A stretch of 64,000 bases of DNA from an uncultured Bacteroidales bacterium (lineage in GTDB: Bacteria > Bacteroidota > Bacteroidia > Bacteroidales > Barnesiellaceae). Under the pieces are notes generated by a model. That model worked only from the letters and a program-made list of their open reading frames with translations, did not search any database and was not told the DNA's origin. Below, piece by piece: positions 1 through 64,000 of the stretch. The stretch covers positions 186,001-250,000 of the forward strand of contig CASFYQ010000002.1 in assembly GCA_949298955.1 (NCBI GenBank). Reading direction: 5' to 3'. Both the position numbers and the translations under genes were made by a program. How positions within the stretch are numbered: the stretch's first letter is position 1; every line of letters starts with the position of its first letter.

Positions 1-370
1 TCTTTCCTATCGGGTAAACAACAAACATCACGGAATTACCGGCCTCTTCACGCTCGCGGTCGATGAGTTCGAGTGTGTGTTTAAACAAGTTCATGTTGAA
101 TGCGCCACACAATCCCTCGTCCGAGCTGAGCACGACTATGGCCCGCCGCTTCACAGGACGAACCTCGGTGAGCGGAGAACTATACTCTGCATCGGCAGAA
201 ACAAGATGATTGATGGTACGCTGAATCTGATCCCTGAACGGCCGCACACGCCGCAAAGCCAATTCGGCCTTGTGCATCTTGGCCGACGAAATCATCTTCA
301 TCGCACCGGTTATTTTTTCGGAAGAAGCGACCGAGCCGATTCTTCCTTTCAAGTCGCGCATTGATGCCAT
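1..370 (-). CDS. atpG: ATP synthase gamma subunit (partial, C-terminal part beyond left edge)
   Basis: Central-stalk subunit of F1, which rotates inside the alpha3beta3 ring and couples proton flow to ATP synthesis. About 123 residues are visible from the ATG at 368-370. The N-terminus MASMRDLKGRIGSV followed by EKITGAMKMISSAKM is the typical gamma start: the long N-terminal helix that forms the coiled-coil shaft. The gene starts only 3 nt after the atpA stop and is the last gene of the atp operon. The rest lies outside the window, so nothing can be said about the C-terminal helix. Confidence 0.95.
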   Translation of the reverse strand, partial: MASMRDLKGRIGSVASSEKITGAMKMISSAKMHKAELALRRVRPFRDQIQRTINHLVSADAEYSSPLTEVRPVKRRAIVVLSSDEGLCGAFNMNLFKHTLELIDREREEAGNSVMFVVYPIGK

Positions 371-373
371 AGT

Positions 374-1951
374 TTATGCCTTAAATCGGTTAGCCACGTC
401 GGTAGCGACTTCGGTCATAAGGGCGGCAATCTTGTCGTCGAGATGGCCTGCCCGCAATTCGTCCAGAACCTCGTGGCTGTATTTTGATTTCAATATCTGC
501 AAATACAATTTCTCAAATTCGGCTACCTGATCGAGCGAGATATTGCGCAACAGCCCTTGCGTACCGCAATAGATGATGGCAATTTCTTCCTCGACGGGAA
601 CCGGCGAGTATTGGGGCTGAATGAGTATACGCTCGTTTTTGCGGCCCTTGTCGATGGTCATGGCGGTTACCGGATCTACATCGCCACCGAATTTGGTGAA
701 CGACTCGAGCTCGCGGAACTGCGCCTGGTCGATTTTCAACGTACCGGCAATCTTCTTCATGGCTTTCACTTGGGCTTTACCTCCCACACGCGATACCGAG
801 ATACCTACGTTAATGGCCGGACGCACGCCTTGGTTAAAGAGGGCGGTCTCGAGGAATATCTGCCCGTCGGTAATCGAAATCACATTGGTGGGGATATAGG
901 CCGACACGTCGCCTGCCTGCGTCTCGATGATGGGCAATGCTGTCAACGAACCGCCGCCTTTCACCATCGGTTTCAAGGCTTCGGGCAAGTCGTTCATCGA
1001 CGAGGCCACAGAGTCGTTGTTGATAATCTTGGCCGCACGCTCGAGCAGACGGGAGTGCAGGTAGAAAATATCGCCCGGATAGGCTTCACGACCCGAAGGA
1101 CGACGCAAGATAAGCGAAATCTCACGATAAGCGACAGCCTGTTTCGACAGGTCGTCATAAATTACCAACGCATGGCGCCCGCTATCGCGGAAATATTCGC
1201 CGATGGCGGCACCGGCAAACGGTGCATAATAGCGCATCGCTGCCGAGTCGGAGGCATTGGCTGCCAGCACGACAGTATAGTCGAGAGCCCCGTGCTCGCG
1301 CAGGGTATTGACCAAGGCGGCAACCGACGACGCTTTCTGTCCGATAGCCACATAGATACAATACAAGGGAGTCCCGTTTTTATAATTATCCCGCTGGTTG
1401 ATAATCGTATCGATGGCAATCGCGGTCTTTCCGATCTGGCGGTCGCCGATAATCAACTCACGCTGTCCTCGACCAATGGGCACCATCGAGTCGATGGCTT
1501 TGATACCGGTTTGCAAAGGCTCGTCGACGGGCTGACGGAAAATCACACCCGGAGCCTTGCGCTCAAGGGGCAATCTGATAAGGTCGCCCTGGATAGGACC
1601 TGCACCGTCGATAGGCTCGCCCAACGTGTTGATTACCCGGCCGAGCAATCCCTCGCCTATGGGCAGAGAAGCAATCTCGCCGGTGCGGCGAGCCGTCATG
1701 TTCTCGGTAACCTTGTCGACATTATCGAACAAGATAACACCCACGTTACTCTCTTCCAAGTTCATGGCCACGCCGTGCACCCCGTTTTCGAACTCGATCA
1801 GTTCGCTGGAACGCACATTGTCGAGCCCGTACACGTGAGCCACTCCGTCACCCACTTCGAGAACTGTACCCACTTCTTCGAAATTGATCTTGGAATCGAC
1901 CTCGTCGAGTTGTTTCTTTAATATATCCGATATTTCACTGGGTTTTATCAT
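374..1951 (-). CDS. atpA: ATP synthase alpha subunit
   Basis: Non-catalytic nucleotide-binding subunit of F1. The 525-residue length is normal for Bacteroidetes alpha subunits. The N-terminal beta-barrel region ([21 protein letters not shown]) is followed by the P-loop [15 protein letters not shown] near residue 170 and by the signature [17 protein letters not shown] near residue 380. It follows atpH with almost no gap and precedes atpG by 3 nt, so it is cotranscribed with them. No unusual residues were seen. Confidence 0.98.
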
Positions 1952-1952
1952 A

Positions 1953-2495
1953 TCACTTGCTGTTTAGCAATTTCAAACGCAATTTTTTTAATTCACTATT
2001 GACCGAAGCATCTAATTGCATCGAATCTACGCGCAAAATAAATCCGCCGATGAGGGTAGGATCTATTTCATACACAAATTCCAGCGTCTTGTCCGTTTGC
2101 TTTTTCATAAGGTCGCCGATGCGGGTGAGCACCTCTTGGTTCAACGCGGCGGCCGTGACAATCGTCACACGGGCGATGTGGTTGGCCCGGCGATAAATAT
2201 CCTGATAGGCCAACCCGATAGACCTTACAAACGTTTCGCGACGGTTCTTGATAACTAACTGAACAAAACGGAGCAGGTAGTCGCCGGGCTTTTCACCGAA
2301 AGCCGATGTCAGTACCCGTACCTTATCCGCAGTAGAAAGAGCCGGGTTACCCAATACCTTGGAAAACTCTGGATGCGCCTTAAAAGCGGCATCAAGGCGT
2401 TTCATCTCTTCGTAAATCGACTCGGCCACCCCGTGTTCCCGGGCATATTTGTAAAGAGCCTTCGCATATCGATTCGGTATTAACCCCTCGTTCAT
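1953..2495 (-). CDS. atpH: ATP synthase delta subunit
   Basis: Peripheral-stalk subunit that joins the top of F1 to the b subunits. It has 180 residues, the usual length. The N-terminal helical domain begins [20 protein letters not shown], the standard OSCP/delta start, and the C-terminal part ends with the typical [20 protein letters not shown] segment. It lies between atpF (6 nt away) and atpA in the operon. The family is divergent, but context and motif agree. Confidence 0.95.
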
Positions 2496-2501
2496 GTTCT
2501 A

Positions 2502-2999
2502 TTAGTTTTGGTTCTCGATTTCATTCAACAGTTTGTCGACCATTTCGACCTGTGCCTTGTCGTCGGAGAGTTGCTTGCGCATCATCTTCTCGGCAATTTG
2601 CAGGGCAAACTGGCTCACTTCACGACGGAATTGGAGTTCCGACTCTTTGCGGGCCTGTTCGATCGACACGGCCGCAGCGTCCATCACTTTCTTGGCTTCT
2701 ACCGAGGCTGCCTGACGGGCTTCTTCGATGATTTGCGTCTTCATCTGGGCAGCTTCATGCAGAATCTCCATCTGTTGTTTCTGCGCTTCGACCAAAAGGG
2801 CCTTGGCTTCGGCTTGTGCGTTGTCCAAATGCGATTTAGCCTCTTGGGCATACTCCACCCCTTTGTCTATAAACTCGGCGCGTTCGTCAAGGCTGCGCAA
2901 TATATACGGCCAGCCAAACTTGGCGAGTATGACAAACAGGATGACGAAGACAACGAACATCCAAAATACCAAGCCTATTTCGGGCGTGAACAGTTCCAT
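2502..2999 (-). CDS. atpF: ATP synthase b subunit
   Basis: Fo stator subunit: one N-terminal transmembrane helix (about residues 8-28, LVFWMFVVFVILFVILAKFG) and a long charged, alanine-rich coiled coil that reaches F1. The 165-residue length is typical. A single b gene is present, so the stalk should be a b homodimer. It sits between atpE and atpH with gaps of 9 and 6 nt. Confidence 0.96.
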   Translation of the reverse strand: MELFTPEIGLVFWMFVVFVILFVILAKFGWPYILRSLDERAEFIDKGVEYAQEAKSHLDNAQAEAKALLVEAQKQQMEILHEAAQMKTQIIEEARQAASVEAKKVMDAAAVSIEQARKESELQFRREVSQFALQIAEKMMRKQLSDDKAQVEMVDKLLNEIENQN

Positions 3000-3008
3000 A
3001 TCGCAGGA

Positions 3009-3275
<267 letters not shown>

Positions 3276-3291
3276 TTAGAGATTATACATT

Positions 3292-4371
3292 TTATTTCGT
3301 TTCTACTTTTTCTTTCTCATGATGGCCTTCGACCTGTGCCAATGCGATGAACAGCGTCGAAAGCATGGTAAATACATAGGCCTGGATAAACGACACCAGC
3401 GTGTCGATTAACAGCATGAACAGCGAGAACAGTACCGATACCACCGTAGTCGCTCCCACCACCACGGCACCGAAAGCGCCGAAAATAAAGATGAGCGAGA
3501 TGAGCGACAGGATAATCATGTGCCCTCCCATCATGTTGGCAAAAAGACGAACCATCAGGGCTGCCGGCTTGGTGAAGATACCAAACACCTCGATAAGCGG
3601 CATGATGGGCAACGGGAATTTGAGCCACAGGGGTACATCGGGCCAAAATATCTCTTTCCAATACTCCTTGGTGCCCCGCACGTTCACCACGATAAAGGTG
3701 CACAAGGCCATCACCATCGTGACGGCAATGTTGCCGGTCAAGTTGGCTCCTCCGGGGAAAATGACGATAAGCCCCAGCAGGTTCATCAACAGGATAAAGA
3801 AAAATGCAGTAAGCAGATAGGGGGCAAAACGAGGTGCCTTGTCGCCCAACGTGCTCTTGATGACTCCCGTATAAACAAATTCGATGAGGAACTCGATAGC
3901 CCCCACACCTTTGCGAGGTGCCTTGTAACGCTTGCGCTTGTGCCAACGAGCTACCGAAAGCACACACCATATGCACACCAGAGCGGCGATAAAGAGAGCC
4001 AGTACATTTTTCGTAATCGACAAATCGAGAGGACGATAGCGGTTACCTTGACCGTCAACCCCTTCGACCTTGCCCTTGTTGGGGCCGTCCTGAGCTATAT
4101 AGAACCCCTTATACTGCTGCCCGTGGGCCAAACGGCTCGACATGAATATCACCCAGTCGCCCTTGTAATCCCGCACAATGACAGGCAACGGAATCCTGTG
4201 CTCATGCGAGAAAGGCAACTCCCAGCCATAGCCATCGAGCAGGTGCTCAAAAATCGCCTCCTTCGGATTAAAGGCTTTCTCCCCTTCCCCATCGCTCTTC
4301 TCCTGAGCCGACAGGTTAAACGAAAAGGCCATTAACAAAAACGTTACTATGTATGCGATTTGTTTTCTCAT
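3292..4371 (-). CDS. atpB: ATP synthase a subunit
   Basis: Fo stator channel subunit that carries the half-channels and the essential arginine. The protein has 359 residues, longer than the roughly 270 of E. coli. The extra part is N-terminal: a signal-like hydrophobic start ending in SAQ and about 100 periplasmic residues, an arrangement seen in Bacteroidetes. The conserved core includes FTKPAALMVRLFANMMGGHM near residue 270, with the functional Arg in MVRLFAN, and a final transmembrane helix with SFIQAYVFTMLS. It follows atpC by 19 nt, with no atpI-like gene between. Confidence 0.95.
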   Translation of the reverse strand: MRKQIAYIVTFLLMAFSFNLSAQEKSDGEGEKAFNPKEAIFEHLLDGYGWELPFSHEHRIPLPVIVRDYKGDWVIFMSSRLAHGQQYKGFYIAQDGPNKGKVEGVDGQGNRYRPLDLSITKNVLALFIAALVCIWCVLSVARWHKRKRYKAPRKGVGAIEFLIEFVYTGVIKSTLGDKAPRFAPYLLTAFFFILLMNLLGLIVIFPGGANLTGNIAVTMVMALCTFIVVNVRGTKEYWKEIFWPDVPLWLKFPLPIMPLIEVFGIFTKPAALMVRLFANMMGGHMIILSLISLIFIFGAFGAVVVGATTVVSVLFSLFMLLIDTLVSFIQAYVFTMLSTLFIALAQVEGHHEKEKVETK

Positions 4372-4390
4372 CTCTTTTTAACTCCACCTA

Positions 4391-4624
4391 TTACCGTATG
4401 CACACGGCCACACGGTTGTTATCCACATCGACAAATCCGCCACCGACAGGCACCGAATGACGTTCGCCCGCCGTTACATATTCAATGGTACCGGCATCGA
4501 GCGTCGAGACCAACGATGCATGATTTTCAAGAACGGTAAACGAACCCAGTGCACCCGGCAAGGTGACCGATTCGACCTCTCCCTGGAAAAGGATCTGTTC
4601 CGAAGATATGATTTCAAGTACCAT
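4391..4624 (-). CDS. atpC: ATP synthase epsilon subunit, short form
   Basis: F1 central-stalk subunit. Only 77 residues are present, about 60 fewer than in E. coli. The visible part (MVLEIISSEQILFQGEVESV through the glycine-rich PVGGGFVDV) is the N-terminal beta-sandwich. The C-terminal two-helix domain that inhibits ATP hydrolysis in other bacteria is missing. Short epsilon subunits are usual in Bacteroidetes, so this is probably not a truncation. It lies 14 nt after atpD. Confidence 0.9.
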   Translation of the reverse strand: MVLEIISSEQILFQGEVESVTLPGALGSFTVLENHASLVSTLDAGTIEYVTAGERHSVPVGGGFVDVDNNRVAVCIR

Positions 4625-4638
4625 AATTCATTACTTTT

Positions 4639-6186
<1,548 letters not shown>

Positions 6187-7263
6187 TTAAAAGTGCAACC
6201 CGTAAATCACGACGAGCACCATAATAAAAAGATTTATCAAGTTCAAAGGTAACAAATATTTCCATTCAAGACGCAAAAGCTGGTCGATTCTCAAACGGGG
6301 GAAAGTCCATTTGAACCAGATGATTATAAACGAAATGACAACGGCTTTTCCAAAGAACCAGATAACCGACGGGATATAGTCCATAATCTGGTTGAAGCTC
6401 TCCCAGCCGGGGATATGCAACGGCATCCAACCACCCAGGAAGAGCAGAGAGGCTACACCCGAAACGATGAACAGGTTCAGATACTCGGCCAGATAGAAGA
6501 AACCGAAATGGATACCCGAATACTCGGTGTGATAACCGGCGGTCAGCTCACTCTCGGCCTCGGGCAAGTCGAACGGGCCACGGTTGGTCTCGGCCGTACC
6601 GGCTACCAGATAGATGAGGAAAGCCACGATGGCGGGAATATGCCCCGTGAAGATGAACCACCCGTTGCTCTGAGCCTCGACGATACCGGTAATCGACATT
6701 GTGCCGGCAAACACGACCATCGTCAATACCGAGAATCCGATAGAGAGCTCGTAGCTTACCATTTGGGCTCCGCTTCGGATAGCTCCGATAAGCGTATATT
6801 TGTTATTACTTGACCAACCGGCCAGCAGGATTCCCAACACGCCTATCGACGACACGGCTATCAGGAAGAAGATGCCGATATTGAAATCGATGACTTGCAG
6901 CCCTTTACCGAAAGGCAAGCAGCCAAAGGCCAGCATCGAAGCCACAATGACCAGATAGGGGGCCAGATTGAACAAAAATTTATCGCTGTGGTTCAGCGTG
7001 ATAAGCTCCTTAATAAGGATTTTGAACATATCGGCTACGCTCTGGAAGATACCGTAAGGGCCTACACGATTGGGACCCAGGCGGCACTGGAAGAAGGCGC
7101 AAACCTTGCGTTCAAAATAGATGTAGAAGAGGGCCAATACCGCGTACAGCAGCAACAGCACCACGCCTACCAGTACAAATTCAATAAGCAAAGCTCCCCA
7201 ACCGGGCATTACACTCCTCAACAAATTATCGATCCAGTGGGTAACTATCGAAAAGTCGAACAT
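6187..7263 (-). CDS. nuoH: NADH-quinone oxidoreductase subunit H
   Basis: Membrane subunit of complex I that links the peripheral arm to the membrane arm and forms part of the quinone chamber. It has 358 residues and about eight hydrophobic helices. Conserved loops seen are [14 protein letters not shown] near residue 82 and [20 protein letters not shown] near residue 225. The C-terminus is complete. nuoI would be expected next, but atpD follows after 36 bp. Confidence 0.96.
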
Positions 7264-7295
7264 AACTTATTCTTTAATTTATTTTTGATTACTAA

Positions 7296-8918
7296 TTATC
7301 TGTCCATATCGGGGATTACATAGTCGAGCGAACCGCCGATGGCAATGAGGTCGGCAATTTTTCCGTTGCGACACATCGGGTCGAGCCCGCCGACCAGCGG
7401 CAAGCAGGCCGAATTGATTTTCAACCGATAAGGATTCTTGTCTCCGTGACTCTCGATAAAGATTCCCAACGGCCCACGGCTGGCCTCTACCTGGCGGAAG
7501 AAGCGGCCTTCGGGCAGCTTGATGATGGGTTTCATCTTCACGGCATAGTCACCCTCGGGGATATTGTCGATGAGTTGCTCGATGATGTGGATTGACTCCA
7601 GAATCTCATCGAGACGCACCATGTAGCGGGCATAAACGTCGCCCTCGGTGCGAACGACCTCGTTAAACTCTACCTTGTCATACAAGGCATAAGGGTGGTT
7701 CTTGCGCACGTCGCAAGCCCAGCCAGAGGCTCGGCCCGAAGGCCCGGCAATACCATACGAGATAGCATCTTCGCGCGAAAGGAGTCCCACGCCTTTCATA
7801 CGCTGTTGGGCTATCACGTTACCCGTGAAGAGGGTGTGATACTCTTTCAATTTGGCGGGCAGGTAGGCACAAAACTCTTTCACCTTGCGCTGGAAATCGG
7901 GGTGAATGTCTGCCATAAGACCACCTATCGTATAATAGTTGAAGGTCATGCGGGCACCGCAAGTCTCTTCAAAGATGTCGAGTATTTTCTCCCGGTCGCG
8001 GAATCCGTAGAAGAAGGCTGTCGTTCCACCCAAGTCCATGCAGAAAGTCGACCAGAACAACAAGTGCGACGAGATACGCATCAGCTCGTCCATAATGGTG
8101 CGCACATATTGAGCGCGGGCAGGAACCTCTACTTGCAGGGCGTCCTCGATGCAGAGGCACACGGCATGACGGTTCTGTTGAGCCGACAGATAGTCGAGAC
8201 GGTCGGCAAAGTGAAGTGTTTGAGGATAGGTGAGCGACTCGCACAGTTTCTCGATGCCCCGGTGCACATAACCGCAATAGACATCGATTTTCTTCACGTT
8301 CTCGCCATCGAGCGAGGTGCGCAAACGCAGCACACCGTGCGTGGCCGGGTGCTGGGGACCTATGTTCACCACAAACTCCTCGGGACCGAAGAGCGTGTTG
8401 GTGCGTTCTTCGAGCTTGCCGTCGGGGGTCTCGACGATAGCATGCGTCACATCGTCGACCGCCTCGTGCTCGAGACGAATGGGATTCACCTCGGGGTCGG
8501 CATTATAGTCTTTGCGAAGGGGATAGCCCACCCAGTCGTTGCGCAGGAACAAACGGCGCATATCGGGGTGATTGATAAAGCGGATACCGAAAAAATCGTA
8601 AACCTCCCGTTCATACAAAAGAGCCGATTTCCAAAGGTCGGTAATCGAGTGAATCAAAGGGTTTTCACGGTCGGCGATTTCGACTTTTACCGAAACCTGC
8701 GAGTTGTCGGCCGTGCGAGTGAGATAGTAGACACAGCCCATGGTCTCGCCCCAGTCCATGCCCACAATAGAAACCAGATAGTCGAAGTGCAGTTTGTCAT
8801 GCAAATAGAGTGCCAACTCGTGCCACTTGGCCTCGGGCACCGACACTTCCAGAATAGGCCCTTCCACGAAGGTAGCCTCGGACAGGAAACTGCTTATTTC
8901 TTGCTGTATGTTTGCCAT
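7296..8918 (-). CDS. nuoCD: NADH-quinone oxidoreductase fused subunits C and D
   Basis: Peripheral-arm subunit of complex I (30 kDa and 49 kDa parts in one chain). The 540 residues contain the C domain first (ALLYEREVYDFFGIRFINHP near residue 95) and then the D domain from about residue 165 (VVNIGPQHPATHGVLRL), ending with the conserved DPMCRNGKIADLIAIGGSLD. C/D fusion is common in Bacteroidetes. It begins 14 nt after nuoB and is followed by nuoH. Confidence 0.96.
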   Translation of the reverse strand: MANIQQEISSFLSEATFVEGPILEVSVPEAKWHELALYLHDKLHFDYLVSIVGMDWGETMGCVYYLTRTADNSQVSVKVEIADRENPLIHSITDLWKSALLYEREVYDFFGIRFINHPDMRRLFLRNDWVGYPLRKDYNADPEVNPIRLEHEAVDDVTHAIVETPDGKLEERTNTLFGPEEFVVNIGPQHPATHGVLRLRTSLDGENVKKIDVYCGYVHRGIEKLCESLTYPQTLHFADRLDYLSAQQNRHAVCLCIEDALQVEVPARAQYVRTIMDELMRISSHLLFWSTFCMDLGGTTAFFYGFRDREKILDIFEETCGARMTFNYYTIGGLMADIHPDFQRKVKEFCAYLPAKLKEYHTLFTGNVIAQQRMKGVGLLSREDAISYGIAGPSGRASGWACDVRKNHPYALYDKVEFNEVVRTEGDVYARYMVRLDEILESIHIIEQLIDNIPEGDYAVKMKPIIKLPEGRFFRQVEASRGPLGIFIESHGDKNPYRLKINSACLPLVGGLDPMCRNGKIADLIAIGGSLDYVIPDMDR

Positions 8919-8932
8919 ATAGGTAACTTATA

Positions 8933-9517
8933 TTATTTTCCGAATACTTTGTCTCGTTTTTCCTGACGATTTACGCCGCCGAAGAATTTCTCTACTTTCA
9001 CTTTGCGTTGCAACTGCATCAAACCGTAGAACATGGCTTCGGGCCGCGGAGGACATCCCGGGATATAAACATCGACCGGGAGGATTTCGTCAACGCCTTT
9101 CAACACGTGGTATGATTTTCTGAACGGCCCGCCCGACACGGCGCAACCGCCCACGGCAACTACATACTTGGGCTCGGCCAACTGGTCATACAGACGGCGC
9201 AATACCGGAGCCATGCGGTGTACGATGGTACCGGCCACCATCACAAAGTCGGCCTGACGCGGACTGGCTCGCGCTACCTCAAACCCGAAACGGGCCATAT
9301 CGTACCGCGCTGCGCCGAGCGACATAAACTCGATACCGCAGCAACTTGTCGCAAAGGTGAGCGGCCACAACGAATTGGAGCGGCCCCAGTCAATAACCTC
9401 GTCAAGGCACCCCACAACCACATTGGTGTTCGATGCTTTGAGCTCTTTGATAAGCTGTTCAATATATTCATTGTCTTTGAAGTCTTCATACTTCATCGAT
9501 TTGATTTTCACTTCCAT
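8933..9517 (-). CDS. nuoB: NADH-quinone oxidoreductase subunit B
   Basis: Peripheral-arm subunit that binds iron-sulfur cluster N2, the last electron carrier before quinone. The cluster cysteines are visible in [21 protein letters not shown] and [11 protein letters not shown]. Length is 194 residues. The chosen start overlaps the end of nuoA by 10 bp; the in-frame Met at residue 8 (MKYEDF) is a possible alternative. Second gene of the nuo cluster. Confidence 0.96.
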
Positions 9518-9858
9518 TCGAGTGCTCCTTTCTTCCAGGCATATACCAATCCCAGGATAAGTATTACCATGAAAAATAAAATATTAACTAATCCGGCTAC
9601 ACCTAAATCTTTCAATATAACCGCCCAAGGAAACAAGAATACCGTTTCGACGTCGAACATCAGATACAGTATGGCAAACAAATAATAGCCCACCTTAAAC
9701 TGCATCCACGACTCTCCTCGCGAGGGGATACCACACTCATAGGCCTCTCCCTTTTGCGGATTGAACGAGCGTGGCGAAATGAGCCCGGCTATCAACAAAG
9801 CCGCTCCTACCAGCGCCAATCCGGTAATCAATACAACTACAAACAGTGCAGAATTCAT
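9508..9858 (-). CDS. nuoA: NADH-quinone oxidoreductase subunit A
   Basis: Small membrane subunit of complex I with three transmembrane helices. It has 116 residues and the family motifs YECGIPSRG near residue 40 and [16 protein letters not shown] near residue 65. It is the first gene of the nuo cluster. The upstream region has two TAnnTTTG-like boxes on this strand (10040-10047 and 10166-10173), which would give leaders of roughly 170 or 300 nt. Confidence 0.95.
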
Positions 9859-10264
9859 ACGTTAAATTAGTTTATACTTACTTTTTTATTTCCCTTTCCA
9901 AATAACAAAGCCCCGTATTGTACACTTACAATACAAGGCCATGCTGTTTATCTATACAACGGCTCCCACATGGAGATACGACACTGTTCTGCCATACAAC
10001 CGGCCATACATTCCAATATCACCATGTTCCATTTCAAGCCAAACATATGTACTTTTTTGTTTTTCATCAAGGTATCAAGCCGGGAGCCGAATATTTCGCC
10101 CGAACGGTCAATACCCGTCAGGCTTTCGCTTTACCGCATAGTATTCCTCGAAAATTTTTATCGCACAAATATACAAATTTTATTTCCAACAAAAGGCCAT
10201 GAGAATCTTCTTTTTTATTTTTATCTCCATTTCACACCAAATTATCAGACTTTTCGGCCTGTAC
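9859..10264. other. Intergenic region upstream of nuoA
   Basis: No gene is seen here; the open frames on the plus strand have no recognisable product and cross into the TPR gene. On the minus strand it holds TATGTTTG (10047 to 10040) with CTTG 20 nt upstream, and TATATTTG (10173 to 10166), both candidate nuoA promoters. The right end joins the terminator of the upstream TPR gene. Confidence 0.5.
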
Positions 10265-10300
10265 AAAAAAACAGAGCGGCAACCGATGGTTGTCGCTCTG
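10265..10300 (-). terminator. Intrinsic terminator of the exb-tonB-TPR operon
   Basis: On the minus strand a 13-bp stem (arms 10288-10300 and 10272-10284, one G-T pair, loop of 3) is followed by seven T (10271-10265). It lies 28 bp after the TPR gene stop and closes the operon. Confidence 0.85.
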
Positions 10301-10327
10301 CCACAATTATATCGTTCGAGGACTCGA

Positions 10328-11998
10328 TTAGAGGGTATCGAGTGTTTTCAAAGCCTCGATAATCTCGGTATTCTGCGGATCCAACTCGAGCATCTTGTTC
10401 CAATAGTCTTTGGTAGCAGCGATAGCTTCGTCTTTCTTGGCGGGGTTGGTCGTTTGCAGATAATTATAATATCCCAAGTATTTGTAAGCCTCGATATAGA
10501 CGCGCTTCGTGGCGGCCTTTTCGCGATTGGCAGGGTCTTGGTCGAGGATAGCCAGCGTCTCTTCGTAGAGCGGTTTGGCCAAACCTTCTTTCAACTCGGG
10601 GTCGCGAACGGCTGCGGCACGCGAGCGCCACAAGTAACCGCGGTAGTCTGTCGGCGAGCGCTCAACAACTACCTGGAACATCGAGTCGGCCTTAATCAAA
10701 TACATGTCACGCAAGGGAATGCTGTCGGCTGCAGCCTGCCCGGCGCTGTAACAAGTCTGACCCAGCAAGTAGAAATCCATCACACGTTGGTTTTCTACCG
10801 TATCGGCAGCCATGTATTGCTCATACAGCTCGATAGCCTTCACATAATCTTTGTTGCGCTCATAGGTATCGCTCAATATTTTGAGGATATCGGTGCGGGT
10901 ATTGTCCAGTTCATAAGCTTTCTCGTATTGAACGATAGCCTCGGCATATTTCTTGACTTTCGACAAGATATCGCCATAGGTCATATAGTCGCGAGCGGTA
11001 AACACGTTGTCACCCGGATTCATACCCAGGAACTCGATAGCAGCCTGCTCGGCTTCCTCCATATTGCCCAACTCGTAGTTATCGTACATCACGATACGGT
11101 GGATTACGAAATTATCGGGGTCATAGGTGAGAATATCTTTGGCCAGTTCGAGCGACTCGTCATAACGTTTGCCATAGAACAACAGGGTGGCCAGACGGGG
11201 ACGGTCGGTCTGGAAATGGTTAGGATTCTGCATATATTTCTCATAAGCCTCGGCAGCCTTGGTGTATTGCTGGTTCTTGTAGTAGGCTTCGGCCATTTCG
11301 CGCTGGGCGATAGCCGAGTTGGGTGCAATCGATTGCAACTCTTCGAGCTTTTGAATAGCCAGCGTGGGGTTGATGTCGAAATAGATATGCGAATATTTTA
11401 CATAGGCCTCGATGCAGTTGGGGTCGAAATAGATGGCATTCTCATAACGGCCGCAGGCATCGCCATATTTCTGTTGATTTACCAACACATCACCCTCGAA
11501 CATAAAATAATCGGGATATTTTTTATTGGCCTTATACGATTTTTTCATATACTCTTCGTAGCCGGGCGTACCTGTTTCATAGTAAGCCTTAGCCACAGCC
11601 AAATTAAGACCGGCATCTTTTTTGTTTTTTCCTTTGAGGGCCTCTTTGAAATATTTCTCAGCCTCTTTTTCGGCAGCCTCTTTGTCCGAGCCGGTCAAAG
11701 CGAGCTTACCTTGCCCGATGAGGTTATAGGCATAGAGAGGATCGATTTCGAGACCTTTTTTGTAATATTCGGCAGCAGCGGTATAATCTTTATTACCAAA
11801 AGCGATTTCGCCCAGATAGTAATACGATTCTGCCTTGTTGGTACCTGCATCGTCGAGCGTACGTTCCAAGAGGATTTTTGCCCGATCGGGTTGACCTGCT
11901 TTGAAATACTCTATTCCATCGGTATAGCTGGCGGCAAAAGCGGTCAACGTACCGGCAGCGAGGAACAGTGAAAATACGAATTTAAGACTTGATTTCAT
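10328..11998 (-). CDS. Tetratricopeptide repeat protein, exported
   Basis: 556 residues with an N-terminal signal peptide (SLKFVFSLFLAAGTLTAFAA) and then TPR-type repeats along the whole length, for example AESYYYLGEIAFGNKDYTAA and ADILKILSDTYERNKDYV-like units. No catalytic motif is visible. TPR arrays bind proteins; the partner is unknown. It is the last gene of the exbB-exbD-exbD-tonB-PstS-like operon, 32 nt after the PstS-like gene, so a role at the cell envelope is inferred. A terminator follows it. Confidence 0.85.
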   Translation of the reverse strand: MKSSLKFVFSLFLAAGTLTAFAASYTDGIEYFKAGQPDRAKILLERTLDDAGTNKAESYYYLGEIAFGNKDYTAAAEYYKKGLEIDPLYAYNLIGQGKLALTGSDKEAAEKEAEKYFKEALKGKNKKDAGLNLAVAKAYYETGTPGYEEYMKKSYKANKKYPDYFMFEGDVLVNQQKYGDACGRYENAIYFDPNCIEAYVKYSHIYFDINPTLAIQKLEELQSIAPNSAIAQREMAEAYYKNQQYTKAAEAYEKYMQNPNHFQTDRPRLATLLFYGKRYDESLELAKDILTYDPDNFVIHRIVMYDNYELGNMEEAEQAAIEFLGMNPGDNVFTARDYMTYGDILSKVKKYAEAIVQYEKAYELDNTRTDILKILSDTYERNKDYVKAIELYEQYMAADTVENQRVMDFYLLGQTCYSAGQAAADSIPLRDMYLIKADSMFQVVVERSPTDYRGYLWRSRAAAVRDPELKEGLAKPLYEETLAILDQDPANREKAATKRVYIEAYKYLGYYNYLQTTNPAKKDEAIAATKDYWNKMLELDPQNTEIIEALKTLDTL

Positions 11999-12030
11999 TG
12001 ATATATATTTAAATGGATAATTTTCTCAAC

Positions 12031-12999
12031 TTAAAAAGCATCGGTGACGCTTACATCTCTCTTTAACGCAATATTGGTCTGCCATGGTACAATACCGGTC
12101 TTAAAAATTATTAATTGGCCTCTCTGAGACGAAACAAATTTGGTAAACCCGGTAGGCAGCCCGTTGCGGGGGTCTGTCGTAATCATGTAAATAGGACGGG
12201 TGAGCGGATAATCGCCCGTAGCTATGTAATATTGATAAGGCTTGTAGGGGTCGAATCCCGCAGCCTTGCGCACGGCCATCACCTTCACGACATCGGTAAA
12301 CGAGGTGTTGGTCGAGTCGGCCTTGTTACCTATCCAACTGGCACCTATCACCCCTATTGCATTGGGCGTCTGGGCCACATAATCGATAACGGCCTGATTG
12401 GATTTTTGGGCATACAAGCCCTTGTAAAGCGGCTTGCCCTGGCACAGCGAGTCTATGGCAAAGCGCATGGAGCTGGAGCCCTGATTGTCAAAGACGAAAT
12501 TAATCTTACCCAACGTCGAGCCCGGATAAAGCTGGCTCCATTGGGTCACCTCACCGGTAACTATCTTGTGTAGCTCATCGACCGAGATAACCTCGTGTTT
12601 ATTCGACTTGTTCACAATAAAGGCGATGGCATCGAGAGCAATCTGCACCGTACGCACCCGCAACTGGCGTGACTTGAACGAGGCCTCTTCCTGCGGGGTG
12701 AGCGGACGCGTGGCAACCGCCAGGCGCACACTGTCTTGCAGCAGCATGTTCAAAGCCTCGGCTTCGCTCACATAATAGGGAATAATCGATGCCTTGGGAT
12801 AAGCCGCTTCAAACACCATGATTTCCTGTTCCATGATGGGCTCGAAACTTTCGTCGCAACTAATGTCGATTACCCCCGAGGTGATAGTCTCCTTTACTTT
12901 GCGCTCGCCTTTCTCGGCCTTATCGTCCTGACACGATGAGCACGACACCATGAAGGCGGCAAAGAATATGACAAACGAAAATGAAAGCAACTTATTCAT
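12031..12999 (-). CDS. PstS-like phosphate-binding lipoprotein
   Basis: 322-residue periplasmic-binding-protein family member. The signal peptide ends in MVSC, a lipobox-like site with the acylated Cys near residue 20. The segment VIDISCDESFEPIMEQ starts the first lobe, and FDNQGSSSMRFAIDSL resembles the phosphate-binding loop of PstS proteins. No PstCAB permease is nearby; it lies instead in a TonB/ExbB cluster, so it may not serve an ABC transporter. The ligand cannot be settled from sequence alone. Confidence 0.8.
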   Translation of the reverse strand: MNKLLSFSFVIFFAAFMVSCSSCQDDKAEKGERKVKETITSGVIDISCDESFEPIMEQEIMVFEAAYPKASIIPYYVSEAEALNMLLQDSVRLAVATRPLTPQEEASFKSRQLRVRTVQIALDAIAFIVNKSNKHEVISVDELHKIVTGEVTQWSQLYPGSTLGKINFVFDNQGSSSMRFAIDSLCQGKPLYKGLYAQKSNQAVIDYVAQTPNAIGVIGASWIGNKADSTNTSFTDVVKVMAVRKAAGFDPYKPYQYYIATGDYPLTRPIYMITTDPRNGLPTGFTKFVSSQRGQLIIFKTGIVPWQTNIALKRDVSVTDAF

Positions 13000-13010
13000 A
13001 ATACCGACTT

Positions 13011-13247
13011 TTATTTCATTCCTACAAACAATCTATACCCTCTGAAAACTCCATATACGGCAAACACGGCTCCCATAACGTAACGCACGATGTCATACAG
13101 ATTGGAAAAAAGCGTAGTGAACAGCAACAAATAGGCCATACCCAAATATATTGCTATCATAATCATACCGAAGACCACGTTCATTCCCAACGGTTGTTTC
13201 TTCTTCGCGGTCTCTTCTTCGTCATAGCGGCCGTATTTCTCTTCCAT
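13011..13247 (-). CDS. Small membrane protein of unknown function
   Basis: 78 residues. A charged N-terminus (MEEKYGRYDEEETAKKKQP) is followed by two hydrophobic segments (about residues 24-46 and 53-70). I do not recognise a named family. It lies 11 nt upstream of the PstS-like gene and after tonB, so it is probably cotranscribed with the former. The conserved-looking spacing and codon use support a real gene. Confidence 0.7.
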   Translation of the reverse strand: MEEKYGRYDEEETAKKKQPLGMNVVFGMIMIAIYLGMAYLLLFTTLFSNLYDIVRYVMGAVFAVYGVFRGYRLFVGMK

Positions 13248-13265
13248 AAACTTGGTTTTTATAAA

Positions 13266-13308
13266 ATACCCGCAACCTAAAATCAGAAGGATAATAGGTT
13301 GCGAGTAT
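13266..13308 (-). terminator. Hairpin between tonB and the downstream genes, possible weak terminator
   Basis: Arms 13295-13308 and 13266-13279 pair over 14 positions with one mismatch and a 15-nt loop. On the minus strand the stem is followed by a broken T run (TTTTATAAAAA). It could reduce read-through from tonB into the downstream genes. Confidence 0.5.
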
Positions 13309-13344
13309 GTTATTCACAGATCTCTTTCTTCAACAAGCAAGAGA

Positions 13345-14163
13345 TTACAAAAGTTTAAATACAACAGGCAATGTGAAATAAACCGGCACGTTATTACCGT
13401 TTTGTTTACCCGGAATCCACTTGGGCATGCTCTTCACAACTCGGATAGCTTCCTTGTCGCAAGTGGGGTCCAAGCTACGCAATACCGTCACATTGTCGAT
13501 GGTACCGGTTTTCGATACTACGAATCGCAGGATTACACGACCTTGAATACCATTTTCCTGAGCAATTACCGGATATTTGAGGTTATCGCGGATAAATTTC
13601 ATCAGCTCGGCTTCGCCACCGGGGAAAGTAGGCATCTGCTCTACTGCCTCGTAGGGCTTTTCTTCCTCTACGACCGGCTCGGCGATTACTTCCTGGAACT
13701 CAGCAATATCGAGACCATGTTCTTCGTCATTACCTTTTACATCGGCGATAGAGATGTTTACTTTCGATTGAGTCAACTCGTCTTGCGATTTCAACTCTTC
13801 TTCGTCAGACACCTCTTCGTCCTTTTTAATTACAGGTGCGGTAAATTTGATAGAGCTCTTCAAAGGAGGGGGAGGAGGAGTTTCTACCAGCGGTTGAACC
13901 TCTTGTTTCTCTACCTCGGCTTCGGGCAGTTGCGACATTTCTACAACGGTAGAAACCTCTTCTTCAACCTCACCGAATTGGAAAGACTCTACAATACGAG
14001 GGAGTGCAAAAGCAAATGCTACTACACAGATTACGCTAATTGTAGCCCATGTATACCGCTTGGGCGAATTTACCCGCAGCAGGTAAGCACCGAATGCTTT
14101 GTTTTTCCCGACAAAAACTAAATCGCACCATTCTTTCGAAGTTAAATCTACATTCTTTGACAT
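13345..14163 (-). CDS. tonB: TonB energy-transducing protein
   Basis: 272 residues. One transmembrane helix lies near residues 38-54 (ATISVICVVAFAFALP), then an acidic, proline-containing periplasmic linker (VETPPPPPLK) and a C-terminal TonB domain (from about residue 190: FPGGEAELMKFIRDNLKYP, and later KWIPGKQNGNNVPVYFTLP). It transmits proton-motive force from ExbB/ExbD to outer-membrane SusC/TonB-dependent receptors. It lies 25 nt after the second exbD, so the complex is encoded as one unit. Confidence 0.93.
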   Translation of the reverse strand: MSKNVDLTSKEWCDLVFVGKNKAFGAYLLRVNSPKRYTWATISVICVVAFAFALPRIVESFQFGEVEEEVSTVVEMSQLPEAEVEKQEVQPLVETPPPPPLKSSIKFTAPVIKKDEEVSDEEELKSQDELTQSKVNISIADVKGNDEEHGLDIAEFQEVIAEPVVEEEKPYEAVEQMPTFPGGEAELMKFIRDNLKYPVIAQENGIQGRVILRFVVSKTGTIDNVTVLRSLDPTCDKEAIRVVKSMPKWIPGKQNGNNVPVYFTLPVVFKLL

Positions 14164-14188
14164 TTTTCTTCTCCTTTAATGTGTACTA

Positions 14189-14875
14189 TTAGTTCTTTAC
14201 CAAATTAGGGTCTATCTGATCCGAAAGAGCACCTTTCTGTTCGAAATTTTCCATCAGGAACAGGTCGCCTTCGGTAATATCGACGATGGCATAACGACCT
14301 ATATCGCAGATAATCATTTCGTCAAGAGCGTCAATCAAATTACGGTAAGAGGCGCCGTTATGACCGTTTTCATCGGGCAACTTGGCCTTAATCATCACAA
14401 CCGGAGAGCCTTTGGTTTTTTTAGCCTCGGAAACGAGTGAGTCATAAGTCACCTCATCGATTTCTTCTCTTTTTTTCCGTTCCTTCAAATCTTTCACCTT
14501 GTTGACAACTGTTTTGTTGCGTTCAAGGAGGAGAGCTCTAAGACCGTCTGCACCATAAGACGACTCGACCAGCGAGGTATAATCTTCATATTTGGGCTGA
14601 CCCAGGTAGTAGAATACCCGATCGTTATCGCCCAACAAGATGGTTATAGCCTCCGATTCGCGCACCTTATTTTGCTCTTCTTCTGTTACCTTGTCGTTGG
14701 TAGGCATACTAATCTCCATTGTCTGGGGTTTGCTCAACGTCGTACAGAACATGAAGAAGGTGATCAAAAGCATGTTCATATCAACCATGGGAGTAAAGTC
14801 CACATGGATTTTCATTTTTTTCTGTCTTCCTTTCTTCCCGCCTTTACCCGAGTCTTTTACTTCTACTTCTGCCAT
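14189..14875 (-). CDS. exbD: ExbD/TolR-family biopolymer transport protein (second copy)
   Basis: 228 residues: a basic N-terminus, one transmembrane helix (FTPMVDMNMLLITFFMF, with the conserved Asp that couples proton flow) and a periplasmic domain. It carries an extra lysine/glutamate-rich segment around residues 115-140 that the first copy lacks. Two different ExbD proteins next to ExbB are typical of Bacteroidetes; they may form a mixed dimer inside the ExbB pore. Confidence 0.92.
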   Translation of the reverse strand: MAEVEVKDSGKGGKKGRQKKMKIHVDFTPMVDMNMLLITFFMFCTTLSKPQTMEISMPTNDKVTEEEQNKVRESEAITILLGDNDRVFYYLGQPKYEDYTSLVESSYGADGLRALLLERNKTVVNKVKDLKERKKREEIDEVTYDSLVSEAKKTKGSPVVMIKAKLPDENGHNGASYRNLIDALDEMIICDIGRYAIVDITEGDLFLMENFEQKGALSDQIDPNLVKN

Positions 14876-14900
14876 AATTCAATTCCTTTCATGACTTTAG

Positions 14901-15515
14901 TTATTGGTTTTCTTCTGCGGGTAAACTCTTCAATGAAGTAAGCAGATTGTAACGGTTCTCCTTGATGTCCTGCAACGAGCTCATCACGGTTTTAATCTTG
15001 TCATACGGGGTAGCCTGGTCGGCCTTAATGGCAATCTTCAAATCGGGATTCGATTTACGGGCAGCACGTACCCACTCTTTGAACTCGTTGTTGGCGCTAT
15101 CACAAGGTATGCCATAGTTTTTGAGCGTTTGGTCCTGAATCTCGGATTTCAAATCGAGGAAACCCGGCATTTGTTTGATAGGCACGCCAAACGACGTTGC
15201 CAATCTGAACTTATTGATTTGTTCAGGAGTAAACGAGACTCCGTACATACTACTCATTGCGTTCAATACATTCACCCTATCCTCTTGTTTGTCGAGACTG
15301 ATAAAGATTTTCCCGGACGGTTCAACCAAAATCCGCAGCACGTTGATTTCAGGGATTTTGATTTCAGACACCGAAGAGGGGGTACTCACTTGTACAGGCT
15401 CTTTCTGAACGAAGGTCGATGTCAGCATGAAGAAAGTAAGCAGAAGCACGGTAACGTCACTCATCGCGGTCATATCGATGAGCGTACTCTTCCTTTTTAC
15501 TTTTACTTTAGCCAT
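14901..15515 (-). CDS. exbD: ExbD/TolR-family biopolymer transport protein (first copy)
   Basis: 204 residues with a basic start (MAKVKVKRKSTLIDMTAMSD), one transmembrane helix containing the conserved Asp (SDVTVLLLTFFML) and a periplasmic domain. It is 27 nt after exbB and 25 nt before the second exbD. It differs clearly in sequence from its neighbour, so the duplication is old. Confidence 0.92.
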   Translation of the reverse strand: MAKVKVKRKSTLIDMTAMSDVTVLLLTFFMLTSTFVQKEPVQVSTPSSVSEIKIPEINVLRILVEPSGKIFISLDKQEDRVNVLNAMSSMYGVSFTPEQINKFRLATSFGVPIKQMPGFLDLKSEIQDQTLKNYGIPCDSANNEFKEWVRAARKSNPDLKIAIKADQATPYDKIKTVMSSLQDIKENRYNLLTSLKSLPAEENQ

Positions 15516-15542
15516 ATAATGGTCCTTTCGATTTTATGCCGA

Positions 15543-16352
15543 TTACTTGTGAGTAGCAGCGAATGTATTAACAATGCAGAAACCTACCTCGTCGATAGCG
15601 TAGGTAATATTATCGATTCTGTTAGAGAAATAGTTATACGAAATTACAGCGAGAGCACCGGTTGCGATACCGAAAGCCGTGTTCACAAGGGCCTCCGAAA
15701 TACCGGTCGACAGGGCTACCGAGTCAGGAGCACCGGCAGTTGCCAAAGCCTGGAACGACTTGATCATACCCAACACCGTACCGAGCAGACCGATCAGCGT
15801 ACCCAGCGTCGTCATCGTAGCAACGATAGGCAAGTTTTGCTGCATGGCGGGCATTTCGAGAGCAGCAGCTTCTTCGAGTTGTTTCTTGATAGCCTCGATT
15901 TTTTGTTCTTTCGACATGGTATCGTCGTTCTCAACTTCACCGTAGCGGATAAGAGCCGAAGATACTACACTGGCTACCGTACCGCGTTGTTTTTCGCAAA
16001 GAGCTTGTGCACCGGCGATGTCGCCTTTTTCCAAAGCTACTTTTACAGCAGCAACAAATTTGTCGACACTACCTTTACCTTTTACACTCAACATGGCGAT
16101 GAAACGCTCTACCGAAAGAACGATTACCGTCAACAACAGGGTTTGCAGAATAGGCACGATGAAACCACCTTTATAGATTGTACCCAGCAAGTTCAGAGGA
16201 TGGCCGCCCGCAGGATCGCCGCCTTCAAAGTTTGCAGGATTGCCAAGTACTTGGGTGAATACCACCAAGGCAATGATAAAACAGATAATGATTACAATAA
16301 ATGCGTTTTTAATACCACGCACCTTGTTCTTTTTAGCTTTTTTAGCTTCCAT
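15543..16352 (-). CDS. exbB: ExbB/TolQ/MotA-family proton channel protein
   Basis: 269 residues with a basic N-terminus (MEAKKAKKNKVRGIKN) and hydrophobic helices, including the conserved C-terminal hairpin (LPIVATMTTLGTLIGLLGTV and ISEALVNTAFGIATGALAVI). It forms the pentameric pore around ExbD and powers TonB. It is the first gene of the operon. A TACATTTG box on the minus strand at 16583-16576 is a possible promoter element. Confidence 0.93.
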   Translation of the reverse strand: MEAKKAKKNKVRGIKNAFIVIIICFIIALVVFTQVLGNPANFEGGDPAGGHPLNLLGTIYKGGFIVPILQTLLLTVIVLSVERFIAMLSVKGKGSVDKFVAAVKVALEKGDIAGAQALCEKQRGTVASVVSSALIRYGEVENDDTMSKEQKIEAIKKQLEEAAALEMPAMQQNLPIVATMTTLGTLIGLLGTVLGMIKSFQALATAGAPDSVALSTGISEALVNTAFGIATGALAVISYNYFSNRIDNITYAIDEVGFCIVNTFAATHK

Positions 16353-16923
16353 AATTAAATAAATCTAAGTGTTTGTATTAGTTATTTTAATTCAGTTCTA
16401 TTCTATCCTTTATTTACCTCCCGACCTATATCGCCAGAGGTGCTCCGCCGGCAACAATGTGTCTTATATCATGGAACGTTTTTATTCTTTTTTTATTATG
16501 CCGAGGGAGATTCTTCACAGAAAGGCGCAAACTCATGCACACTGCGCTTCACCATCCTACTCCACATTCATGCGTCAAATGTAGCACATTATTTTCAGGA
16601 AAAAAAATAATTCTTTTTTTTTTTCAGTTTCACAAGCCTCTCGCCCTCTGTATCAAATGTCTTTAACCGGCAGCGGCACGACAAGTTTTTTTTGTTATCT
16701 TTTTAATCTATAATATAATTATGTGAAAACACACTAAACTCCCGGGGAATGCAGGCAGGCTCAAAAGAGAATAAAATTAACCAAAAACAACATTATTTAA
16801 AAGGCAATTCTCCTCTCATTTCCCTTGCACTCACGGGTTTCGAAAACCCGGGGTGTTTCAAGCGCACAACCCCCTCTTGAAAAAAATGGGTGTAAGATTC
16901 TATCAGGAACCAAAAAAGAATTG
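16353..16923. other. Divergent intergenic region between exbB and nqrA
   Basis: About 570 bp with no supported gene. The left part contains the possible exbB promoter box (16583-16576, minus). The right part is AT-rich and contains a 7-bp inverted repeat (16834-16850, CGGGTTT and AAACCCG) of unknown role. Nothing else was recognised. Confidence 0.5.
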
Positions 16924-16931
16924 TAATTTTG
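16924..16931 (+). promoter_or_regulatory. Probable nqrA promoter, -7 box
   Basis: TAATTTTG matches the Bacteroidetes -7 consensus TAnnTTTG. Transcription would begin around 16937-16940, about 20 nt before the ATG at 16958. No clear -33 TTTG is seen. It lies inside the longer open frame that begins at 16853, which supports the shorter start. Confidence 0.6.
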
Positions 16932-16957
16932 CTACAAATTTCATTTTCTACATCAAT

Positions 16958-18307
16958 ATGAACCATGTAGTCAAGATTAAAAAAGGGCTCGACATTCAGT
17001 TACAAGGCGCTCCGGCCCTTCAAATATCCAATTCGAAAGAGAGCCAGCTATACGCTATTATCCCCGACGATTTCACAGGCATGACTCCCAAAGTGGAGGT
17101 AAAAGCAGGCGACAAGGTACAGGCCGGCTCCCCGATTATGCACGACAAGAGTCTGACCCGCGTCGTAGTCACCTCGCCGGTAAGCGGCGAAATCGTAGCC
17201 GTGGAACGCGGTGAGCGGCGCAAAGTAATGAAAATAACCATCAAGCCCGATGCCGAGCAACAGGCCATCGATTTTGGTAAAGCATCGGTCGACTCCATGA
17301 CGTCCGACGAACTCAAAGAGTTGTTGTTGAAATCGGGCATGTTTGCCTTTATCAAACAACGGCCCTACGATATTATAGCCAACCCCGACACCACGCCGCG
17401 CGACATCTTTGTCACAGCGTTCGATTCGGCCCCCCTGGCCCCCAGCTATGCTTTTGTATTGAAAGAGGAGCTGCCCTACCTCGAAACGGGATTGAAAGCT
17501 TTGGCAAAACTCACCCCCGGGAAGGTTTATGTAGGCGTATCGAAGAAAGAACCCATCGCCGTGAAGAATGGCGAGACTGTTGTCTTCGACGGCCCTCATC
17601 CGGCCGGCAACGTAGGGGTACAAATCAACCACATCGCCCCCATCAACAAGGGCGAGATTGTGTGGACCATCAACGCCCTCGACCTGCTCTTTATCGGGAG
17701 GCTGCTCGAAAAAGGGCATGTCGATTACTCGCGGCTGGTAGCGGTCACCGGGTCGGAGGTGAGCAACCCTCACTATGTGCGCACTTGCGCCGGAGCGTCG
17801 ATAGCCTCGATTACCGACGGGCTGGTCAAACAGGCCGCCTACGACCGCCGCTACATCAGCGGCAACGTGCTCACCGGCGTGAATGCGGGAGCCGATGGAT
17901 TCCTGGGTGCCAGACAGTCGCAGGTCACCGTAATTCCCGAGGGGAACGACTGCAACGAATTTATGGGCTGGGCTTCGCTCAACCCCAACAAGTACAGCAT
18001 GAGCCACTCCTATTTCTCGTGGCTGCGGGGCAAAAAGAGACGCTATGCCATCGACGCCCGGGTAAGAGGCGGCGAACGGGCCATCATCATGTCCGACGAA
18101 TACGACCGGGTATTCCCCATGGACATCTACCCCGAATATTTGATTAAAGCAATCCTGGCTTTCGACATCGACAAGATGGAGAACCTGGGTATCTACGAGG
18201 TAGCCCCCGAGGATTTTGCCTTGTGCGAGTTTGTCGACACCTCGAAACTCGAACTGCAACAAATCGTGCGCAACGGGCTCGACCGGCTGATGAAAGAGAT
18301 GAACTAA
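16958..18307 (+). CDS. nqrA: Na+-translocating NADH:quinone reductase subunit A
   Basis: 449 residues from the ATG at 16958 (MNHVVKIKKGLDIQLQGAP), the family N-terminus. A frame starting at 16853 would add 35 unrelated residues and would include the promoter box, so it was rejected. NqrA is the cytoplasmic quinone-binding subunit of the sodium pump. Conserved stretches include VVTSPVSGEIVAVERGERR and the late segment YLIKAILAFDIDKMENLG. It is the first gene of nqrABCDEF. Confidence 0.95.
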   Translation: MNHVVKIKKGLDIQLQGAPALQISNSKESQLYAIIPDDFTGMTPKVEVKAGDKVQAGSPIMHDKSLTRVVVTSPVSGEIVAVERGERRKVMKITIKPDAEQQAIDFGKASVDSMTSDELKELLLKSGMFAFIKQRPYDIIANPDTTPRDIFVTAFDSAPLAPSYAFVLKEELPYLETGLKALAKLTPGKVYVGVSKKEPIAVKNGETVVFDGPHPAGNVGVQINHIAPINKGEIVWTINALDLLFIGRLLEKGHVDYSRLVAVTGSEVSNPHYVRTCAGASIASITDGLVKQAAYDRRYISGNVLTGVNAGADGFLGARQSQVTVIPEGNDCNEFMGWASLNPNKYSMSHSYFSWLRGKKRRYAIDARVRGGERAIIMSDEYDRVFPMDIYPEYLIKAILAFDIDKMENLGIYEVAPEDFALCEFVDTSKLELQQIVRNGLDRLMKEMN

Positions 18308-18340
18308 GAGATATAATAAACATTTTAATACACAACGACT

Positions 18341-19561
18341 TTGAAAGCTTTAAAGAATTATATAGACAAAATCAAGCCCCATTTCGAGCCGGGCGGGAAA
18401 TTGTCTATGTTCCAATCGGTATTCGAAGGGTTTGAATCATTCCTTTTTGTCCCCAACACCACTTCGCGTTCGGGAGTACACATTCACGACAGCATCGACT
18501 CGAAGCGCACGATGACCGTCGTTATCGTAGCTCTGCTGCCGGCTCTGCTCTTCGGCATGTACAATGTGGGATACCAGCATTATCTAGCGATAGGCGAATT
18601 GGCCCGGACCTCGTTCTGGTCGATTTTCCTTTTCGGCTTCCTGGCCACGCTACCCAAAATCGTGGTATCCTATGTGGTAGGTTTGGGCATCGAGTTTACC
18701 GCCGCACAGCTGCGCCACCACGAAATTCAAGAAGGGTTTCTGGTATCGGGCATGCTCATTCCCATGATTGTGCCGGTCGACACTCCATTGTGGATGATTG
18801 CCGTGGCTACGGCTTTTGCCGTCATTTTTGCCAAAGAGGTATTCGGCGGTACAGGCATGAACATCTTCAACATCGCCCTGGTAACACGGGCGTTCCTCTT
18901 CTTTGCCTATCCCTCCAAAATGTCGGGCGACGAGGTATTCGTCCGCACGGGCGACACCTTCGGGCTGGGTGCCGGGCAACTGGTCGAGGGGTTCTCGGGA
19001 GCCACTCCGCTGGGGCAGGCGGCCACCCACTCGGGAGGCGGAGCCCTTCAACTCACCGACATTCTGGGCAATCCCCTTTCGCTGCACGACATGTTCCTCG
19101 GGTTCATTCCCGGCTCCATAGGCGAGACCTCGACACTGGCCATTCTCATCGGTGCCGTCATATTGCTGGCTACCGGCATTGCCAGTTGGCGAGTGATGCT
19201 CTCGGTATTCGCCGGAGGCATCGTCATGAGTCTCATTTGCAACTGGTGCGCCAACCCCGACATCTACCCGGCGGCACAGCTCTCGCCCATTGAGCAGATT
19301 TGCCTGGGCGGATTTGCCTTTGCCGCCGTCTTCATGGCTACCGACCCGGTAACCGGTGCTCGTACCAACACAGGCAAGTACATATTCGGATTCCTGGTGG
19401 GCGTGCTGGCTATCCTTATCCGGGTATTCAACAGCGGATACCCCGAAGGCGCCATGCTGGCCGTGCTCCTCATGAACGCATTTGCCCCGCTCATCGACTA
19501 TTTCGTGGTCGAGGCCAACATACGCCACCGTCTCAAACGAGCCAAAAACTTGACAAAATAG
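18341..19561 (+). CDS. nqrB: Na+-NQR subunit B
   Basis: 406-residue membrane subunit that forms part of the sodium path. The motif EGFSGATPLGQA near residue 215 contains the Thr expected to carry covalent FMN. A TTG at 18341 is chosen as the start because it gives the family-like N-terminus MKALKNYIDKIKPHFEPGG; the next Met is at residue 23 and would remove this conserved part. It begins 33 nt after nqrA. Confidence 0.94.
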   Translation: MKALKNYIDKIKPHFEPGGKLSMFQSVFEGFESFLFVPNTTSRSGVHIHDSIDSKRTMTVVIVALLPALLFGMYNVGYQHYLAIGELARTSFWSIFLFGFLATLPKIVVSYVVGLGIEFTAAQLRHHEIQEGFLVSGMLIPMIVPVDTPLWMIAVATAFAVIFAKEVFGGTGMNIFNIALVTRAFLFFAYPSKMSGDEVFVRTGDTFGLGAGQLVEGFSGATPLGQAATHSGGGALQLTDILGNPLSLHDMFLGFIPGSIGETSTLAILIGAVILLATGIASWRVMLSVFAGGIVMSLICNWCANPDIYPAAQLSPIEQICLGGFAFAAVFMATDPVTGARTNTGKYIFGFLVGVLAILIRVFNSGYPEGAMLAVLLMNAFAPLIDYFVVEANIRHRLKRAKNLTK

Positions 19562-19570
19562 AATACAGCT

Positions 19571-20281
19571 ATGAACAAACAAGGTAATACCTATACAATC
19601 ATCTATACGTCGGGTATGGTCATCATCGTAGCCTTTATCCTGGCCTTTGCCGCTATCGGGCTCAAACCGGTTCAGGAAAAGAATATCGCTATCGACAAGA
19701 TGAGCCAGATACTCAACTCGGTCAACATCGCCTCGACCCCCGAAAATGCACAAGAGCTATACGGGAAATACATCGACGACTCGTTTGTAATCGATGCCAA
19801 CGGGAAATTGGTCAAGGGCGAATCGTTCGCAATGAACATTGCCGACCAGATGAAGCTGCCCGAAGACCAGCGCACGCTGCCCATCTTCATCTGCACCGAC
19901 AACTCGGGCGCACCCAAGTATATCATTCCCCTCTCGGGCAGCGGTCTGTGGGGGCCCATTTGGGGATATATCTCGATTGAGAACGACGGCAACACGGTCT
20001 ACGGAGCCTACTTTGCCCACCAGGGCGAAACCCCGGGTTTGGGAGCCGAGATAGACAAACCACCGTTCCAAAAACAGTTCCAAGGCAAACATTTCTTCAT
20101 CGACGGGGCATTTACACCCATTGCCGTACAGAAGGCCGGGCAGAAGCCTCAAAACGGAGCCGACTATGTCGATGCCGTGTCGGGAGGAACCATCACGAGC
20201 AAAGGAGTGCAAAACATGCTGCAAAGTTGCGTGAAACCCTATGCCCAATTTTTAGAATCGCTCAATTCAAAGAATATATAA
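19571..20281 (+). CDS. nqrC: Na+-NQR subunit C
   Basis: 236 residues with one N-terminal transmembrane helix (IYTSGMVIIVAFILAFAAIG) and a periplasmic FMN-binding domain. The covalent FMN threonine is in VSGGTITSKGV near residue 206. It passes electrons inside the sodium-pumping NADH dehydrogenase. It starts 9 nt after nqrB and ends 3 nt before nqrD. Confidence 0.95.
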   Translation: MNKQGNTYTIIYTSGMVIIVAFILAFAAIGLKPVQEKNIAIDKMSQILNSVNIASTPENAQELYGKYIDDSFVIDANGKLVKGESFAMNIADQMKLPEDQRTLPIFICTDNSGAPKYIIPLSGSGLWGPIWGYISIENDGNTVYGAYFAHQGETPGLGAEIDKPPFQKQFQGKHFFIDGAFTPIAVQKAGQKPQNGADYVDAVSGGTITSKGVQNMLQSCVKPYAQFLESLNSKNI

Positions 20282-20284
20282 GCC

Positions 20285-20905
20285 ATGTTGTCAAAAAAGA
20301 ACAAAGAGATACTCTTGGGGCCGCTCTCCAAGAACAACCCGGTAATCGTGCAGATATTAGGTATCTGCTCGGCCCTGGCCGTTACGGCCAAACTCGAACC
20401 GGCACTTGTCATGGCCGTATCGGTAACCGCCGTCGTTGCTTTCGCCAATGTCATCATCTCGCTGCTGCGCAACACGATACCCAACAGCATACGCATCATC
20501 GTACAGCTGGTGGTGGTAGCGGCACTGGTTATCATTGTCGACCAAGTGCTCAAAGCCTATATGTATCAGGTGAGCAAACAGCTCTCAGTATTCGTAGGAC
20601 TCATCATCACCAACTGTATTCTCATGGGACGGCTCGAAGCCTTTGCGCTGAGCCACAAACCGTGGGAGTCGTTCCTCGACGGGATAGGCAACGGCGTGGG
20701 CTATGGCATCATTCTGGTCATCGTCGCTTTTTTCAGAGAGTTGCTGGGCTCGGGTACCCTCTTCGGCTACCAGGTCATTCCCCAACAGATGTATGACTGG
20801 GGCTACCAGAACAACGGGCTGATGATACTACCGCCCATGGCTCTTATCACCGTAGCCTGCATCATTTGGGTGCACCGCTCACGCAACAAGGATTTGCAAC
20901 AATAA
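20285..20905 (+). CDS. nqrD: Na+-NQR subunit D
   Basis: 206-residue integral membrane subunit with about six hydrophobic helices. Together with NqrE it holds the intramembrane 2Fe-2S centre. Family features are [20 protein letters not shown] near residue 26, which contains the expected Cys, and [20 protein letters not shown] near residue 102. It follows nqrC by 3 nt. Confidence 0.95.
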
Positions 20906-20930
20906 CCAACCGAGATAAGCTACTTGATAT

Positions 20931-21545
20931 ATGGAAAATCTGAATCTGTTCGTCAAGTCTATATTCATAGACAACATGATATTTGCCTATTTCCTCGGTA
21001 TGTGCTCCTACCTGGCCGTATCGAAGAATGTGAAAACGGCATTCGGGCTGGGTATCGCCGTCACCTTCGTGCTGGCCATCACCCTGCCGGTCAACTACTT
21101 GCTCGAAACTTACGTACTGAAAGCCGGGGCCCTCAAATGGCTGGGTCCCGAATATGCCCAACTCGACCTGAGTTTCTTGAGCCTGATCATGTTTATCGCC
21201 ATCATCGCCTCGATGGTGCAACTGGTCGAAATGTTCGTCGAGAAATACTCGCCCTCGCTCTACGCCTCGCTGGGTATATTCCTGCCGCTTATCGCCGTGA
21301 ACTGCGCCATATTGGGCGGCTCGCTCTTCATGCAGCAGCGCAATTTCCCCTCGGTAGGCAGCGCCACCGTCTACGGTATCGGCTCGGGCATAGGGTGGCT
21401 GCTCGCCATCGTCTGTCTGGCGGCCATTCGCGAGAAGCTCAGCTACTCCAACATACCGGCACCGCTGCGCGGCATAGGTATCACCTTTATCATCACCGGC
21501 TTGATGGGCATCGCATTCATGAGCTTTTTAGGAATCAAACTTTAA
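20931..21545 (+). CDS. nqrE: Na+-NQR subunit E
   Basis: 204-residue membrane subunit, homologous to NqrD and inserted in the opposite orientation. The N-terminus [20 protein letters not shown], then [20 protein letters not shown] and [20 protein letters not shown], are typical. The two Cys (in GMCSY and NCAIL) are the expected iron-sulfur ligands. A longer overlapping frame beginning at 20924 is a shadow. Confidence 0.95.
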
Positions 21546-21558
21546 AAGGAGGGTCACG

Positions 21559-22848
21559 ATGTTATTAGCAACAAGTTCCATGTCAACGACAATCATATCG
21601 AGCATTGTTTTATTTCTGGGCGTATCGCTCCTGCTGGTAGGGATTCTGCTCATCGCCAAAAAATACCTGGTACCGTCGGGCAAGGCGGTCATCACCATCA
21701 ACGACGACAAACAAGTCGAGGTCGATACCGGCGGCAGCCTGCTCAGTGCCTTGTCCAACGAGAAGATTTTCCTCCCCTCGGCTTGCGGAGGTGGAGGCTC
21801 CTGCGGACAATGCCGGTGCCAGATACTGGAAGGCGGCGGAGAGATACTACCCACCGAACAGGTGCATTTCTCGCGCAAACAACAGATGAACCACTGGCGG
21901 CTGGGCTGCCAGGTAAAGGTAAAGAACGACATGAAAATCGTCGTACCCGAATCGGTTTTAGGTGTAAAAGAGTGGGAATGCGAGGTAATCTCGAACCGAA
22001 ATGTAGCCACTTTCATCAAAGAGTTTATTGTGGCTCTTCCTCCCGGCGAGCACATGAACTTTATCCCCGGCTCCTATGCCCAGATAAAGATTCCTACCTA
22101 CGAAATGGACTACGACAAAGATATAGACAAGAGTCTCATCGGCGACGAATATCTGCCCTCGTGGGAAAAATTCGGTCTGTTCGGGCTCAAATGCAAGAAC
22201 ACCGAGCCGACGATTCGCGCCTACTCCATGGCCAACTATCCGGCCGAGGGCGACCGCATCATGCTCACGGTGCGCATAGCCACACCCCCCTTCAAGCCGA
22301 AACCCCAAGTGGGCTTCCAGGACGTGATGCCGGGTATCGCCTCGTCGTATATCTTTACACTGAAACCGGGCGACAAGGTAATCATGAGCGGCCCCTACGG
22401 CGATTTCCACCCCATCTTCGACTCGAAACGCGAAATGATGTGGATAGGCGGCGGTGCCGGCATGGCGCCCCTGCGCTCGCAAATCATGCACATGACCAAG
22501 ACCCTGCACACGACCGACCGCAAGATGTCCTATTTCTACGGTGCCCGTGCCCTCAACGAGGTGTTCTACCTGAACGATTTCCTGGAACTGGAAAAGGAGT
22601 TCCCCAATTTCTCGTTCCACCTGGCTCTCGACCGCCCCGACCCGGCCGCCGATGCCGCCGGTGTGAAATACACCCCGGGCTTTGTACACCAGGTTATCTA
22701 CAACACCTACCTGAAAGATCACGAGGCTCCCGAAGACATCGAATACTACATGTGCGGCCCCGGCCCCATGTCGAAGGCCGTCGAAAAGATGTTGTGGGAT
22801 TTGGGTGTACCCGAAGAGAATCTCATGTACGACAATTTCGGGGGCTGA
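21559..22848 (+). CDS. nqrF: Na+-NQR subunit F
   Basis: 429-residue electron-input subunit. In order: an N-terminal transmembrane helix; a 2Fe-2S ferredoxin domain with ACGGGGSCGQCRCQ near residue 75 and the last ligand in RLGCQVKV; an FAD domain (RAYSMANYP near residue 216); and an NADH-binding domain (IGGGAGMAPLRSQ near residue 300). It oxidises NADH and feeds the pump. Last gene of the operon, followed by a strong terminator. Confidence 0.96.
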   Translation: MLLATSSMSTTIISSIVLFLGVSLLLVGILLIAKKYLVPSGKAVITINDDKQVEVDTGGSLLSALSNEKIFLPSACGGGGSCGQCRCQILEGGGEILPTEQVHFSRKQQMNHWRLGCQVKVKNDMKIVVPESVLGVKEWECEVISNRNVATFIKEFIVALPPGEHMNFIPGSYAQIKIPTYEMDYDKDIDKSLIGDEYLPSWEKFGLFGLKCKNTEPTIRAYSMANYPAEGDRIMLTVRIATPPFKPKPQVGFQDVMPGIASSYIFTLKPGDKVIMSGPYGDFHPIFDSKREMMWIGGGAGMAPLRSQIMHMTKTLHTTDRKMSYFYGARALNEVFYLNDFLELEKEFPNFSFHLALDRPDPAADAAGVKYTPGFVHQVIYNTYLKDHEAPEDIEYYMCGPGPMSKAVEKMLWDLGVPEENLMYDNFGG

Positions 22849-22880
22849 CCCTCGCCCCGGTCTTGCCGGAAACCATCACC

Positions 22881-22919
22881 CGCCGAAATGCTCGTCCCGA
22901 GCGTTTCGGCGTTTTTTTT
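22881..22919 (+). terminator. Intrinsic terminator of nqrABCDEF
   Basis: A 14-bp stem (22881-22894 and 22898-22911, one G-T pair) with a 3-nt loop, followed by eight T. It lies 32 bp after the nqrF stop. Confidence 0.93.
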
Positions 22920-23046
22920 GCCCGCCCACAAACGCAGCCCGGAAAAGCCCGGCAAAAAGACGATGGCCGAAGAGGCAACGGGAATCGGTATCGGGGAAAT
23001 AATAAACTGAAAATCGAAGAGGAGGAGAGGGAGGAAATGAGGATAA

Positions 23047-23604
23047 TCAGAAAGTGAGTGAGGCATATACCCCGAAACGGCTCCCGTCAGATACAGGCGA
23101 GATGACCAGTTGCTTGTCCCGGGCAAAAGGCCGGGTATAGATATAGGCGCTGCCGACCCCGATGAGAGCTCCGGCAGCCACATCCCACCAATCGTGCCGA
23201 CGGGCATAGGTACGTGCCCAGCCCACATAGGCGGCCACGGCATAGGCCGGCGCGCCCCACGCCCAGCCGTAACGACGTTGCACGAAAGCGGCGTTGGCAA
23301 AAGTAAGCGAGGTATGACCCGAGGGAAACGACAGGCGGTTACTATGGTCGGGCCGCTCTTTCCGCACAGCATATTTGAGCAGATAGGTGGCACCCAGCGT
23401 GGTCACGCCCGTGAAAGCGGCCTGCTTGAAGCCAGTCCAGTCTTTCATCGCCAGCATGGTCGCGGCAGTAGCCACAGGCATGGCTACAAGCAGGACATCG
23501 CTCGAAATCTTTACCGCCTCGCGACTTCTGCTCAATTCCTCGGCCTGTACCGGCAACAAGGTAATCAGCAATGCCAGAACCCCAAATACGACTCTGTTCT
23601 TCAC
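23047..23604 (-). CDS. PAP2-family membrane phosphatase, exported
   Basis: 185 residues with an N-terminal signal/anchor (VVFGVLALLITLLPVQA). All three PAP2 motifs are seen: KYAVRKERP near residue 107, PSGHTSL near 122 and ARTYARRHDWWD near 158. Members remove phosphate from lipid phosphates such as phosphatidic acid, undecaprenyl diphosphate or lipid A; the substrate here is not determined. The GTG start at 23602-23604 overlaps the dgkA stop by 4 bp, so the two are translationally coupled, which suggests a shared lipid-phosphate pathway. Confidence 0.85.
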   Translation of the reverse strand: MKNRVVFGVLALLITLLPVQAEELSRSREAVKISSDVLLVAMPVATAATMLAMKDWTGFKQAAFTGVTTLGATYLLKYAVRKERPDHSNRLSFPSGHTSLTFANAAFVQRRYGWAWGAPAYAVAAYVGWARTYARRHDWWDVAAGALIGVGSAYIYTRPFARDKQLVISPVSDGSRFGVYASLTF

Positions 23605-23981
23605 GACAGGACAACGATTAGCTTAGGAACGAATATCAACAGGCCCACAACGACCGACATCACGGCCAGGATAAGTACGGCTCCTGCCGCTAAATCCTTG
23701 GCGTGCTTGATGGCCTCGTCATACTCCGACGATACCCGGTCGCACAAGGCCTCGATGGCCGAGTTGATGCCCTCGGCCGCCAGCACGGCACCGATACACA
23801 ACGTCACGGCTGCCCATTCAAGCGTCGAAAGGCCCAACAGCCCCCCGACCACGATTACACACACAGCCACCGCACAATGTATCCATGCGTTGTGTTCCCG
23901 ACCTATCAGCCGGGCTATCCCCCGCCCCGCATACTTGAAACTGCGGGCCCGGGCTACGAGACTGAACCGTTTCTTTTCCAT
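23601..23981 (-). CDS. dgkA: Diacylglycerol kinase family protein
   Basis: 126 residues from the ATG at 23979-23981 (MEKKRFSLVARARSFKYAGR). The longer frame to 24056 adds 25 residues with no family match. Three transmembrane helices are visible, with the family motif LAAEGINSAIEALCDRV near residue 70, containing the catalytic Glu and the Asn. It phosphorylates diacylglycerol or undecaprenol at the inner membrane. It lies directly upstream of the PAP2 phosphatase and overlaps it by 4 bp, an arrangement that pairs a lipid kinase with a lipid phosphatase. Confidence 0.9.
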   Translation of the reverse strand: MEKKRFSLVARARSFKYAGRGIARLIGREHNAWIHCAVAVCVIVVGGLLGLSTLEWAAVTLCIGAVLAAEGINSAIEALCDRVSSEYDEAIKHAKDLAAGAVLILAVMSVVVGLLIFVPKLIVVLS

Positions 23982-24087
23982 GGGAAAAATTTTTTCTTCG
24001 GGAGACAAAGATACCGTTTTTGATAACAAAACACAAAATACCGACAACCGGGACACCTCGCCGCCCCCTCACCCGGGCTCTCCCATA

Positions 24088-24119
24088 TAAAAAGTGCCCC
24101 GGTTGAAAAACCGGGGCAC
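24088..24119 (-). terminator. Intrinsic terminator after rpmE
   Basis: An 11-bp GC-rich stem (24109-24119 with 24094-24104, 4-nt loop), followed on the minus strand by TTTTTA. It lies 28 bp past the rpmE stop. Confidence 0.9.
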
Positions 24120-24147
24120 AGGCACAACAATATAATTGAAACGTCAA

Positions 24148-24399
24148 TTATTTCTTGCGATTGCCATAACGGCTCATGAACTTGTCCACACGACCTGCGG
24201 TATCCACGAGTTTCTGTTTACCGGTGAAGAAGGGGTGTGAAGAACTGGTGATTTCCAGTTTTACCAAAGGATAAGTAACACCATCAATTTCAATGGTATC
24301 TTTGGCTGCTACGGTTGAACGAGTGATAAAGATTTCTTCGTTCGACATGTCTTTGAAAACTACGGGACGGTAGTTGTCAGGATGGATTCCTTTTTTCAT
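24148..24399 (-). CDS. rpmE2: 50S ribosomal protein L31 type B
   Basis: 83 residues beginning [18 protein letters not shown], with [20 protein letters not shown] in the C-terminal part. It lacks the zinc-binding cysteines of type A L31, which makes it the zinc-independent form. Such genes are induced under zinc limitation in some bacteria; in Bacteroidetes type B is often the only L31, so no regulation is claimed. A TACATTTG box on the minus strand (24474-24467) lies 68 bp upstream. A terminator follows. Confidence 0.95.
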
Positions 24400-24517
24400 T
24401 GTTATATCGTCTTTTTAATTATTATCAAATGTTCACGTTGGTAGCGTGATTTTTCGTAATGGCTTGCAAATGTAGGGATAAGTTTCCATTTAGAAAAATA
24501 TTTGCTCCACTTTTTCC

Positions 24518-24555
24518 AAAAAAAGTCCGGCCGGCGCACAAATGCGCCGGCCGGA
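24518..24555 (-). terminator. Intrinsic terminator after the biotin carboxyltransferase gene
   Basis: A perfect 13-bp GC-rich stem (24543-24555 with 24526-24538, 4-nt loop) is followed after one base by seven T (24524-24518). It starts 19 bp after the stop of the gene at 24575. Confidence 0.93.
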
Positions 24556-24574
24556 AGCAGTTTTATGTTTCGAT

Positions 24575-26434
24575 TTATTCAAACTCAATCAACGGCTCGT
24601 TGGTGCCTACCACGTCGTTCTCCTTGACGAGGATACGTTTTACGGTACCGTTCAGAGTCGAGAGAATATCGTTTTCCATCTTCATGGCCTCATAGACCAG
24701 CAATACGTCGTCCTTCTTCACCTGGTCACCCACTTTTACCTTGATTTCGATAACTTTTCCACCCATGGGAGCATCGACGGTGGGACCGGTAATGGGCTCT
24801 ACGGGAGCAGCTTCTTCGGCAACCTCCTCTTTCACCTCTTCGGCAGCCGGTTTCTTGGCGGCATATTCGGCAGCGCGCACCCCTTTCAAATAAGTGGTAG
24901 CCACGTTGGGGAAAAGCTCGAGCAACAGGTATTCCTGCTCGTTTTCGGCCAGTTTCATGTCACCGAACTCAGGCAGAACCGGATTCTCGGGAGCTTTGTA
25001 CGAGCTGGTATCATAAGGCATCTCGACAGGAGAACCGGTAATTTTCTCACGGAAACCGGGGTCGACGGGTACCGGGGTCTTTCCATATTCGCCTTTTACC
25101 AAGGCCTTGAACTGGTTGGATACCGTCGTATATTCGGGATTTCCTTTCAACTTGTCGAGGGCGCAGCTCACAGCCTGGCTACCCACGATTTGGCTGGTGG
25201 GCGTAACCAAAGGCACCAAACCGGAATCGGAGCGAACCTTCGGAATCAGCTTCATGGCGTCGTCGAGCACGTGCTCGGCTTTGAGCTGTTTCAACTGAGC
25301 CACCATGTTGGAGTACATACCGCCGGGCACCTCGGCAGCCTTCACCAGTTCGTTGGGTTTGGGGAATCCGAAATAGTCCTCGATTGCATGACAAGCATCG
25401 AGCAGAGCGGGCTCATCGTTGCGTTTAGCTGCGTCGATAGCCGTATCGAAAAGTTTGTCGATGTGGTCGGGCAGTTTGTCGATAAGCGGGTCGAAGGCGA
25501 TGGGGAAAGCATCTTTCTTCAAGTCATAAGCGGCAAGCTCACGACGGATACCCAGCAACTCGGCACGTATCTTGCTCACGGCTGCCATGTTTACCTCCAT
25601 CTCCACGCCCATCTTCTGGCAGAAGATATAGAGCAACTCGATGGCCGGAGCTGCCGAACCACCGCCGAAATACCAGATATTGGTGTCGAGAATGTCCACT
25701 CCATGAATTACGGCCATGACCGAAGAGGCCAAACCATAGCCCGGGGTACAGTGTGTATGGAAATCGACAGGTACCTTCAAAGCCTGTTTGAGTTTAGGCA
25801 TCAGCGAAGCCACCCGTGCCGGATTTATCAAACCGGCCATATCTTTCAAAGTTACCATCTTGGCTCCCAGTTTTTCGAAGCCGAGCGCTTTCTCTACAAA
25901 GTATTCATCGGTAAAAATGGGTTTGGGCAATTTCTTGCCGAAGAGGGCCTTCACCCGGTCCATGAATGTAATCGTATAGTGCGGATCGACCGTATAGCAC
26001 ACGGCTCCATCGGAAATAGCGCCTACGGCATTTATCTTTTCGACCGACGACTTTACGTTGTTCAAGTCGTTGAGTGCATCAAATATACGCATGATTCCCA
26101 ACCCGTTAGCCACAGCCTCACGATAAAACCCGTCGAGAACCGTATCGGGATAAGGAGCATATCCAAACAAATTGCGGCCCCGAGAGAGAGCGGTCAAATA
26201 CGAAGCACCGCCAATCGCATCGCTAATGGTTTTGAGGCGAGTCCAGGGACTCTCGTTCAAGTAGCGCATGACCGAGTCGGGCACGGCTCCACCCCAAACC
26301 TCCATGGCAAAAAAGCCGGCATCTTTATAATAAGGCAATACACGGTTTATCTGCTCCTGGGTGAGACGAGTTGCGAACAAGGATTGTTGCCCATCACGAA
26401 GGGTAAGATCTCGAATTTTCAATTTTCTTGGCAT
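24575..26434 (-). CDS. Biotin-dependent carboxyltransferase (pyruvate carboxylase subunit B / oxaloacetate decarboxylase alpha type)
   Basis: 619 residues. The N-terminal HMGL-like carboxyltransferase domain has LKIRDLTLRDGQQSLFATR, the metal-binding DFHTHCTPGYGLASS near residue 223 and the active-site Lys in VTLKDMAGLINP. A conserved carboxylase domain follows, then an Ala/Glu/Pro linker and a C-terminal biotinyl domain with the biotinylated Lys in YEAMKMEND. It moves a carboxyl group between biotin and pyruvate/oxaloacetate. No OadB, OadG or biotin carboxylase gene is near, so whether it works as a decarboxylase pump subunit or in pyruvate carboxylation is open. Confidence 0.88.
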   Translation of the reverse strand: MPRKLKIRDLTLRDGQQSLFATRLTQEQINRVLPYYKDAGFFAMEVWGGAVPDSVMRYLNESPWTRLKTISDAIGGASYLTALSRGRNLFGYAPYPDTVLDGFYREAVANGLGIMRIFDALNDLNNVKSSVEKINAVGAISDGAVCYTVDPHYTITFMDRVKALFGKKLPKPIFTDEYFVEKALGFEKLGAKMVTLKDMAGLINPARVASLMPKLKQALKVPVDFHTHCTPGYGLASSVMAVIHGVDILDTNIWYFGGGSAAPAIELLYIFCQKMGVEMEVNMAAVSKIRAELLGIRRELAAYDLKKDAFPIAFDPLIDKLPDHIDKLFDTAIDAAKRNDEPALLDACHAIEDYFGFPKPNELVKAAEVPGGMYSNMVAQLKQLKAEHVLDDAMKLIPKVRSDSGLVPLVTPTSQIVGSQAVSCALDKLKGNPEYTTVSNQFKALVKGEYGKTPVPVDPGFREKITGSPVEMPYDTSSYKAPENPVLPEFGDMKLAENEQEYLLLELFPNVATTYLKGVRAAEYAAKKPAAEEVKEEVAEEAAPVEPITGPTVDAPMGGKVIEIKVKVGDQVKKDDVLLVYEAMKMENDILSTLNGTVKRILVKENDVVGTNEPLIEFE

Positions 26435-26488
26435 AGCAATCTGATTTAATAGGTGTTACATCTTTTCACATTACATGAATTAAGCATA

Positions 26489-26519
26489 CAAATATAATAT
26501 TATTTAACTTATTATCAAA
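26489..26519 (-). promoter_or_regulatory. Promoter of the carboxyltransferase gene
   Basis: On the minus strand TTTG (26519-26516) and TATATTTG (26496-26489) are 19 nt apart, a full Bacteroidetes promoter. Transcription would start near 26482, giving a leader of about 48 nt. Confidence 0.75.
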
Positions 26520-26529
26520 AGAAAAAACG

Positions 26530-26537
26530 TACTTTTG
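26530..26537 (+). promoter_or_regulatory. Possible promoter -7 box of the PHP phosphatase gene
   Basis: TACTTTTG fits TAnnTTTG and lies 31 bp before the ATG at 26569. No clear -33 box is present. It is divergent from, and close to, the carboxyltransferase promoter. Confidence 0.5.
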
Positions 26538-26568
26538 TATTCGAAATGTTTCTTCAAGACATTCCCGT

Positions 26569-27300
26569 ATGTTTAATTTTTTTCATAAGAGAGCTGCCTT
26601 CAAGCCGTTATTACCCTATACGACAGAGGTTCACTGCCACATATTACCGGGTATCGACGACGGTGCGCCCGACCCGGAGCATGCCTTGCGCCTCTTGCGC
26701 CAAATGCGGGAATGGGGTGTCGAAAAGGTAATTGCCACGCCTCATGTGACCGAAGCCTCGTTCGAAAACACCCCGCAGACCGTGGCCGACGCCTACGCCC
26801 GCCTGAGCGGCGAACCCGGCTTTTCCGAAATAGCTCTTCAAGTTTGCTACTCGGCCGAATACCGCATGGACGACAATTTTCTGAACGTCCTGCGACAAAA
26901 CGAAATCATGCCTATGCCGGGCAACCATATCCTCATCGAGAACTCGTTTTTACAGCCTTTTTGGAATATCAAGGAGCTGATTTTCGACTTGCAAATCAAG
27001 GGACTGTCGCCCATACTGGCACACCCCGAGCGATATGCCTACTACCACGACGACAGAAAAATCTATCAGGAGCTGCACGAGCAGGGTTGCGAGTTCCAGG
27101 TCAACCTGCTCTCGCTCGCCGGATACTACAACCGGCGGTCGAAAGAGGTAGCCGAGTGGCTCGCCGCAAAACAGATGATCGACTATCTGGGCAGCGACCT
27201 GCACAACAGCACCCAGGCCCTGCACCTGGACAAATACCTGTCGGGGAAAGAGTTTACCCGGCACATGAAGAATCTTCGTCTCAAAAACGACACTTTATAA
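26569..27300 (+). CDS. CpsB/YwqE-type PHP-domain tyrosine phosphatase
   Basis: 243 residues of the PHP metal-dependent phosphohydrolase fold. Metal-site motifs in order: EVHCHILPGIDDGA (residues 20-33), ATPHVT, a Glu in ILIENSF, LAHPERY near residue 152 and GSDLHNS near residue 210. Relatives dephosphorylate the tyrosine kinases that control capsule or exopolysaccharide chain length. No kinase or polysaccharide gene is next to it, so the target is not known. It is followed by the lysO pair on the same strand. Confidence 0.88.
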   Translation: MFNFFHKRAAFKPLLPYTTEVHCHILPGIDDGAPDPEHALRLLRQMREWGVEKVIATPHVTEASFENTPQTVADAYARLSGEPGFSEIALQVCYSAEYRMDDNFLNVLRQNEIMPMPGNHILIENSFLQPFWNIKELIFDLQIKGLSPILAHPERYAYYHDDRKIYQELHEQGCEFQVNLLSLAGYYNRRSKEVAEWLAAKQMIDYLGSDLHNSTQALHLDKYLSGKEFTRHMKNLRLKNDTL

Positions 27301-27324
27301 CCCTCAAAAAAACGTATCGAAGCC

Positions 27325-27600
27325 ATGTTCGGTGTCATGTTAACCATGCTGTGCGGTATCCTCGCGGGATACCTGCTGCGCCATTTCAAGTCAATCCCCG
27401 CCTTTGTGTCGAAGGTGAGCATATACATCATCTTCCTGCTGCTTTTCGTTATGGGTGTGTCGGTAGGGAGCAATCCGCAAGTGATTCATAATTTCGGGAA
27501 ACTCGGACTCCTGGGTGTCGTCATCGCTCTTGTATCGACCACGGGGAGCGTGGCTCTCTCGTGGGTGGTCTACCGCAGCCTGTTCAAACCCCACAAATAG
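27325..27600 (+). CDS. LysO-family transporter, N-terminal part as a separate gene
   Basis: 91 residues with three hydrophobic helices (MFGVMLTMLCGILAGYLLRH; VSKVSIYIIFLLLFVMGVSV; LGVVIALVSTTGSVALSWVV). It corresponds to the N-terminal third of E. coli LysO (YbjE), a lysine exporter of about 299 residues. Here the protein is encoded by two genes, this one and the next, 9 bp apart and in different frames. Both are complete with their own starts, so I treat this as a natural two-subunit form rather than a broken gene. Confidence 0.72.
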   Translation: MFGVMLTMLCGILAGYLLRHFKSIPAFVSKVSIYIIFLLLFVMGVSVGSNPQVIHNFGKLGLLGVVIALVSTTGSVALSWVVYRSLFKPHK

Positions 27601-27609
27601 CTCTGCCGC

Positions 27610-28203
27610 ATGAGAAACAGCCTCGTCATACTGCTTTGCTTCATCGTGGGGGTCGTGCTTTCCTACCAACAGGTAATCCCTCGATACGACGATTCGATAG
27701 GACTTTACATCCTCTATGCCCTCATGTTTCTCGTGGGGATAGGTATCGGCTGCGACCTGTCGTCGCTCTCGGTTCCCATCAAGAAATACCGATTCAAAAT
27801 CGTGCTCGTCCCGCTGGCTACCATCGTGGGCACCATAGCGGCCTGCGCACTGTTTGCACTCTTCTGCCCGCTCGCGCTGCGCGAGACGATAGCCATCGGG
27901 TGCGGCTTCGGATATTACAGTCTGTCGGCCATTCTGCTCAACGAACTCGCCGGAGCCGACGTCGGCACCATCGCCCTCATCTGCAACCTGAGCCGGGAGC
28001 TGATTACCTTGCTCACAATCCCGTTACTGGCGCGCTACTGCGGCAAACTGGCTCCCATCGCAGCAGCCGGAGCCACCTCGATCGACACCACGCTACCCCT
28101 CATCAGCCACACGCTGGGCGAGAAATATGTCATCATCTCGATCTTTCACGGGGTAATCGTCGACATGTCGGTGCCCACACTCATCTCGCTACTGTATCTG
28201 TGA
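27610..28203 (+). CDS. LysO-family transporter, C-terminal part as a separate gene
   Basis: 197 residues with about six hydrophobic segments. GFGYYSLSAILLNELAGADV, LICNLSRELITLLTIPLL and AAAGATSIDTTLPLISHTLG match the conserved core of the LysO/DUF340 family. The E. coli protein exports lysine and its toxic analogue; function here is inferred. It is probably cotranslated with the preceding small gene, with which it should form the complete transporter. Confidence 0.8.
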   Translation: MRNSLVILLCFIVGVVLSYQQVIPRYDDSIGLYILYALMFLVGIGIGCDLSSLSVPIKKYRFKIVLVPLATIVGTIAACALFALFCPLALRETIAIGCGFGYYSLSAILLNELAGADVGTIALICNLSRELITLLTIPLLARYCGKLAPIAAAGATSIDTTLPLISHTLGEKYVIISIFHGVIVDMSVPTLISLLYL

Positions 28204-28397
28204 CGACCATACAACAAAAAAAGCAACCCCAAAGCCAGCAAAATATCTTAATGATTTTATCCCGGACCTTTTGCGGTTGGCATTTGAAGAAATCATCGAA
28301 ATAGTTTTATAGGTTATGATTTCTCTTACTTTCATGTTACAAAGGCAATTTATAAATTATGCAAGCATAGATAGCTTTATTTGTTTCATGGTTGCTA

Positions 28398-28901
28398 CTA
28401 TTTATCGTCTTTCCTGAATGGATTGAAATCAGGGTCTTCATCTTCATCGATAATACCGTCAAGATACATATTAGTATTGGCTTCATCTTGCCAACGCTCA
28501 AACACAGCACGATCGGCCTCGTCCCACCCTTCTCGGTCTTCTGGTGTCATAGCGGCACGCTGGGCTTCGATGCGCTTGCAAACAAAGGTTTTTTCTGTCT
28601 TGTTATAAACATTTACCTTAAAGTCCTCACGAATATATTTATCATTATCACGAATAAAATAAGGTGCGCTATCCCAACTCTTTGCTCGGTGAATATTATT
28701 GTCTATCCACCGTTTAAACCCCTCCGGCACGTCCTTCACCTCGTTCACACTCTCCGTGGTGGCTTCACTACGACCGTCCCATTCCCAAAATTCTTCTTCC
28801 GTTTTGAGGATAGGAATTTTGTAACATAAATCGTTTGGATGCCAACCTGTCCAAACAAACGTTTTGGGGTATTTGCCTTTCAGTTGGTCGCAGATAAACA
28901 T
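28398..28901 (-). pseudogene. Stranded C-terminal fragment of a phage head morphogenesis (Mu gpF/SPP1 gp7-like) protein
   Basis: The 167-residue frame has the features of the C-terminal part of phage minor head proteins: CDQLKGKYPKTFVWTGWHP, then CYKIPILKTEEEFWEWD, then EVKDVPEGFKRWIDNN and SAPYFIRDNDKY. The usual Cys-Arg-Cys after the WHP motif is replaced by Asp-Leu-Cys. The N-terminal main body is missing, and no other phage gene surrounds it. Its ATG is one base past the T-rich tail of the PBP1A terminator, so the frame probably has no promoter of its own. It is more AT-rich than its neighbours. I infer a remnant of a lost prophage. Confidence 0.7.
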
Positions 28902-28940
28902 AAAAAGAAGCCGACCTCAAAAAATCGCTTTTGGGTCGGC
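28902..28940 (-). terminator. Intrinsic terminator of the PBP1A gene
   Basis: On the minus strand, arms near 28929-28940 and 28910-28922 pair with one bulged base, followed by TTCTTTTT. It lies 25 bp after the stop of the gene at 28965. Confidence 0.8.
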
Positions 28941-28964
28941 CTCAACCTTGTCTTGGCTTTATCT

Positions 28965-31331
28965 TTAATCGAATATTCCCTCGATGCTCTCCATCGGTTG
29001 TGCCGATACAGGTTCCTCGACATAAGAGCCGCCGCTACACGGGTCGGCATATTCGTCGGGGATTTCGAAATCACTCTCCTGCGAATAGCCCAAATCGGGG
29101 TCGCCGTAGACCTTCTGCATATAGAGTCCATAAATGGGCAAAGCCATACTGGCGCCCTGACCGTCGGCCATACCGTCGAAATGGATAGAGCGATCTTCGC
29201 CGCCAACCCACACTCCCGAAACCAAGTCGGGGGTAAAGCCCATGAACCAGCCGTCGGAGTTGTTGTTGGTCGTACCCGTCTTGCCGCCCATCGGAGCCGT
29301 AATACCATAGCGGAAGCGTATACGGCCGCCGGTACCGTGGTCGATTACATCGCGCAGCATGGGCAAGATGCGATAATAGGCCTGCTCGCTGAACACCTCG
29401 GTCATCGAGGGCGAGAACTCGGCAATTACGTTGCCCAGATTATCTTCGATGCGGGTGACATAAAGAGGGTCTACCCGCACCCCTTTGTTCGAGAATGCCG
29501 TATAAGCCGTCACCATCTCTTCGACCGAGACATCGACAGGGCCCAAGCAGAGCGACACCACCTCGTCAATCTTGTTCTTGATGCCAAACGAGTGCATCAA
29601 CCGGGCCAGCGACGAGGGCGACAGTTTATCCATCAACCGGGCCGAAATCCAGTTGTTCGAGTTGGCCAACCCCCAGCGCAGCGTCACCATCTCGCCCACC
29701 CTCGCCTTCGACGAGTTGCGGGGCGTCCAGGTCTGCCCGGTTTCGGTAATAAGCGTAGGCTGCTCGTTCAGGAACATATCACAAGGAGTAAAACCCTCTT
29801 CCATAGCCAACGTATAGAGGAATGGCTTCACCGTCGACCCGATTTGCCGACGCCCCACCGATGCCATGTTGTATTGGAAATGGGCAAAATCGGGACCGCC
29901 CACATAAGCCTTCACGTGGCCGGTATGGGGATCCATCGACATGAATCCCGTGCGCAGAAACGACTTTTGGTAACGTATCGAATCCATCGGCGACATAATC
30001 GTATCGATCATACCCTCATAAGAGAATACCTGCATCTCGACAGGAGTGATGAACGCCTGCCTGATTTTCTCCTCGCTCACACCGGCCCGCTTCATCGTGC
30101 GATAACGGTCGGACTGTTTCATGGCCCGGTCGAGTATTCCCTCACGCTCCTCCTTGGTAATGCTGCGGGAGAAGGGAGCATAGCTGCGCCCCTTCTTCTC
30201 GGCAAAGAAGCGGGGTTGCAGATAGTGCCCCAAATGCTCTTCGACAGCCGCCTCGGCATAACGCTGCATGCGTGAGTCGATGGTGGTATAGATTTTGAGA
30301 CCGTCGGTATAAATGTTATATTTCGACCCGTCGGCCTTCCGGTTCTTCTCGCACCACCCATACAGGGGGTTATTGGCCCAGGCGATGGAATCGTCGACAA
30401 ACTGCTGGGCTTCCCAGCCGCGATAGTCGGCCCGCTCGGGTTTCTTGGCAGTCATCATCAGCCGCAACTGCTCTCTGAAATAGGGGGCCAGCCCCTCCTT
30501 GTGGTCGACCCGCGTGTAGTGCAGTTTCAGCGGCAAAGCCTGCAACGAGTCGAGCTGCGCCTTGGTGATATAATTGGCCTTGTACATTTGGTTCAACACC
30601 GTATTTCGACGCCCGCGTGTGCGCTCGTTGAATCGGCGGGGATTATAATACGAAGGATTTTTGCACATGCCCACCAGCGTGGCAGCCTCCTCTATTTTCA
30701 GTTTGTCGGGAGTGGTATGGAAATAGATATAGGCAGCCGACTGGATACCGACTGCATTGTTGAGGAAATCGAAGTGGTTGAGATACATGTTCACAATCTC
30801 CTCCTTGGTGTAGAAACGTTCGAGCTGCACAGCGATAACCCACTCTTGCGGTTTCTGGAAAAGACGCTCCACGATATTGTCGGCACTGGGCGAATAGAGC
30901 AACTTGGCCAGCTGCTGGGTGATGGTACTACCGCCGCCGGCGCTCTTTTGAAAAAGGAGCCCCCGCTTGATAAAGGCACGGAAGAGCGCTTTCACATCGA
31001 TACCCGAGTGGTCTTTGAACCGAATATCTTCGGTAGCGATAAGCGCGTTGACCAAATAGGGCGATATTTCGTCATAATGCACATACACCCGATTGCTTTT
31101 GCTCTGGTAAAAACGACCTATCACCTCCATATCGGAAGAGTATATCTCCGAGGCAAACTTGTCCTTGGGGTTCTCCAAATCCTCGATGGGCGGCATATAG
31201 CCTATCCACCCCCAGGCAATCATGGCAAAGGCGGCTACCGCCAAGAGAACCAGCAGCCCGAAGGTACACCACATATATTTAATAATGCGCGAGGTGTTGC
31301 GAAACGGTTTTTTTATCTTATCCACTTTCAT
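28965..31331 (-). CDS. Penicillin-binding protein 1A, bifunctional transglycosylase/transpeptidase
   Basis: 788 residues. A short cytoplasmic tail and one transmembrane helix (about residues 20-45) come first. The GT51 glycosyltransferase domain has ATEDIRFKDHSGID near residue 100, GGGSTITQQLAKLLY near 130 and RFYTKEEIVNMYLNHFDF. The transpeptidase domain has the SxxK motif in GSTVKPFLYTLA near residue 500, SNN in LANSNNWIS and KTG in MGGKTGTTNNNSDGW. It polymerises and crosslinks peptidoglycan at the inner membrane. A TACCTTTG box on the minus strand (31414-31407) is a likely promoter element. Confidence 0.95.
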   Translation of the reverse strand: MKVDKIKKPFRNTSRIIKYMWCTFGLLVLLAVAAFAMIAWGWIGYMPPIEDLENPKDKFASEIYSSDMEVIGRFYQSKSNRVYVHYDEISPYLVNALIATEDIRFKDHSGIDVKALFRAFIKRGLLFQKSAGGGSTITQQLAKLLYSPSADNIVERLFQKPQEWVIAVQLERFYTKEEIVNMYLNHFDFLNNAVGIQSAAYIYFHTTPDKLKIEEAATLVGMCKNPSYYNPRRFNERTRGRRNTVLNQMYKANYITKAQLDSLQALPLKLHYTRVDHKEGLAPYFREQLRLMMTAKKPERADYRGWEAQQFVDDSIAWANNPLYGWCEKNRKADGSKYNIYTDGLKIYTTIDSRMQRYAEAAVEEHLGHYLQPRFFAEKKGRSYAPFSRSITKEEREGILDRAMKQSDRYRTMKRAGVSEEKIRQAFITPVEMQVFSYEGMIDTIMSPMDSIRYQKSFLRTGFMSMDPHTGHVKAYVGGPDFAHFQYNMASVGRRQIGSTVKPFLYTLAMEEGFTPCDMFLNEQPTLITETGQTWTPRNSSKARVGEMVTLRWGLANSNNWISARLMDKLSPSSLARLMHSFGIKNKIDEVVSLCLGPVDVSVEEMVTAYTAFSNKGVRVDPLYVTRIEDNLGNVIAEFSPSMTEVFSEQAYYRILPMLRDVIDHGTGGRIRFRYGITAPMGGKTGTTNNNSDGWFMGFTPDLVSGVWVGGEDRSIHFDGMADGQGASMALPIYGLYMQKVYGDPDLGYSQESDFEIPDEYADPCSGGSYVEEPVSAQPMESIEGIFD

Positions 31332-31477
31332 TGTTATTCCTGCAATCTACGGTTTTACGCCCCAAGAGCCACGTCCGGCGAGCCCCTTAAAGCCAAATTG
31401 TTAAAGCAAAGGTAGCAATTATATTTCATTCAACTGCATATTGCAGATTTATAAAGAATATTTTTTATGCCTAAACA
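31332..31477. other. Divergent intergenic region between the PBP1A gene and pyrB
   Basis: No gene. It holds the likely minus-strand -7 box of the PBP1A gene (31414-31407) and runs on the right into the pyrB promoter and leader. Confidence 0.5.
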
Positions 31478-31508
31478 TTTGCCTTTCGGCCTTTTTTTAC
31501 TATCTTTG
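31478..31508 (+). promoter_or_regulatory. pyrB promoter
   Basis: TTTG (31478-31481), 19 nt, then TATCTTTG (31501-31508), an exact fit to the Bacteroidetes promoter. Transcription from about 31515 gives a leader of about 177 nt before the pyrB ATG. Confidence 0.82.
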
Positions 31509-31517
31509 CTTATTGAA

Positions 31518-31622
31518 ATGAAATGGCGGGAACAGACATATAATCCATTACAAGAAAGGCATTTTTATAAAAGCCAGGGACTATATTCTCTCCAAGATAA
31601 AACAAGTTGCAAGCCAGCGTGA
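31518..31622 (+). CDS. Possible pyrBI leader peptide
   Basis: A 34-codon frame (MKWREQTYNPLQERHF...) starts only a few bases after the predicted transcript start and stops (TGA, 31620-31622) inside the left arm of the leader terminator. A ribosome at that stop would cover the hairpin. The position resembles the leader-peptide control of E. coli pyrBI, but there is no visible ribosome site and the 5' end is very short. Speculative. Confidence 0.25.
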   Translation: MKWREQTYNPLQERHFYKSQGLYSLQDKTSCKPA

Positions 31623-31647
31623 CAGTCATTGTCATGTTGGCTTTTTT
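31612..31647 (+). terminator. Attenuator-like terminator in the pyrB leader
   Basis: Arms 31612-31624 and 31630-31642 pair over 13 positions (two G-T pairs, 5-nt loop), followed by six T. It lies between the promoter and the pyrB start, not after a gene, so premature termination that responds to pyrimidine supply is likely. Confidence 0.75.
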
Positions 31648-31691
31648 CATGGGCAACCGCATTTGTAACCTATAAACAAATCATACCGACG

Positions 31692-32606
31692 ATGAGACAT
31701 GAGAGTTTAGTATCTATCACCGATTTTTCAAAAGAAGAAATTCTGGATCTGCTCCAAAAAGCGAGTCGATTCGAGGCAAATCCCAACCAGAAAATATTGG
31801 AGGGCAAAGTCGTGGCTACGCTATTTTTCGAGCCTTCGACTCGCACACGGCTCAGCTTCGAAACAGCCGTTAACCGGCTCGGCGGGAAAGTCATCGGATT
31901 CTCCGATGCCAGCACCACCAGTTCGTCGAAAGGCGAAACCTTGAAAGACACCATCATAATGGTAAGCAACTATGTCGACCTGATTATCATGCGCCACCAC
32001 CTCGAAGGGGCTGCCCGCTATGCATCTGAAATCTCGTCGGTTCCCATCATCAACGCAGGAGACGGCGCCAACCAGCACCCCTCGCAAACCATGCTCGACC
32101 TCTATTCGATTTACAAAACACAAGGAACACTCTCCAACCTCAACATCACGATGGTGGGCGACTTGAAATACGGCCGCACGGTTCACTCCCTGCTCATGGC
32201 CATGTCGCATTTCAATCCCACCTTCCATTTCGTCGCTCCCGACGAGTTGAAAATGCCTGTCGAATACAAAGTATTCTGCGAAGAGCACCACATTCCCTAT
32301 TTCGAACACTCCGAGTTCTCCGAGGAGGTCATCAACCAGGCCGACATCCTGTACATGACCCGCGTACAGCGCGAACGGTTCACCGACCTCATGGAGTATG
32401 AAAAGGTAAAGAACGTATACACCCTGCACAACAGCATGCTCGAGCACAGCAAAGACAACCTGCGCATACTGCACCCGCTGCCCCGTGTCAACGAAATATC
32501 CTACGACGTCGACAGCAATCCCAAGGCTTACTATTTCCAACAGGCCAAAAACGGACTGTTTGCCCGGCAAGCCATCATTTGCAAAGTATTAGGAATTGAA
32601 GTTTAA
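31692..32606 (+). CDS. pyrB: Aspartate carbamoyltransferase catalytic subunit
   Basis: Joins carbamoyl phosphate and aspartate, the committed step of pyrimidine synthesis. It has 304 residues from the ATG at 31692 ([20 protein letters not shown]). A frame from 31629 would begin inside the leader terminator and was rejected. Motifs: [12 protein letters not shown] near residue 50 (carbamoyl phosphate site), [12 protein letters not shown] near 132, [11 protein letters not shown] and HPLPRVNEI near 267. pyrI follows at once, so the enzyme should be the allosteric holoenzyme. Confidence 0.97.
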
Positions 32607-32627
32607 CCCCCTATCATTTCGAAAATC

Positions 32628-33089
32628 ATGAACGTCGAAAAGAAAGAACTAAAAGTAGCAGCCCTCGAAAACGGAACAGTAATCGACCACATTCCTTCGA
32701 ACCAACTCTTCAAAGTCGTTTCGATTCTAAGGCTCGAAGACTGCACCAACAGCATAACCATAGGCAACAACCTGGCCAGCAAGAAAATAGGCAAAAAAGG
32801 AATCATCAAGGTGGCCGACCGCTTCTTTAAGGAAGAAGACTTGAACAAAATCGCTCTGGTAGCCCCCGAAGCCCAAATCAACATCATTCGCGACTACCGG
32901 GTGACCGAGAAACGCAAAGTGTCGCTCCCCGACGTGGTACACGGCATCATTCGCTGCGGAAACCCCAAATGTATCACCAACAACGAACCGATGGAAACCA
33001 TCTTCCACGTAACCGACAAGGTGAACATTCAAGTCAAGTGCCACTACTGCGAACGCTCGGTATCGAAAGACGAAATAGAAATCTGCTAA
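32628..33089 (+). CDS. pyrI: Aspartate carbamoyltransferase regulatory subunit
   Basis: 153 residues, the usual size. The N-terminal nucleotide-binding domain carries [20 protein letters not shown]. The C-terminal zinc domain has four Cys in CGNPKC (near residue 109) and CHYC (near 137). It mediates feedback control of PyrB by CTP and ATP. It starts 21 nt after pyrB and is followed 13 nt later by a flavin reductase gene. Confidence 0.97.
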
Positions 33090-33102
33090 CCATCGCCCCT
33101 TT

Positions 33103-33672
33103 ATGAAACAGAACTGGAAACCCGGGACTACCATCTACCCGCTGCCCGCCGTCCTGGTGAGTTGCGGCAGCGCTCCCGAAGAGTACAACCTGCTCACCGT
33201 GAGCTGGGTGGGCACGATATGCACCAACCCGCCCATGTGCTACGTATCGATACGGCCCGAACGGCACTCCTACGAGATTCTGCGCAAGAACATGGAGTTT
33301 GTCATCAACCTCACGACGGTCGAGATGGCTCGTGCCACCGACTGGTGCGGGGTAACCTCGGGAAAAAACTACAACAAGTTCGAAAAAACCGGACTCACCC
33401 CCCGCAAGGCCCAAATCGTACAAGCTCCCTACGTCGATGAGTCGCCCCTCTGCATCGAATGCAAAGCCCGCGAGATTGTCCGCCTGGGTTCGCACGACAT
33501 GTTCATTGCCGACGTCGTCAACCTGCTGGCCGACGACAAATACATCGACCCCGAAACCGGAGCCTTCGACATGCAGAAGGCCAATCTACTGGTCTATTCG
33601 CACGGGCACTACTACGAGATGGGGCAAGAGATAGGCAAATTCGGCTGGTCGGTTCAAAAGAAAAACAAGTAA
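33103..33672 (+). CDS. Flavin reductase family protein (FMN-binding split barrel)
   Basis: 189 residues. The N-terminal part (PLPAVLVSCGSAPEEYNLLT, then SWVGTICTNPPMCYVSIRPE) and the later HDMFIADVVNLLADDKYID are typical of the flavin-reductase-like split barrel. These proteins bind FMN and reduce flavin or act as small oxidoreductases; the substrate is unknown. It is in an apparent operon after pyrI and before an outer-membrane protein gene. The link to pyrimidine synthesis may only be operon organisation. Confidence 0.82.
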   Translation: MKQNWKPGTTIYPLPAVLVSCGSAPEEYNLLTVSWVGTICTNPPMCYVSIRPERHSYEILRKNMEFVINLTTVEMARATDWCGVTSGKNYNKFEKTGLTPRKAQIVQAPYVDESPLCIECKAREIVRLGSHDMFIADVVNLLADDKYIDPETGAFDMQKANLLVYSHGHYYEMGQEIGKFGWSVQKKNK

Positions 33673-33677
33673 CGCGC

Positions 33678-34376
33678 ATGAAGAGACTGGTTTCCGTCAT
33701 CTGTATCGCCCTCTCCCTGACCTTTGCCGCCCAAAGCCAGACCCAAGTCAAGGTGAAGGAACTGAACGTGAGCAAACGGTTCAACTGGGGCGTTCGGCTG
33801 GGGGTAACCGCGCCTCTGGTCGCCATACGACACATGACCCTCGACGGAAACCGTATCGACGAATCGAACTCCGGGTCGAGCTTAGGATTGACAGGCTCGT
33901 TCATAGGCCGGTACAACATCAAGCGCCACTACATACAGCTCGAAATAGGCATGCACCAGTCGCACACCCGATTATACACACCCGAATACGGGCTGAACAA
34001 AATCAGCACATCGGCCTATGCCGTCGATGTGCCCATCTTGTACGGCTACAACATCACCAAGCACGGGCCTTTTCTCATGAACCTCTTTGCAGGGCCTCGC
34101 ATCTCTTACGTTTGCAACGAGACCAGCCGCATCAATACCAGCAATTCGACTCGCAACCTAATCTACGACGACAAACCCGACAATTTTTCGTTCTATGCCA
34201 CAAGCGGGCTCAGCACCACCATAGGCCACCTCTACATCGATTTCCGATATGCCTACTGCATACGGAACTCCAAAGACCAGTCGTTCCGAGTCAATCTCGA
34301 CGACAATCGGGTGGGACAGGTAAAACTCTCGCGCAGGGTCAACGAATTGAGCATTTCAATAGGATATTTATGGTAA
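33678..34376 (+). CDS. Outer-membrane beta-barrel protein (PorT-like)
   Basis: 232 residues from the ATG at 33678, 5 nt after the previous stop; the longer frame upstream overlaps the flavin reductase gene and was rejected. A signal peptide (LVSVICIALSLTFAAQS) is followed by alternating amphipathic strands and a terminal aromatic residue (ELSISIGYLW), as in small outer-membrane barrels. The pattern resembles PorT/opacity-like barrels of Bacteroidetes. Its partner is not known. glyA follows 23 nt later. Confidence 0.7.
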   Translation: MKRLVSVICIALSLTFAAQSQTQVKVKELNVSKRFNWGVRLGVTAPLVAIRHMTLDGNRIDESNSGSSLGLTGSFIGRYNIKRHYIQLEIGMHQSHTRLYTPEYGLNKISTSAYAVDVPILYGYNITKHGPFLMNLFAGPRISYVCNETSRINTSNSTRNLIYDDKPDNFSFYATSGLSTTIGHLYIDFRYAYCIRNSKDQSFRVNLDDNRVGQVKLSRRVNELSISIGYLW

Positions 34377-34399
34377 AAAACTTTTAATACACACCTAAC

Positions 34400-35680
34400 A
34401 TGAAAAGAGACAACATCATTTTCGACATCATCGAAAAAGAGAATCAACGACAACGTAAAGGAATCGAATTGATTGCCTCTGAAAACTTTGTCAGCGAACA
34501 AGTGATGCAGGCCATGGGATCCTGCCTGACCAACAAATACGCCGAAGGGTATCCCGGCAAACGCTATTACGGAGGCTGCGAAGTGGTGGATCAAAGCGAA
34601 CAAGTGGCCATCGACCGCATCAAAAAACTGTTCAACGCCGAGTGGGCCAACGTACAACCGCATTCGGGCGCACAAGCCAACATGGCCGTATTCATGGCCG
34701 TGCTCAACCCCGGCGACAAATTCCTGGGACTGAACCTCTCGCATGGCGGTCACCTCTCGCACGGAAGCCCCGTGAATTTCTCGGGACTCATGTTCCACCC
34801 GCTCGAATATAGCGTAAGAGAAGATACCGGCTATGTCGACTACGATATGATGGAAGAGGTGGCTCTGCGCGAACGCCCGAAACTCATCATCGGCGGTGCT
34901 TCGGCCTACTCGCGCGAATGGGACTATGCCCGTATGCGCAAGATTGCCGACGAGATTGGAGCCATCTTCATGGTCGACATGGCTCACCCGGCCGGACTCA
35001 TCGCTGCAGGATTACTCGAAAACCCGCTCAAATATGCCCACATCGTCACCTCGACAACTCACAAAACCCTGCGGGGGCCCCGTGGCGGTATCATTCTGAT
35101 GGGCAAAGATTTTGACAACCCTTGGGGCAAAAAGACTCCCAAAGGCGAAATCAAGAAAATGTCGGCCCTGCTCGACTCTGCCGTATTCCCCGGCGTACAG
35201 GGCGGCCCGCTCGAACATGTAATCGCAGCCAAAGCCGTAGCCTTCGGCGAAGCATTACAACCCGAGTATGTCGACTATCAGACTCAGGTAAAGAAAAACG
35301 CCGCGGCCATGGCACAAGCCTTTATGGACAAAGGCTACAAAATCATCTCCAACGGTACCGACAACCACTGCATGCTCATCGACCTGCGCACCAAATTCCC
35401 CGAACTGACGGGTAAGGTAGCCGAGAAAGCTCTCGTACAGGCCGACATCACGGTCAACAAGAACATGGTGCCGTTCGACAGCCGCTCGCCGTTCCAGACC
35501 TCGGGTATCCGGGTAGGTACACCGGCCATCACCACCCGCGGCGCCAAAGAGGATATGATGCTCGAAATCGTCGAACTCATCGACACCGTGCTCTCCAACC
35601 CCGAAAGCGAAGCGGTAATCAAAGCCGTACGCGAGAAGGTGAACAGCATGATGAAGGACTATCCCATCTTTGCCTACTAA
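34400..35680 (+). CDS. glyA: Serine hydroxymethyltransferase
   Basis: Interconverts serine and glycine using PLP and tetrahydrofolate and supplies one-carbon units. 426 residues. Visible motifs are the N-terminal [19 protein letters not shown], the tetrahydrofolate/PLP region [15 protein letters not shown], and the PLP lysine in [15 protein letters not shown] near residue 225. It appears to be the last gene of the pyrB-led operon and is followed by a strong palindromic terminator. Glycine and one-carbon supply for nucleotides could explain the grouping. Confidence 0.97.
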
Positions 35681-35707
35681 GACTTACTGAATCCAGAACT
35701 TTAATCC

Positions 35708-35745
35708 GGTACACTCCCGACGCGTCGGGAGTGTACCTTTCATTT
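35708..35745 (+). terminator. Intrinsic terminator after glyA
   Basis: A perfect 30-bp palindrome (35708-35737, GGTACACTCCCGACG and its complement) followed by TTTCATTT. It ends the pyrB-glyA operon. Confidence 0.82.
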
Positions 35746-35759
35746 ACACGACAGATTCC

Positions 35760-36473
35760 ATGAAAACAAGTTACAAATTCCTTTTGTCGGCCTTGATGCT
35801 TTTCGGAGCCTTCGCCCCCGAATGTGCCGCACAGGACTGGCCCAATCTCAACTGCTACCGCGAGGCCAACCGCACCCTCATGGAGGCCCGCCGCAACGAC
35901 CCGGCCAACGCTCAGACCAACTGGGTGGTATTCATGGGCGACTCGGGAACCCAAGGATGGGCCGAGAAAGACCCCGACTTTTTCACCGACAACCATTTCA
36001 TAGGCCGAGGCATCAACGGACAGACGACTCCGCAGATGTTGCTGCGTTTCCGCCAAGACGCCATCGACCTCGACCCCAAGGCAATCGTAATTCTGGGAGG
36101 TGCCAACGATATTGCCGGCAATACCGGCCCCTCGAACCACAAAATGATTATGGACAACCTCATGTCGATGGTCGAGCTGGCCCGGGCCAACGGCATCAAG
36201 GTTGTGCTCTGCTCGGTTCTCCCCTCCAACCATTTCTACTGGATACCCGAGCTCAAACCGGCCGACGCCATCATCGAGCTGAACCGCCAGATCAAAGCCT
36301 ATGCCGAGGACAACCGAATACCCTTCGTCGACTACTATTCTGCACTCGTCGACGACAAGAAAGGGCTGAACCCGGCTTATGCCATAGACAGCGCGCACCC
36401 TTCGCTCGAAGGATACAAACTCATGGAACCGTTGGTAATCGCCGGTATTGAACAGGCTCTCTCGCACCGATAA
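35760..36473 (+). CDS. SGNH/GDSL-family hydrolase, exported
   Basis: 237 residues with a signal peptide (FLLSALMLFGAFAPECAAQ). The four SGNH blocks are present: VVFMGDSGTQGW (catalytic Ser near residue 61), GRGINGQTT, LGGANDIAG (Asn) and DSAHPSLEGY (Asp and His). It is probably an acyl- or carbohydrate-esterase in the periplasm; the substrate is unknown. It stands alone between the glyA terminator and its own terminator at 36495. Confidence 0.88.
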   Translation: MKTSYKFLLSALMLFGAFAPECAAQDWPNLNCYREANRTLMEARRNDPANAQTNWVVFMGDSGTQGWAEKDPDFFTDNHFIGRGINGQTTPQMLLRFRQDAIDLDPKAIVILGGANDIAGNTGPSNHKMIMDNLMSMVELARANGIKVVLCSVLPSNHFYWIPELKPADAIIELNRQIKAYAEDNRIPFVDYYSALVDDKKGLNPAYAIDSAHPSLEGYKLMEPLVIAGIEQALSHR

Positions 36474-36494
36474 AAAGCGACTCCTACATATACG

Positions 36495-36532
36495 GCCAAG
36501 GCCCGAGGCGAATCCCCGGGCCTTGGCTTTTT
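36495..36532 (+). terminator. Intrinsic terminator after the first SGNH hydrolase
   Basis: Arms 36495-36508 and 36514-36527 pair over 14 positions with one mismatch and a 5-nt loop, followed by five T. The neighbouring gene converges from the right. Confidence 0.85.
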
Positions 36533-36551
36533 CTATCGGGTCGGCATCGCA

Positions 36552-37640
36552 CTACCGTATACCATACCGTTTCAATATCTTCATAATCTGGGGCTGGTAT
36601 TGTTTCACCAAACGGTCGAAACCCAAATCGTTGGGGTGAATACCATCGGACGACCCCTCGTGATCGGTACCGATGGCACGATTGTCACGAATAAGATAGA
36701 GGTCTTCTATCCCTTGCTTCTTCAACAGTTCATATTGCTCGACAAAGGCCTTGCCTTGACGAGTGCAACGGTCGTACACCTGTTGGTCGCTATACCCGCC
36801 CTCACGCATATAGGTTTCAATCATAATGACAGGTACACCCGGGTGATGCTTGCGTATTGTCTTTACCAAATATTGGGTACGCTCGGTAATCTCCTCGGGC
36901 GAAGGATTGGGCATACAGTCCAGCACGAAAGCATCGGCCTCGACATCTTTTATCATATCGGCTACGGTAGCCTCCATCTTGCCGCTACCGCTCAATCCGA
37001 AATTAATAAAATTAATACCTGTATTGCGCGCCATACGGGCCGGATAGGCCAACCCCGCACGACTGGCACAAGCCCCGTGCAGAATACTCGACCCATACAT
37101 CAGCACCCTGTGGCGGAAAGGCGAAGAATCGGCTGTGATGACCGAAGCCGAATCGACACCTATCTCGAGCGACGTCAGTTCATCGAACAAGGGGAGGTAG
37201 AGCAGAAACCGATGTTCTCCCGGTTTCAGATTGGCTACCAGCCGACTCTCGTGTTGCGTCTTCCCGGCTGCGGGGGTTCCTACTCCGGTCGGAATCCAAC
37301 CTTCGTCGCTATACATATAGAGATCGAGCCCCCTATGAGCTATCGGTGTCATATTCCCCATTACCCCTTTGCTCCGGGTTGTCCAGCGGGCAACCACCTT
37401 AGAGCTGTTGGTCTTGAAACAGATGCTCAGGCCGGCCGGATAGGTAAACAACTTTTCCACCCGTTTCGGCATATTGCCATACTTTTCTATGTCGACCCGA
37501 TGATAAATATTCGCAGGAGTAGGCATCGCCTTGCCCACCAGAGTGAGACTACCGGCATCGACATACTTTAACTCGTTTGCCGACCACACCAATGCCGGCA
37601 TCAAACAGCACAATGCAATGAATAAAATTCTACGTTTCAT
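36552..37640 (-). CDS. SGNH/GDSL hydrolase with N-terminal jelly-roll-like domain, exported
   Basis: 362 residues from the ATG at 37638-37640 (MKRRILFIALCCLMPALVWS, a signal peptide); the frame to 37664 only adds 8 residues. The N-terminal domain (residues about 25-180) has the pattern seen before the catalytic domain of two-domain SGNH esterases. The catalytic domain has RVLMYGSSILHG (Ser), NFGLSGSGKME and SDGIHPNDLGFD (Asp/His). It probably removes acyl groups from polysaccharides. It lies 36 nt after priA on the same strand and is not related to the first SGNH protein beyond the fold. Confidence 0.85.
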   Translation of the reverse strand: MKRRILFIALCCLMPALVWSANELKYVDAGSLTLVGKAMPTPANIYHRVDIEKYGNMPKRVEKLFTYPAGLSICFKTNSSKVVARWTTRSKGVMGNMTPIAHRGLDLYMYSDEGWIPTGVGTPAAGKTQHESRLVANLKPGEHRFLLYLPLFDELTSLEIGVDSASVITADSSPFRHRVLMYGSSILHGACASRAGLAYPARMARNTGINFINFGLSGSGKMEATVADMIKDVEADAFVLDCMPNPSPEEITERTQYLVKTIRKHHPGVPVIMIETYMREGGYSDQQVYDRCTRQGKAFVEQYELLKKQGIEDLYLIRDNRAIGTDHEGSSDGIHPNDLGFDRLVKQYQPQIMKILKRYGIR

Positions 37641-37676
37641 GGTTTTTATATATTTATGTTTCACATGTGTTTCCGC

Positions 37677-40142
37677 TCAAAGGGGGTCGACATCGTAATA
37701 AAGCAGCAACGATTTGAAACGGTCGTCGACCAACATATTCTCATAGATTTGCCGCAAGATTTCCTTCACCCGCGACATCGACGCCGCCAGCTCCATCTTC
37801 AACACCACCTTGCGAATATAAAGCGACTGTATGCGGGCTACCGGCGGATTGTCAGGCCCCAACACCCGACTGCCGAACACGTCGCGCAACGCCGAGGTAT
37901 AACGCACGGCCAACTCCTGCAAGAGGGTCTCGTCGCGATGTTTCAAATAAATGTATATCAACCGGGTATAAGGAGGATAAAAGAACGACTTGCGCTCGGC
38001 CAGCTGCCGGGTATACATGCCTTCGTAATCGTGGGCTATCACTTGGCGAATAAGGGGAGCCGAGGGGTCGGAGGTCTGCAAGACCACTACCCCTTTTTTG
38101 TTCTTGCGCCCGGCCCGGCCCGAAACTTGCTCCATCATCTGGAAAGCCCGTTCATGAGCACGGAAATCGGGAAAATTCATCATCAGGTCGGCACTCAAAA
38201 TGCCCACCACGCTCACATGATCGAAATCCAAGCCCTTGGTAATCATCTGCGTACCGATGAGAATCTTGTTTTTCCCTTTCGAAAAATCGTCGATAATCTG
38301 CTCATAGGCATTGCGCGAGCGAGTCGTGTCGAGATCCATGCGCGACACCGGCACATCGGGGAAATGCCGGGCAATATCCTCCTCGATGCGTTCGGTACCA
38401 AAGCCCATCACTCCGATAGTCGGTTGACCGCAGGCGGGACACACCCGGGGAATCTCATAGGTATAACCACAATAGTGGCAGGTGAGCTGGTTGTAACGTT
38501 TGTGGTAAGTGAGAGTCACGTCGCAATGCTCGCATTTGGGAATCCAGGCGCACTGCTTGCACTCGACCATGGGTGCAAAGCCACGGCGGTTTTGAAACAG
38601 AATAACTTGCTCTCCCTCCTGTAAAGCCGCCTGCATGCGATTGAGCAACTCGGGGGTAAAGTTCCCCTGCATGCGGTTTTTCTTGCGCATCTCTTTCACA
38701 TCGACCGGGACAATCTCGGGCAGCTCCACATCGTTGAAGCGCTTTTTCAACTCTACCAGCCCATATTTCCCCTGCCGAGCATTGAAATAGGTCTCGATAG
38801 CCGGCGTTGCAGTACCCAGCAACGTCTTGGCACCGTGCATCGAAGCCAGCATGATAGCGGCATTGCGGGCATGATAACGGGGAGCCGGGTCATACTGTTT
38901 GTAAGAGGTCTCGTGTTCCTCATCGACAATCACCAGACCCAGGTCGGCAAAAGGCAAGAAAATAGACGAGCGCACCCCCAAGACAAGCCGGGGCGACCGG
39001 TCGTCGAGCAATGTATTCCAAATTTCCACCCGCTCGTTGTCCGAGAACTTGGAGTGATAAATCATCAGCTTGTCGCCAAACATCTTGCGCAACCGATTGG
39101 TCAACTGGGTAGTCAAGGCAATCTCGGGCACCAGATAAAGCACCTGCCGTCCTTCGCACAGCACCCGCTGTATAAGATGAGCGTAAATCTCGGTCTTCCC
39201 GCTCGAGGTGACACCATGCAACAAAGTTACGGCATGTTCTTTGAACGAATCGAGTATCTGCCGGTAGGCTGCTTGCTGCAACTCGCTCAACGGAGCAATC
39301 TCGCTTACCGGAAGAGCGGTCGTGTCGAAACGGCTTATCTCCTTTTTGTATACCTCGAAAATACCTTTCTCGACCATCGCCCCCAATATCGCCGACGATA
39401 CCCCCGAGCGGTCGAGCAGACTTTTGCGGGAAACCTCGCGCAACTTGCCCCTCTGCATAAAGAGCGACAAATCGAGAAACGAGAGGAGCATCACCTCCTG
39501 CTTCTTGGCCTGCTTCACCCGCTCGAAAGCCCGATGCAAAGCAGCCTCGTCGCCCGGCGCAAAGGTGAGACGGACGTAAGCCTCGGTTTTGGGACGATAG
39601 TGTGCCTTTATCTGCTCCGAAACAAACACCGCTTCGCGCTCCAACAAGAGGCGCAGCGTAGGCAACAGATTATGCATGCCGCTCTCCTTTTCGAGTTCTT
39701 GCACGGTCATGCGCGATTTTTTCGATAAAGCCGTCAACAACATCCATTCCCGCTCTTTCAGCCGGTCGTCATCAGGCTCCTCGAAATCGGGGTTCAAAGT
39801 CACAGTCGTCTCGCTTTCGAGTTTCAGCCCCGAAGGCAATGCCGCCTTGTAGACATCGCCTACCGAGCAGAGATAATAGTCGGCAATCCATTCCCAAAAC
39901 TGCAACTGCGGGCGTCGCAAAACAGGGCGATCATCGAGTATGGAAAGAATCTCTTTTACCTCGTAGCCCTGAGGCATGACATCGTGCAGCCGCACCACAA
40001 TAGCTGTGTAGTATTTCTTGCGACCGAAAGGTACCACCACCCGGCTGCCGGGCTGCAACGCGACTTGCCAATCGGAAGGAATCCGATACGTAAAATATTT
40101 ATAAAGAGGCAAGGGTAATACAACATCGGCAAATGCATTCAT
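37677..40142 (-). CDS. priA: Primosomal protein N' (replication restart helicase)
   Basis: 821 residues. The N-terminal DNA-binding domain begins FADVVLPLPLYKYFTYRIP. The helicase core has Walker A in HGVTSSGKTEIYAHL near residue 312, the DEEH box in VIVDEEHETSYKQYDPAPRY, and zinc-binding cysteines in CKQC, CEHC, CHYC and CPAC between residues about 530 and 580. It reloads the replisome at stalled forks. The promoter comes from a copy of the dispersed promoter repeat at 40190-40221. Confidence 0.97.
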   Translation of the reverse strand: MNAFADVVLPLPLYKYFTYRIPSDWQVALQPGSRVVVPFGRKKYYTAIVVRLHDVMPQGYEVKEILSILDDRPVLRRPQLQFWEWIADYYLCSVGDVYKAALPSGLKLESETTVTLNPDFEEPDDDRLKEREWMLLTALSKKSRMTVQELEKESGMHNLLPTLRLLLEREAVFVSEQIKAHYRPKTEAYVRLTFAPGDEAALHRAFERVKQAKKQEVMLLSFLDLSLFMQRGKLREVSRKSLLDRSGVSSAILGAMVEKGIFEVYKKEISRFDTTALPVSEIAPLSELQQAAYRQILDSFKEHAVTLLHGVTSSGKTEIYAHLIQRVLCEGRQVLYLVPEIALTTQLTNRLRKMFGDKLMIYHSKFSDNERVEIWNTLLDDRSPRLVLGVRSSIFLPFADLGLVIVDEEHETSYKQYDPAPRYHARNAAIMLASMHGAKTLLGTATPAIETYFNARQGKYGLVELKKRFNDVELPEIVPVDVKEMRKKNRMQGNFTPELLNRMQAALQEGEQVILFQNRRGFAPMVECKQCAWIPKCEHCDVTLTYHKRYNQLTCHYCGYTYEIPRVCPACGQPTIGVMGFGTERIEEDIARHFPDVPVSRMDLDTTRSRNAYEQIIDDFSKGKNKILIGTQMITKGLDFDHVSVVGILSADLMMNFPDFRAHERAFQMMEQVSGRAGRKNKKGVVVLQTSDPSAPLIRQVIAHDYEGMYTRQLAERKSFFYPPYTRLIYIYLKHRDETLLQELAVRYTSALRDVFGSRVLGPDNPPVARIQSLYIRKVVLKMELAASMSRVKEILRQIYENMLVDDRFKSLLLYYDVDPL

Positions 40143-40189
40143 AACGAAAAACTTTTCTTCCCGGGCAAAAATCCCGGCTCAATCTCGTA

Positions 40190-40319
40190 CAAAGATACGC
40201 AAAGGTGAGAGCAGAGACAAATGAAAACATGTGTTTTCAAATTTGGCGATGCCGAACCGAATCCAGTCTTCGTATAACAAAGATAATGAAAGTCGAAAGT
40301 AGAAAAACAAGCTCGCTTG
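40190..40319 (-). repeat. Dispersed promoter repeat, two units upstream of priA
   Basis: Unit 1 read on the minus strand: -7 box TATCTTTG (40197-40190), 20 nt, -33 box TTTG (40221-40218), then an inverted repeat TGAAAACA-TG-TGTTTTCA (40222-40239) touching the -33 box. Unit 2: box TATCTTTG (40285-40278) and inverted repeat CAAGC-TC-GCTTG (40308-40319). Shared segments with the copies at 48550, 59343 and 60597 include the run of bases between the two promoter boxes. Confidence 0.75.
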
Positions 40320-40405
40320 ATTTTTTTATACTGAGACGCATCTTATCTTATGAAAAGATAGTGAAAGGGAACAAGGTTACTTGGATTTTTCCCTGTCCTG
40401 TCCGG

Positions 40406-41248
40406 TCATCTGTCAGGGCGGTTATCCTTCAAAAGATTATTCCTGTATTCAGTAGGATAAACTCCCAACCGCTTTTGCACATACCGACTGAAATAGGAGA
40501 CGGAAGAGAAATTCATCTGCTCTGCAATTTCGGTCATGGAGAGTCCTTTTTGCCGAAGCAGGCGGGTGATTTCCTGCATGGTGAAGCGGTCTATCCAGTA
40601 AGAAGCCGGCTTCCCGCTTACCTTTTTGCATATTTCCGACAAATAGTGGGGCGTGATGCAAAGCCGTGACGCATAAAATTCGAGGGCTCGATTTCGAATA
40701 TACTCACCGTTATACAGCAATTCTATGAAGCCTCGTAACAGAGAGGTAACTCGCTCCGACACTTGCAAGTCCCTGTGGCTACGCGCGTGAATGTCGTACA
40801 AGTCAAGAATATGGGCTGTCAGCAGGCTGCCTAACAATTCTTCTCGAAAAAAATGTTTCTCTTCTTCCATACGCATACGCAGATATTGCAAGGCGGCCTC
40901 GCATATCCGGAAATCCCGTTCGGAAAGTTTCATGACCGGATTCCGCAAAAGCGACAGATGCCCTATGATGCCATAATTACTGCGAATGGCAATCGAAGTA
41001 ACGAATGCTTCCGAAAGGTTCATCAGAATACCTTGGAAATCATCTGATGCAGTGAAATCCGATGCAAGTGTCGCATTGGGCAGAATAACATAGTCACCGG
41101 CTGCAATGTTATAATGGGTATCTTGAAAAGAGAATCCCATATTACCTTTTCGGCAAAGGATATGGATTACTCTTCCCGCATATCGCAAAGTATTAAAATC
41201 ATGCCATGTATCGGCAAAAACAATACCATCAAATTTCGTATCGCTCAT
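40406..41248 (-). CDS. AraC-family transcriptional regulator
   Basis: 280 residues. The N-terminal cupin-like sensor domain (HILCRKGNMGFSFQDTHYNI, AAGDYVILPNATLASDF) is followed by a C-terminal double helix-turn-helix (about residues 180-275), with GLSMTEIAEQMNFSSVSYFS as the second HTH and the family ending RYVQKRLGVYPTEYRNN. It is divergent from the aldo-keto reductase and hydrolase genes, which it probably controls. Its promoter places the transcript start at or next to its own ATG. The inducer is not known. Confidence 0.9.
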   Translation of the reverse strand: MSDTKFDGIVFADTWHDFNTLRYAGRVIHILCRKGNMGFSFQDTHYNIAAGDYVILPNATLASDFTASDDFQGILMNLSEAFVTSIAIRSNYGIIGHLSLLRNPVMKLSERDFRICEAALQYLRMRMEEEKHFFREELLGSLLTAHILDLYDIHARSHRDLQVSERVTSLLRGFIELLYNGEYIRNRALEFYASRLCITPHYLSEICKKVSGKPASYWIDRFTMQEITRLLRQKGLSMTEIAEQMNFSSVSYFSRYVQKRLGVYPTEYRNNLLKDNRPDR

Positions 41249-41252
41249 TATC

Positions 41253-41282
41253 CAAATCTATTTATTGACAAAAATGCACAAA
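41253..41282 (-). promoter_or_regulatory. Promoter of the AraC-family gene
   Basis: On the minus strand TTTG (41282-41279), 18 nt, TAGATTTG (41260-41253). The start of transcription would be near 41247, so the mRNA would begin at about the ATG (41248-41246), as a leaderless or nearly leaderless message. Confidence 0.6.
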
Positions 41283-41342
41283 AACCACGAATAGTGAAAA
41301 TATTGCTCCAAATTATGAATCAATAGAGCAATAGACTCCCCG

Positions 41343-41350
41343 TAATTTTG
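41343..41350 (+). promoter_or_regulatory. Promoter -7 box of the aldo-keto reductase operon
   Basis: TAATTTTG fits TAnnTTTG and lies 26 bp before the ATG at 41377. No good -33 box is present, as expected for a promoter that needs an activator such as the divergent AraC-type protein. Confidence 0.6.
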
Positions 41351-41376
41351 TATCAAAGTTAAAACCTTATAAGCAT

Positions 41377-42225
41377 ATGAAAGATGTAAGACTGAACAAT
41401 GGCGTAATGATGCCGGCCATCGGATTCGGCGTATTTCAGATTCCGGAGGATAAAACAGAACGTGCCGTAAGCGATGCTATCGAAGTGGGGTATCGGCTGT
41501 TCGACACGGCAGCTTCCTATTTCAACGAAAAACAAGTGGGCAATGCCATCAGGCAAAGCGGCATCAAGCGTGAGGATTTTTTCATCACCACCAAATTATG
41601 GGTGCAGGATTATGAGTATGACGACGCACTCCGCGCCTTTGACAAGTCATTGAAATTGCTCGGGCTCGATTATATCGACCTCTATCTGTTGCACAAGCCC
41701 TACGGCAACTATTATGCCGCATGGAGAGCCTGCGAACGGCTTTACAAAGAAGGTCTTGTCCGCGCCATCGGCGTGACCAGTTTCTCCAATGAACGCTTGC
41801 AGGACCTTTTTCTTCACAATGAGGTGAAACCTGCCGTGAATCAGCTTGAAACACACCCGTTTTTCCAGCAGCGTGCCGCCAATACGTTCTTGCTGAAAGA
41901 GGCTATCCAGCACGAGGCGTGGGCTCCTTTTGCCGAAGGGAAGAACGACATTTGGAACAACTCCGTGCTGAAAGCCATTGCAGAAAAACACAGGCGGACG
42001 GTAGGGCAAATTGTCCTCCGCTGGCTGAACCAGCGCAATGTGGTGGTCATTCCCAAGACAGTGCATAAGGAGCGTATGGCAGAGAACCTTGCCATCTTCG
42101 ATTTTACCCTTACAGACGGAGAAATGCAGGCCATTGCAGGGTTGGACACGGGGAAAAGCCCTATCTACGATGACATGGATTTGGAAACGGTGAAAGGCAT
42201 CGGATTGCACAAAATACATGATTAG
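41377..42225 (+). CDS. Aldo/keto reductase
   Basis: 282-residue NADPH-dependent TIM-barrel reductase. Catalytic residues can be placed: Asp and Tyr in RLFDTAASYFNE (near residues 48 and 53), Lys in FFITTKLWVQ and His in DLYLLHKPYG. The cofactor-binding end IPKTVHKERMAENLAIF is near residue 228. The substrate is unknown. The next gene starts about 9 nt later, so the two form an operon divergent from the AraC-type regulator. Confidence 0.92.
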   Translation: MKDVRLNNGVMMPAIGFGVFQIPEDKTERAVSDAIEVGYRLFDTAASYFNEKQVGNAIRQSGIKREDFFITTKLWVQDYEYDDALRAFDKSLKLLGLDYIDLYLLHKPYGNYYAAWRACERLYKEGLVRAIGVTSFSNERLQDLFLHNEVKPAVNQLETHPFFQQRAANTFLLKEAIQHEAWAPFAEGKNDIWNNSVLKAIAEKHRRTVGQIVLRWLNQRNVVVIPKTVHKERMAENLAIFDFTLTDGEMQAIAGLDTGKSPIYDDMDLETVKGIGLHKIHD

Positions 42226-42234
42226 TTGAAAACA

Positions 42235-43266
42235 ATGATCAGGATAATTTCAATCATGCTCTGCCTGTCATTGGCTTTTCCTCATGCCATGACAGGGCAG
42301 GACAATCAAAGGAACAAAGGTATGGAAATATTGAATCTGACACGGGAATGGGACAAGACTTTCCCGAAGAGCGACAAAGTCGTTCACAGCAAAGTAACTT
42401 TTGAAAACCGCTACGGCATCACGCTCGCCGCAGACCTCTATGTTCCGAAAGGAGCAAGCGGACGGTTGGCCGCCATCATCGTATGCGGCCCTTATGGTGC
42501 GGTTAAAGAGCAATGTTCGGGTCTTTATGCCCAAACCATGGCCGAGCGTGGATTCCTTACACTGGCTTTCGACCCCTCCTATTGTGGCGAGAGCGGCGGA
42601 CATCCTCGGTATGTTTCTTCGCCGGACATCAATACGGAAGATTACAGCGCAGCGGTAGACTATCTTATTTTGCGTGACGATGTAGATGAAAACCGCATAG
42701 GTATCATCGGTATTTGCGGCTGGGGCGGATTGGCTATCAGTGCAGCCGTCATGGATACACGCATCAAGGCTACGGTATCTTCTACCATGGGAGCGTTCGA
42801 TACGTTCAATACGCCGGAAGAACGCTATGAAGCACGCCGCCGGCTCAACGAACAGCGCACCATCGATGCCCGCAACGGCAATCGTGCGATGGCCGGAGGC
42901 GTACCCGACACATTACCTGCCGATGCCCCCCGGTTTATGAAAGATTACCACGACTACTACAAGACATCACGAGGGTATCACCCTCGTTCACTCAACTCCA
43001 ATGCGGGGTGGCAGACCATCACCAACCTGCCGTTCTTTACTTTCCCGTTGATGGCCTATGCAGGCGAAATAAAAAGTGCCGTGCTTGTCGTGCATGGCGA
43101 CAAGGCCTACTCGCTTCCGGCTTCACAAGAGGCGTTCAGCAAATTGAAAGGCGACAACAAGGAACTGATGATTATTCCCGGAGCGAGCCATACCGACTTG
43201 TACGACCGGTTGGATATAATTCCGTTCGACAAGTTCGAAGCGTTTTTCAGGGAGAACTTAAAGTAA
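42235..43266 (+). CDS. Alpha/beta hydrolase, exported
   Basis: 343 residues from the ATG at 42235 (MIRIISIMLCLSLAFPHAMT, a signal peptide); a TTG 9 nt upstream would add three residues. The hydrolase core has LAAIIVCGPYGAVKEQ, a nucleophile-elbow-like GIIGICGWGGLAISAAVM near residue 160 in which the usual GxSxG Ser is Cys or Gly (GICGWGG), and C-terminal GASHTDLYD (His). The changed nucleophile residue deserves attention. The substrate is unknown. A strong terminator follows. Confidence 0.82.
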   Translation: MIRIISIMLCLSLAFPHAMTGQDNQRNKGMEILNLTREWDKTFPKSDKVVHSKVTFENRYGITLAADLYVPKGASGRLAAIIVCGPYGAVKEQCSGLYAQTMAERGFLTLAFDPSYCGESGGHPRYVSSPDINTEDYSAAVDYLILRDDVDENRIGIIGICGWGGLAISAAVMDTRIKATVSSTMGAFDTFNTPEERYEARRRLNEQRTIDARNGNRAMAGGVPDTLPADAPRFMKDYHDYYKTSRGYHPRSLNSNAGWQTITNLPFFTFPLMAYAGEIKSAVLVVHGDKAYSLPASQEAFSKLKGDNKELMIIPGASHTDLYDRLDIIPFDKFEAFFRENLK

Positions 43267-43289
43267 CCGCATCGGTCAAAAAACAGATT

Positions 43290-43329
43290 CAGATGGCTGG
43301 TATTACGGTTTTACCGGCCATCTGTTTTT
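43290..43329 (+). terminator. Intrinsic terminator after the alpha/beta hydrolase
   Basis: Arms 43290-43302 and 43312-43324 pair over 13 positions (one G-T pair) with a 9-nt loop, followed by five T. An A run on the left side makes it possibly active in both directions. Confidence 0.88.
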
Positions 43330-43375
43330 AACGTAGATGAACAGAAAGAGCATCGGGAACAAACAAAAACATCAC

Positions 43376-43412
43376 AAAAAAGCGGGGCCGAGAGCCTCGC
43401 TCCCTGCCCCGC
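43376..43412 (-). terminator. Intrinsic terminator after the porin-family gene
   Basis: On the minus strand arms 43412-43406 and 43388-43382 (GCGGGGC) close a 17-nt loop and are followed by six T (43381-43376). Confidence 0.78.
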
Positions 43413-43434
43413 CATATCATATCGGATAATCGTT

Positions 43435-44046
43435 TTAGAACAAATAGGCTGCCGTGACGGTCCAAGCCCGACTCTTACCGTTCAAAGTCGAATTGAGGAT
43501 ATTGTCCTCGACCTCCATGGTCTTGCCCAATCCCCAGCCATACTGCCCGGCAATCTGCAAATGTTTAAAGAGTTCGAGACCTATACCTACATTGATGGCC
43601 GTTTCGAAACTCTTATTCTTATATTGATCGGCAAAGTTGTCGCCTATCCGAAAACCGAAACTGGGGCCCGCATAAACAAACGGTGCCAATACCGACCCTA
43701 CCACCGGCAGAGAGAATTTATATTTCAGGTTGATAGGAATCTCTATGTAATCGGTATGTTGACTTTCAGAAAGCCCGGAAACAGTCTCTTTGAGATTAGA
43801 ACCTTTGCGAGTGTACATCACACTGGCATCGACACCTATACCGATAACGGGAACCATAAACTCGGCCATAAGACCACCGGTAAAGCTCGTGATGTTACCC
43901 GACTTGAAATTCTCCGACAAATTCCCGCCAAGAGAAAGCGTAGAAATGTTCACACCTACTTTGGGACCGAACTTGAATTGTGCATTGGCCGGAACAGCCA
44001 AAAACAGGACAGCCACGAGAGCTACACAAAAAATCGCCTTTTTCAT
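43435..44046 (-). CDS. Porin-family outer-membrane beta-barrel protein
   Basis: 203 residues from the ATG at 44044-44046 (MKKAIFCVALVAVLFLAVPA, signal peptide); the frame to 44109 adds 21 residues with no signal. After cleavage, FKFGPKVGVNISTLSLGGN and repeated amphipathic strands lead to a C-terminal Phe (WTVTAAYLF), the usual end of outer-membrane barrels. No specific transport role can be assigned. The gene has its own promoter (44161-44129) and terminator. Confidence 0.82.
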   Translation of the reverse strand: MKKAIFCVALVAVLFLAVPANAQFKFGPKVGVNISTLSLGGNLSENFKSGNITSFTGGLMAEFMVPVIGIGVDASVMYTRKGSNLKETVSGLSESQHTDYIEIPINLKYKFSLPVVGSVLAPFVYAGPSFGFRIGDNFADQYKNKSFETAINVGIGLELFKHLQIAGQYGWGLGKTMEVEDNILNSTLNGKSRAWTVTAAYLF

Positions 44047-44128
44047 AATTCTCTTTTTATTTATATTTCTAAATTCACAACGACGGAGGGCTACTTTATT
44101 ATAACCCATCTCGGCACCGCTATTTGCA

Positions 44129-44161
44129 CAAAGATAAAATAAAATATATTAAAATCACAAA
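44129..44161 (-). promoter_or_regulatory. Promoter of the porin-family gene
   Basis: On the minus strand TTTG (44161-44158), 21 nt, TATCTTTG (44136-44129). It gives a leader of about 75 nt. Confidence 0.65.
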
Positions 44162-44253
44162 ATCGAGAAAGAATTTGACAAGAGGCACAAAAATTTACAG
44201 ACTCTTGTCGGCTATCGAAAAAAATAGCGTATCTTCGACAATCGAAAAAAACA

Positions 44254-44586
44254 ATGTGCCAGCTTATGGATATAATGGACAACAAGCCTACGGTCGAAGA
44301 AGAAATCGTAAAGATGCTTCGAACCGTCTACGACCCCGAAATCCCGGTCAACATATACGACCTCGGCCTCATCTATAATATAGAGGTGAACGACGGTGTC
44401 GTGAAGATAGATATGACGCTTACCGCGCCCAACTGTCCCGCAGCCGATTTTATCATCGAGGACGTGCGTATGAAAATCGAGAGCATCGAAAATGTAAAAA
44501 GCGTGGATATTCAACTCGTGTTCGAGCCCGAGTGGGACAAGGACATGATGAGCGAAGAGGCTAAACTCGAACTCGGATTCTTATAA
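44254..44586 (+). CDS. MIP18/DUF59-family iron-sulfur assembly protein (SufT-like)
   Basis: 110 residues. The DUF59 core reads VYDPEIPVNIYDLGLIYNIE, then MTLTAPNCPAADFIIEDV, which contains the conserved Cys, and FEPEWDKDMMSEEAKLELGF at the end. Relatives help to mature iron-sulfur proteins. Starts at 44266 or 44275 (MDNKPTVEEE) are also possible, and the last fits the family N-terminus best. lpxH follows 12 nt later on the same strand. Confidence 0.88.
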   Translation: MCQLMDIMDNKPTVEEEIVKMLRTVYDPEIPVNIYDLGLIYNIEVNDGVVKIDMTLTAPNCPAADFIIEDVRMKIESIENVKSVDIQLVFEPEWDKDMMSEEAKLELGFL

Positions 44587-44598
44587 CCCCCACCGCCT

Positions 44599-45348
44599 AT
44601 GCCCGGAACCAAGACCTATTTCGCCGCCGATTTCCATTTGGGAGCCCGATACATCGAGAATCCCCTGGAATATGAACGCCGTATCGTGCGGTGGCTCGAC
44701 AGCATCAAGACCGATGCCGGCACCCTCTACCTACTGGGCGATATTCTCGACTATTGGTATGAATACCGCTATGTAGTGCCCCGGGGATTCACCCGCTTCT
44801 TCGGCAAACTGGCCGAATTGAGCGACAGCGGTGTCGATATTCACTGGTTCATCGGCAACCACGACATCTGGATTTTCGACTACCTCCCCCACGAGTTGGG
44901 CATCACCATGCACGACGGCACCCTCATCACCGAGATTGGCGGTAAGCGCTTCTTCCTCTCCCACGGCGACAACGTGGGCCAGCGGGATTTTTCGTTTCGA
45001 CTGCTTCGCACCATCTTCCGCAACCGTTTCTGCCAACGTCTCTACGCCGCCATACACCCACGGTGGACCATTGCCTTTGCCCTGCGATGGTCGGCCCACA
45101 GCCGCAAGGCCGGCAACGACTACGCCCAATACCAGGGAGAGAAAAACGAGCATCTCGTACGCTTTGCCAAAGAATACCGTCGAGAGCACCCCATCGATTA
45201 TTTCATCTTCGGCCACCGGCATATCCTGCTCGACCTGGCGCTGCCCCAGCAAAGCCGCATCGTCATTTTAGGCGACTGGATTAAGAACCCCTCTTATGCC
45301 GTACTGGACGAAACAGGTCTAAATCTGTATGACTATATCGAAGAATAA
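44599..45348 (+). CDS. lpxH: UDP-2,3-diacylglucosamine diphosphatase
   Basis: 249-residue metallophosphoesterase. The metal motifs appear in order: FAADFHLGA, YLLGDILDYW, FIGNHDIW, LSHGDNVG and FGHRHILL. LpxH cleaves UDP-2,3-diacylglucosamine to lipid X, the fourth step of lipid A synthesis, at the cytoplasmic side of the inner membrane. It follows the SufT-like gene by 12 nt. Confidence 0.93.
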   Translation: MPGTKTYFAADFHLGARYIENPLEYERRIVRWLDSIKTDAGTLYLLGDILDYWYEYRYVVPRGFTRFFGKLAELSDSGVDIHWFIGNHDIWIFDYLPHELGITMHDGTLITEIGGKRFFLSHGDNVGQRDFSFRLLRTIFRNRFCQRLYAAIHPRWTIAFALRWSAHSRKAGNDYAQYQGEKNEHLVRFAKEYRREHPIDYFIFGHRHILLDLALPQQSRIVILGDWIKNPSYAVLDETGLNLYDYIEE

Positions 45349-45801
45349 AGTCTCGAAAAAACGGTTTTAAGTTTTTTTACACCTTCAAGAGCATATCCGG
45401 GCTATTGCCCCAAACGTTTATTCGACAACAATTTACAACCTTGCACCAGCAAAAAATAATTGTAAAAACATATTATAAAACATATTTTTTTATTTGCTTA
45501 TCTGCAAAAAAAAGTTGTCCTTTGTGTCAATAACCTAAAACAATCTTTTTTACCTTAAAAAAATTAATACCTATTGAAAACCTATAAAAAAAGAGCTTTT
45601 GAGAAAAAGCTCTTTTTTTATTCTTCATACCCCCATTAGCTCACCCATTTGCAATCCCTTTACCCACCCGATTGCACCAAGTCACTCCTCCTCCACCAAC
45701 CGCAACGTCTCAACCAGGCAAAACATCGTCTCCTGTACTCTCCTTCCGCAATTTTTCCAGAAAACAATAGAGAAAGCCTTTACTTTTATTGATCCATTTT
45801 A
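45349..45801. other. AT-rich intergenic region between lpxH and the restriction-modification island
   Basis: About 450 bp with no supported gene; it marks the left border of the AT-rich island. It contains one terminator hairpin (45586-45619) and a GATC site (45791-45794) just before the promoter of the methyltransferase. Confidence 0.5.
45586..45619. terminator. Bidirectional intrinsic terminator
   Basis: An 11-bp stem (45590-45600 and 45605-45615) with loop GAGA, an A run on the left and seven T on the right. It separates lpxH from the methyltransferase genes. Confidence 0.78.
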
Positions 45802-45832
45802 TTGGGAGAATGGTCGGTTATCGCTATTTTTG
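45802..45832 (+). promoter_or_regulatory. Promoter of the DpnII-like operon
   Basis: TTG (45802-45804) and TATTTTTG (45825-45832) about 20 nt apart. The transcript would start near 45839, 34 nt before the ATG at 45873, which supports that start. A GATC site lies 8 nt upstream of the -33 box, so methylation could affect the promoter. Confidence 0.6.
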
Positions 45833-45872
45833 CATGGTAATACACAGGCTTTCTCCGTATATCTGGGCTCAT

Positions 45873-46784
45873 ATGAAAAGATTCTATACATATCCGGCAA
45901 AACCATTCGTCAAGTGGGTTGGAGGTAAGACTCAACTTCTTGAAGACATAAAAAGGGCTCTACCTCATGATTTATCACAGAGGAAAGATATGATTTATAT
46001 CGAGCCATTTGTTGGTGGAGGAGCCGTTTTATTCTGGATTTTACAAGAGTATCCGAACATAACAAAAGCCATAATCAATGATATAAACGAGGAGTTGATT
46101 TGTACATATCGGGTAATAAAATCAGATGTCGAAAATCTGATTGTCGAATTGACACGAATCCAATCTGAATATCTTGCTCTTGATACGGTTGCACGAAAAG
46201 ATTATTTTCTGTCCAAACGTGAACTTTTTAATGGCCGAAATAATTCTGCCGTTGAAACTGCTGCATTGTTTATTTTTCTCAATCGTACTTGCTTCAATGG
46301 GTTATACCGCGTAAACTCCAAAGGGGAATTTAATGTCCCTCATGGGAGATACACAAACCCCAAAATTTGTGACGAAGGAACATTAAGAGCCGATTCATCT
46401 GTTCTACAACGAGTTGAAATTCTTTGTGGAGACTTTGCACAAACAGGCAAATATGCTGGCGACCATGTTTTGTATTATTTTGATCCTCCATATCGACCGC
46501 TAACAGAAACCTCCGCATTTACCTCTTACGCAAAAGATGGATTTGACGATAGGGAGCAGATACGGCTTCGAGATTTTTGCGAACAGATTGCCCAACATAA
46601 ATCTTTGTTTGTTGCAAGTAATTCAGACCCCCAAAATGTGAATAACGGAGATGACTTTTTTGACCATCTTTACAAAATGTTTTCCATCAAACGAGTCTCT
46701 GCCGCGAGAATGATAAACTCAAAGAGGAACGGGCGTGGGGCTATTTCCGAGATAATGATTTCGAACGTTGCTAATGCATACTGA
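45873..46784 (+). CDS. Dam-family adenine methyltransferase, DpnM-like (M1, GATC)
   Basis: 303 residues from the ATG at 45873 (MKRFYTYPAKPFVKWVGGKT). The SAM-binding motif VKWVGGKTQLLEDI comes first and the catalytic motif DPPYRPLTETSAF near residue 205, the order of the Dam/DpnM class. IYIEPFVGGGAVLFW and FLNRTCFNGLYRVN are also typical. It should methylate adenine in GATC, judging from the DpnII-like neighbour. The frame is intact. It is the first gene of an M1-R-M2 operon in AT-rich DNA. Confidence 0.9.
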   Translation: MKRFYTYPAKPFVKWVGGKTQLLEDIKRALPHDLSQRKDMIYIEPFVGGGAVLFWILQEYPNITKAIINDINEELICTYRVIKSDVENLIVELTRIQSEYLALDTVARKDYFLSKRELFNGRNNSAVETAALFIFLNRTCFNGLYRVNSKGEFNVPHGRYTNPKICDEGTLRADSSVLQRVEILCGDFAQTGKYAGDHVLYYFDPPYRPLTETSAFTSYAKDGFDDREQIRLRDFCEQIAQHKSLFVASNSDPQNVNNGDDFFDHLYKMFSIKRVSAARMINSKRNGRGAISEIMISNVANAY

Positions 46785-46785
46785 T

Positions 46786-47642
46786 ATGAGAGATTTTGAT
46801 GCTTGGCTTGCGGGTTTTAGACCATCTATTGCCGATTATAAATATTATATCGATTTCAAAAAAGTATTCAATAATGTAGAGGCTATAAAAATCCCTCTCA
46901 ACATCTTGAACTCTCTTATTGGATCAAAAAATATTGAAGATGAATTTAAAAGCATCTTGACACAATATCCCGAGACTTTAAATTGTATTCCTATTCTCTT
47001 GGCGAAACGGGAACTCGATATTATGGCTATGGACGAAGAAGGCCAAATTGATTTTCATTTCGACAAACCCAACTGTACAAATGAGGAGCATACCAAATTC
47101 ATGCGCAAGACCGGGTTGTTTGATTTAATGGAAAATCATATTGTCAACAATCTTGTAGACTATGTCACAGGCATAGAAACCGGACTTGATTCCAACGGCC
47201 GCAAAAACCGAGGAGGACACCTGATGGAGAATCTCGTGGAAAGTTTCCTTTGTAAAGCCGGGCTGTGAAAGGAGAATCATATTTCAAGGAAATGTATATC
47301 CATGAGATAGAAGCCAAATGGAGTATAGATTTGTCTGCTATCTCTAATAATGGTGGTGCGGAAAAGAGGTTTGACTTTGTTGTAAAAGGTGAAAATATCG
47401 TTTATGGGATAGAGACCAACTTTTATACCAGAAGCGGTTCCAAATTGAACGAGACCGCCCGCAGCTATAAAACCATTACATTAGAAACCAGAGATTTAAA
47501 ATCATTTAAATTTGTTTGATTTACCGATGGTTGTGGTTGGCATCGTGCAAAAAACAATTTGAAAGAGACCTTTGATATTATGGAACATTTGTACAATATT
47601 ACAGATCTTGAGAATGGAATAATATCAAAAGTGCTTATCTAA
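46786..47642 (+). pseudogene. DpnII-like type II restriction endonuclease, broken
   Basis: Two frames together give a DpnII-family protein of about 285 residues. The first part (MRDFDAWLAGFRPSIADYKY) runs to a stop at 47266-47268 after SFLCKAGL; the family continues in another frame from about 47265 (KGESYFKEMYIHEIEAKW), so one base is missing there. The second part (ISNNGGAEKRFDFVVKGEN, YGIETNFYTRSGSKLNETAR) meets TGA at 47517-47519 where FVWFTDG is expected, a Trp codon changed to stop. The rest (FTDGCGW to NITDLENGI) ends at 47642. Two lesions make it inactive. The start is taken just after the M1 stop. Confidence 0.85.
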
Positions 47643-48525
47643 ATGACAACAGCTTACTATAAGTCAAAGAATAGGGACTTTACCCTTTTGAAAGGGAATT
47701 GCATCGAACTATTGGATTCATTTGATTTCAAGTTCGATATGATTTTCGCAGATCCTCCTTACCATCTTTCAAATGGAGGTATCAGCGTCCAAAGCGGTAA
47801 AATGGTATCCGTAAATAAAGGCGATTGGGACAGGTCCAACGGTTATGAAGAAGATTATCTGTTTGATAAATCTTGGATTATGGCCTGTCGAAACAAACTG
47901 AAAAGCGATGGAACCATCTGGATAAGTGGCACTTATCACAACATTTTCTCTGTATCCCGATGCTTGACCGAATTGGGATTCAAAATATTGAACTGTATTA
48001 CATGGGAGAAAACAAATCCGCCGCCCAATTTGTCCTGCAAATATTTCACTTATTCTGCCGAGTATATTCTTTGGGCCCGCAAAGAACCCAAAGTGCCCCA
48101 TTTTTTTTAATTATGAACTTATGAAAAAAATCAATGGTGGCACTCAGATGCGTGATGTCTGGCGATTACCGGCAATAGCACGATGGGAAAAATCTTGCGG
48201 CAAGCATCCCACCCAAAAACCATTGTGTGTTCTTTCTCGTATCATTCAGGCATCAACACTCCCGGGTGCATGGATTTTAGACCCATTTACCGGAAGTAGC
48301 ACAACAGGTATCGCTGCAAGCCTGTTGGGGCGCCGCTTCCTTGGCATAGATCAAAATGAGGAGTTCTTGAAAATGAGCAAAGCTCGTCGCGAGGAAATCG
48401 ACAACACCTCCAAACGTACTCTATATTTAAATAAACTTCAAGTACAATCACCTTTGTTTGAAGAACCAGAATTAGACTCCCTTAAAGAGCCTTGTATGTA
48501 TTATGGGTTGGATTTGCCTTTTTAA
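47643..48525 (+). pseudogene. DpnA-like adenine methyltransferase (M2), frameshifted at a T run
   Basis: The first frame (to 48108) has the catalytic DPPYHLSNGG near residue 39 and ends RKEPKVPHFF with a stop just after eight T (48101-48108). The second frame continues the protein: LMKKINGGTQMRDVW, CGKHPTQKPLCVLSRII and LDPFTGSSTTGIAA, the SAM-binding motif. Removing one T joins both into a 293-residue protein of the DpnA type, which methylates GATC on single- and double-stranded DNA. It is either a phase-off allele or a pseudogene. The ATG follows the endonuclease stop without a gap. Confidence 0.85.
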
Positions 48526-48549
48526 TAGGCATACGGCAAACAAATATCT

Positions 48550-48789
48550 TTCCAGAAAACAAGAAGCGGTTCGACAAAAAACTCAGGCAAACTTGATTTT
48601 TTACGCTCGCCTTTCGCTATATTGGGATAATATAAGATGCAGTTCGGGATAAAAAATATCTGAAACGATGTTTCGATATTTTATTCTCCGCTCACCTTTC
48701 GCTATATTTGCATATTGCGAAAATAGGATGCGGCTCGGCAAAAAGTTCAAACATGTTTGGCTTTCTGCCCTCGCCTTTCGCTATATTTG
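48550..48789 (+). repeat. Dispersed promoter repeat, three tandem units upstream of the DUF151 gene
   Basis: Three related units of about 80-90 bp. Each ends in CTCGCCTTTCGCTATATT or close to it: 48605-48625 (box TATATTGG, degenerate), 48690-48710 (box TATATTTG) and 48770-48789 (box TATATTTG). Units two and three carry inverted repeats GAAAC-GAT-GTTTC (48662-48674) and CAAACATGTTTG (48748-48759). The last box would start transcription about 17 nt before the GTG at 48813. Related units lie upstream of priA, ispD and the DUF5106 gene. Confidence 0.75.
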
Positions 48790-48812
48790 TATTTCTATAA
48801 ATCGAAAGAACC

Positions 48813-49403
48813 GTGGAAAATCGCATCAAATTAAAGGTTTTAGGGTTGACATACAGCCAAATAAAGAAGGGAGCGTATGCTTTGGTCCTGGCCGAAGAGG
48901 AGGGCCCCCGCCGTATTCCCGTGGTAATAGGAGTAGCCGAGGCCCAGTCGATAGCCATCTCGCTCGAAGGCATAATACCTCCCCGCCCCATCACGCACGA
49001 CCTCTTCGTGAGTTTCGCCCACGGTTTCGGCATACGGTTGAAAGAGGTGTGCATCTATCGTTTCGAAAATGGAGTATTCTCCTCCGAGATGATTTTTCAC
49101 GACGGCACCCGCGAGATACGAATCGACGCCCGCACCTCCGATGCCATAGCCATCGCCTTACGCACTCGCTCGGATATCTATGTGATGCGCGATATTATCG
49201 AAGAAGCCGGTTTCATTTATGAAGAGAATGACGACAAGGAGAACCCCCGAAACGAGAAAGGACCGACCGGTGACGACCGCAACCTGTCGAGTTGCTCGCG
49301 CAAGGAGTTGAAAGAACGGCTCGAGAAAGCTATCGCTTCGGAGGCTTACGAAGAAGCCGCCCGCATACAGGAAGAGCTGAATAAAAGAGATAATAACTTG
49401 TAA
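48813..49403 (+). CDS. DUF151 bifunctional nuclease family protein with UVR motif
   Basis: 196 residues from a GTG at 48813. The N-terminal BFN/DUF151 domain (residues about 1-130) has LVLAEEEGPRRIPVVIGVAE, IRIDARTSDAIAIALRTRSD and the linker DDKENPRNEKG. A C-terminal UvrB/UvrC-type motif follows (ELKERLEKAIASEAYEEAAR near residue 165). Plant relatives have nuclease activity; the role in bacteria is not known. The promoter is the last copy of the tandem promoter repeat. Confidence 0.87.
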   Translation: MENRIKLKVLGLTYSQIKKGAYALVLAEEEGPRRIPVVIGVAEAQSIAISLEGIIPPRPITHDLFVSFAHGFGIRLKEVCIYRFENGVFSSEMIFHDGTREIRIDARTSDAIAIALRTRSDIYVMRDIIEEAGFIYEENDDKENPRNEKGPTGDDRNLSSCSRKELKERLEKAIASEAYEEAARIQEELNKRDNNL

Positions 49404-49428
49404 AAACTGCCATATTTTGGTAGCTTTG
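49397..49428 (+). promoter_or_regulatory. Promoter of the nucleoside transporter operon
   Basis: CTTG (49397-49400), 20 nt, TAGCTTTG (49421-49428). It overlaps the end of the DUF151 gene and gives a leader of about 40 nt. Confidence 0.68.
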
Positions 49429-49475
49429 CCTGCTAATCTAAACCATGTATCAATCGTAAAATAAAACGCAACGAT

Positions 49476-50732
49476 ATGAAAAGTATAAAACTGCGACTTA
49501 TCGTCATGAACTTTCTCCAATTCTTTATTTGGGGATCTTGGCTCTGCACGCTGGGGCTGTATATGACCACACCTGCCGAGGACGGAGGACTTGCCTTCGA
49601 CGGGGCTCTTGTAGGCAGCGTGTTTGCCCTGTCGGGTATCGCTTCGCTCATCATGCCGGCTCTCATCGGAATCGTCTCCGACAAATGGGTCAACGCCGAG
49701 CGGCTAATGGGCGGATTGCATTTCGTGGGGGCCATCGCTCTATTCAGCGCCGCTTTCATCTCGGACTACGACCTCTTCAAGATAGCAATGCTGGTCAACA
49801 TGCTGGCCTATATGCCCACCCTCTCGCTCTCCTATACGGTGGCCTATAACGCCATCGACAAAGCCGGTCTCGACCGCGTCAAAGACTATCCGCCGGTGCG
49901 GGTATGGGGTACGGTGGGATTTATCGTTGCCATGTGGATTGACAACTTTACGGGATTCAGTGCCAACAACGGGCAGTTGATTATGGCCGGGTGTGCTTCG
50001 GTCGTCATGGCCCTCTATTGTTTTACTTTGCCAGCCTGTCCGCCGGCCAAGGCCATGAAAAACAACGGCATCATGTCGATGCTGGGGCTGGATGCGCTGG
50101 TATTGTTCAAAAGCTACCGCACAGCCGTGTTCCTGCTCTTCTCGTTCCTGCTGGGTGCAGCCCTGCAAGTAACCAACATGTATGGGGTGCCTTTCCTCGA
50201 CAGTTTCAAAGCCACTCACCCCGAGTCGTGGGCCGTGAAATATTCGGTTATCCTCTCGTCGCTCTCGCAGGTATCCGAGACGCTCTTTATCCTGGCCATT
50301 CCTTTCTTTATGGGTCGCTACGGCATCAAGCGTGTAATGCTCATCAGCTTCACGGCTTGGGTACTGCGATTCGGGTTCTTCGCCATCGGCGGGCCCGAAG
50401 GCTTCCCGGCAGTATTCCTTATCCTCTCGATGATTGTCTACGGTATGGCCTTCGATTTCTTCAACGTGTCGGGCTCGCTCTTTATCGCCGATGAAGCGCC
50501 GGCCTCGATCAAGGCCAGTGCGCAGGGTATCTTCATGATGATGACCAACGGCTTGGGCTCTATCGTGGGCGGTTACGGAGCCGGTTGGGTAATCAAAGCA
50601 CATACCACAGCCGGTGTGACCGACTGGACAACCTGCTGGACCATCTTTGCCGGCTATGCTCTCGTCATCGGCGTGCTGTTTGCCCTGACTTTCCACTATA
50701 AACACCAACGGACAACATCGGCCAACGCTTAA
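49476..50732 (+). CDS. Nucleoside transporter, NupG-type MFS permease
   Basis: 418 residues with about 12 transmembrane segments. IVMNFLQFFIWGSWLCTLGL at the start, NMLAYMPTLSLSYTVAYNAI near residue 108 and AFDFFNVSGSLFIADEAPAS near residue 325 are characteristic of the nucleoside:proton symporter (NupG/XapB) group of MFS. It imports nucleosides across the inner membrane. It leads an operon with rsmE and kdsA; the link to these is not obvious. Confidence 0.9.
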   Translation: MKSIKLRLIVMNFLQFFIWGSWLCTLGLYMTTPAEDGGLAFDGALVGSVFALSGIASLIMPALIGIVSDKWVNAERLMGGLHFVGAIALFSAAFISDYDLFKIAMLVNMLAYMPTLSLSYTVAYNAIDKAGLDRVKDYPPVRVWGTVGFIVAMWIDNFTGFSANNGQLIMAGCASVVMALYCFTLPACPPAKAMKNNGIMSMLGLDALVLFKSYRTAVFLLFSFLLGAALQVTNMYGVPFLDSFKATHPESWAVKYSVILSSLSQVSETLFILAIPFFMGRYGIKRVMLISFTAWVLRFGFFAIGGPEGFPAVFLILSMIVYGMAFDFFNVSGSLFIADEAPASIKASAQGIFMMMTNGLGSIVGGYGAGWVIKAHTTAGVTDWTTCWTIFAGYALVIGVLFALTFHYKHQRTTSANA

Positions 50733-50748
50733 TCGCATAAAAGAAACC

Positions 50749-51462
50749 ATGCAGATATTCTATGCCCCCGATATTGAAACGGTTCACGAGTTGCCCGAGA
50801 CCGAGAGCCAGCACTGCGTAAAGGTGCTGCGCATGAAAGAAGGCGACGAGATAGGCATTATCGACGGTCGGGGGAATCGCTATCGGGCCGAGATTACTCT
50901 GGCTCACCCGAAACGCTGCGGGGTGAAACTGCTCCAACAAGAACTTGCTCCCAATCCGTGGCCGGTCCGGGTGCATGTGGCTATCGCACCCACCAAAAAC
51001 CTCGACCGCATCGAGTGGTTTGCCGAGAAAGTGACCGAGATAGGCATCGACGCCATCTCGCTGCTGCGTTGCCGCTTCTCGGAGCGAAAAGAATTGAAGA
51101 CCGAGCGACTGAACAAGATTCTGGTATCGGCCATGAAACAATCGTTGAAAGCGGTGCTGCCGCAACTCTCCGAGATGACTCCGTTCGCCGAGTTTGTCGC
51201 CCGCCCTTTCGACGGCCAAAAATTCATCGCCCACTGCTATAAGGGGAGTGACCGCAAAGAGTTGACCGAGCTCTACCGTCCGGGCGAGAACGCCTTGATA
51301 CTCATCGGTCCCGAGGGCGATTTCAGTCCCGAAGAGGTAGAGCAGGCCCTCGCCTGTGGATTCCGCCCCGTGATGCTGGGCCCCAGCCGCCTGCGCACCG
51401 AAACGGCCGGAGTAGTTGCCTGCCACACGATACAAGTGATGAACCAATTAAATTCGAAATAA
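50749..51462 (+). CDS. rsmE: 16S rRNA (uracil-1498-N3)-methyltransferase
   Basis: 237-residue SPOUT methyltransferase. The N-terminal PUA-like part has ESQHCVKVLRMKEGDEIGII; the SPOUT domain has AIAPTKNLDRIEWFAEKVTE and the knot with LILIGPEGDFSPEEVEQAL and LGPSRLRTETAGVVA. It methylates U1498 of 16S rRNA. Its stop overlaps the kdsA start (TAATG), so translation is coupled. Confidence 0.95.
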   Translation: MQIFYAPDIETVHELPETESQHCVKVLRMKEGDEIGIIDGRGNRYRAEITLAHPKRCGVKLLQQELAPNPWPVRVHVAIAPTKNLDRIEWFAEKVTEIGIDAISLLRCRFSERKELKTERLNKILVSAMKQSLKAVLPQLSEMTPFAEFVARPFDGQKFIAHCYKGSDRKELTELYRPGENALILIGPEGDFSPEEVEQALACGFRPVMLGPSRLRTETAGVVACHTIQVMNQLNSK

Positions 51463-52289
51463 TGAAACTCGAAAAACTGAAACATACCGATAGCGGCAAT
51501 TTCTTCTTGCTGGCCGGACCTTGTGTTATCGAAGGCGAAGCCATGGCCATGAATATTGCCGAAAAGATCGTCACGATAACCGACGCCATGCAGATTCCCT
51601 ACGTATTCAAAGGCTCCTACCGCAAGGCCAACCGCTCCCGGCTCGATTCGTTCACCGGGATAGGCGACGAAAAAGCGTTGAAAATTCTGCGTCGGGTAAG
51701 CGAGACCTACCAGATTCCCGTCGTCACCGACATTCACACAGCCGACGAGGCCCGTATGGCTGCCCAATATGTCGACATGTTGCAGATTCCCGCTTTCCTG
51801 TGCCGACAGACCGACCTGCTGGTAGCCGCCGCCCAAACAGGGCGCGTGGTAAACATCAAGAAAGGGCAGTTTCTCTCGCCCGAAGCCATGAAATTCGCCG
51901 CCCAAAAAGTGGTCGACGCCGGCAACAATCGAGTAATGATTACCGAGCGGGGAACCACTTTCGGCTATCAGGATTTGGTGGTCGACTACCGAGGTATCCC
52001 TCTGATGCAAAAATTCGGATTCCCGGTCATACTCGACGCCACACACTCGCTGCAACGTCCCAACCAAGACTCGGGCGTAACCGGCGGTATGCCCGAACTT
52101 ATCGAGACGATAGCCCGTGCCGGTGTGGCTGTGGGAGTCGACGGCCTCTTCATGGAGACTCACCCCAATCCGCACGAAGCCAAGTCGGACGGCGCCAATA
52201 TGTTGCCCCTTACGCTACTCGAAGGGCTGCTCTCCCGGCTGGTACAGCTTAGACAAACAGTCTCTGCTTTCGACAAAGCCAATCGATAA
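51462..52289 (+). CDS. kdsA: 3-deoxy-8-phosphooctulonate (KDO-8-phosphate) synthase
   Basis: 275 residues. Motifs: LAGPCVIEGEAMAMNIAE near residue 18, FKGSYRKANRSRLDSF near 48, NRVMITERGTTFGYQDLVVD near 160 and LDATHSLQRPNQ near 195. It condenses arabinose-5-phosphate and phosphoenolpyruvate to KDO-8-phosphate for lipopolysaccharide. It overlaps rsmE by one base and is followed by a terminator. Confidence 0.96.
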   Translation: MKLEKLKHTDSGNFFLLAGPCVIEGEAMAMNIAEKIVTITDAMQIPYVFKGSYRKANRSRLDSFTGIGDEKALKILRRVSETYQIPVVTDIHTADEARMAAQYVDMLQIPAFLCRQTDLLVAAAQTGRVVNIKKGQFLSPEAMKFAAQKVVDAGNNRVMITERGTTFGYQDLVVDYRGIPLMQKFGFPVILDATHSLQRPNQDSGVTGGMPELIETIARAGVAVGVDGLFMETHPNPHEAKSDGANMLPLTLLEGLLSRLVQLRQTVSAFDKANR

Positions 52290-52314
52290 TAGCCGGTAAA
52301 ACCGATTTCTACGA

Positions 52315-52360
52315 GAGCACGACAAATGAAATCGGACGTACATTTGTCGCGCTCTTTTTT
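52315..52360 (+). terminator. Intrinsic terminator after kdsA
   Basis: Arms 52315-52328 and 52341-52354 pair over 14 positions with one mismatch and a 12-nt loop, followed by six T. Confidence 0.85.
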
Positions 52361-52392
52361 CATACATTCTCGACACAAACCGCAACGACATC

Positions 52393-53205
52393 ATGGGCCG
52401 AAACACCCTCACCCTGCTGGGCACCGGCAATGCCATCGCCACCCGCTGCTACAACACCTGCTTTGTCATCGACACCGGAACCTCACGCTGCCTCGTCGAT
52501 GCAGGTGGAGGCAACGGAATACTCGTGCAGCTCGAAAAAGCCGGCATCGACCTGAGCACGATACACGACCTGTTTGTTACCCACGCCCACACCGACCACA
52601 TACTGGGGGCCGTATGGGTGGTGCGCATGGTTATCAATCGCATGAAGAGCAACCGCTACGAAGGCTGCTTCACCGTCTACGGGCACGACAAGGTACTGTC
52701 GGTACTCGACTGGATATGTCGTGCCACTTTCTCGGCCAAAGACCGTTCATTTCTGGGCAAAACGGTGCAATTCAAAGAAGTGCGGGACAAAGAGCGATTC
52801 GAGGTGGGCGATATGCAATTCCAATGCTTCGACATATTGTCGACCAAAGAGAAACAATTCGGGTTCCGGGCAAACTTGCCGAACGGGCAACGGCTGGTTT
52901 GTCTGGGCGACGAACCCTACAACGATGCCAACCGGCCATATGTCGAGGAGGCCGACTGGCTGTTGTGCGAAGCCTTTTGTCTCTATCGCGATCGCGACAT
53001 TTTCAAGCCCTATGAAAAACACCACAGCACCGCACTCGAAGCCGGTTGTCTGGCCGAGCAACTACACGTGAAGAACCTGATATTGTACCATACCGAAGAC
53101 CACACCCTCGACACCCGCAAAACGGCCTACCGGGCCGAAGCCTTGCAGCACTTTACCGGACGGGTGTTCGTCCCCGACGATTTGGAAGTCATCAATCTGG
53201 ACTAA
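52393..53205 (+). CDS. MBL-fold metallo-hydrolase, RNase Z-like
   Basis: 270 residues with the metallo-beta-lactamase fold. TLLGTGNAIATRCYNTCFVI begins the fold as in RNase Z relatives; the metal site is FVTHAHTDHILGAVW near residue 73, with GDEPYNDAN (Asp) and NLILYHTEDHTL (His) later. It is shorter than true RNase Z and lacks an obvious exosite, so tRNA 3' processing is not claimed. It stands between the kdsA terminator and the TPR gene promoter. Confidence 0.85.
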   Translation: MGRNTLTLLGTGNAIATRCYNTCFVIDTGTSRCLVDAGGGNGILVQLEKAGIDLSTIHDLFVTHAHTDHILGAVWVVRMVINRMKSNRYEGCFTVYGHDKVLSVLDWICRATFSAKDRSFLGKTVQFKEVRDKERFEVGDMQFQCFDILSTKEKQFGFRANLPNGQRLVCLGDEPYNDANRPYVEEADWLLCEAFCLYRDRDIFKPYEKHHSTALEAGCLAEQLHVKNLILYHTEDHTLDTRKTAYRAEALQHFTGRVFVPDDLEVINLD

Positions 53206-53278
53206 GCCCGACGGAAAGGACATCTTCCCATGTGGAAATGAAGGCCGAGCACCATGCTTAAAATGGACAAAGCGACAG
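53206..53278. other. Short intergenic region without features
   Basis: Between the metallo-hydrolase stop and the next promoter. No terminator was recognised. Confidence 0.4.
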
Positions 53279-53310
53279 TTTGTCCAATCAAAGAAATGTT
53301 TGTACTTTTG
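53279..53310 (+). promoter_or_regulatory. Promoter of the TPR gene
   Basis: TTTG (53279-53282), 20 nt, TACTTTTG (53303-53310), a full Bacteroidetes promoter. The leader would be about 143 nt and contains two small hairpins (53354-53371 and around 53395-53406). Confidence 0.78.
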
Positions 53311-53459
53311 CGACAGGAAAGAGCCTCAACCGGCAGCCGTCAAGGGACAGGCCCCTCGAAACACATCGAGGCACTGCCACATCATCGACAGCAACCCGGC
53401 ACCGGGTCGTTCGGGAGAAGGTTCCAACCGGCAACAAAGGCTCTGCCACACATTAAAAA

Positions 53460-55082
53460 ATGAAAAGGGGGTTCACTATGGGTGTACGTCATAACTGCAT
53501 AATAGGAGTATTTTTATTAGGCTTGTCGGCCGTCTCGGCTCCGGTTTTGGGAGCGGAAGACAACGATCTGGTGAATGCCATGATGGAGGTTTATGCCGAA
53601 GAGCTGGCTGCCAACCCCCAGGATTACCGCACCTATTACAGCCGGGCCATGGCCTATTTCGGCCAAGGCAATATGGACAAAGCGCTGTCGGATATCAACA
53701 ACGCCATCAAATATTTCCCCCGCCGGGAAAAGGACGACCTGGCGCAAGCCTATTTGCTGCGAGCCAAAATACTCACGGGCAAAGGCGAAAAGAAACCGGC
53801 TTTGACCGATTTGAACAGCGCCTTGCGTCTGGTGCCCAGCCATCGGTTGGCCCTGAAAGACCGGGGCGATCTGCTCTGCCAGATGGAACAGTACGACCTG
53901 GCCAAGATGGACTATAACCACCTGCTGCGAATCGACACCCGCAGCCAAAGCGCCTATATGGGACTGGCACGAGTCGAAGCGCATATCGGACAGCCGGTAC
54001 GAGCCAAAGACTTGTTGGCTCAGGCGGTGAACCTCTCGCCCAAAGACCCCATGGTCTATCTCGAACGCAGCGAAATCTACAAGGAGATGGGGCTGCTGCC
54101 CGAAGCAGTCGACGACCTGGTCTATGCGGTATCGCTCGACGACGGACGTTCGGGAGCAATTCAGCAACTCGTTGCATACAGCCACGAGGCATACAACGAG
54201 GTAATTGCCGGATTGACCCGAAACATCGAACGTTTTCCCCGCCAAGGCATGCTCTACTATGTGCGGGGTTCCATTTACAAAGACCACTACGACTACCTTT
54301 CGTCGCTGCACGACTGGGAGACAATTCTCAACGAGAATTTTTTCAATTTCCACAGCATCTACTACAACCGGGCCTATTGTCTGTCGCGGCTGGGACGATT
54401 CGACGAGGCACGCAACAGCATAAAAAAAGCTATCGAAAAAGAGAGCCAGAATGCCGAATACTATCGGTTACTGGCCGAGATTGAGCGAGGTGCCTCACAG
54501 CCGAACGCTGCCGACGAGGCTATCAGACAGGCTGCCATATACGACCCTTCGAATGCACAAGTGTGCATCGAGCGGGGCCTGCTGGCTTATGACGAAGGTA
54601 ATTTTGTCGAGGCTATCGGTTATTACAACGAAGCCGTGGCTGCCGACCCGTCATCGCCCTACCCCTACTTGTTGCGAGCTTATGCACAAGAGTTCGGGCT
54701 GGACAATCGTAGTGCTGCCGAAAGCGATTACCGCAAGGTGCTGAGTCTCGACGACACCTCTTCGTTCTATGGCGATAACCTCAAAGGCATCGCTTTCGCC
54801 CGGCTCAACCAACCGGAGGAAATGGCTCGCTGGGAAAACAGCCTCATCGAGTCGGGACAGGTACGCAACATCGACTATTTCTATTTGGCCTGTATGTATG
54901 CCACGACCGATACCGACAAAGCTCTCGATTATTTGAAAAAGGCTTTGCAAGACGGATATGGCGATTATTACAAGATACACCTCGACTGCCACTCGGCTGT
55001 ATCGCTGCTGCCAATACGGCATTTGACACAATACAATATCCTGCTGCAACAGTACAAGGGTCTGTTTGGAGATGCCCGATAA
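53460..55082 (+). CDS. Tetratricopeptide repeat protein, exported
   Basis: 540 residues. A signal peptide (IIGVFLLGLSAVSAPVLGA) is followed by many TPR units, for example YYSRAMAYFGQGNMDKALSD near residue 57 and VCIERGLLAYDEGNFVEAIG near residue 363. A later start at 53478 (MGVRHN) is possible. No catalytic domain is seen; a periplasmic scaffold role is inferred. It has its own promoter with a long leader and a terminator at 55271. Confidence 0.85.
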   Translation: MKRGFTMGVRHNCIIGVFLLGLSAVSAPVLGAEDNDLVNAMMEVYAEELAANPQDYRTYYSRAMAYFGQGNMDKALSDINNAIKYFPRREKDDLAQAYLLRAKILTGKGEKKPALTDLNSALRLVPSHRLALKDRGDLLCQMEQYDLAKMDYNHLLRIDTRSQSAYMGLARVEAHIGQPVRAKDLLAQAVNLSPKDPMVYLERSEIYKEMGLLPEAVDDLVYAVSLDDGRSGAIQQLVAYSHEAYNEVIAGLTRNIERFPRQGMLYYVRGSIYKDHYDYLSSLHDWETILNENFFNFHSIYYNRAYCLSRLGRFDEARNSIKKAIEKESQNAEYYRLLAEIERGASQPNAADEAIRQAAIYDPSNAQVCIERGLLAYDEGNFVEAIGYYNEAVAADPSSPYPYLLRAYAQEFGLDNRSAAESDYRKVLSLDDTSSFYGDNLKGIAFARLNQPEEMARWENSLIESGQVRNIDYFYLACMYATTDTDKALDYLKKALQDGYGDYYKIHLDCHSAVSLLPIRHLTQYNILLQQYKGLFGDAR

Positions 55083-55270
55083 AGGAATCCAAACGACCGA
55101 TTCTCCCATCGCCCCACAATTCGGTTACCCGATTCATAATACCCCAATCTTCAACGGGAACGACAGAGAGCACCAGCCGGGAGCAAAAATAAGTAAAGGA
55201 TTTTACACAAAGCTTTATGCCCGGGGTTTACGCAACTCCAAAAAGGAATGCCGGCTCCCTGAAAAAACCA

Positions 55271-55298
55271 AAAAGCACCGGCTTTCGCCGGTGCTTTT
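55271..55298. terminator. Bidirectional intrinsic terminator
   Basis: A perfect 12-bp stem (55271-55282 and 55287-55298) with loop TTTC, ending in four T on each strand. It serves the TPR gene on the plus strand and the M23 peptidase gene on the minus strand. Confidence 0.85.
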
Positions 55299-55366
55299 AT
55301 AGAATGAAGCAATTTGTTTTAGTGGAAATGATTCGAATATTTCTATTGTTTTTGTTGTACTAAACT

Positions 55367-56302
55367 TTATCTTATCCGCAGGACTCTTCCTTCACGCAAG
55401 ATACCATTCCGCTTGATACCGTTCAGCCGGCACAACTGGCTAATAGTAACACCGTATTTATGAGCGATTCGCGACAGAGAGTCACCCTTGCGTACCCGAT
55501 AAGATACATATTTCGCCCCGTTATTGGTACCTTTCGATTTGTATCTTCCGTAACCCAAGCTGCTGGCCAACTCTTTGGGGTTGAAAGTATAGGCATCGGT
55601 ATGAGTCACCTGGTTCACGAAATCGAATATCTTGTTGGGATTAATATCCATGCCCAAGTAACGGGTTTCGAAATGAAGGTGAGGACCGGTAGAACGACCG
55701 GTATTGCCTCCCAAAGCAATGGGATCGCCCACTTTCACGATTTGGTCGGGTTTCACCAGGAATTTGGAGAGATGCCCATAGATGGTTTCGAGGCCATTGT
55801 TGTGACGGATAATCACATAATAGCCATAGCCCCGACGCTCATAGCGGGTGAGTCGCACTTTGCCCGAAAAAGCGGCACGCACGGTATCGCCGATGTGCAG
55901 AGCCAAGTCTACACCCCGGTGCATACGACGACGGCGCCAGCCATAATTCGAGGTAATGTGGCTAATGATGGGCATGCAATATTCCGACACATCGATAGTC
56001 TCTGTCTCGGCCAGCTTTTCGATAGGAACTTTATACGGATTCACCCATGTCTGATCCCAGTTATCGCCATAGATGTCAACCCCGGGGAACTTTTCTTCCT
56101 CCTCTTCGAGCATCTCGAGCAGCGCAATCGAATCGACCAAATTGATGGCCTTGTGTATATTCTGTTGCCCGGCGATAAGATCCTGATGCAACTTGGAGTG
56201 TTGTTGAGTGGAGAGATTTCTATTGTGTTGGGCACTGAGGTTGCCTAACGAAAATGCGATCAGCAGTGGTAGAATACAATGTTTTACTTTCCCGAAATAC
56301 AT
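55367..56302 (-). CDS. M23-family metallopeptidase with LysM domain, exported
   Basis: 311 residues from the ATG at 56300-56302 (MYFGKVKHCILPLLIAFSLG, signal peptide). The frame to 56455 adds 51 residues before the signal and was rejected. The M23 (LytM) domain has the zinc motifs RMHRGVDLAL near residue 130 and GPHLHFETR near 208, with TIYGHLSKF between. A C-terminal LysM domain starts at YRVRKGDSLSRIAHKYGVTI. It is a peptidoglycan endopeptidase or an activator of amidases in the periplasm. The zinc ligands look complete. Confidence 0.9.
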   Translation of the reverse strand: MYFGKVKHCILPLLIAFSLGNLSAQHNRNLSTQQHSKLHQDLIAGQQNIHKAINLVDSIALLEMLEEEEEKFPGVDIYGDNWDQTWVNPYKVPIEKLAETETIDVSEYCMPIISHITSNYGWRRRRMHRGVDLALHIGDTVRAAFSGKVRLTRYERRGYGYYVIIRHNNGLETIYGHLSKFLVKPDQIVKVGDPIALGGNTGRSTGPHLHFETRYLGMDINPNKIFDFVNQVTHTDAYTFNPKELASSLGYGRYKSKGTNNGAKYVSYRVRKGDSLSRIAHKYGVTISQLCRLNGIKRNGILREGRVLRIR

Positions 56303-56561
56303 CTTTGTTTGTTTTTGGCCCGAGCCAAGTCCTAAAAATAAAGAGTCAAAAAAAACAGATTTCCAATAAGCGAATCTTCGATGGATGCGCATTTTTTCAA
56401 ATGCACTTTTCAAAGGTAATAAATTTTGGAGAGAAATGTTCCGTATGGTTAACAATTTTTAGGGGCACAACCGGGCCTATAACGATTTTATACAGCTACA
56501 AATCTATATTTCAATAATTTATACACAATATGTTTTACAACATATAAACGCTATTTCACAC

Positions 56562-58658
56562 TCAACTTATCAAGCCCCAATTTTTTTGCTTCTCGAAAAT
56601 ACGGTTCAACTCTTTCCGCACGATATAATTTTCGGGACGTTCCAGCCGTTCATCACTATCGAGCAACGCATTCGCTTCGTCGCGGGCCGTTTGCAGAATT
56701 TGCCCGTCTTTGGCCAGATTGGCGATTTGCAGGTTAAAGGCGATGCCACTTTGCTGGGTGCCCTCCATATCGCCGGGCCCCCGCATCTGCATATCGGCCT
56801 CGGCAATCCGGAAACCGTCGTTGGTCTCGGTCATGAGTTCGAGCCGTTTACGGGTATCTTGGTTGATTTTATACGAGGTCATGAGTATGCAATAAGACTG
56901 CTCGGCTCCACGGCCTACCCGCCCTCGCAACTGGTGGAGCTGGGCCAGCCCGAACCGCTCGGCATTCTCGATAATCATAACCGAGGCATTAGGCACATTC
57001 ACCCCCACCTCGATAACGGTGGTCGCCACCATAATCTGAGCTTCGCCCGAGACGAACTTCTGCATCTCGGCCTCCTTCTCGGCAGCTTTCATTTTGCCAT
57101 GAACCATGCAGACCCGATACTCGGGGAAAACCTCCCGTATGTGGTCATAGCCATTTTCGAGGTTTTTCAAGTCGCTCTTCTCGCTCTCCTGAATAAGGGG
57201 ATAGACGATATAGGCCTGACGCCCGATTTGCAGCTGCTTGCGCAACGCGGCATAGAGTTGCGCCCGCCGATTGTCGTATTGGAGTAAAGTTTGTATGGGT
57301 TTACGCCCGGGCGGCAACTGGTCGATGACCGACACATCGAGGTCGCCATAGACCGTCATGGCCAATGTACGCGGGATAGGCGTGGCGGTCATAACGAGGA
57401 TATGGGGCGGAATCTTGTTCTTCCGCCAGAGACGGGCCCGCTGTTCGACACCGAACCGATGCTGCTCATCGATAACGACAAAACCCAGGTTGGCAAAGGC
57501 AACCGTATCTTCAAGCAAAGCGTGGGTACCTATGAGCAAATTGACCTCGCCGGTGAGCAATCCGTCGAGAATGGGAGCCCGGCGTTTCTTGGGAACCGAC
57601 CCGGTGAGGAGCTCGATGCGCAACCCCAATGGCTCGACCAGCTCTTTCAACCCTTCATAGTGTTGGGTTGCCAGGATTTCGGTGGGAGCCATCAGACATG
57701 CCTGGTAACCGTTATCGACAGCAATGAGCATGCTCATAAGAGCCACCAAGGTCTTCCCGCTGCCCACATCGCCCTGCAACAGCCGATTCATCTGCCGACC
57801 GCTCCCCATGTCGGCCCGAATCTCCTTGATAACCCGTTTTTGGGCATCGGTCAACTCGAAAGGCAGCACATGATGGTAGAAATTGTTGAAACAGTCGCCG
57901 ACATGCCCAAACCGAAACCCGCCCAGTTTTTGATTTCGCAGCCGGGTATATCGCAAGATGTGTAGTTGCAGGTAGAACAACTCCTCGAATTTAAGCCGCA
58001 TCTCGGCCCGACGCAAATGATTGACCGAGACCGGGAAATGGATATTGCGCAAGGCATCGGTAAGCCCCATCAGCTGCAAATGCGAAATCACGGAGGCAGG
58101 CAACGTCTCGGGCAAAGGTGCCTGTATCCCGGACAGCAAGGTATAAACCATCTTCTGCAAAGCCTTGGAGTTGAGAAAGGCATTCTTCATCTTTTCGGTC
58201 GTAGTATAGTAGCCTTGCAGGCCGGCGGTATTGTCGATGCGATCGTCGATGGGGTCGAGCTCGGGGTGTGCGATATTGAATTTCCCGTTGAAAAGGGTAG
58301 GTTTCCCAAACAAGGTATACTCCGTGCCCGGCTTGTAACGGTCGGTAATGTAGCGTATTCCCTTGAACCAGACAAGTTCGATTACCCCCGTGCCGTCGGT
58401 AAAGAGCGCGACAAGACGGCGCCTGGCTCCCTCGCCGAGGGTATTGTACGAAACGATGCGACCCCGCAGCTGAATATAGGGCATACCCCCATCGATTTCG
58501 CTTATTTTGTAAGTCTTGCTGCGATCGATATACTTGTAGGGATAATAGTGGAGCAGGTCGAGATAGGTGAATATCTCCAACTCCTTGTTGAGGAGTTCGG
58601 CCCGTTTGGGCCCGACTCCGGGCAGGTACTTGATGTCGAGGCTGGCCAAATCGTTCAT
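56562..58658 (-). CDS. recG: ATP-dependent DNA helicase RecG
   Basis: 698 residues. The N-terminal wedge domain starts DIKYLPGVGPKRAELLNKEL. Helicase motifs include Walker A LLQGDVGSGKTLVALMSML near residue 290, the DEQH box VVIDEQHRFGVEQRARL, TATPIPRTLAMT, and the C-terminal LRGRVGRGAEQSYC and RGPGDMEGTQQSG motifs specific to RecG. It unwinds branched DNA at stalled forks. Its start overlaps the ispD stop by 4 bp, so the two are one operon driven by the promoter repeat upstream of ispD. Confidence 0.97.
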   Translation of the reverse strand: MNDLASLDIKYLPGVGPKRAELLNKELEIFTYLDLLHYYPYKYIDRSKTYKISEIDGGMPYIQLRGRIVSYNTLGEGARRRLVALFTDGTGVIELVWFKGIRYITDRYKPGTEYTLFGKPTLFNGKFNIAHPELDPIDDRIDNTAGLQGYYTTTEKMKNAFLNSKALQKMVYTLLSGIQAPLPETLPASVISHLQLMGLTDALRNIHFPVSVNHLRRAEMRLKFEELFYLQLHILRYTRLRNQKLGGFRFGHVGDCFNNFYHHVLPFELTDAQKRVIKEIRADMGSGRQMNRLLQGDVGSGKTLVALMSMLIAVDNGYQACLMAPTEILATQHYEGLKELVEPLGLRIELLTGSVPKKRRAPILDGLLTGEVNLLIGTHALLEDTVAFANLGFVVIDEQHRFGVEQRARLWRKNKIPPHILVMTATPIPRTLAMTVYGDLDVSVIDQLPPGRKPIQTLLQYDNRRAQLYAALRKQLQIGRQAYIVYPLIQESEKSDLKNLENGYDHIREVFPEYRVCMVHGKMKAAEKEAEMQKFVSGEAQIMVATTVIEVGVNVPNASVMIIENAERFGLAQLHQLRGRVGRGAEQSYCILMTSYKINQDTRKRLELMTETNDGFRIAEADMQMRGPGDMEGTQQSGIAFNLQIANLAKDGQILQTARDEANALLDSDERLERPENYIVRKELNRIFEKQKNWGLIS

Positions 58659-59323
58659 CGGAAAAGTAAAATTTCGGCCAAAGCCAAGTCTACGGGGAGG
58701 GTTATTTTCAGATTCTCCCGGTTACCCTCGACCAGACGAGGGCTATATCCGGCCGCCTCGTAAACCGAGGCATCATCGGTAAAAGTCGGCCGATAAGGCT
58801 GCTCGTAAGCCCGCTTTATCTCGCCGCATCGAAATGTTTGAGGGGTCTGTACCGCCACGAAACAACTGCGGTCTACCGCCCGGCTGGCATCATCGGGGAG
58901 AATCTGCCGCAAGGAATCGGTAAGCGGGAGTGTAGGGATAGCCCCGCCGCAAGACTCGGTCACCGAAAAACAACGCTCGATTACCGCATGGGCAACCAAC
59001 GGACGCACCCCGTCATGAATAGCCACAAGACCCTCGTCGGGAAGAAGCGACAGCCCGTTGCGCACCGAGTGGAAGCGAGTCTCCCCTCCGGTAGCGATAC
59101 GGTGCGGAACAGCGACAGACTGCTCGGCACACAGCTGTCGCCAATACGCCTGCTGCTCGGCGGGAAGCACGACAACCAGTTCCATCGAAGAGTCGAACCG
59201 ATAGAAATTCTCGAGTGTATGAGCCAAGACGGCTTTCCCCGCCAAAGGCAAAAACTGCTTGGGCAGTTCGCTACCCATGCGGGTGCCTTTACCGCCGGCT
59301 ACTATGATTGCATATCGTTTCAT
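58655..59323 (-). CDS. ispD: 2-C-methyl-D-erythritol 4-phosphate cytidylyltransferase
   Basis: 222 residues from the ATG at 59321-59323 (MKRYAIIVAGGKGTRMGSEL). The longer frame to 59383 reads through the promoter repeat and was rejected. The nucleotide-binding signature AGGKGTRMGSELPKQF, IHDGVRPLV near residue 100 and the C-terminal YRPTFTDDASVYEAAG are as expected. It is the third enzyme of the MEP isoprenoid pathway. The promoter boxes lie at 59374-59343, giving a leader of about 14 nt. Confidence 0.95.
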   Translation of the reverse strand: MKRYAIIVAGGKGTRMGSELPKQFLPLAGKAVLAHTLENFYRFDSSMELVVVLPAEQQAYWRQLCAEQSVAVPHRIATGGETRFHSVRNGLSLLPDEGLVAIHDGVRPLVAHAVIERCFSVTESCGGAIPTLPLTDSLRQILPDDASRAVDRSCFVAVQTPQTFRCGEIKRAYEQPYRPTFTDDASVYEAAGYSPRLVEGNRENLKITLPVDLALAEILLFR

Positions 59324-59342
59324 CGCGCGCGTTTTTATGTTG

Positions 59343-59392
59343 CAAAGATACTGAAAGGTGAGGGCAGAGACAAATGAAAACATGTGTTTTCA
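59343..59392 (-). repeat. Dispersed promoter repeat, one unit upstream of ispD
   Basis: On the minus strand: inverted repeat TGAAAACA-TG-TGTTTTCA (59392-59375), touching the -33 box TTTG (59374-59371), then 20 nt and the -7 box TATCTTTG (59350-59343). Nearly identical to the unit upstream of priA over the whole stretch. Confidence 0.78.
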
Positions 59393-59496
59393 AGTTGGGA
59401 TATGCACTCTCCCGAAAAACAGAGGGTAACAATCCATACCGAAAGCAAAAGGTGGGGAAGAAAACAGATGAGGGGCCGGCCCGTTCACAGGTTCGC

Positions 59497-59626
59497 AAAA
59501 AAAAGACTTTGTGGACGATTCCTCCTTTTCAGGTGTTATTGGGTCAAAAAAACTATGCTCACGCACAGAGGGGATCTCAAAATAACGATTCACATCGTAT
59601 CATTATAGAATCGATCCACAAAGTCT
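59497..59626 (-). terminator. Outer terminator of the DUF5106 gene, long split stem
   Basis: On the minus strand AGACTTTGTGGA plus CGATTC (59626-59608, one bulged T) pairs with GAATCG plus TCCACAAAGTCT (59521-59504), an 18-bp stem followed by eight T counting the last stem base (59504-59497). The loop is about 86 nt and contains a second terminator. The left arm begins inside the TAG stop codon of the gene. Confidence 0.7.
59546..59568 (-). terminator. Inner terminator of the DUF5106 gene
   Basis: On the minus strand CTGTGC-GTGA-GCATAG (59568-59553, GNRA-type loop, one G-T pair) followed by seven T (59552-59546). It lies within the loop of the larger stem. Confidence 0.65.
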
Positions 59627-60530
59627 ATTCTTTTACTTTTATCGTCTGCTCTATCTCTTCGAGCGTGGTATTACGCAAAATTATCTTTTTATCCTTATCC
59701 AGCAGATACATTGCCGGCATAATACGCAAATCGAAATAACGATCGCCCTCTTCCATCGAGGCCACAGTCCACTCTTTGGGGTATTCTCCTATTTTAGCCA
59801 GCCACTCTTCGGTCTCTCCGTCGGGATAAAGCGACAGCACAACGAGCCGCTCCTCGCGTGTGGCTTGCAACAAAACCTGCGACACACTCAACCGCAATGT
59901 CGCAATCGAACAATCGTCGCAGTCGGGATCGTTGATATAAAGCAGAATATAGGGCGATTTCTGTTTCTTGATTTTATACCGTTTATCACTCCCGGGCAAT
60001 TTATATTCAAAGTTGGTTATCGTCATGCCCAGTTGATTCTTTGTCATCACATCGCACTGATAGGAGTAGCGTAACTTGCGCAACTTATCTATCTTCTTCG
60101 AGTCGACCACCGCTTGGGCAAAAGGCAAATAAGCCTCTTCACTGACGAATGGCCCTTGCCCGCTGTACAGATATTTGTCGGCAATGTCGGCATAGAGCAA
60201 TAGAATATCGCCATCGGTCGATGCCCGCTCCAACAAATGACCTATCGATTTCATCGTGCTCTCTCGCGAGGCGATGCGCATAATCGACGTAAAATCGACA
60301 AAGGCCTGCTCTACGACCAGCGGTGCTTCGAGATAGGCCCGGTTCTCCACCTCAAATTTGTCCCAATAATGCTCTATGAGATATTCGCTCCTTACGTCGG
60401 GCGTCGTCAAGCTATCGGGGATATCGGGTAATTGGTAAGGGGCCACGGCATTCTCTTGTGCTCCTGCCACTGCAAAAGCGCCCAGAACCAAAGCCAGCAT
60501 CATACAAATTTTCAGCACTTTTCCTACCAT
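59625..60530 (-). CDS. DUF5106/thioredoxin-like protein, exported
   Basis: 301 residues with a signal peptide (ICMMLALVLGAFAVAGAQ). The middle part (about residues 35-165, with SLTTPDVRSEYLIEHYWDKF) matches the DUF5106-type region, and the C-terminal half is thioredoxin-like with a CxxC-type motif DPDCDDCSIATLRLS near residue 205 and IMPAMYLLDKDKKIILRNTT at the end. It is probably a periplasmic thiol protein; the partner is unknown. The promoter is a copy of the dispersed repeat; two nested terminators follow it. Confidence 0.8.
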   Translation of the reverse strand: MVGKVLKICMMLALVLGAFAVAGAQENAVAPYQLPDIPDSLTTPDVRSEYLIEHYWDKFEVENRAYLEAPLVVEQAFVDFTSIMRIASRESTMKSIGHLLERASTDGDILLLYADIADKYLYSGQGPFVSEEAYLPFAQAVVDSKKIDKLRKLRYSYQCDVMTKNQLGMTITNFEYKLPGSDKRYKIKKQKSPYILLYINDPDCDDCSIATLRLSVSQVLLQATREERLVVLSLYPDGETEEWLAKIGEYPKEWTVASMEEGDRYFDLRIMPAMYLLDKDKKIILRNTTLEEIEQTIKVKE

Positions 60531-60596
60531 AAGAGCAATTCAACTTATCAACAAAACCCATACCGATGTTCCTTATACATTAAAACATCTGCATGA

Positions 60597-60773
60597 CAAA
60601 AAAATAGCGAAAGGCGAAAACAGCGAGTCAAACTTGCTTGAACTTTTTGCCGAGCCGCAGCCTGTTTTCGCAGTATGCAAAGATAGTGAAAAGCGAGAGC
60701 AGAGACAACCGAAAATAAGATTTTCAAGTTGGCTATGCCGAGCCGCAGCCTATTTTCGCAGTATGCAAAGATA
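60597..60773 (-). repeat. Dispersed promoter repeat, two tandem units upstream of the DUF5106 gene
   Basis: Two units read on the minus strand. The middle -7 box is TATCTTTG (60685-60678) with TTG 20 nt upstream (60708-60706) and an inverted repeat GAAAAT-AAG-ATTTTC (60711-60725, either strand). A further box TATCTTTG lies at 60773-60766. The gene-proximal end near 60597-60606 has a degenerate box in an A run. Both units contain the block GAGCCGCAGCCT followed by TTTTCGCAGTATGCAAAGATA-like sequence. Confidence 0.75.
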
Positions 60774-60876
60774 GACAAATTATCTAACTCTGCAATCCCG
60801 CTCCCCTTTTTTATTTACTCTATGGGAAAAGAAAAGCCAAAGAGAGGCGATATTTTCGAGGGGAAAATCCTATTTC
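60774..60876. other. Intergenic region between the promoter repeat and the MATE gene
   Basis: No gene or clear terminator was recognised, so read-through from the MATE gene into the repeat is possible. Confidence 0.4.
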
Positions 60877-62217
60877 TCAGATTTTTTTATCGGCCCATTT
60901 CCCTTTCCTCATATAGGTTGCCGAGAAAAGCAATATACCGAGGGCATAGACATGCTCGGTAGTCCAGCACAGAGCCACGTCGACCCGCAGCCAGAACACC
61001 ATCACCACCACATAGACGACATAAATGAGCAATGTGACCAGCTCCAACAAAAAGGCCATGCGGGTATTGCCCGTGCCCGAAACAGTTTGAAAATAGATAT
61101 TGCCCGGCACAATGAGCAGATAGGCCGAACAAAGGACAAAAAGCGACGGCACCGAAGCGGCTACGAGGTCGGGCATATCGGTATAGATGTGCAGCACGAC
61201 AGTAGGGAAAAGAACAAAAAAGAGAATCAATGGCAATTCAAAAAGATAGGTCATGCGAATGCACTGCCCCAATGTACCCCGCACATACCGGGCATCGTCG
61301 GCCCCGATAAGGTTGCTGACAAGCGTACTGCACGTCGAAGCAAAGGCGATGACAACCATAAAGGGCAGAGCCGACACATTGCGGATAATGTTGGTTATCG
61401 CCAACGGGCGTTCGCCCAAATGTTCGACCGCAATGAAAAAGAGAAACCAGGTAGACATCGAAACGAAATTCTGGATCATGGTCCATACCGAGGTGTTCAA
61501 GATATGCCGCAACGAATCGCCCCGATGCAGCCCGAAGGTATTCAAACCATACTTGCGGACATCGACCCGCATGCGGGTATAAACCACAAAGAAGAGTACC
61601 GAGACCAACTCGGCCAGCGACGAACCGATGGCAGCTCCCGCAATGCCCATAGCCGGGAAACCCAATTTACCGAAAACGAAAATATAGTTGAAGACCACAT
61701 TCGACAGCACCATAACCACCGAATTGAGGGTCAGCGTCTTGGTCTGTGTAGTTCCCACGAAAAAAGCCCTGAACATCACAGCGACGAATGCAAAGAAGAA
61801 GCCATAGACCCGCCAGCGGATATAACTCATGGCTGCCTCGTAGACATGAGGCGAGTCGATAAACTTGGCCAAAAGTATGGGCGAAATGAAATAGGAGCAG
61901 ACAAAGAGCACCAAGGCTACCCCCAGCAGAAACAGCGTCCCCTTGTAGAAGATGGGGCCTATGCGGGTGTAGTTTCCCTCGCCATTGCGACGACCCATGA
62001 TAATTTGCGCCCCCAGGCTGAACCCGAAGGCTATCATATAGAAAGTCATGTAATAGACCCCGGCAATGGCCGAAGCCCCCAGCTCAACCTCTCCTACCCG
62101 TCCCATGAAAGCTGTATCGGTCATGCCGATAAGCTGCTCCATCACCAGACTGATGAGTATGGGATAGGCAATGACCCAAATCTGCTTATAGCTGTATTTT
62201 ACCGGATTACTCGCCAT
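60877..62217 (-). CDS. MATE-family multidrug efflux transporter
   Basis: 446 residues from the ATG at 62215-62217 (MASNPVKYSYKQIWVIAYPI). The frame to 62274 adds 19 residues inside the upstream gene. There are about 12 transmembrane helices, with ISLVMEQLIGMTDTAFMGRV near residue 20 and the mirrored half near residue 240 (FVSMSTWFLFFIAVEHLG), plus VSGTGNTRMAFLLELVTLL near 385. It exports cationic or organic compounds by ion antiport; the substrate is unknown. It overlaps the DUF3109 gene by 11 bp. Confidence 0.92.
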   Translation of the reverse strand: MASNPVKYSYKQIWVIAYPILISLVMEQLIGMTDTAFMGRVGEVELGASAIAGVYYMTFYMIAFGFSLGAQIIMGRRNGEGNYTRIGPIFYKGTLFLLGVALVLFVCSYFISPILLAKFIDSPHVYEAAMSYIRWRVYGFFFAFVAVMFRAFFVGTTQTKTLTLNSVVMVLSNVVFNYIFVFGKLGFPAMGIAGAAIGSSLAELVSVLFFVVYTRMRVDVRKYGLNTFGLHRGDSLRHILNTSVWTMIQNFVSMSTWFLFFIAVEHLGERPLAITNIIRNVSALPFMVVIAFASTCSTLVSNLIGADDARYVRGTLGQCIRMTYLFELPLILFFVLFPTVVLHIYTDMPDLVAASVPSLFVLCSAYLLIVPGNIYFQTVSGTGNTRMAFLLELVTLLIYVVYVVVMVFWLRVDVALCWTTEHVYALGILLFSATYMRKGKWADKKI

Positions 62218-62815
62218 ACTGTTGCAAATAGGCTTCGGCAGCCTCACAAAGTTCGTTATACCAAGCTTCTCCAAACCGACGAATCAACGGCTCTTTCAAG
62301 AACTCATAAACCCGCACCTTTTCGCGACGGCCCAACACCTCGCCGGCCTTGCAGATTTTCCAACGGTGATAATTCACCGCCGAGAAATCGGGATACTCTT
62401 TCAAGCGTATGGGATAGAGATGGCACGAAAGGGGTTTGTAAAAATCGATTTTCCCGGCACGAAAAGCCTTCTCGATGGCACACTGGCACATGCCGTTCTT
62501 GTCGTAACAGGTAAACACACAGTCTTTACCGTTGACAATCGAGGTGACCAGGTCGCCCTCTTCATCGACATAAGCTACCCCTTGTTGCTCGATTACCCGC
62601 CGGGCCTCGGGCAACAAGTCGTCCCACACCACCCCGAGAATCTCTTTGAGTTTGCGGCACTCCTCCTCGGAGACCGGTGCTCCGGCGTCGCCTTCGACAC
62701 AACAGGCTCCCAGACATTTCTCCAAGTTGCAAACAAAAAAACGCTCTACGACGTCGAGGCTCACCAGAGCACGGCCTACTTGCAGCATAATTTCCTCGGT
62801 TTCGATTGATTTCAT
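62207..62815 (-). CDS. DUF3109 family cysteine-rich protein
   Basis: 202 residues. The N-terminal Cys cluster (VCNLEKCLGACCVEGDAGAP near residue 28) and later Cys in DCVFTCYDKNGMCQCAIEKA and LSCHLYPIRLKEYP are the hallmark of DUF3109, which resembles the zinc/iron-cluster-binding YkgJ group. The function is unknown. It lies between gpmI and the MATE gene and overlaps the latter by 11 bp. Confidence 0.87.
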   Translation of the reverse strand: MKSIETEEIMLQVGRALVSLDVVERFFVCNLEKCLGACCVEGDAGAPVSEEECRKLKEILGVVWDDLLPEARRVIEQQGVAYVDEEGDLVTSIVNGKDCVFTCYDKNGMCQCAIEKAFRAGKIDFYKPLSCHLYPIRLKEYPDFSAVNYHRWKICKAGEVLGRREKVRVYEFLKEPLIRRFGEAWYNELCEAAEAYLQQYGE

Positions 62816-62832
62816 CAGTGATTACAAGGCAG

Positions 62833-62862
62833 AAAAGCCGGAGTGCAAGTTTGCACTCCGGC
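62833..62862 (-). terminator. Intrinsic terminator after gpmI
   Basis: A perfect 12-bp stem (62851-62862 with 62837-62848, 2-nt centre), followed on the minus strand by four T. It separates gpmI from the DUF3109-MATE pair. Confidence 0.85.
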
Positions 62863-62884
62863 ATATTTCCTTCATAGATTACAG

Positions 62885-64000
62885 TTATTTCAACAGGTCG
62901 CGACCCGTCATCTCGGCCGGCTGGGGCAAACCCAAAATGTGACAAATAGAAGGAGCCACATCGGCCAGGATACCATCTTCGACACGAGCCTCTTTGTTCT
63001 CGGTCACATAGACAAAGGGTACCGGGTTGAGCGAGTGCGCCGTATTGGGCGTACCGTCGGGGTTCTCGGCATTGTCGGCATTACCGTGGTCGGCAATGAT
63101 AATCACCTCGTAGCCGTTGGCTTTGGCTGCCTCGACCGTATCGCGCACACAAGCGTCGATGGCCACGACCGCTTTTTCGATAGCCGAGTAAACGCCGGTG
63201 TGTCCCACCATGTCGCCGTTGGCATAGTTCACGACGATAAAGTCGTATTTGTTCTCATTGATGGCGGCAACCAGTTTGTCTTTCACCTCATAGGCACTCA
63301 TCTCGGGTTTCAGGTCATAGGTAGCCACCTTGGGCGACGGAACCAAAATGCGATCCTCACCTTCGAACGGAGCTTCGCGGCCGCCGTTGAAGAAGAAAGT
63401 CACGTGGGCATATTTCTCGGTCTCGGCGATATGCAACTGGCGCATGTTCGATTTCGACAGATATTCGCCCAGCGTGTTGTGCACATTCTCCTTGTCGAAG
63501 AGAATATGTACACCTTTGAACGAAGCGTCATAGGGAGTCATGCAGTAATATTGCAGCCCGGGAATGGTGTGCATGCCGGCCTCGGGCATATCCTGCTGCG
63601 TGAGCACGATGGTGAGTTCTTTGGCTCGGTCGTTGCGATAGTTGAAGAAGATAACCACATCGCCCTCTTTGATACGCCCGTCGCAGGTCGAGTTGACGAT
63701 AGGTTTGATAAATTCGTCGGTCACATCGGCGTCATACGACTCCTGCATGGCCTGTACCATGTTGTCCGATTTGCGGCCGATACCGTTTACCAGCAAGTCA
63801 TAGGCCTCTTTCACCCGCTCCCAGCGTTTGTCTCGATCCATGGCATAATAGCGGCCGATGATGGTGGCCACCTTGCCGGCCGATGCGGCGCAGTGTGCCT
63901 CCAAAGCCTCGATAAAGCCCTTGCCGCTGCGAGGGTCGGTATCACGGCCGTCCATAAAGCAGTGGATAAAGGTATTTTCCAAGCCATATTCTTTGGCGAT
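62885..64000 (-). CDS. gpmI: 2,3-bisphosphoglycerate-independent phosphoglycerate mutase (partial, N-terminal part beyond right edge)
   Basis: The frame is open to the right edge and about 371 C-terminal residues are visible of about 505. It converts 3- to 2-phosphoglycerate in glycolysis with two manganese ions. Seen are [20 protein letters not shown], the segment [51 protein letters not shown] and the metal-binding [15 protein letters not shown]. The N-terminal catalytic Ser is outside the window. The frame could be read from a TTG at 63982, but family length shows that the gene continues. Confidence 0.96.

Follow-up and report, generated by a model that had tools for sequence, protein, structure and literature searches.

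Does a run of eight T inside a DpnA-like methyltransferase gene switch that gene on and off, or does it mark the loss of the gene? The run lies in a 64,000-nucleotide stretch (the window) of a Barnesiella-group genome, contig CASFYQ010000002.1, where a reading made from the sequence alone had proposed possible phase variation. Very probably, the window instead holds a DpnII-type operon in early decay, in which the genes for the restriction endonuclease (R) and the second methyltransferase (A) were recently lost, the first methyltransferase (M) is kept as a solitary GATC-type methylase, and the run of eight T (T8) is a one-base slip.

Operon layout and gene identity

The three genes of the operon, and the elements of A that matter here, are as follows.

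45873..46784, + strand: M, an open DpnM/Dam-like (D12 class) adenine methyltransferase gene (Pfam MethyltransfD12, 4.5e-65)
46768..47642 (start approximate), + strand: R, a broken DpnII restriction endonuclease gene (Pfam DpnII PF04556, two pieces, 3.6e-57 and 1.2e-23)
47643..48110, + strand: N-terminal part of A, 155 aa, its ORF ending at TAA 48108-48110 (PF01555, 2.7e-24)
47751-47762, + strand: DPPY motif, N-terminal part of A
48101..48108, + strand: T8 run at His-Phe-Phe codons, the frameshift point of A (sequence and alignment)
48121..48525, + strand: C-terminal part of A, 134 aa, in the other frame (PF01555, 3.5e-25)
48205-48222, + strand: HPTQKP motif, C-terminal part of A
48280-48297, + strand: DPFTGS motif, C-terminal part of A

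The M protein scores 293.2 bits against NCBIfam TIGR00571 (dam; cut-off 114.85) and runs in a single frame along the protein of a genus mate, with no lesion. The intact A protein of a genus mate (L012) has relatives in the PDB in CcrM (6pbd, 3.9e-56) and in a protein deposited as DpnA (5hek, 7.7e-30). The DpnII system of Streptococcus pneumoniae (DpnM, DpnA, DpnII) likewise combines a Dam-type methylase with a Pfam DpnII endonuclease and a second, DpnA/CcrM-like adenine methylase; the roles of the pneumococcal proteins are taken here from parts of one paper (PMC3573125). Unlike that system, the window has the gene order M-R-A, and its R and A are broken. The M-R-A order is shared with other Bacteroidales operons, in Candidatus Barnesiella excrementavium (L020, in the same record as L012, genome G001) and in genome G008 (L013), and the identity between window and L012 proteins is 83% for M, 85-87% for R and 82-92% for A. 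In both of those genomes, unlike in the window, R and A are open. The window therefore has an intact Dam-type (D12) M and a PF04556 gene, together with an R and a DpnA-kind methylase that are not full length; judged from its sequence, the operon is a decayed member of the DpnII type rather than a working system, with GATC as its predicted target.

The break in the second methyltransferase gene

T8 is flanked by A at 48100 and at 48109 and arises from T-ending codons for His-Phe-Phe. In an alignment with 12 relatives, this region of A is one base longer in the window than in any other sequence. Both halves of A match Pfam N6_N4_Mtase (PF01555), over profile positions 2-109 and 136-220, so that the sequence, the ORFs and the Pfam halves all bear out the earlier claim that T8 breaks the DpnA-like gene. 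That reading had also predicted a protein of 293 residues once the frame is restored, and A in the genus mates is indeed one open gene of 293 aa. The catalytic motifs fall on either side of the break, DPPY before it and HPTQKP with DPFTGS after it. Each part of A alone would therefore, from the order of the motifs in such enzymes, lack half of the active site.

The split gene might nevertheless work, through slippage of RNA polymerase or of the ribosome at T8 or through a restart of translation at ATG 48121, with a small amount of full-length protein or a methylase built of two chains as the product. That ATG, the start of the C-terminal ORF, lies only ten bases past the TAA, and transcription insertions in E. 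coli and Buchnera climb exponentially with the length of an A/T run, according to part of one study (PMC5574713). However, a restart would require assembly of two chains, given that each part is without half of the active-site motifs. In addition, conservation of a 9-base run has been taken as a sign of purposeful slippage, in a passage of another study (PMC1088944), whereas the T-run of A is not conserved. A working split gene is thus extremely unlikely.

Lesions in the endonuclease gene

The sequence-only reading did not include the lesions of R, which lie just upstream of A. Alignment with 12 relatives places a frameshift in R near 47264/47265, and none of the 12 has it. At 47517-47519 stands an in-frame TGA; the codon there is TGG (Trp) in each of the 12 aligned relatives. 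R gives two matches in the window's own genome, with one TGA in each, and both of its pieces score above the cut-off. Neither lesion sits in a long homopolymer, and on their sequence a substitution-type stop and a frameshift outside long runs do not resemble homopolymer errors.

The three genes in relatives

The relatives of A were taken as the best 80 named loci from a search with its C-terminal part, and the openness of genes was judged first by script and then by reading flagged translations by eye. Within these 80 loci, A is open over at least 85% of its length in 71; the others are at a contig edge (5), partial (3) or frame-split (1). R is open in all 59 loci where it could be judged, 58 by script and one (L056) because its flagged stop precedes the start of R; in the remainder it is absent or too distant (20) or at a contig edge (1). 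M is open in 61 loci as well as in L066 and L081, where the translations place the flagged stops outside the genes, and is otherwise absent or too distant (14), at an edge (2) or partial (1).

Sampling of the order more widely, PF04556 was matched in 24 of 295 genomes. Among 18 judged loci of this set (G008 and 17 others), R is open in 15, reaches a contig edge in one, has a true internal stop in one (G075), and in one (L188, G085) has apparent stops in its 5' part, close to a contig end. The idea that R is commonly broken in relatives too was rejected, with a true internal stop confirmed in L187 (G075). Loss of R thus occurs elsewhere too, but seldom in these samples. As an observation in its own right, the L187 locus of that other Bacteroidales genome combines its in-frame stop in R with open M and A.

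Within the genus, A is carried by three of nine genomes, the window genome included. Phage and plasmid records searched with the operon gave no match. Viral contigs contain five loci with DpnA relatives, A being open in four and partial in the distant fifth, and a degenerate T7 pattern had no matches in these contigs.

Possible phase variation

In the proposed switch, the T-run would flip between seven and eight and so turn the DpnA-like methyltransferase on and off. The case for it is that a homopolymer sits midway through a methyltransferase gene, that a one-base change regains the full frame, and that relatives with a run of seven exist (L016, L017 and L042). In this the locus is like phasevarion methyltransferase genes, where a repeat frameshift also lies inside the gene, there in poly-G/C or tetranucleotide tracts; unlike in those genes, the window run is short, is A/T and is not conserved. 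At the matching place among the best 80 loci, a run of eight occurs in none, a run of seven in the three named and a run of at least five in only nine, and the run is interrupted in both genus mates in the 12-relative alignment. The repeat is thus not kept in homologues. It is also shorter than the 10 or more that a Campylobacter phase-variation survey set as its poly-A/T cut-off, as given in part of that paper (PMC6321876). In portions of another study (PMC3711429), frameshifted genes without frameshifted homologues are put down to mutation or error, and a cluster of such frameshifted genes is required before phase variation is called.

Equally long runs are common in unbroken ORFs of the genome. 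Exact T8 matches in the 2.54-Mb genome number 145 and 138 on the two strands, and the 64-kb window has eight A/T runs of at least eight. In a sample of 52 such runs, from 27 stretches picked for holding them, 21 are inside predicted ORFs that stay open for 200 aa or more, and 11 of these keep a distance of 90 nt or more from either end. By ORF layout, the T8 in A is judged the sole window run of at least eight inside a real gene, though the run at 22912, which sits in an overlapping ORF, may be another. T8 therefore looks locally somewhat more exceptional than the genome sample implies, which counts a little against the gene-loss reading.

Finally, the partner gene R is broken by lesions outside long homopolymers, so a slip back at T8 would not restore the system. 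An on/off switch is therefore very improbable. Likewise highly unlikely is a version in which a DpnA-like methylase has outlived R and regulates jointly with the open Dam-like M, the run switching it reversibly at a low rate. Of the earlier account of the cause, what stands is that the T-run breaks the gene and that slippage of a shorter run by one base is the likely cause, plain mutation having been named there as an alternative; the switch does not, given a run that is short and not conserved and an R that is dead. The locus illustrates that a methyltransferase frameshifted at one homopolymer is easily mistaken for a contingency locus if the adjacent gene is left unchecked.

Sequencing error or real lesion

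One-base indels in homopolymers are a common type of sequencing error, and a single assembly was examined, so T8 might be an error of sequencing or assembly, with A intact in the organism. However, 17 window genes between about 39 kb and the window end form one frame each against genus mates, so errors are not widespread in the sequence. Non-coding sequence at 45451-45623 is 97% identical to G001, where it follows the same gene, and A/T runs of at least eight occur in open ORFs elsewhere in the genome. R, for its part, contains a stop of the substitution type, which is not a homopolymer error. With 17 open neighbours and R lesions that are not error-like, real lesions are favoured, and an error that hides an intact A has very little probability. 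T8 is the least certain of the three lesions, but it too is favoured as real.

A probable course of early decay

In the preferred reading, that of a decaying DpnII-type operon, a horizontally mobile operon would have lost R first, by frameshift and nonsense mutation, and A second, through a one-base expansion of the T-run at the His-Phe-Phe codons, presumably by slippage from T7. Pneumococcal A (DpnA) shields incoming single-stranded DNA from DpnII, according to part of the study cited above (PMC3573125); with R dead, A would have nothing to protect against and would be dispensable. M, which is open, would persist, and is probably active as a solitary methylase, with GATC as its predicted specificity. 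On this reading the two broken genes are unremarkable pseudogenes of recent origin within an operon of a known type, and the locus captures an early stage of loss fairly cleanly, with the nuclease and accessory methylase dead and the maintenance methylase open. A literature search on restriction-modification methyltransferases of Barnesiella found no related paper.

Age and origin of the operon

Pairwise dN/dS of the window R pieces against 10 relatives is 0.02-0.04, two further pairs being saturated in dS, and that of the window A pieces against 10 relatives is 0.04-0.08. Both are within the range seen between intact relatives, which suggests that the loss is recent. Counted over sites that the 12 others share without variation, the window has five changes in R, three in A and none in M; the same count gives 0-3 for both R and A among the ten nearer relatives, and for the two most distant it gives 8 and 18 in R and 7 and 13 in A. 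The small surplus of R at these sites is no clear excess of amino-acid changes, which counts against the decay reading, and it is the lesions alone that point to decay. Missense changes would be expected alongside the lesions if decay were old.

The operon is AT-rich, with a GC content of about 0.35-0.44 compared to about 0.47-0.57 in the flanks. In G001 and G008 it lies elsewhere in the genome than in the window genome, and a shared insertion site was rejected on these grounds. Among the best 80 loci, the C-terminal part of A is 86 and 85% identical to loci labelled Phocaeicola or Muribaculaceae, compared to 83% for a genus mate. The different site, the closeness of this part of A to such loci and the AT-richness together fit horizontal movement of the operon. 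A 17-nt imperfect direct repeat is found near the operon ends, at 45751-45767 and 48546-48562, and may be due to chance.

The idea that GATC avoidance reflects a long shared history with the operon was considered and rejected. The observed/expected ratio for GATC is 0.26 in 229 kb of the window genome and 0.25-0.58 in six genus mates in which A was not found, with values of 0.34 and 0.37 in other Bacteroidales loci. Since avoidance also occurs without A, it cannot be tied to the operon. Across the window genome and sampled stretches of all eight genus mates, with or without A, the ratio is 0.25-0.58 for GATC and 0.00-0.12 for CTAG, which is thus nearly missing.

Neighbouring and related sequences

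Upstream of the operon, 45424-45619 (+ strand) matches the Bacteroides sRNA BTnc060 (Rfam RF04184) over its full length but below threshold, at 55.3 bits compared to a gathering threshold of 228.9 (E 9.2e-07), and is possibly a Barnesiella homologue of that sRNA.

Downstream, repeat units of about 80 bases that end in CTCRCCTTTCRCTATNTTTG stand in tandem ahead of the gene at 48813, with matches at 48599-48629, 48684-48714 and 48763-48793. The pattern, with at most one mismatch, has 70 matches in the window's own genome, often in tandem, and the reversed pattern has none. Similar arrays precede the counterpart of the gene at 48813 in several genus mates. A TAnnTTTG-like promoter box forms the end of the unit.

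A second damaged methylase locus is found in the same genome (L123, 1961-3600; G000:C7, about 213460-215100), where two tandem D12 genes are in pieces, one of them broken beside an imperfect short tandem duplication.
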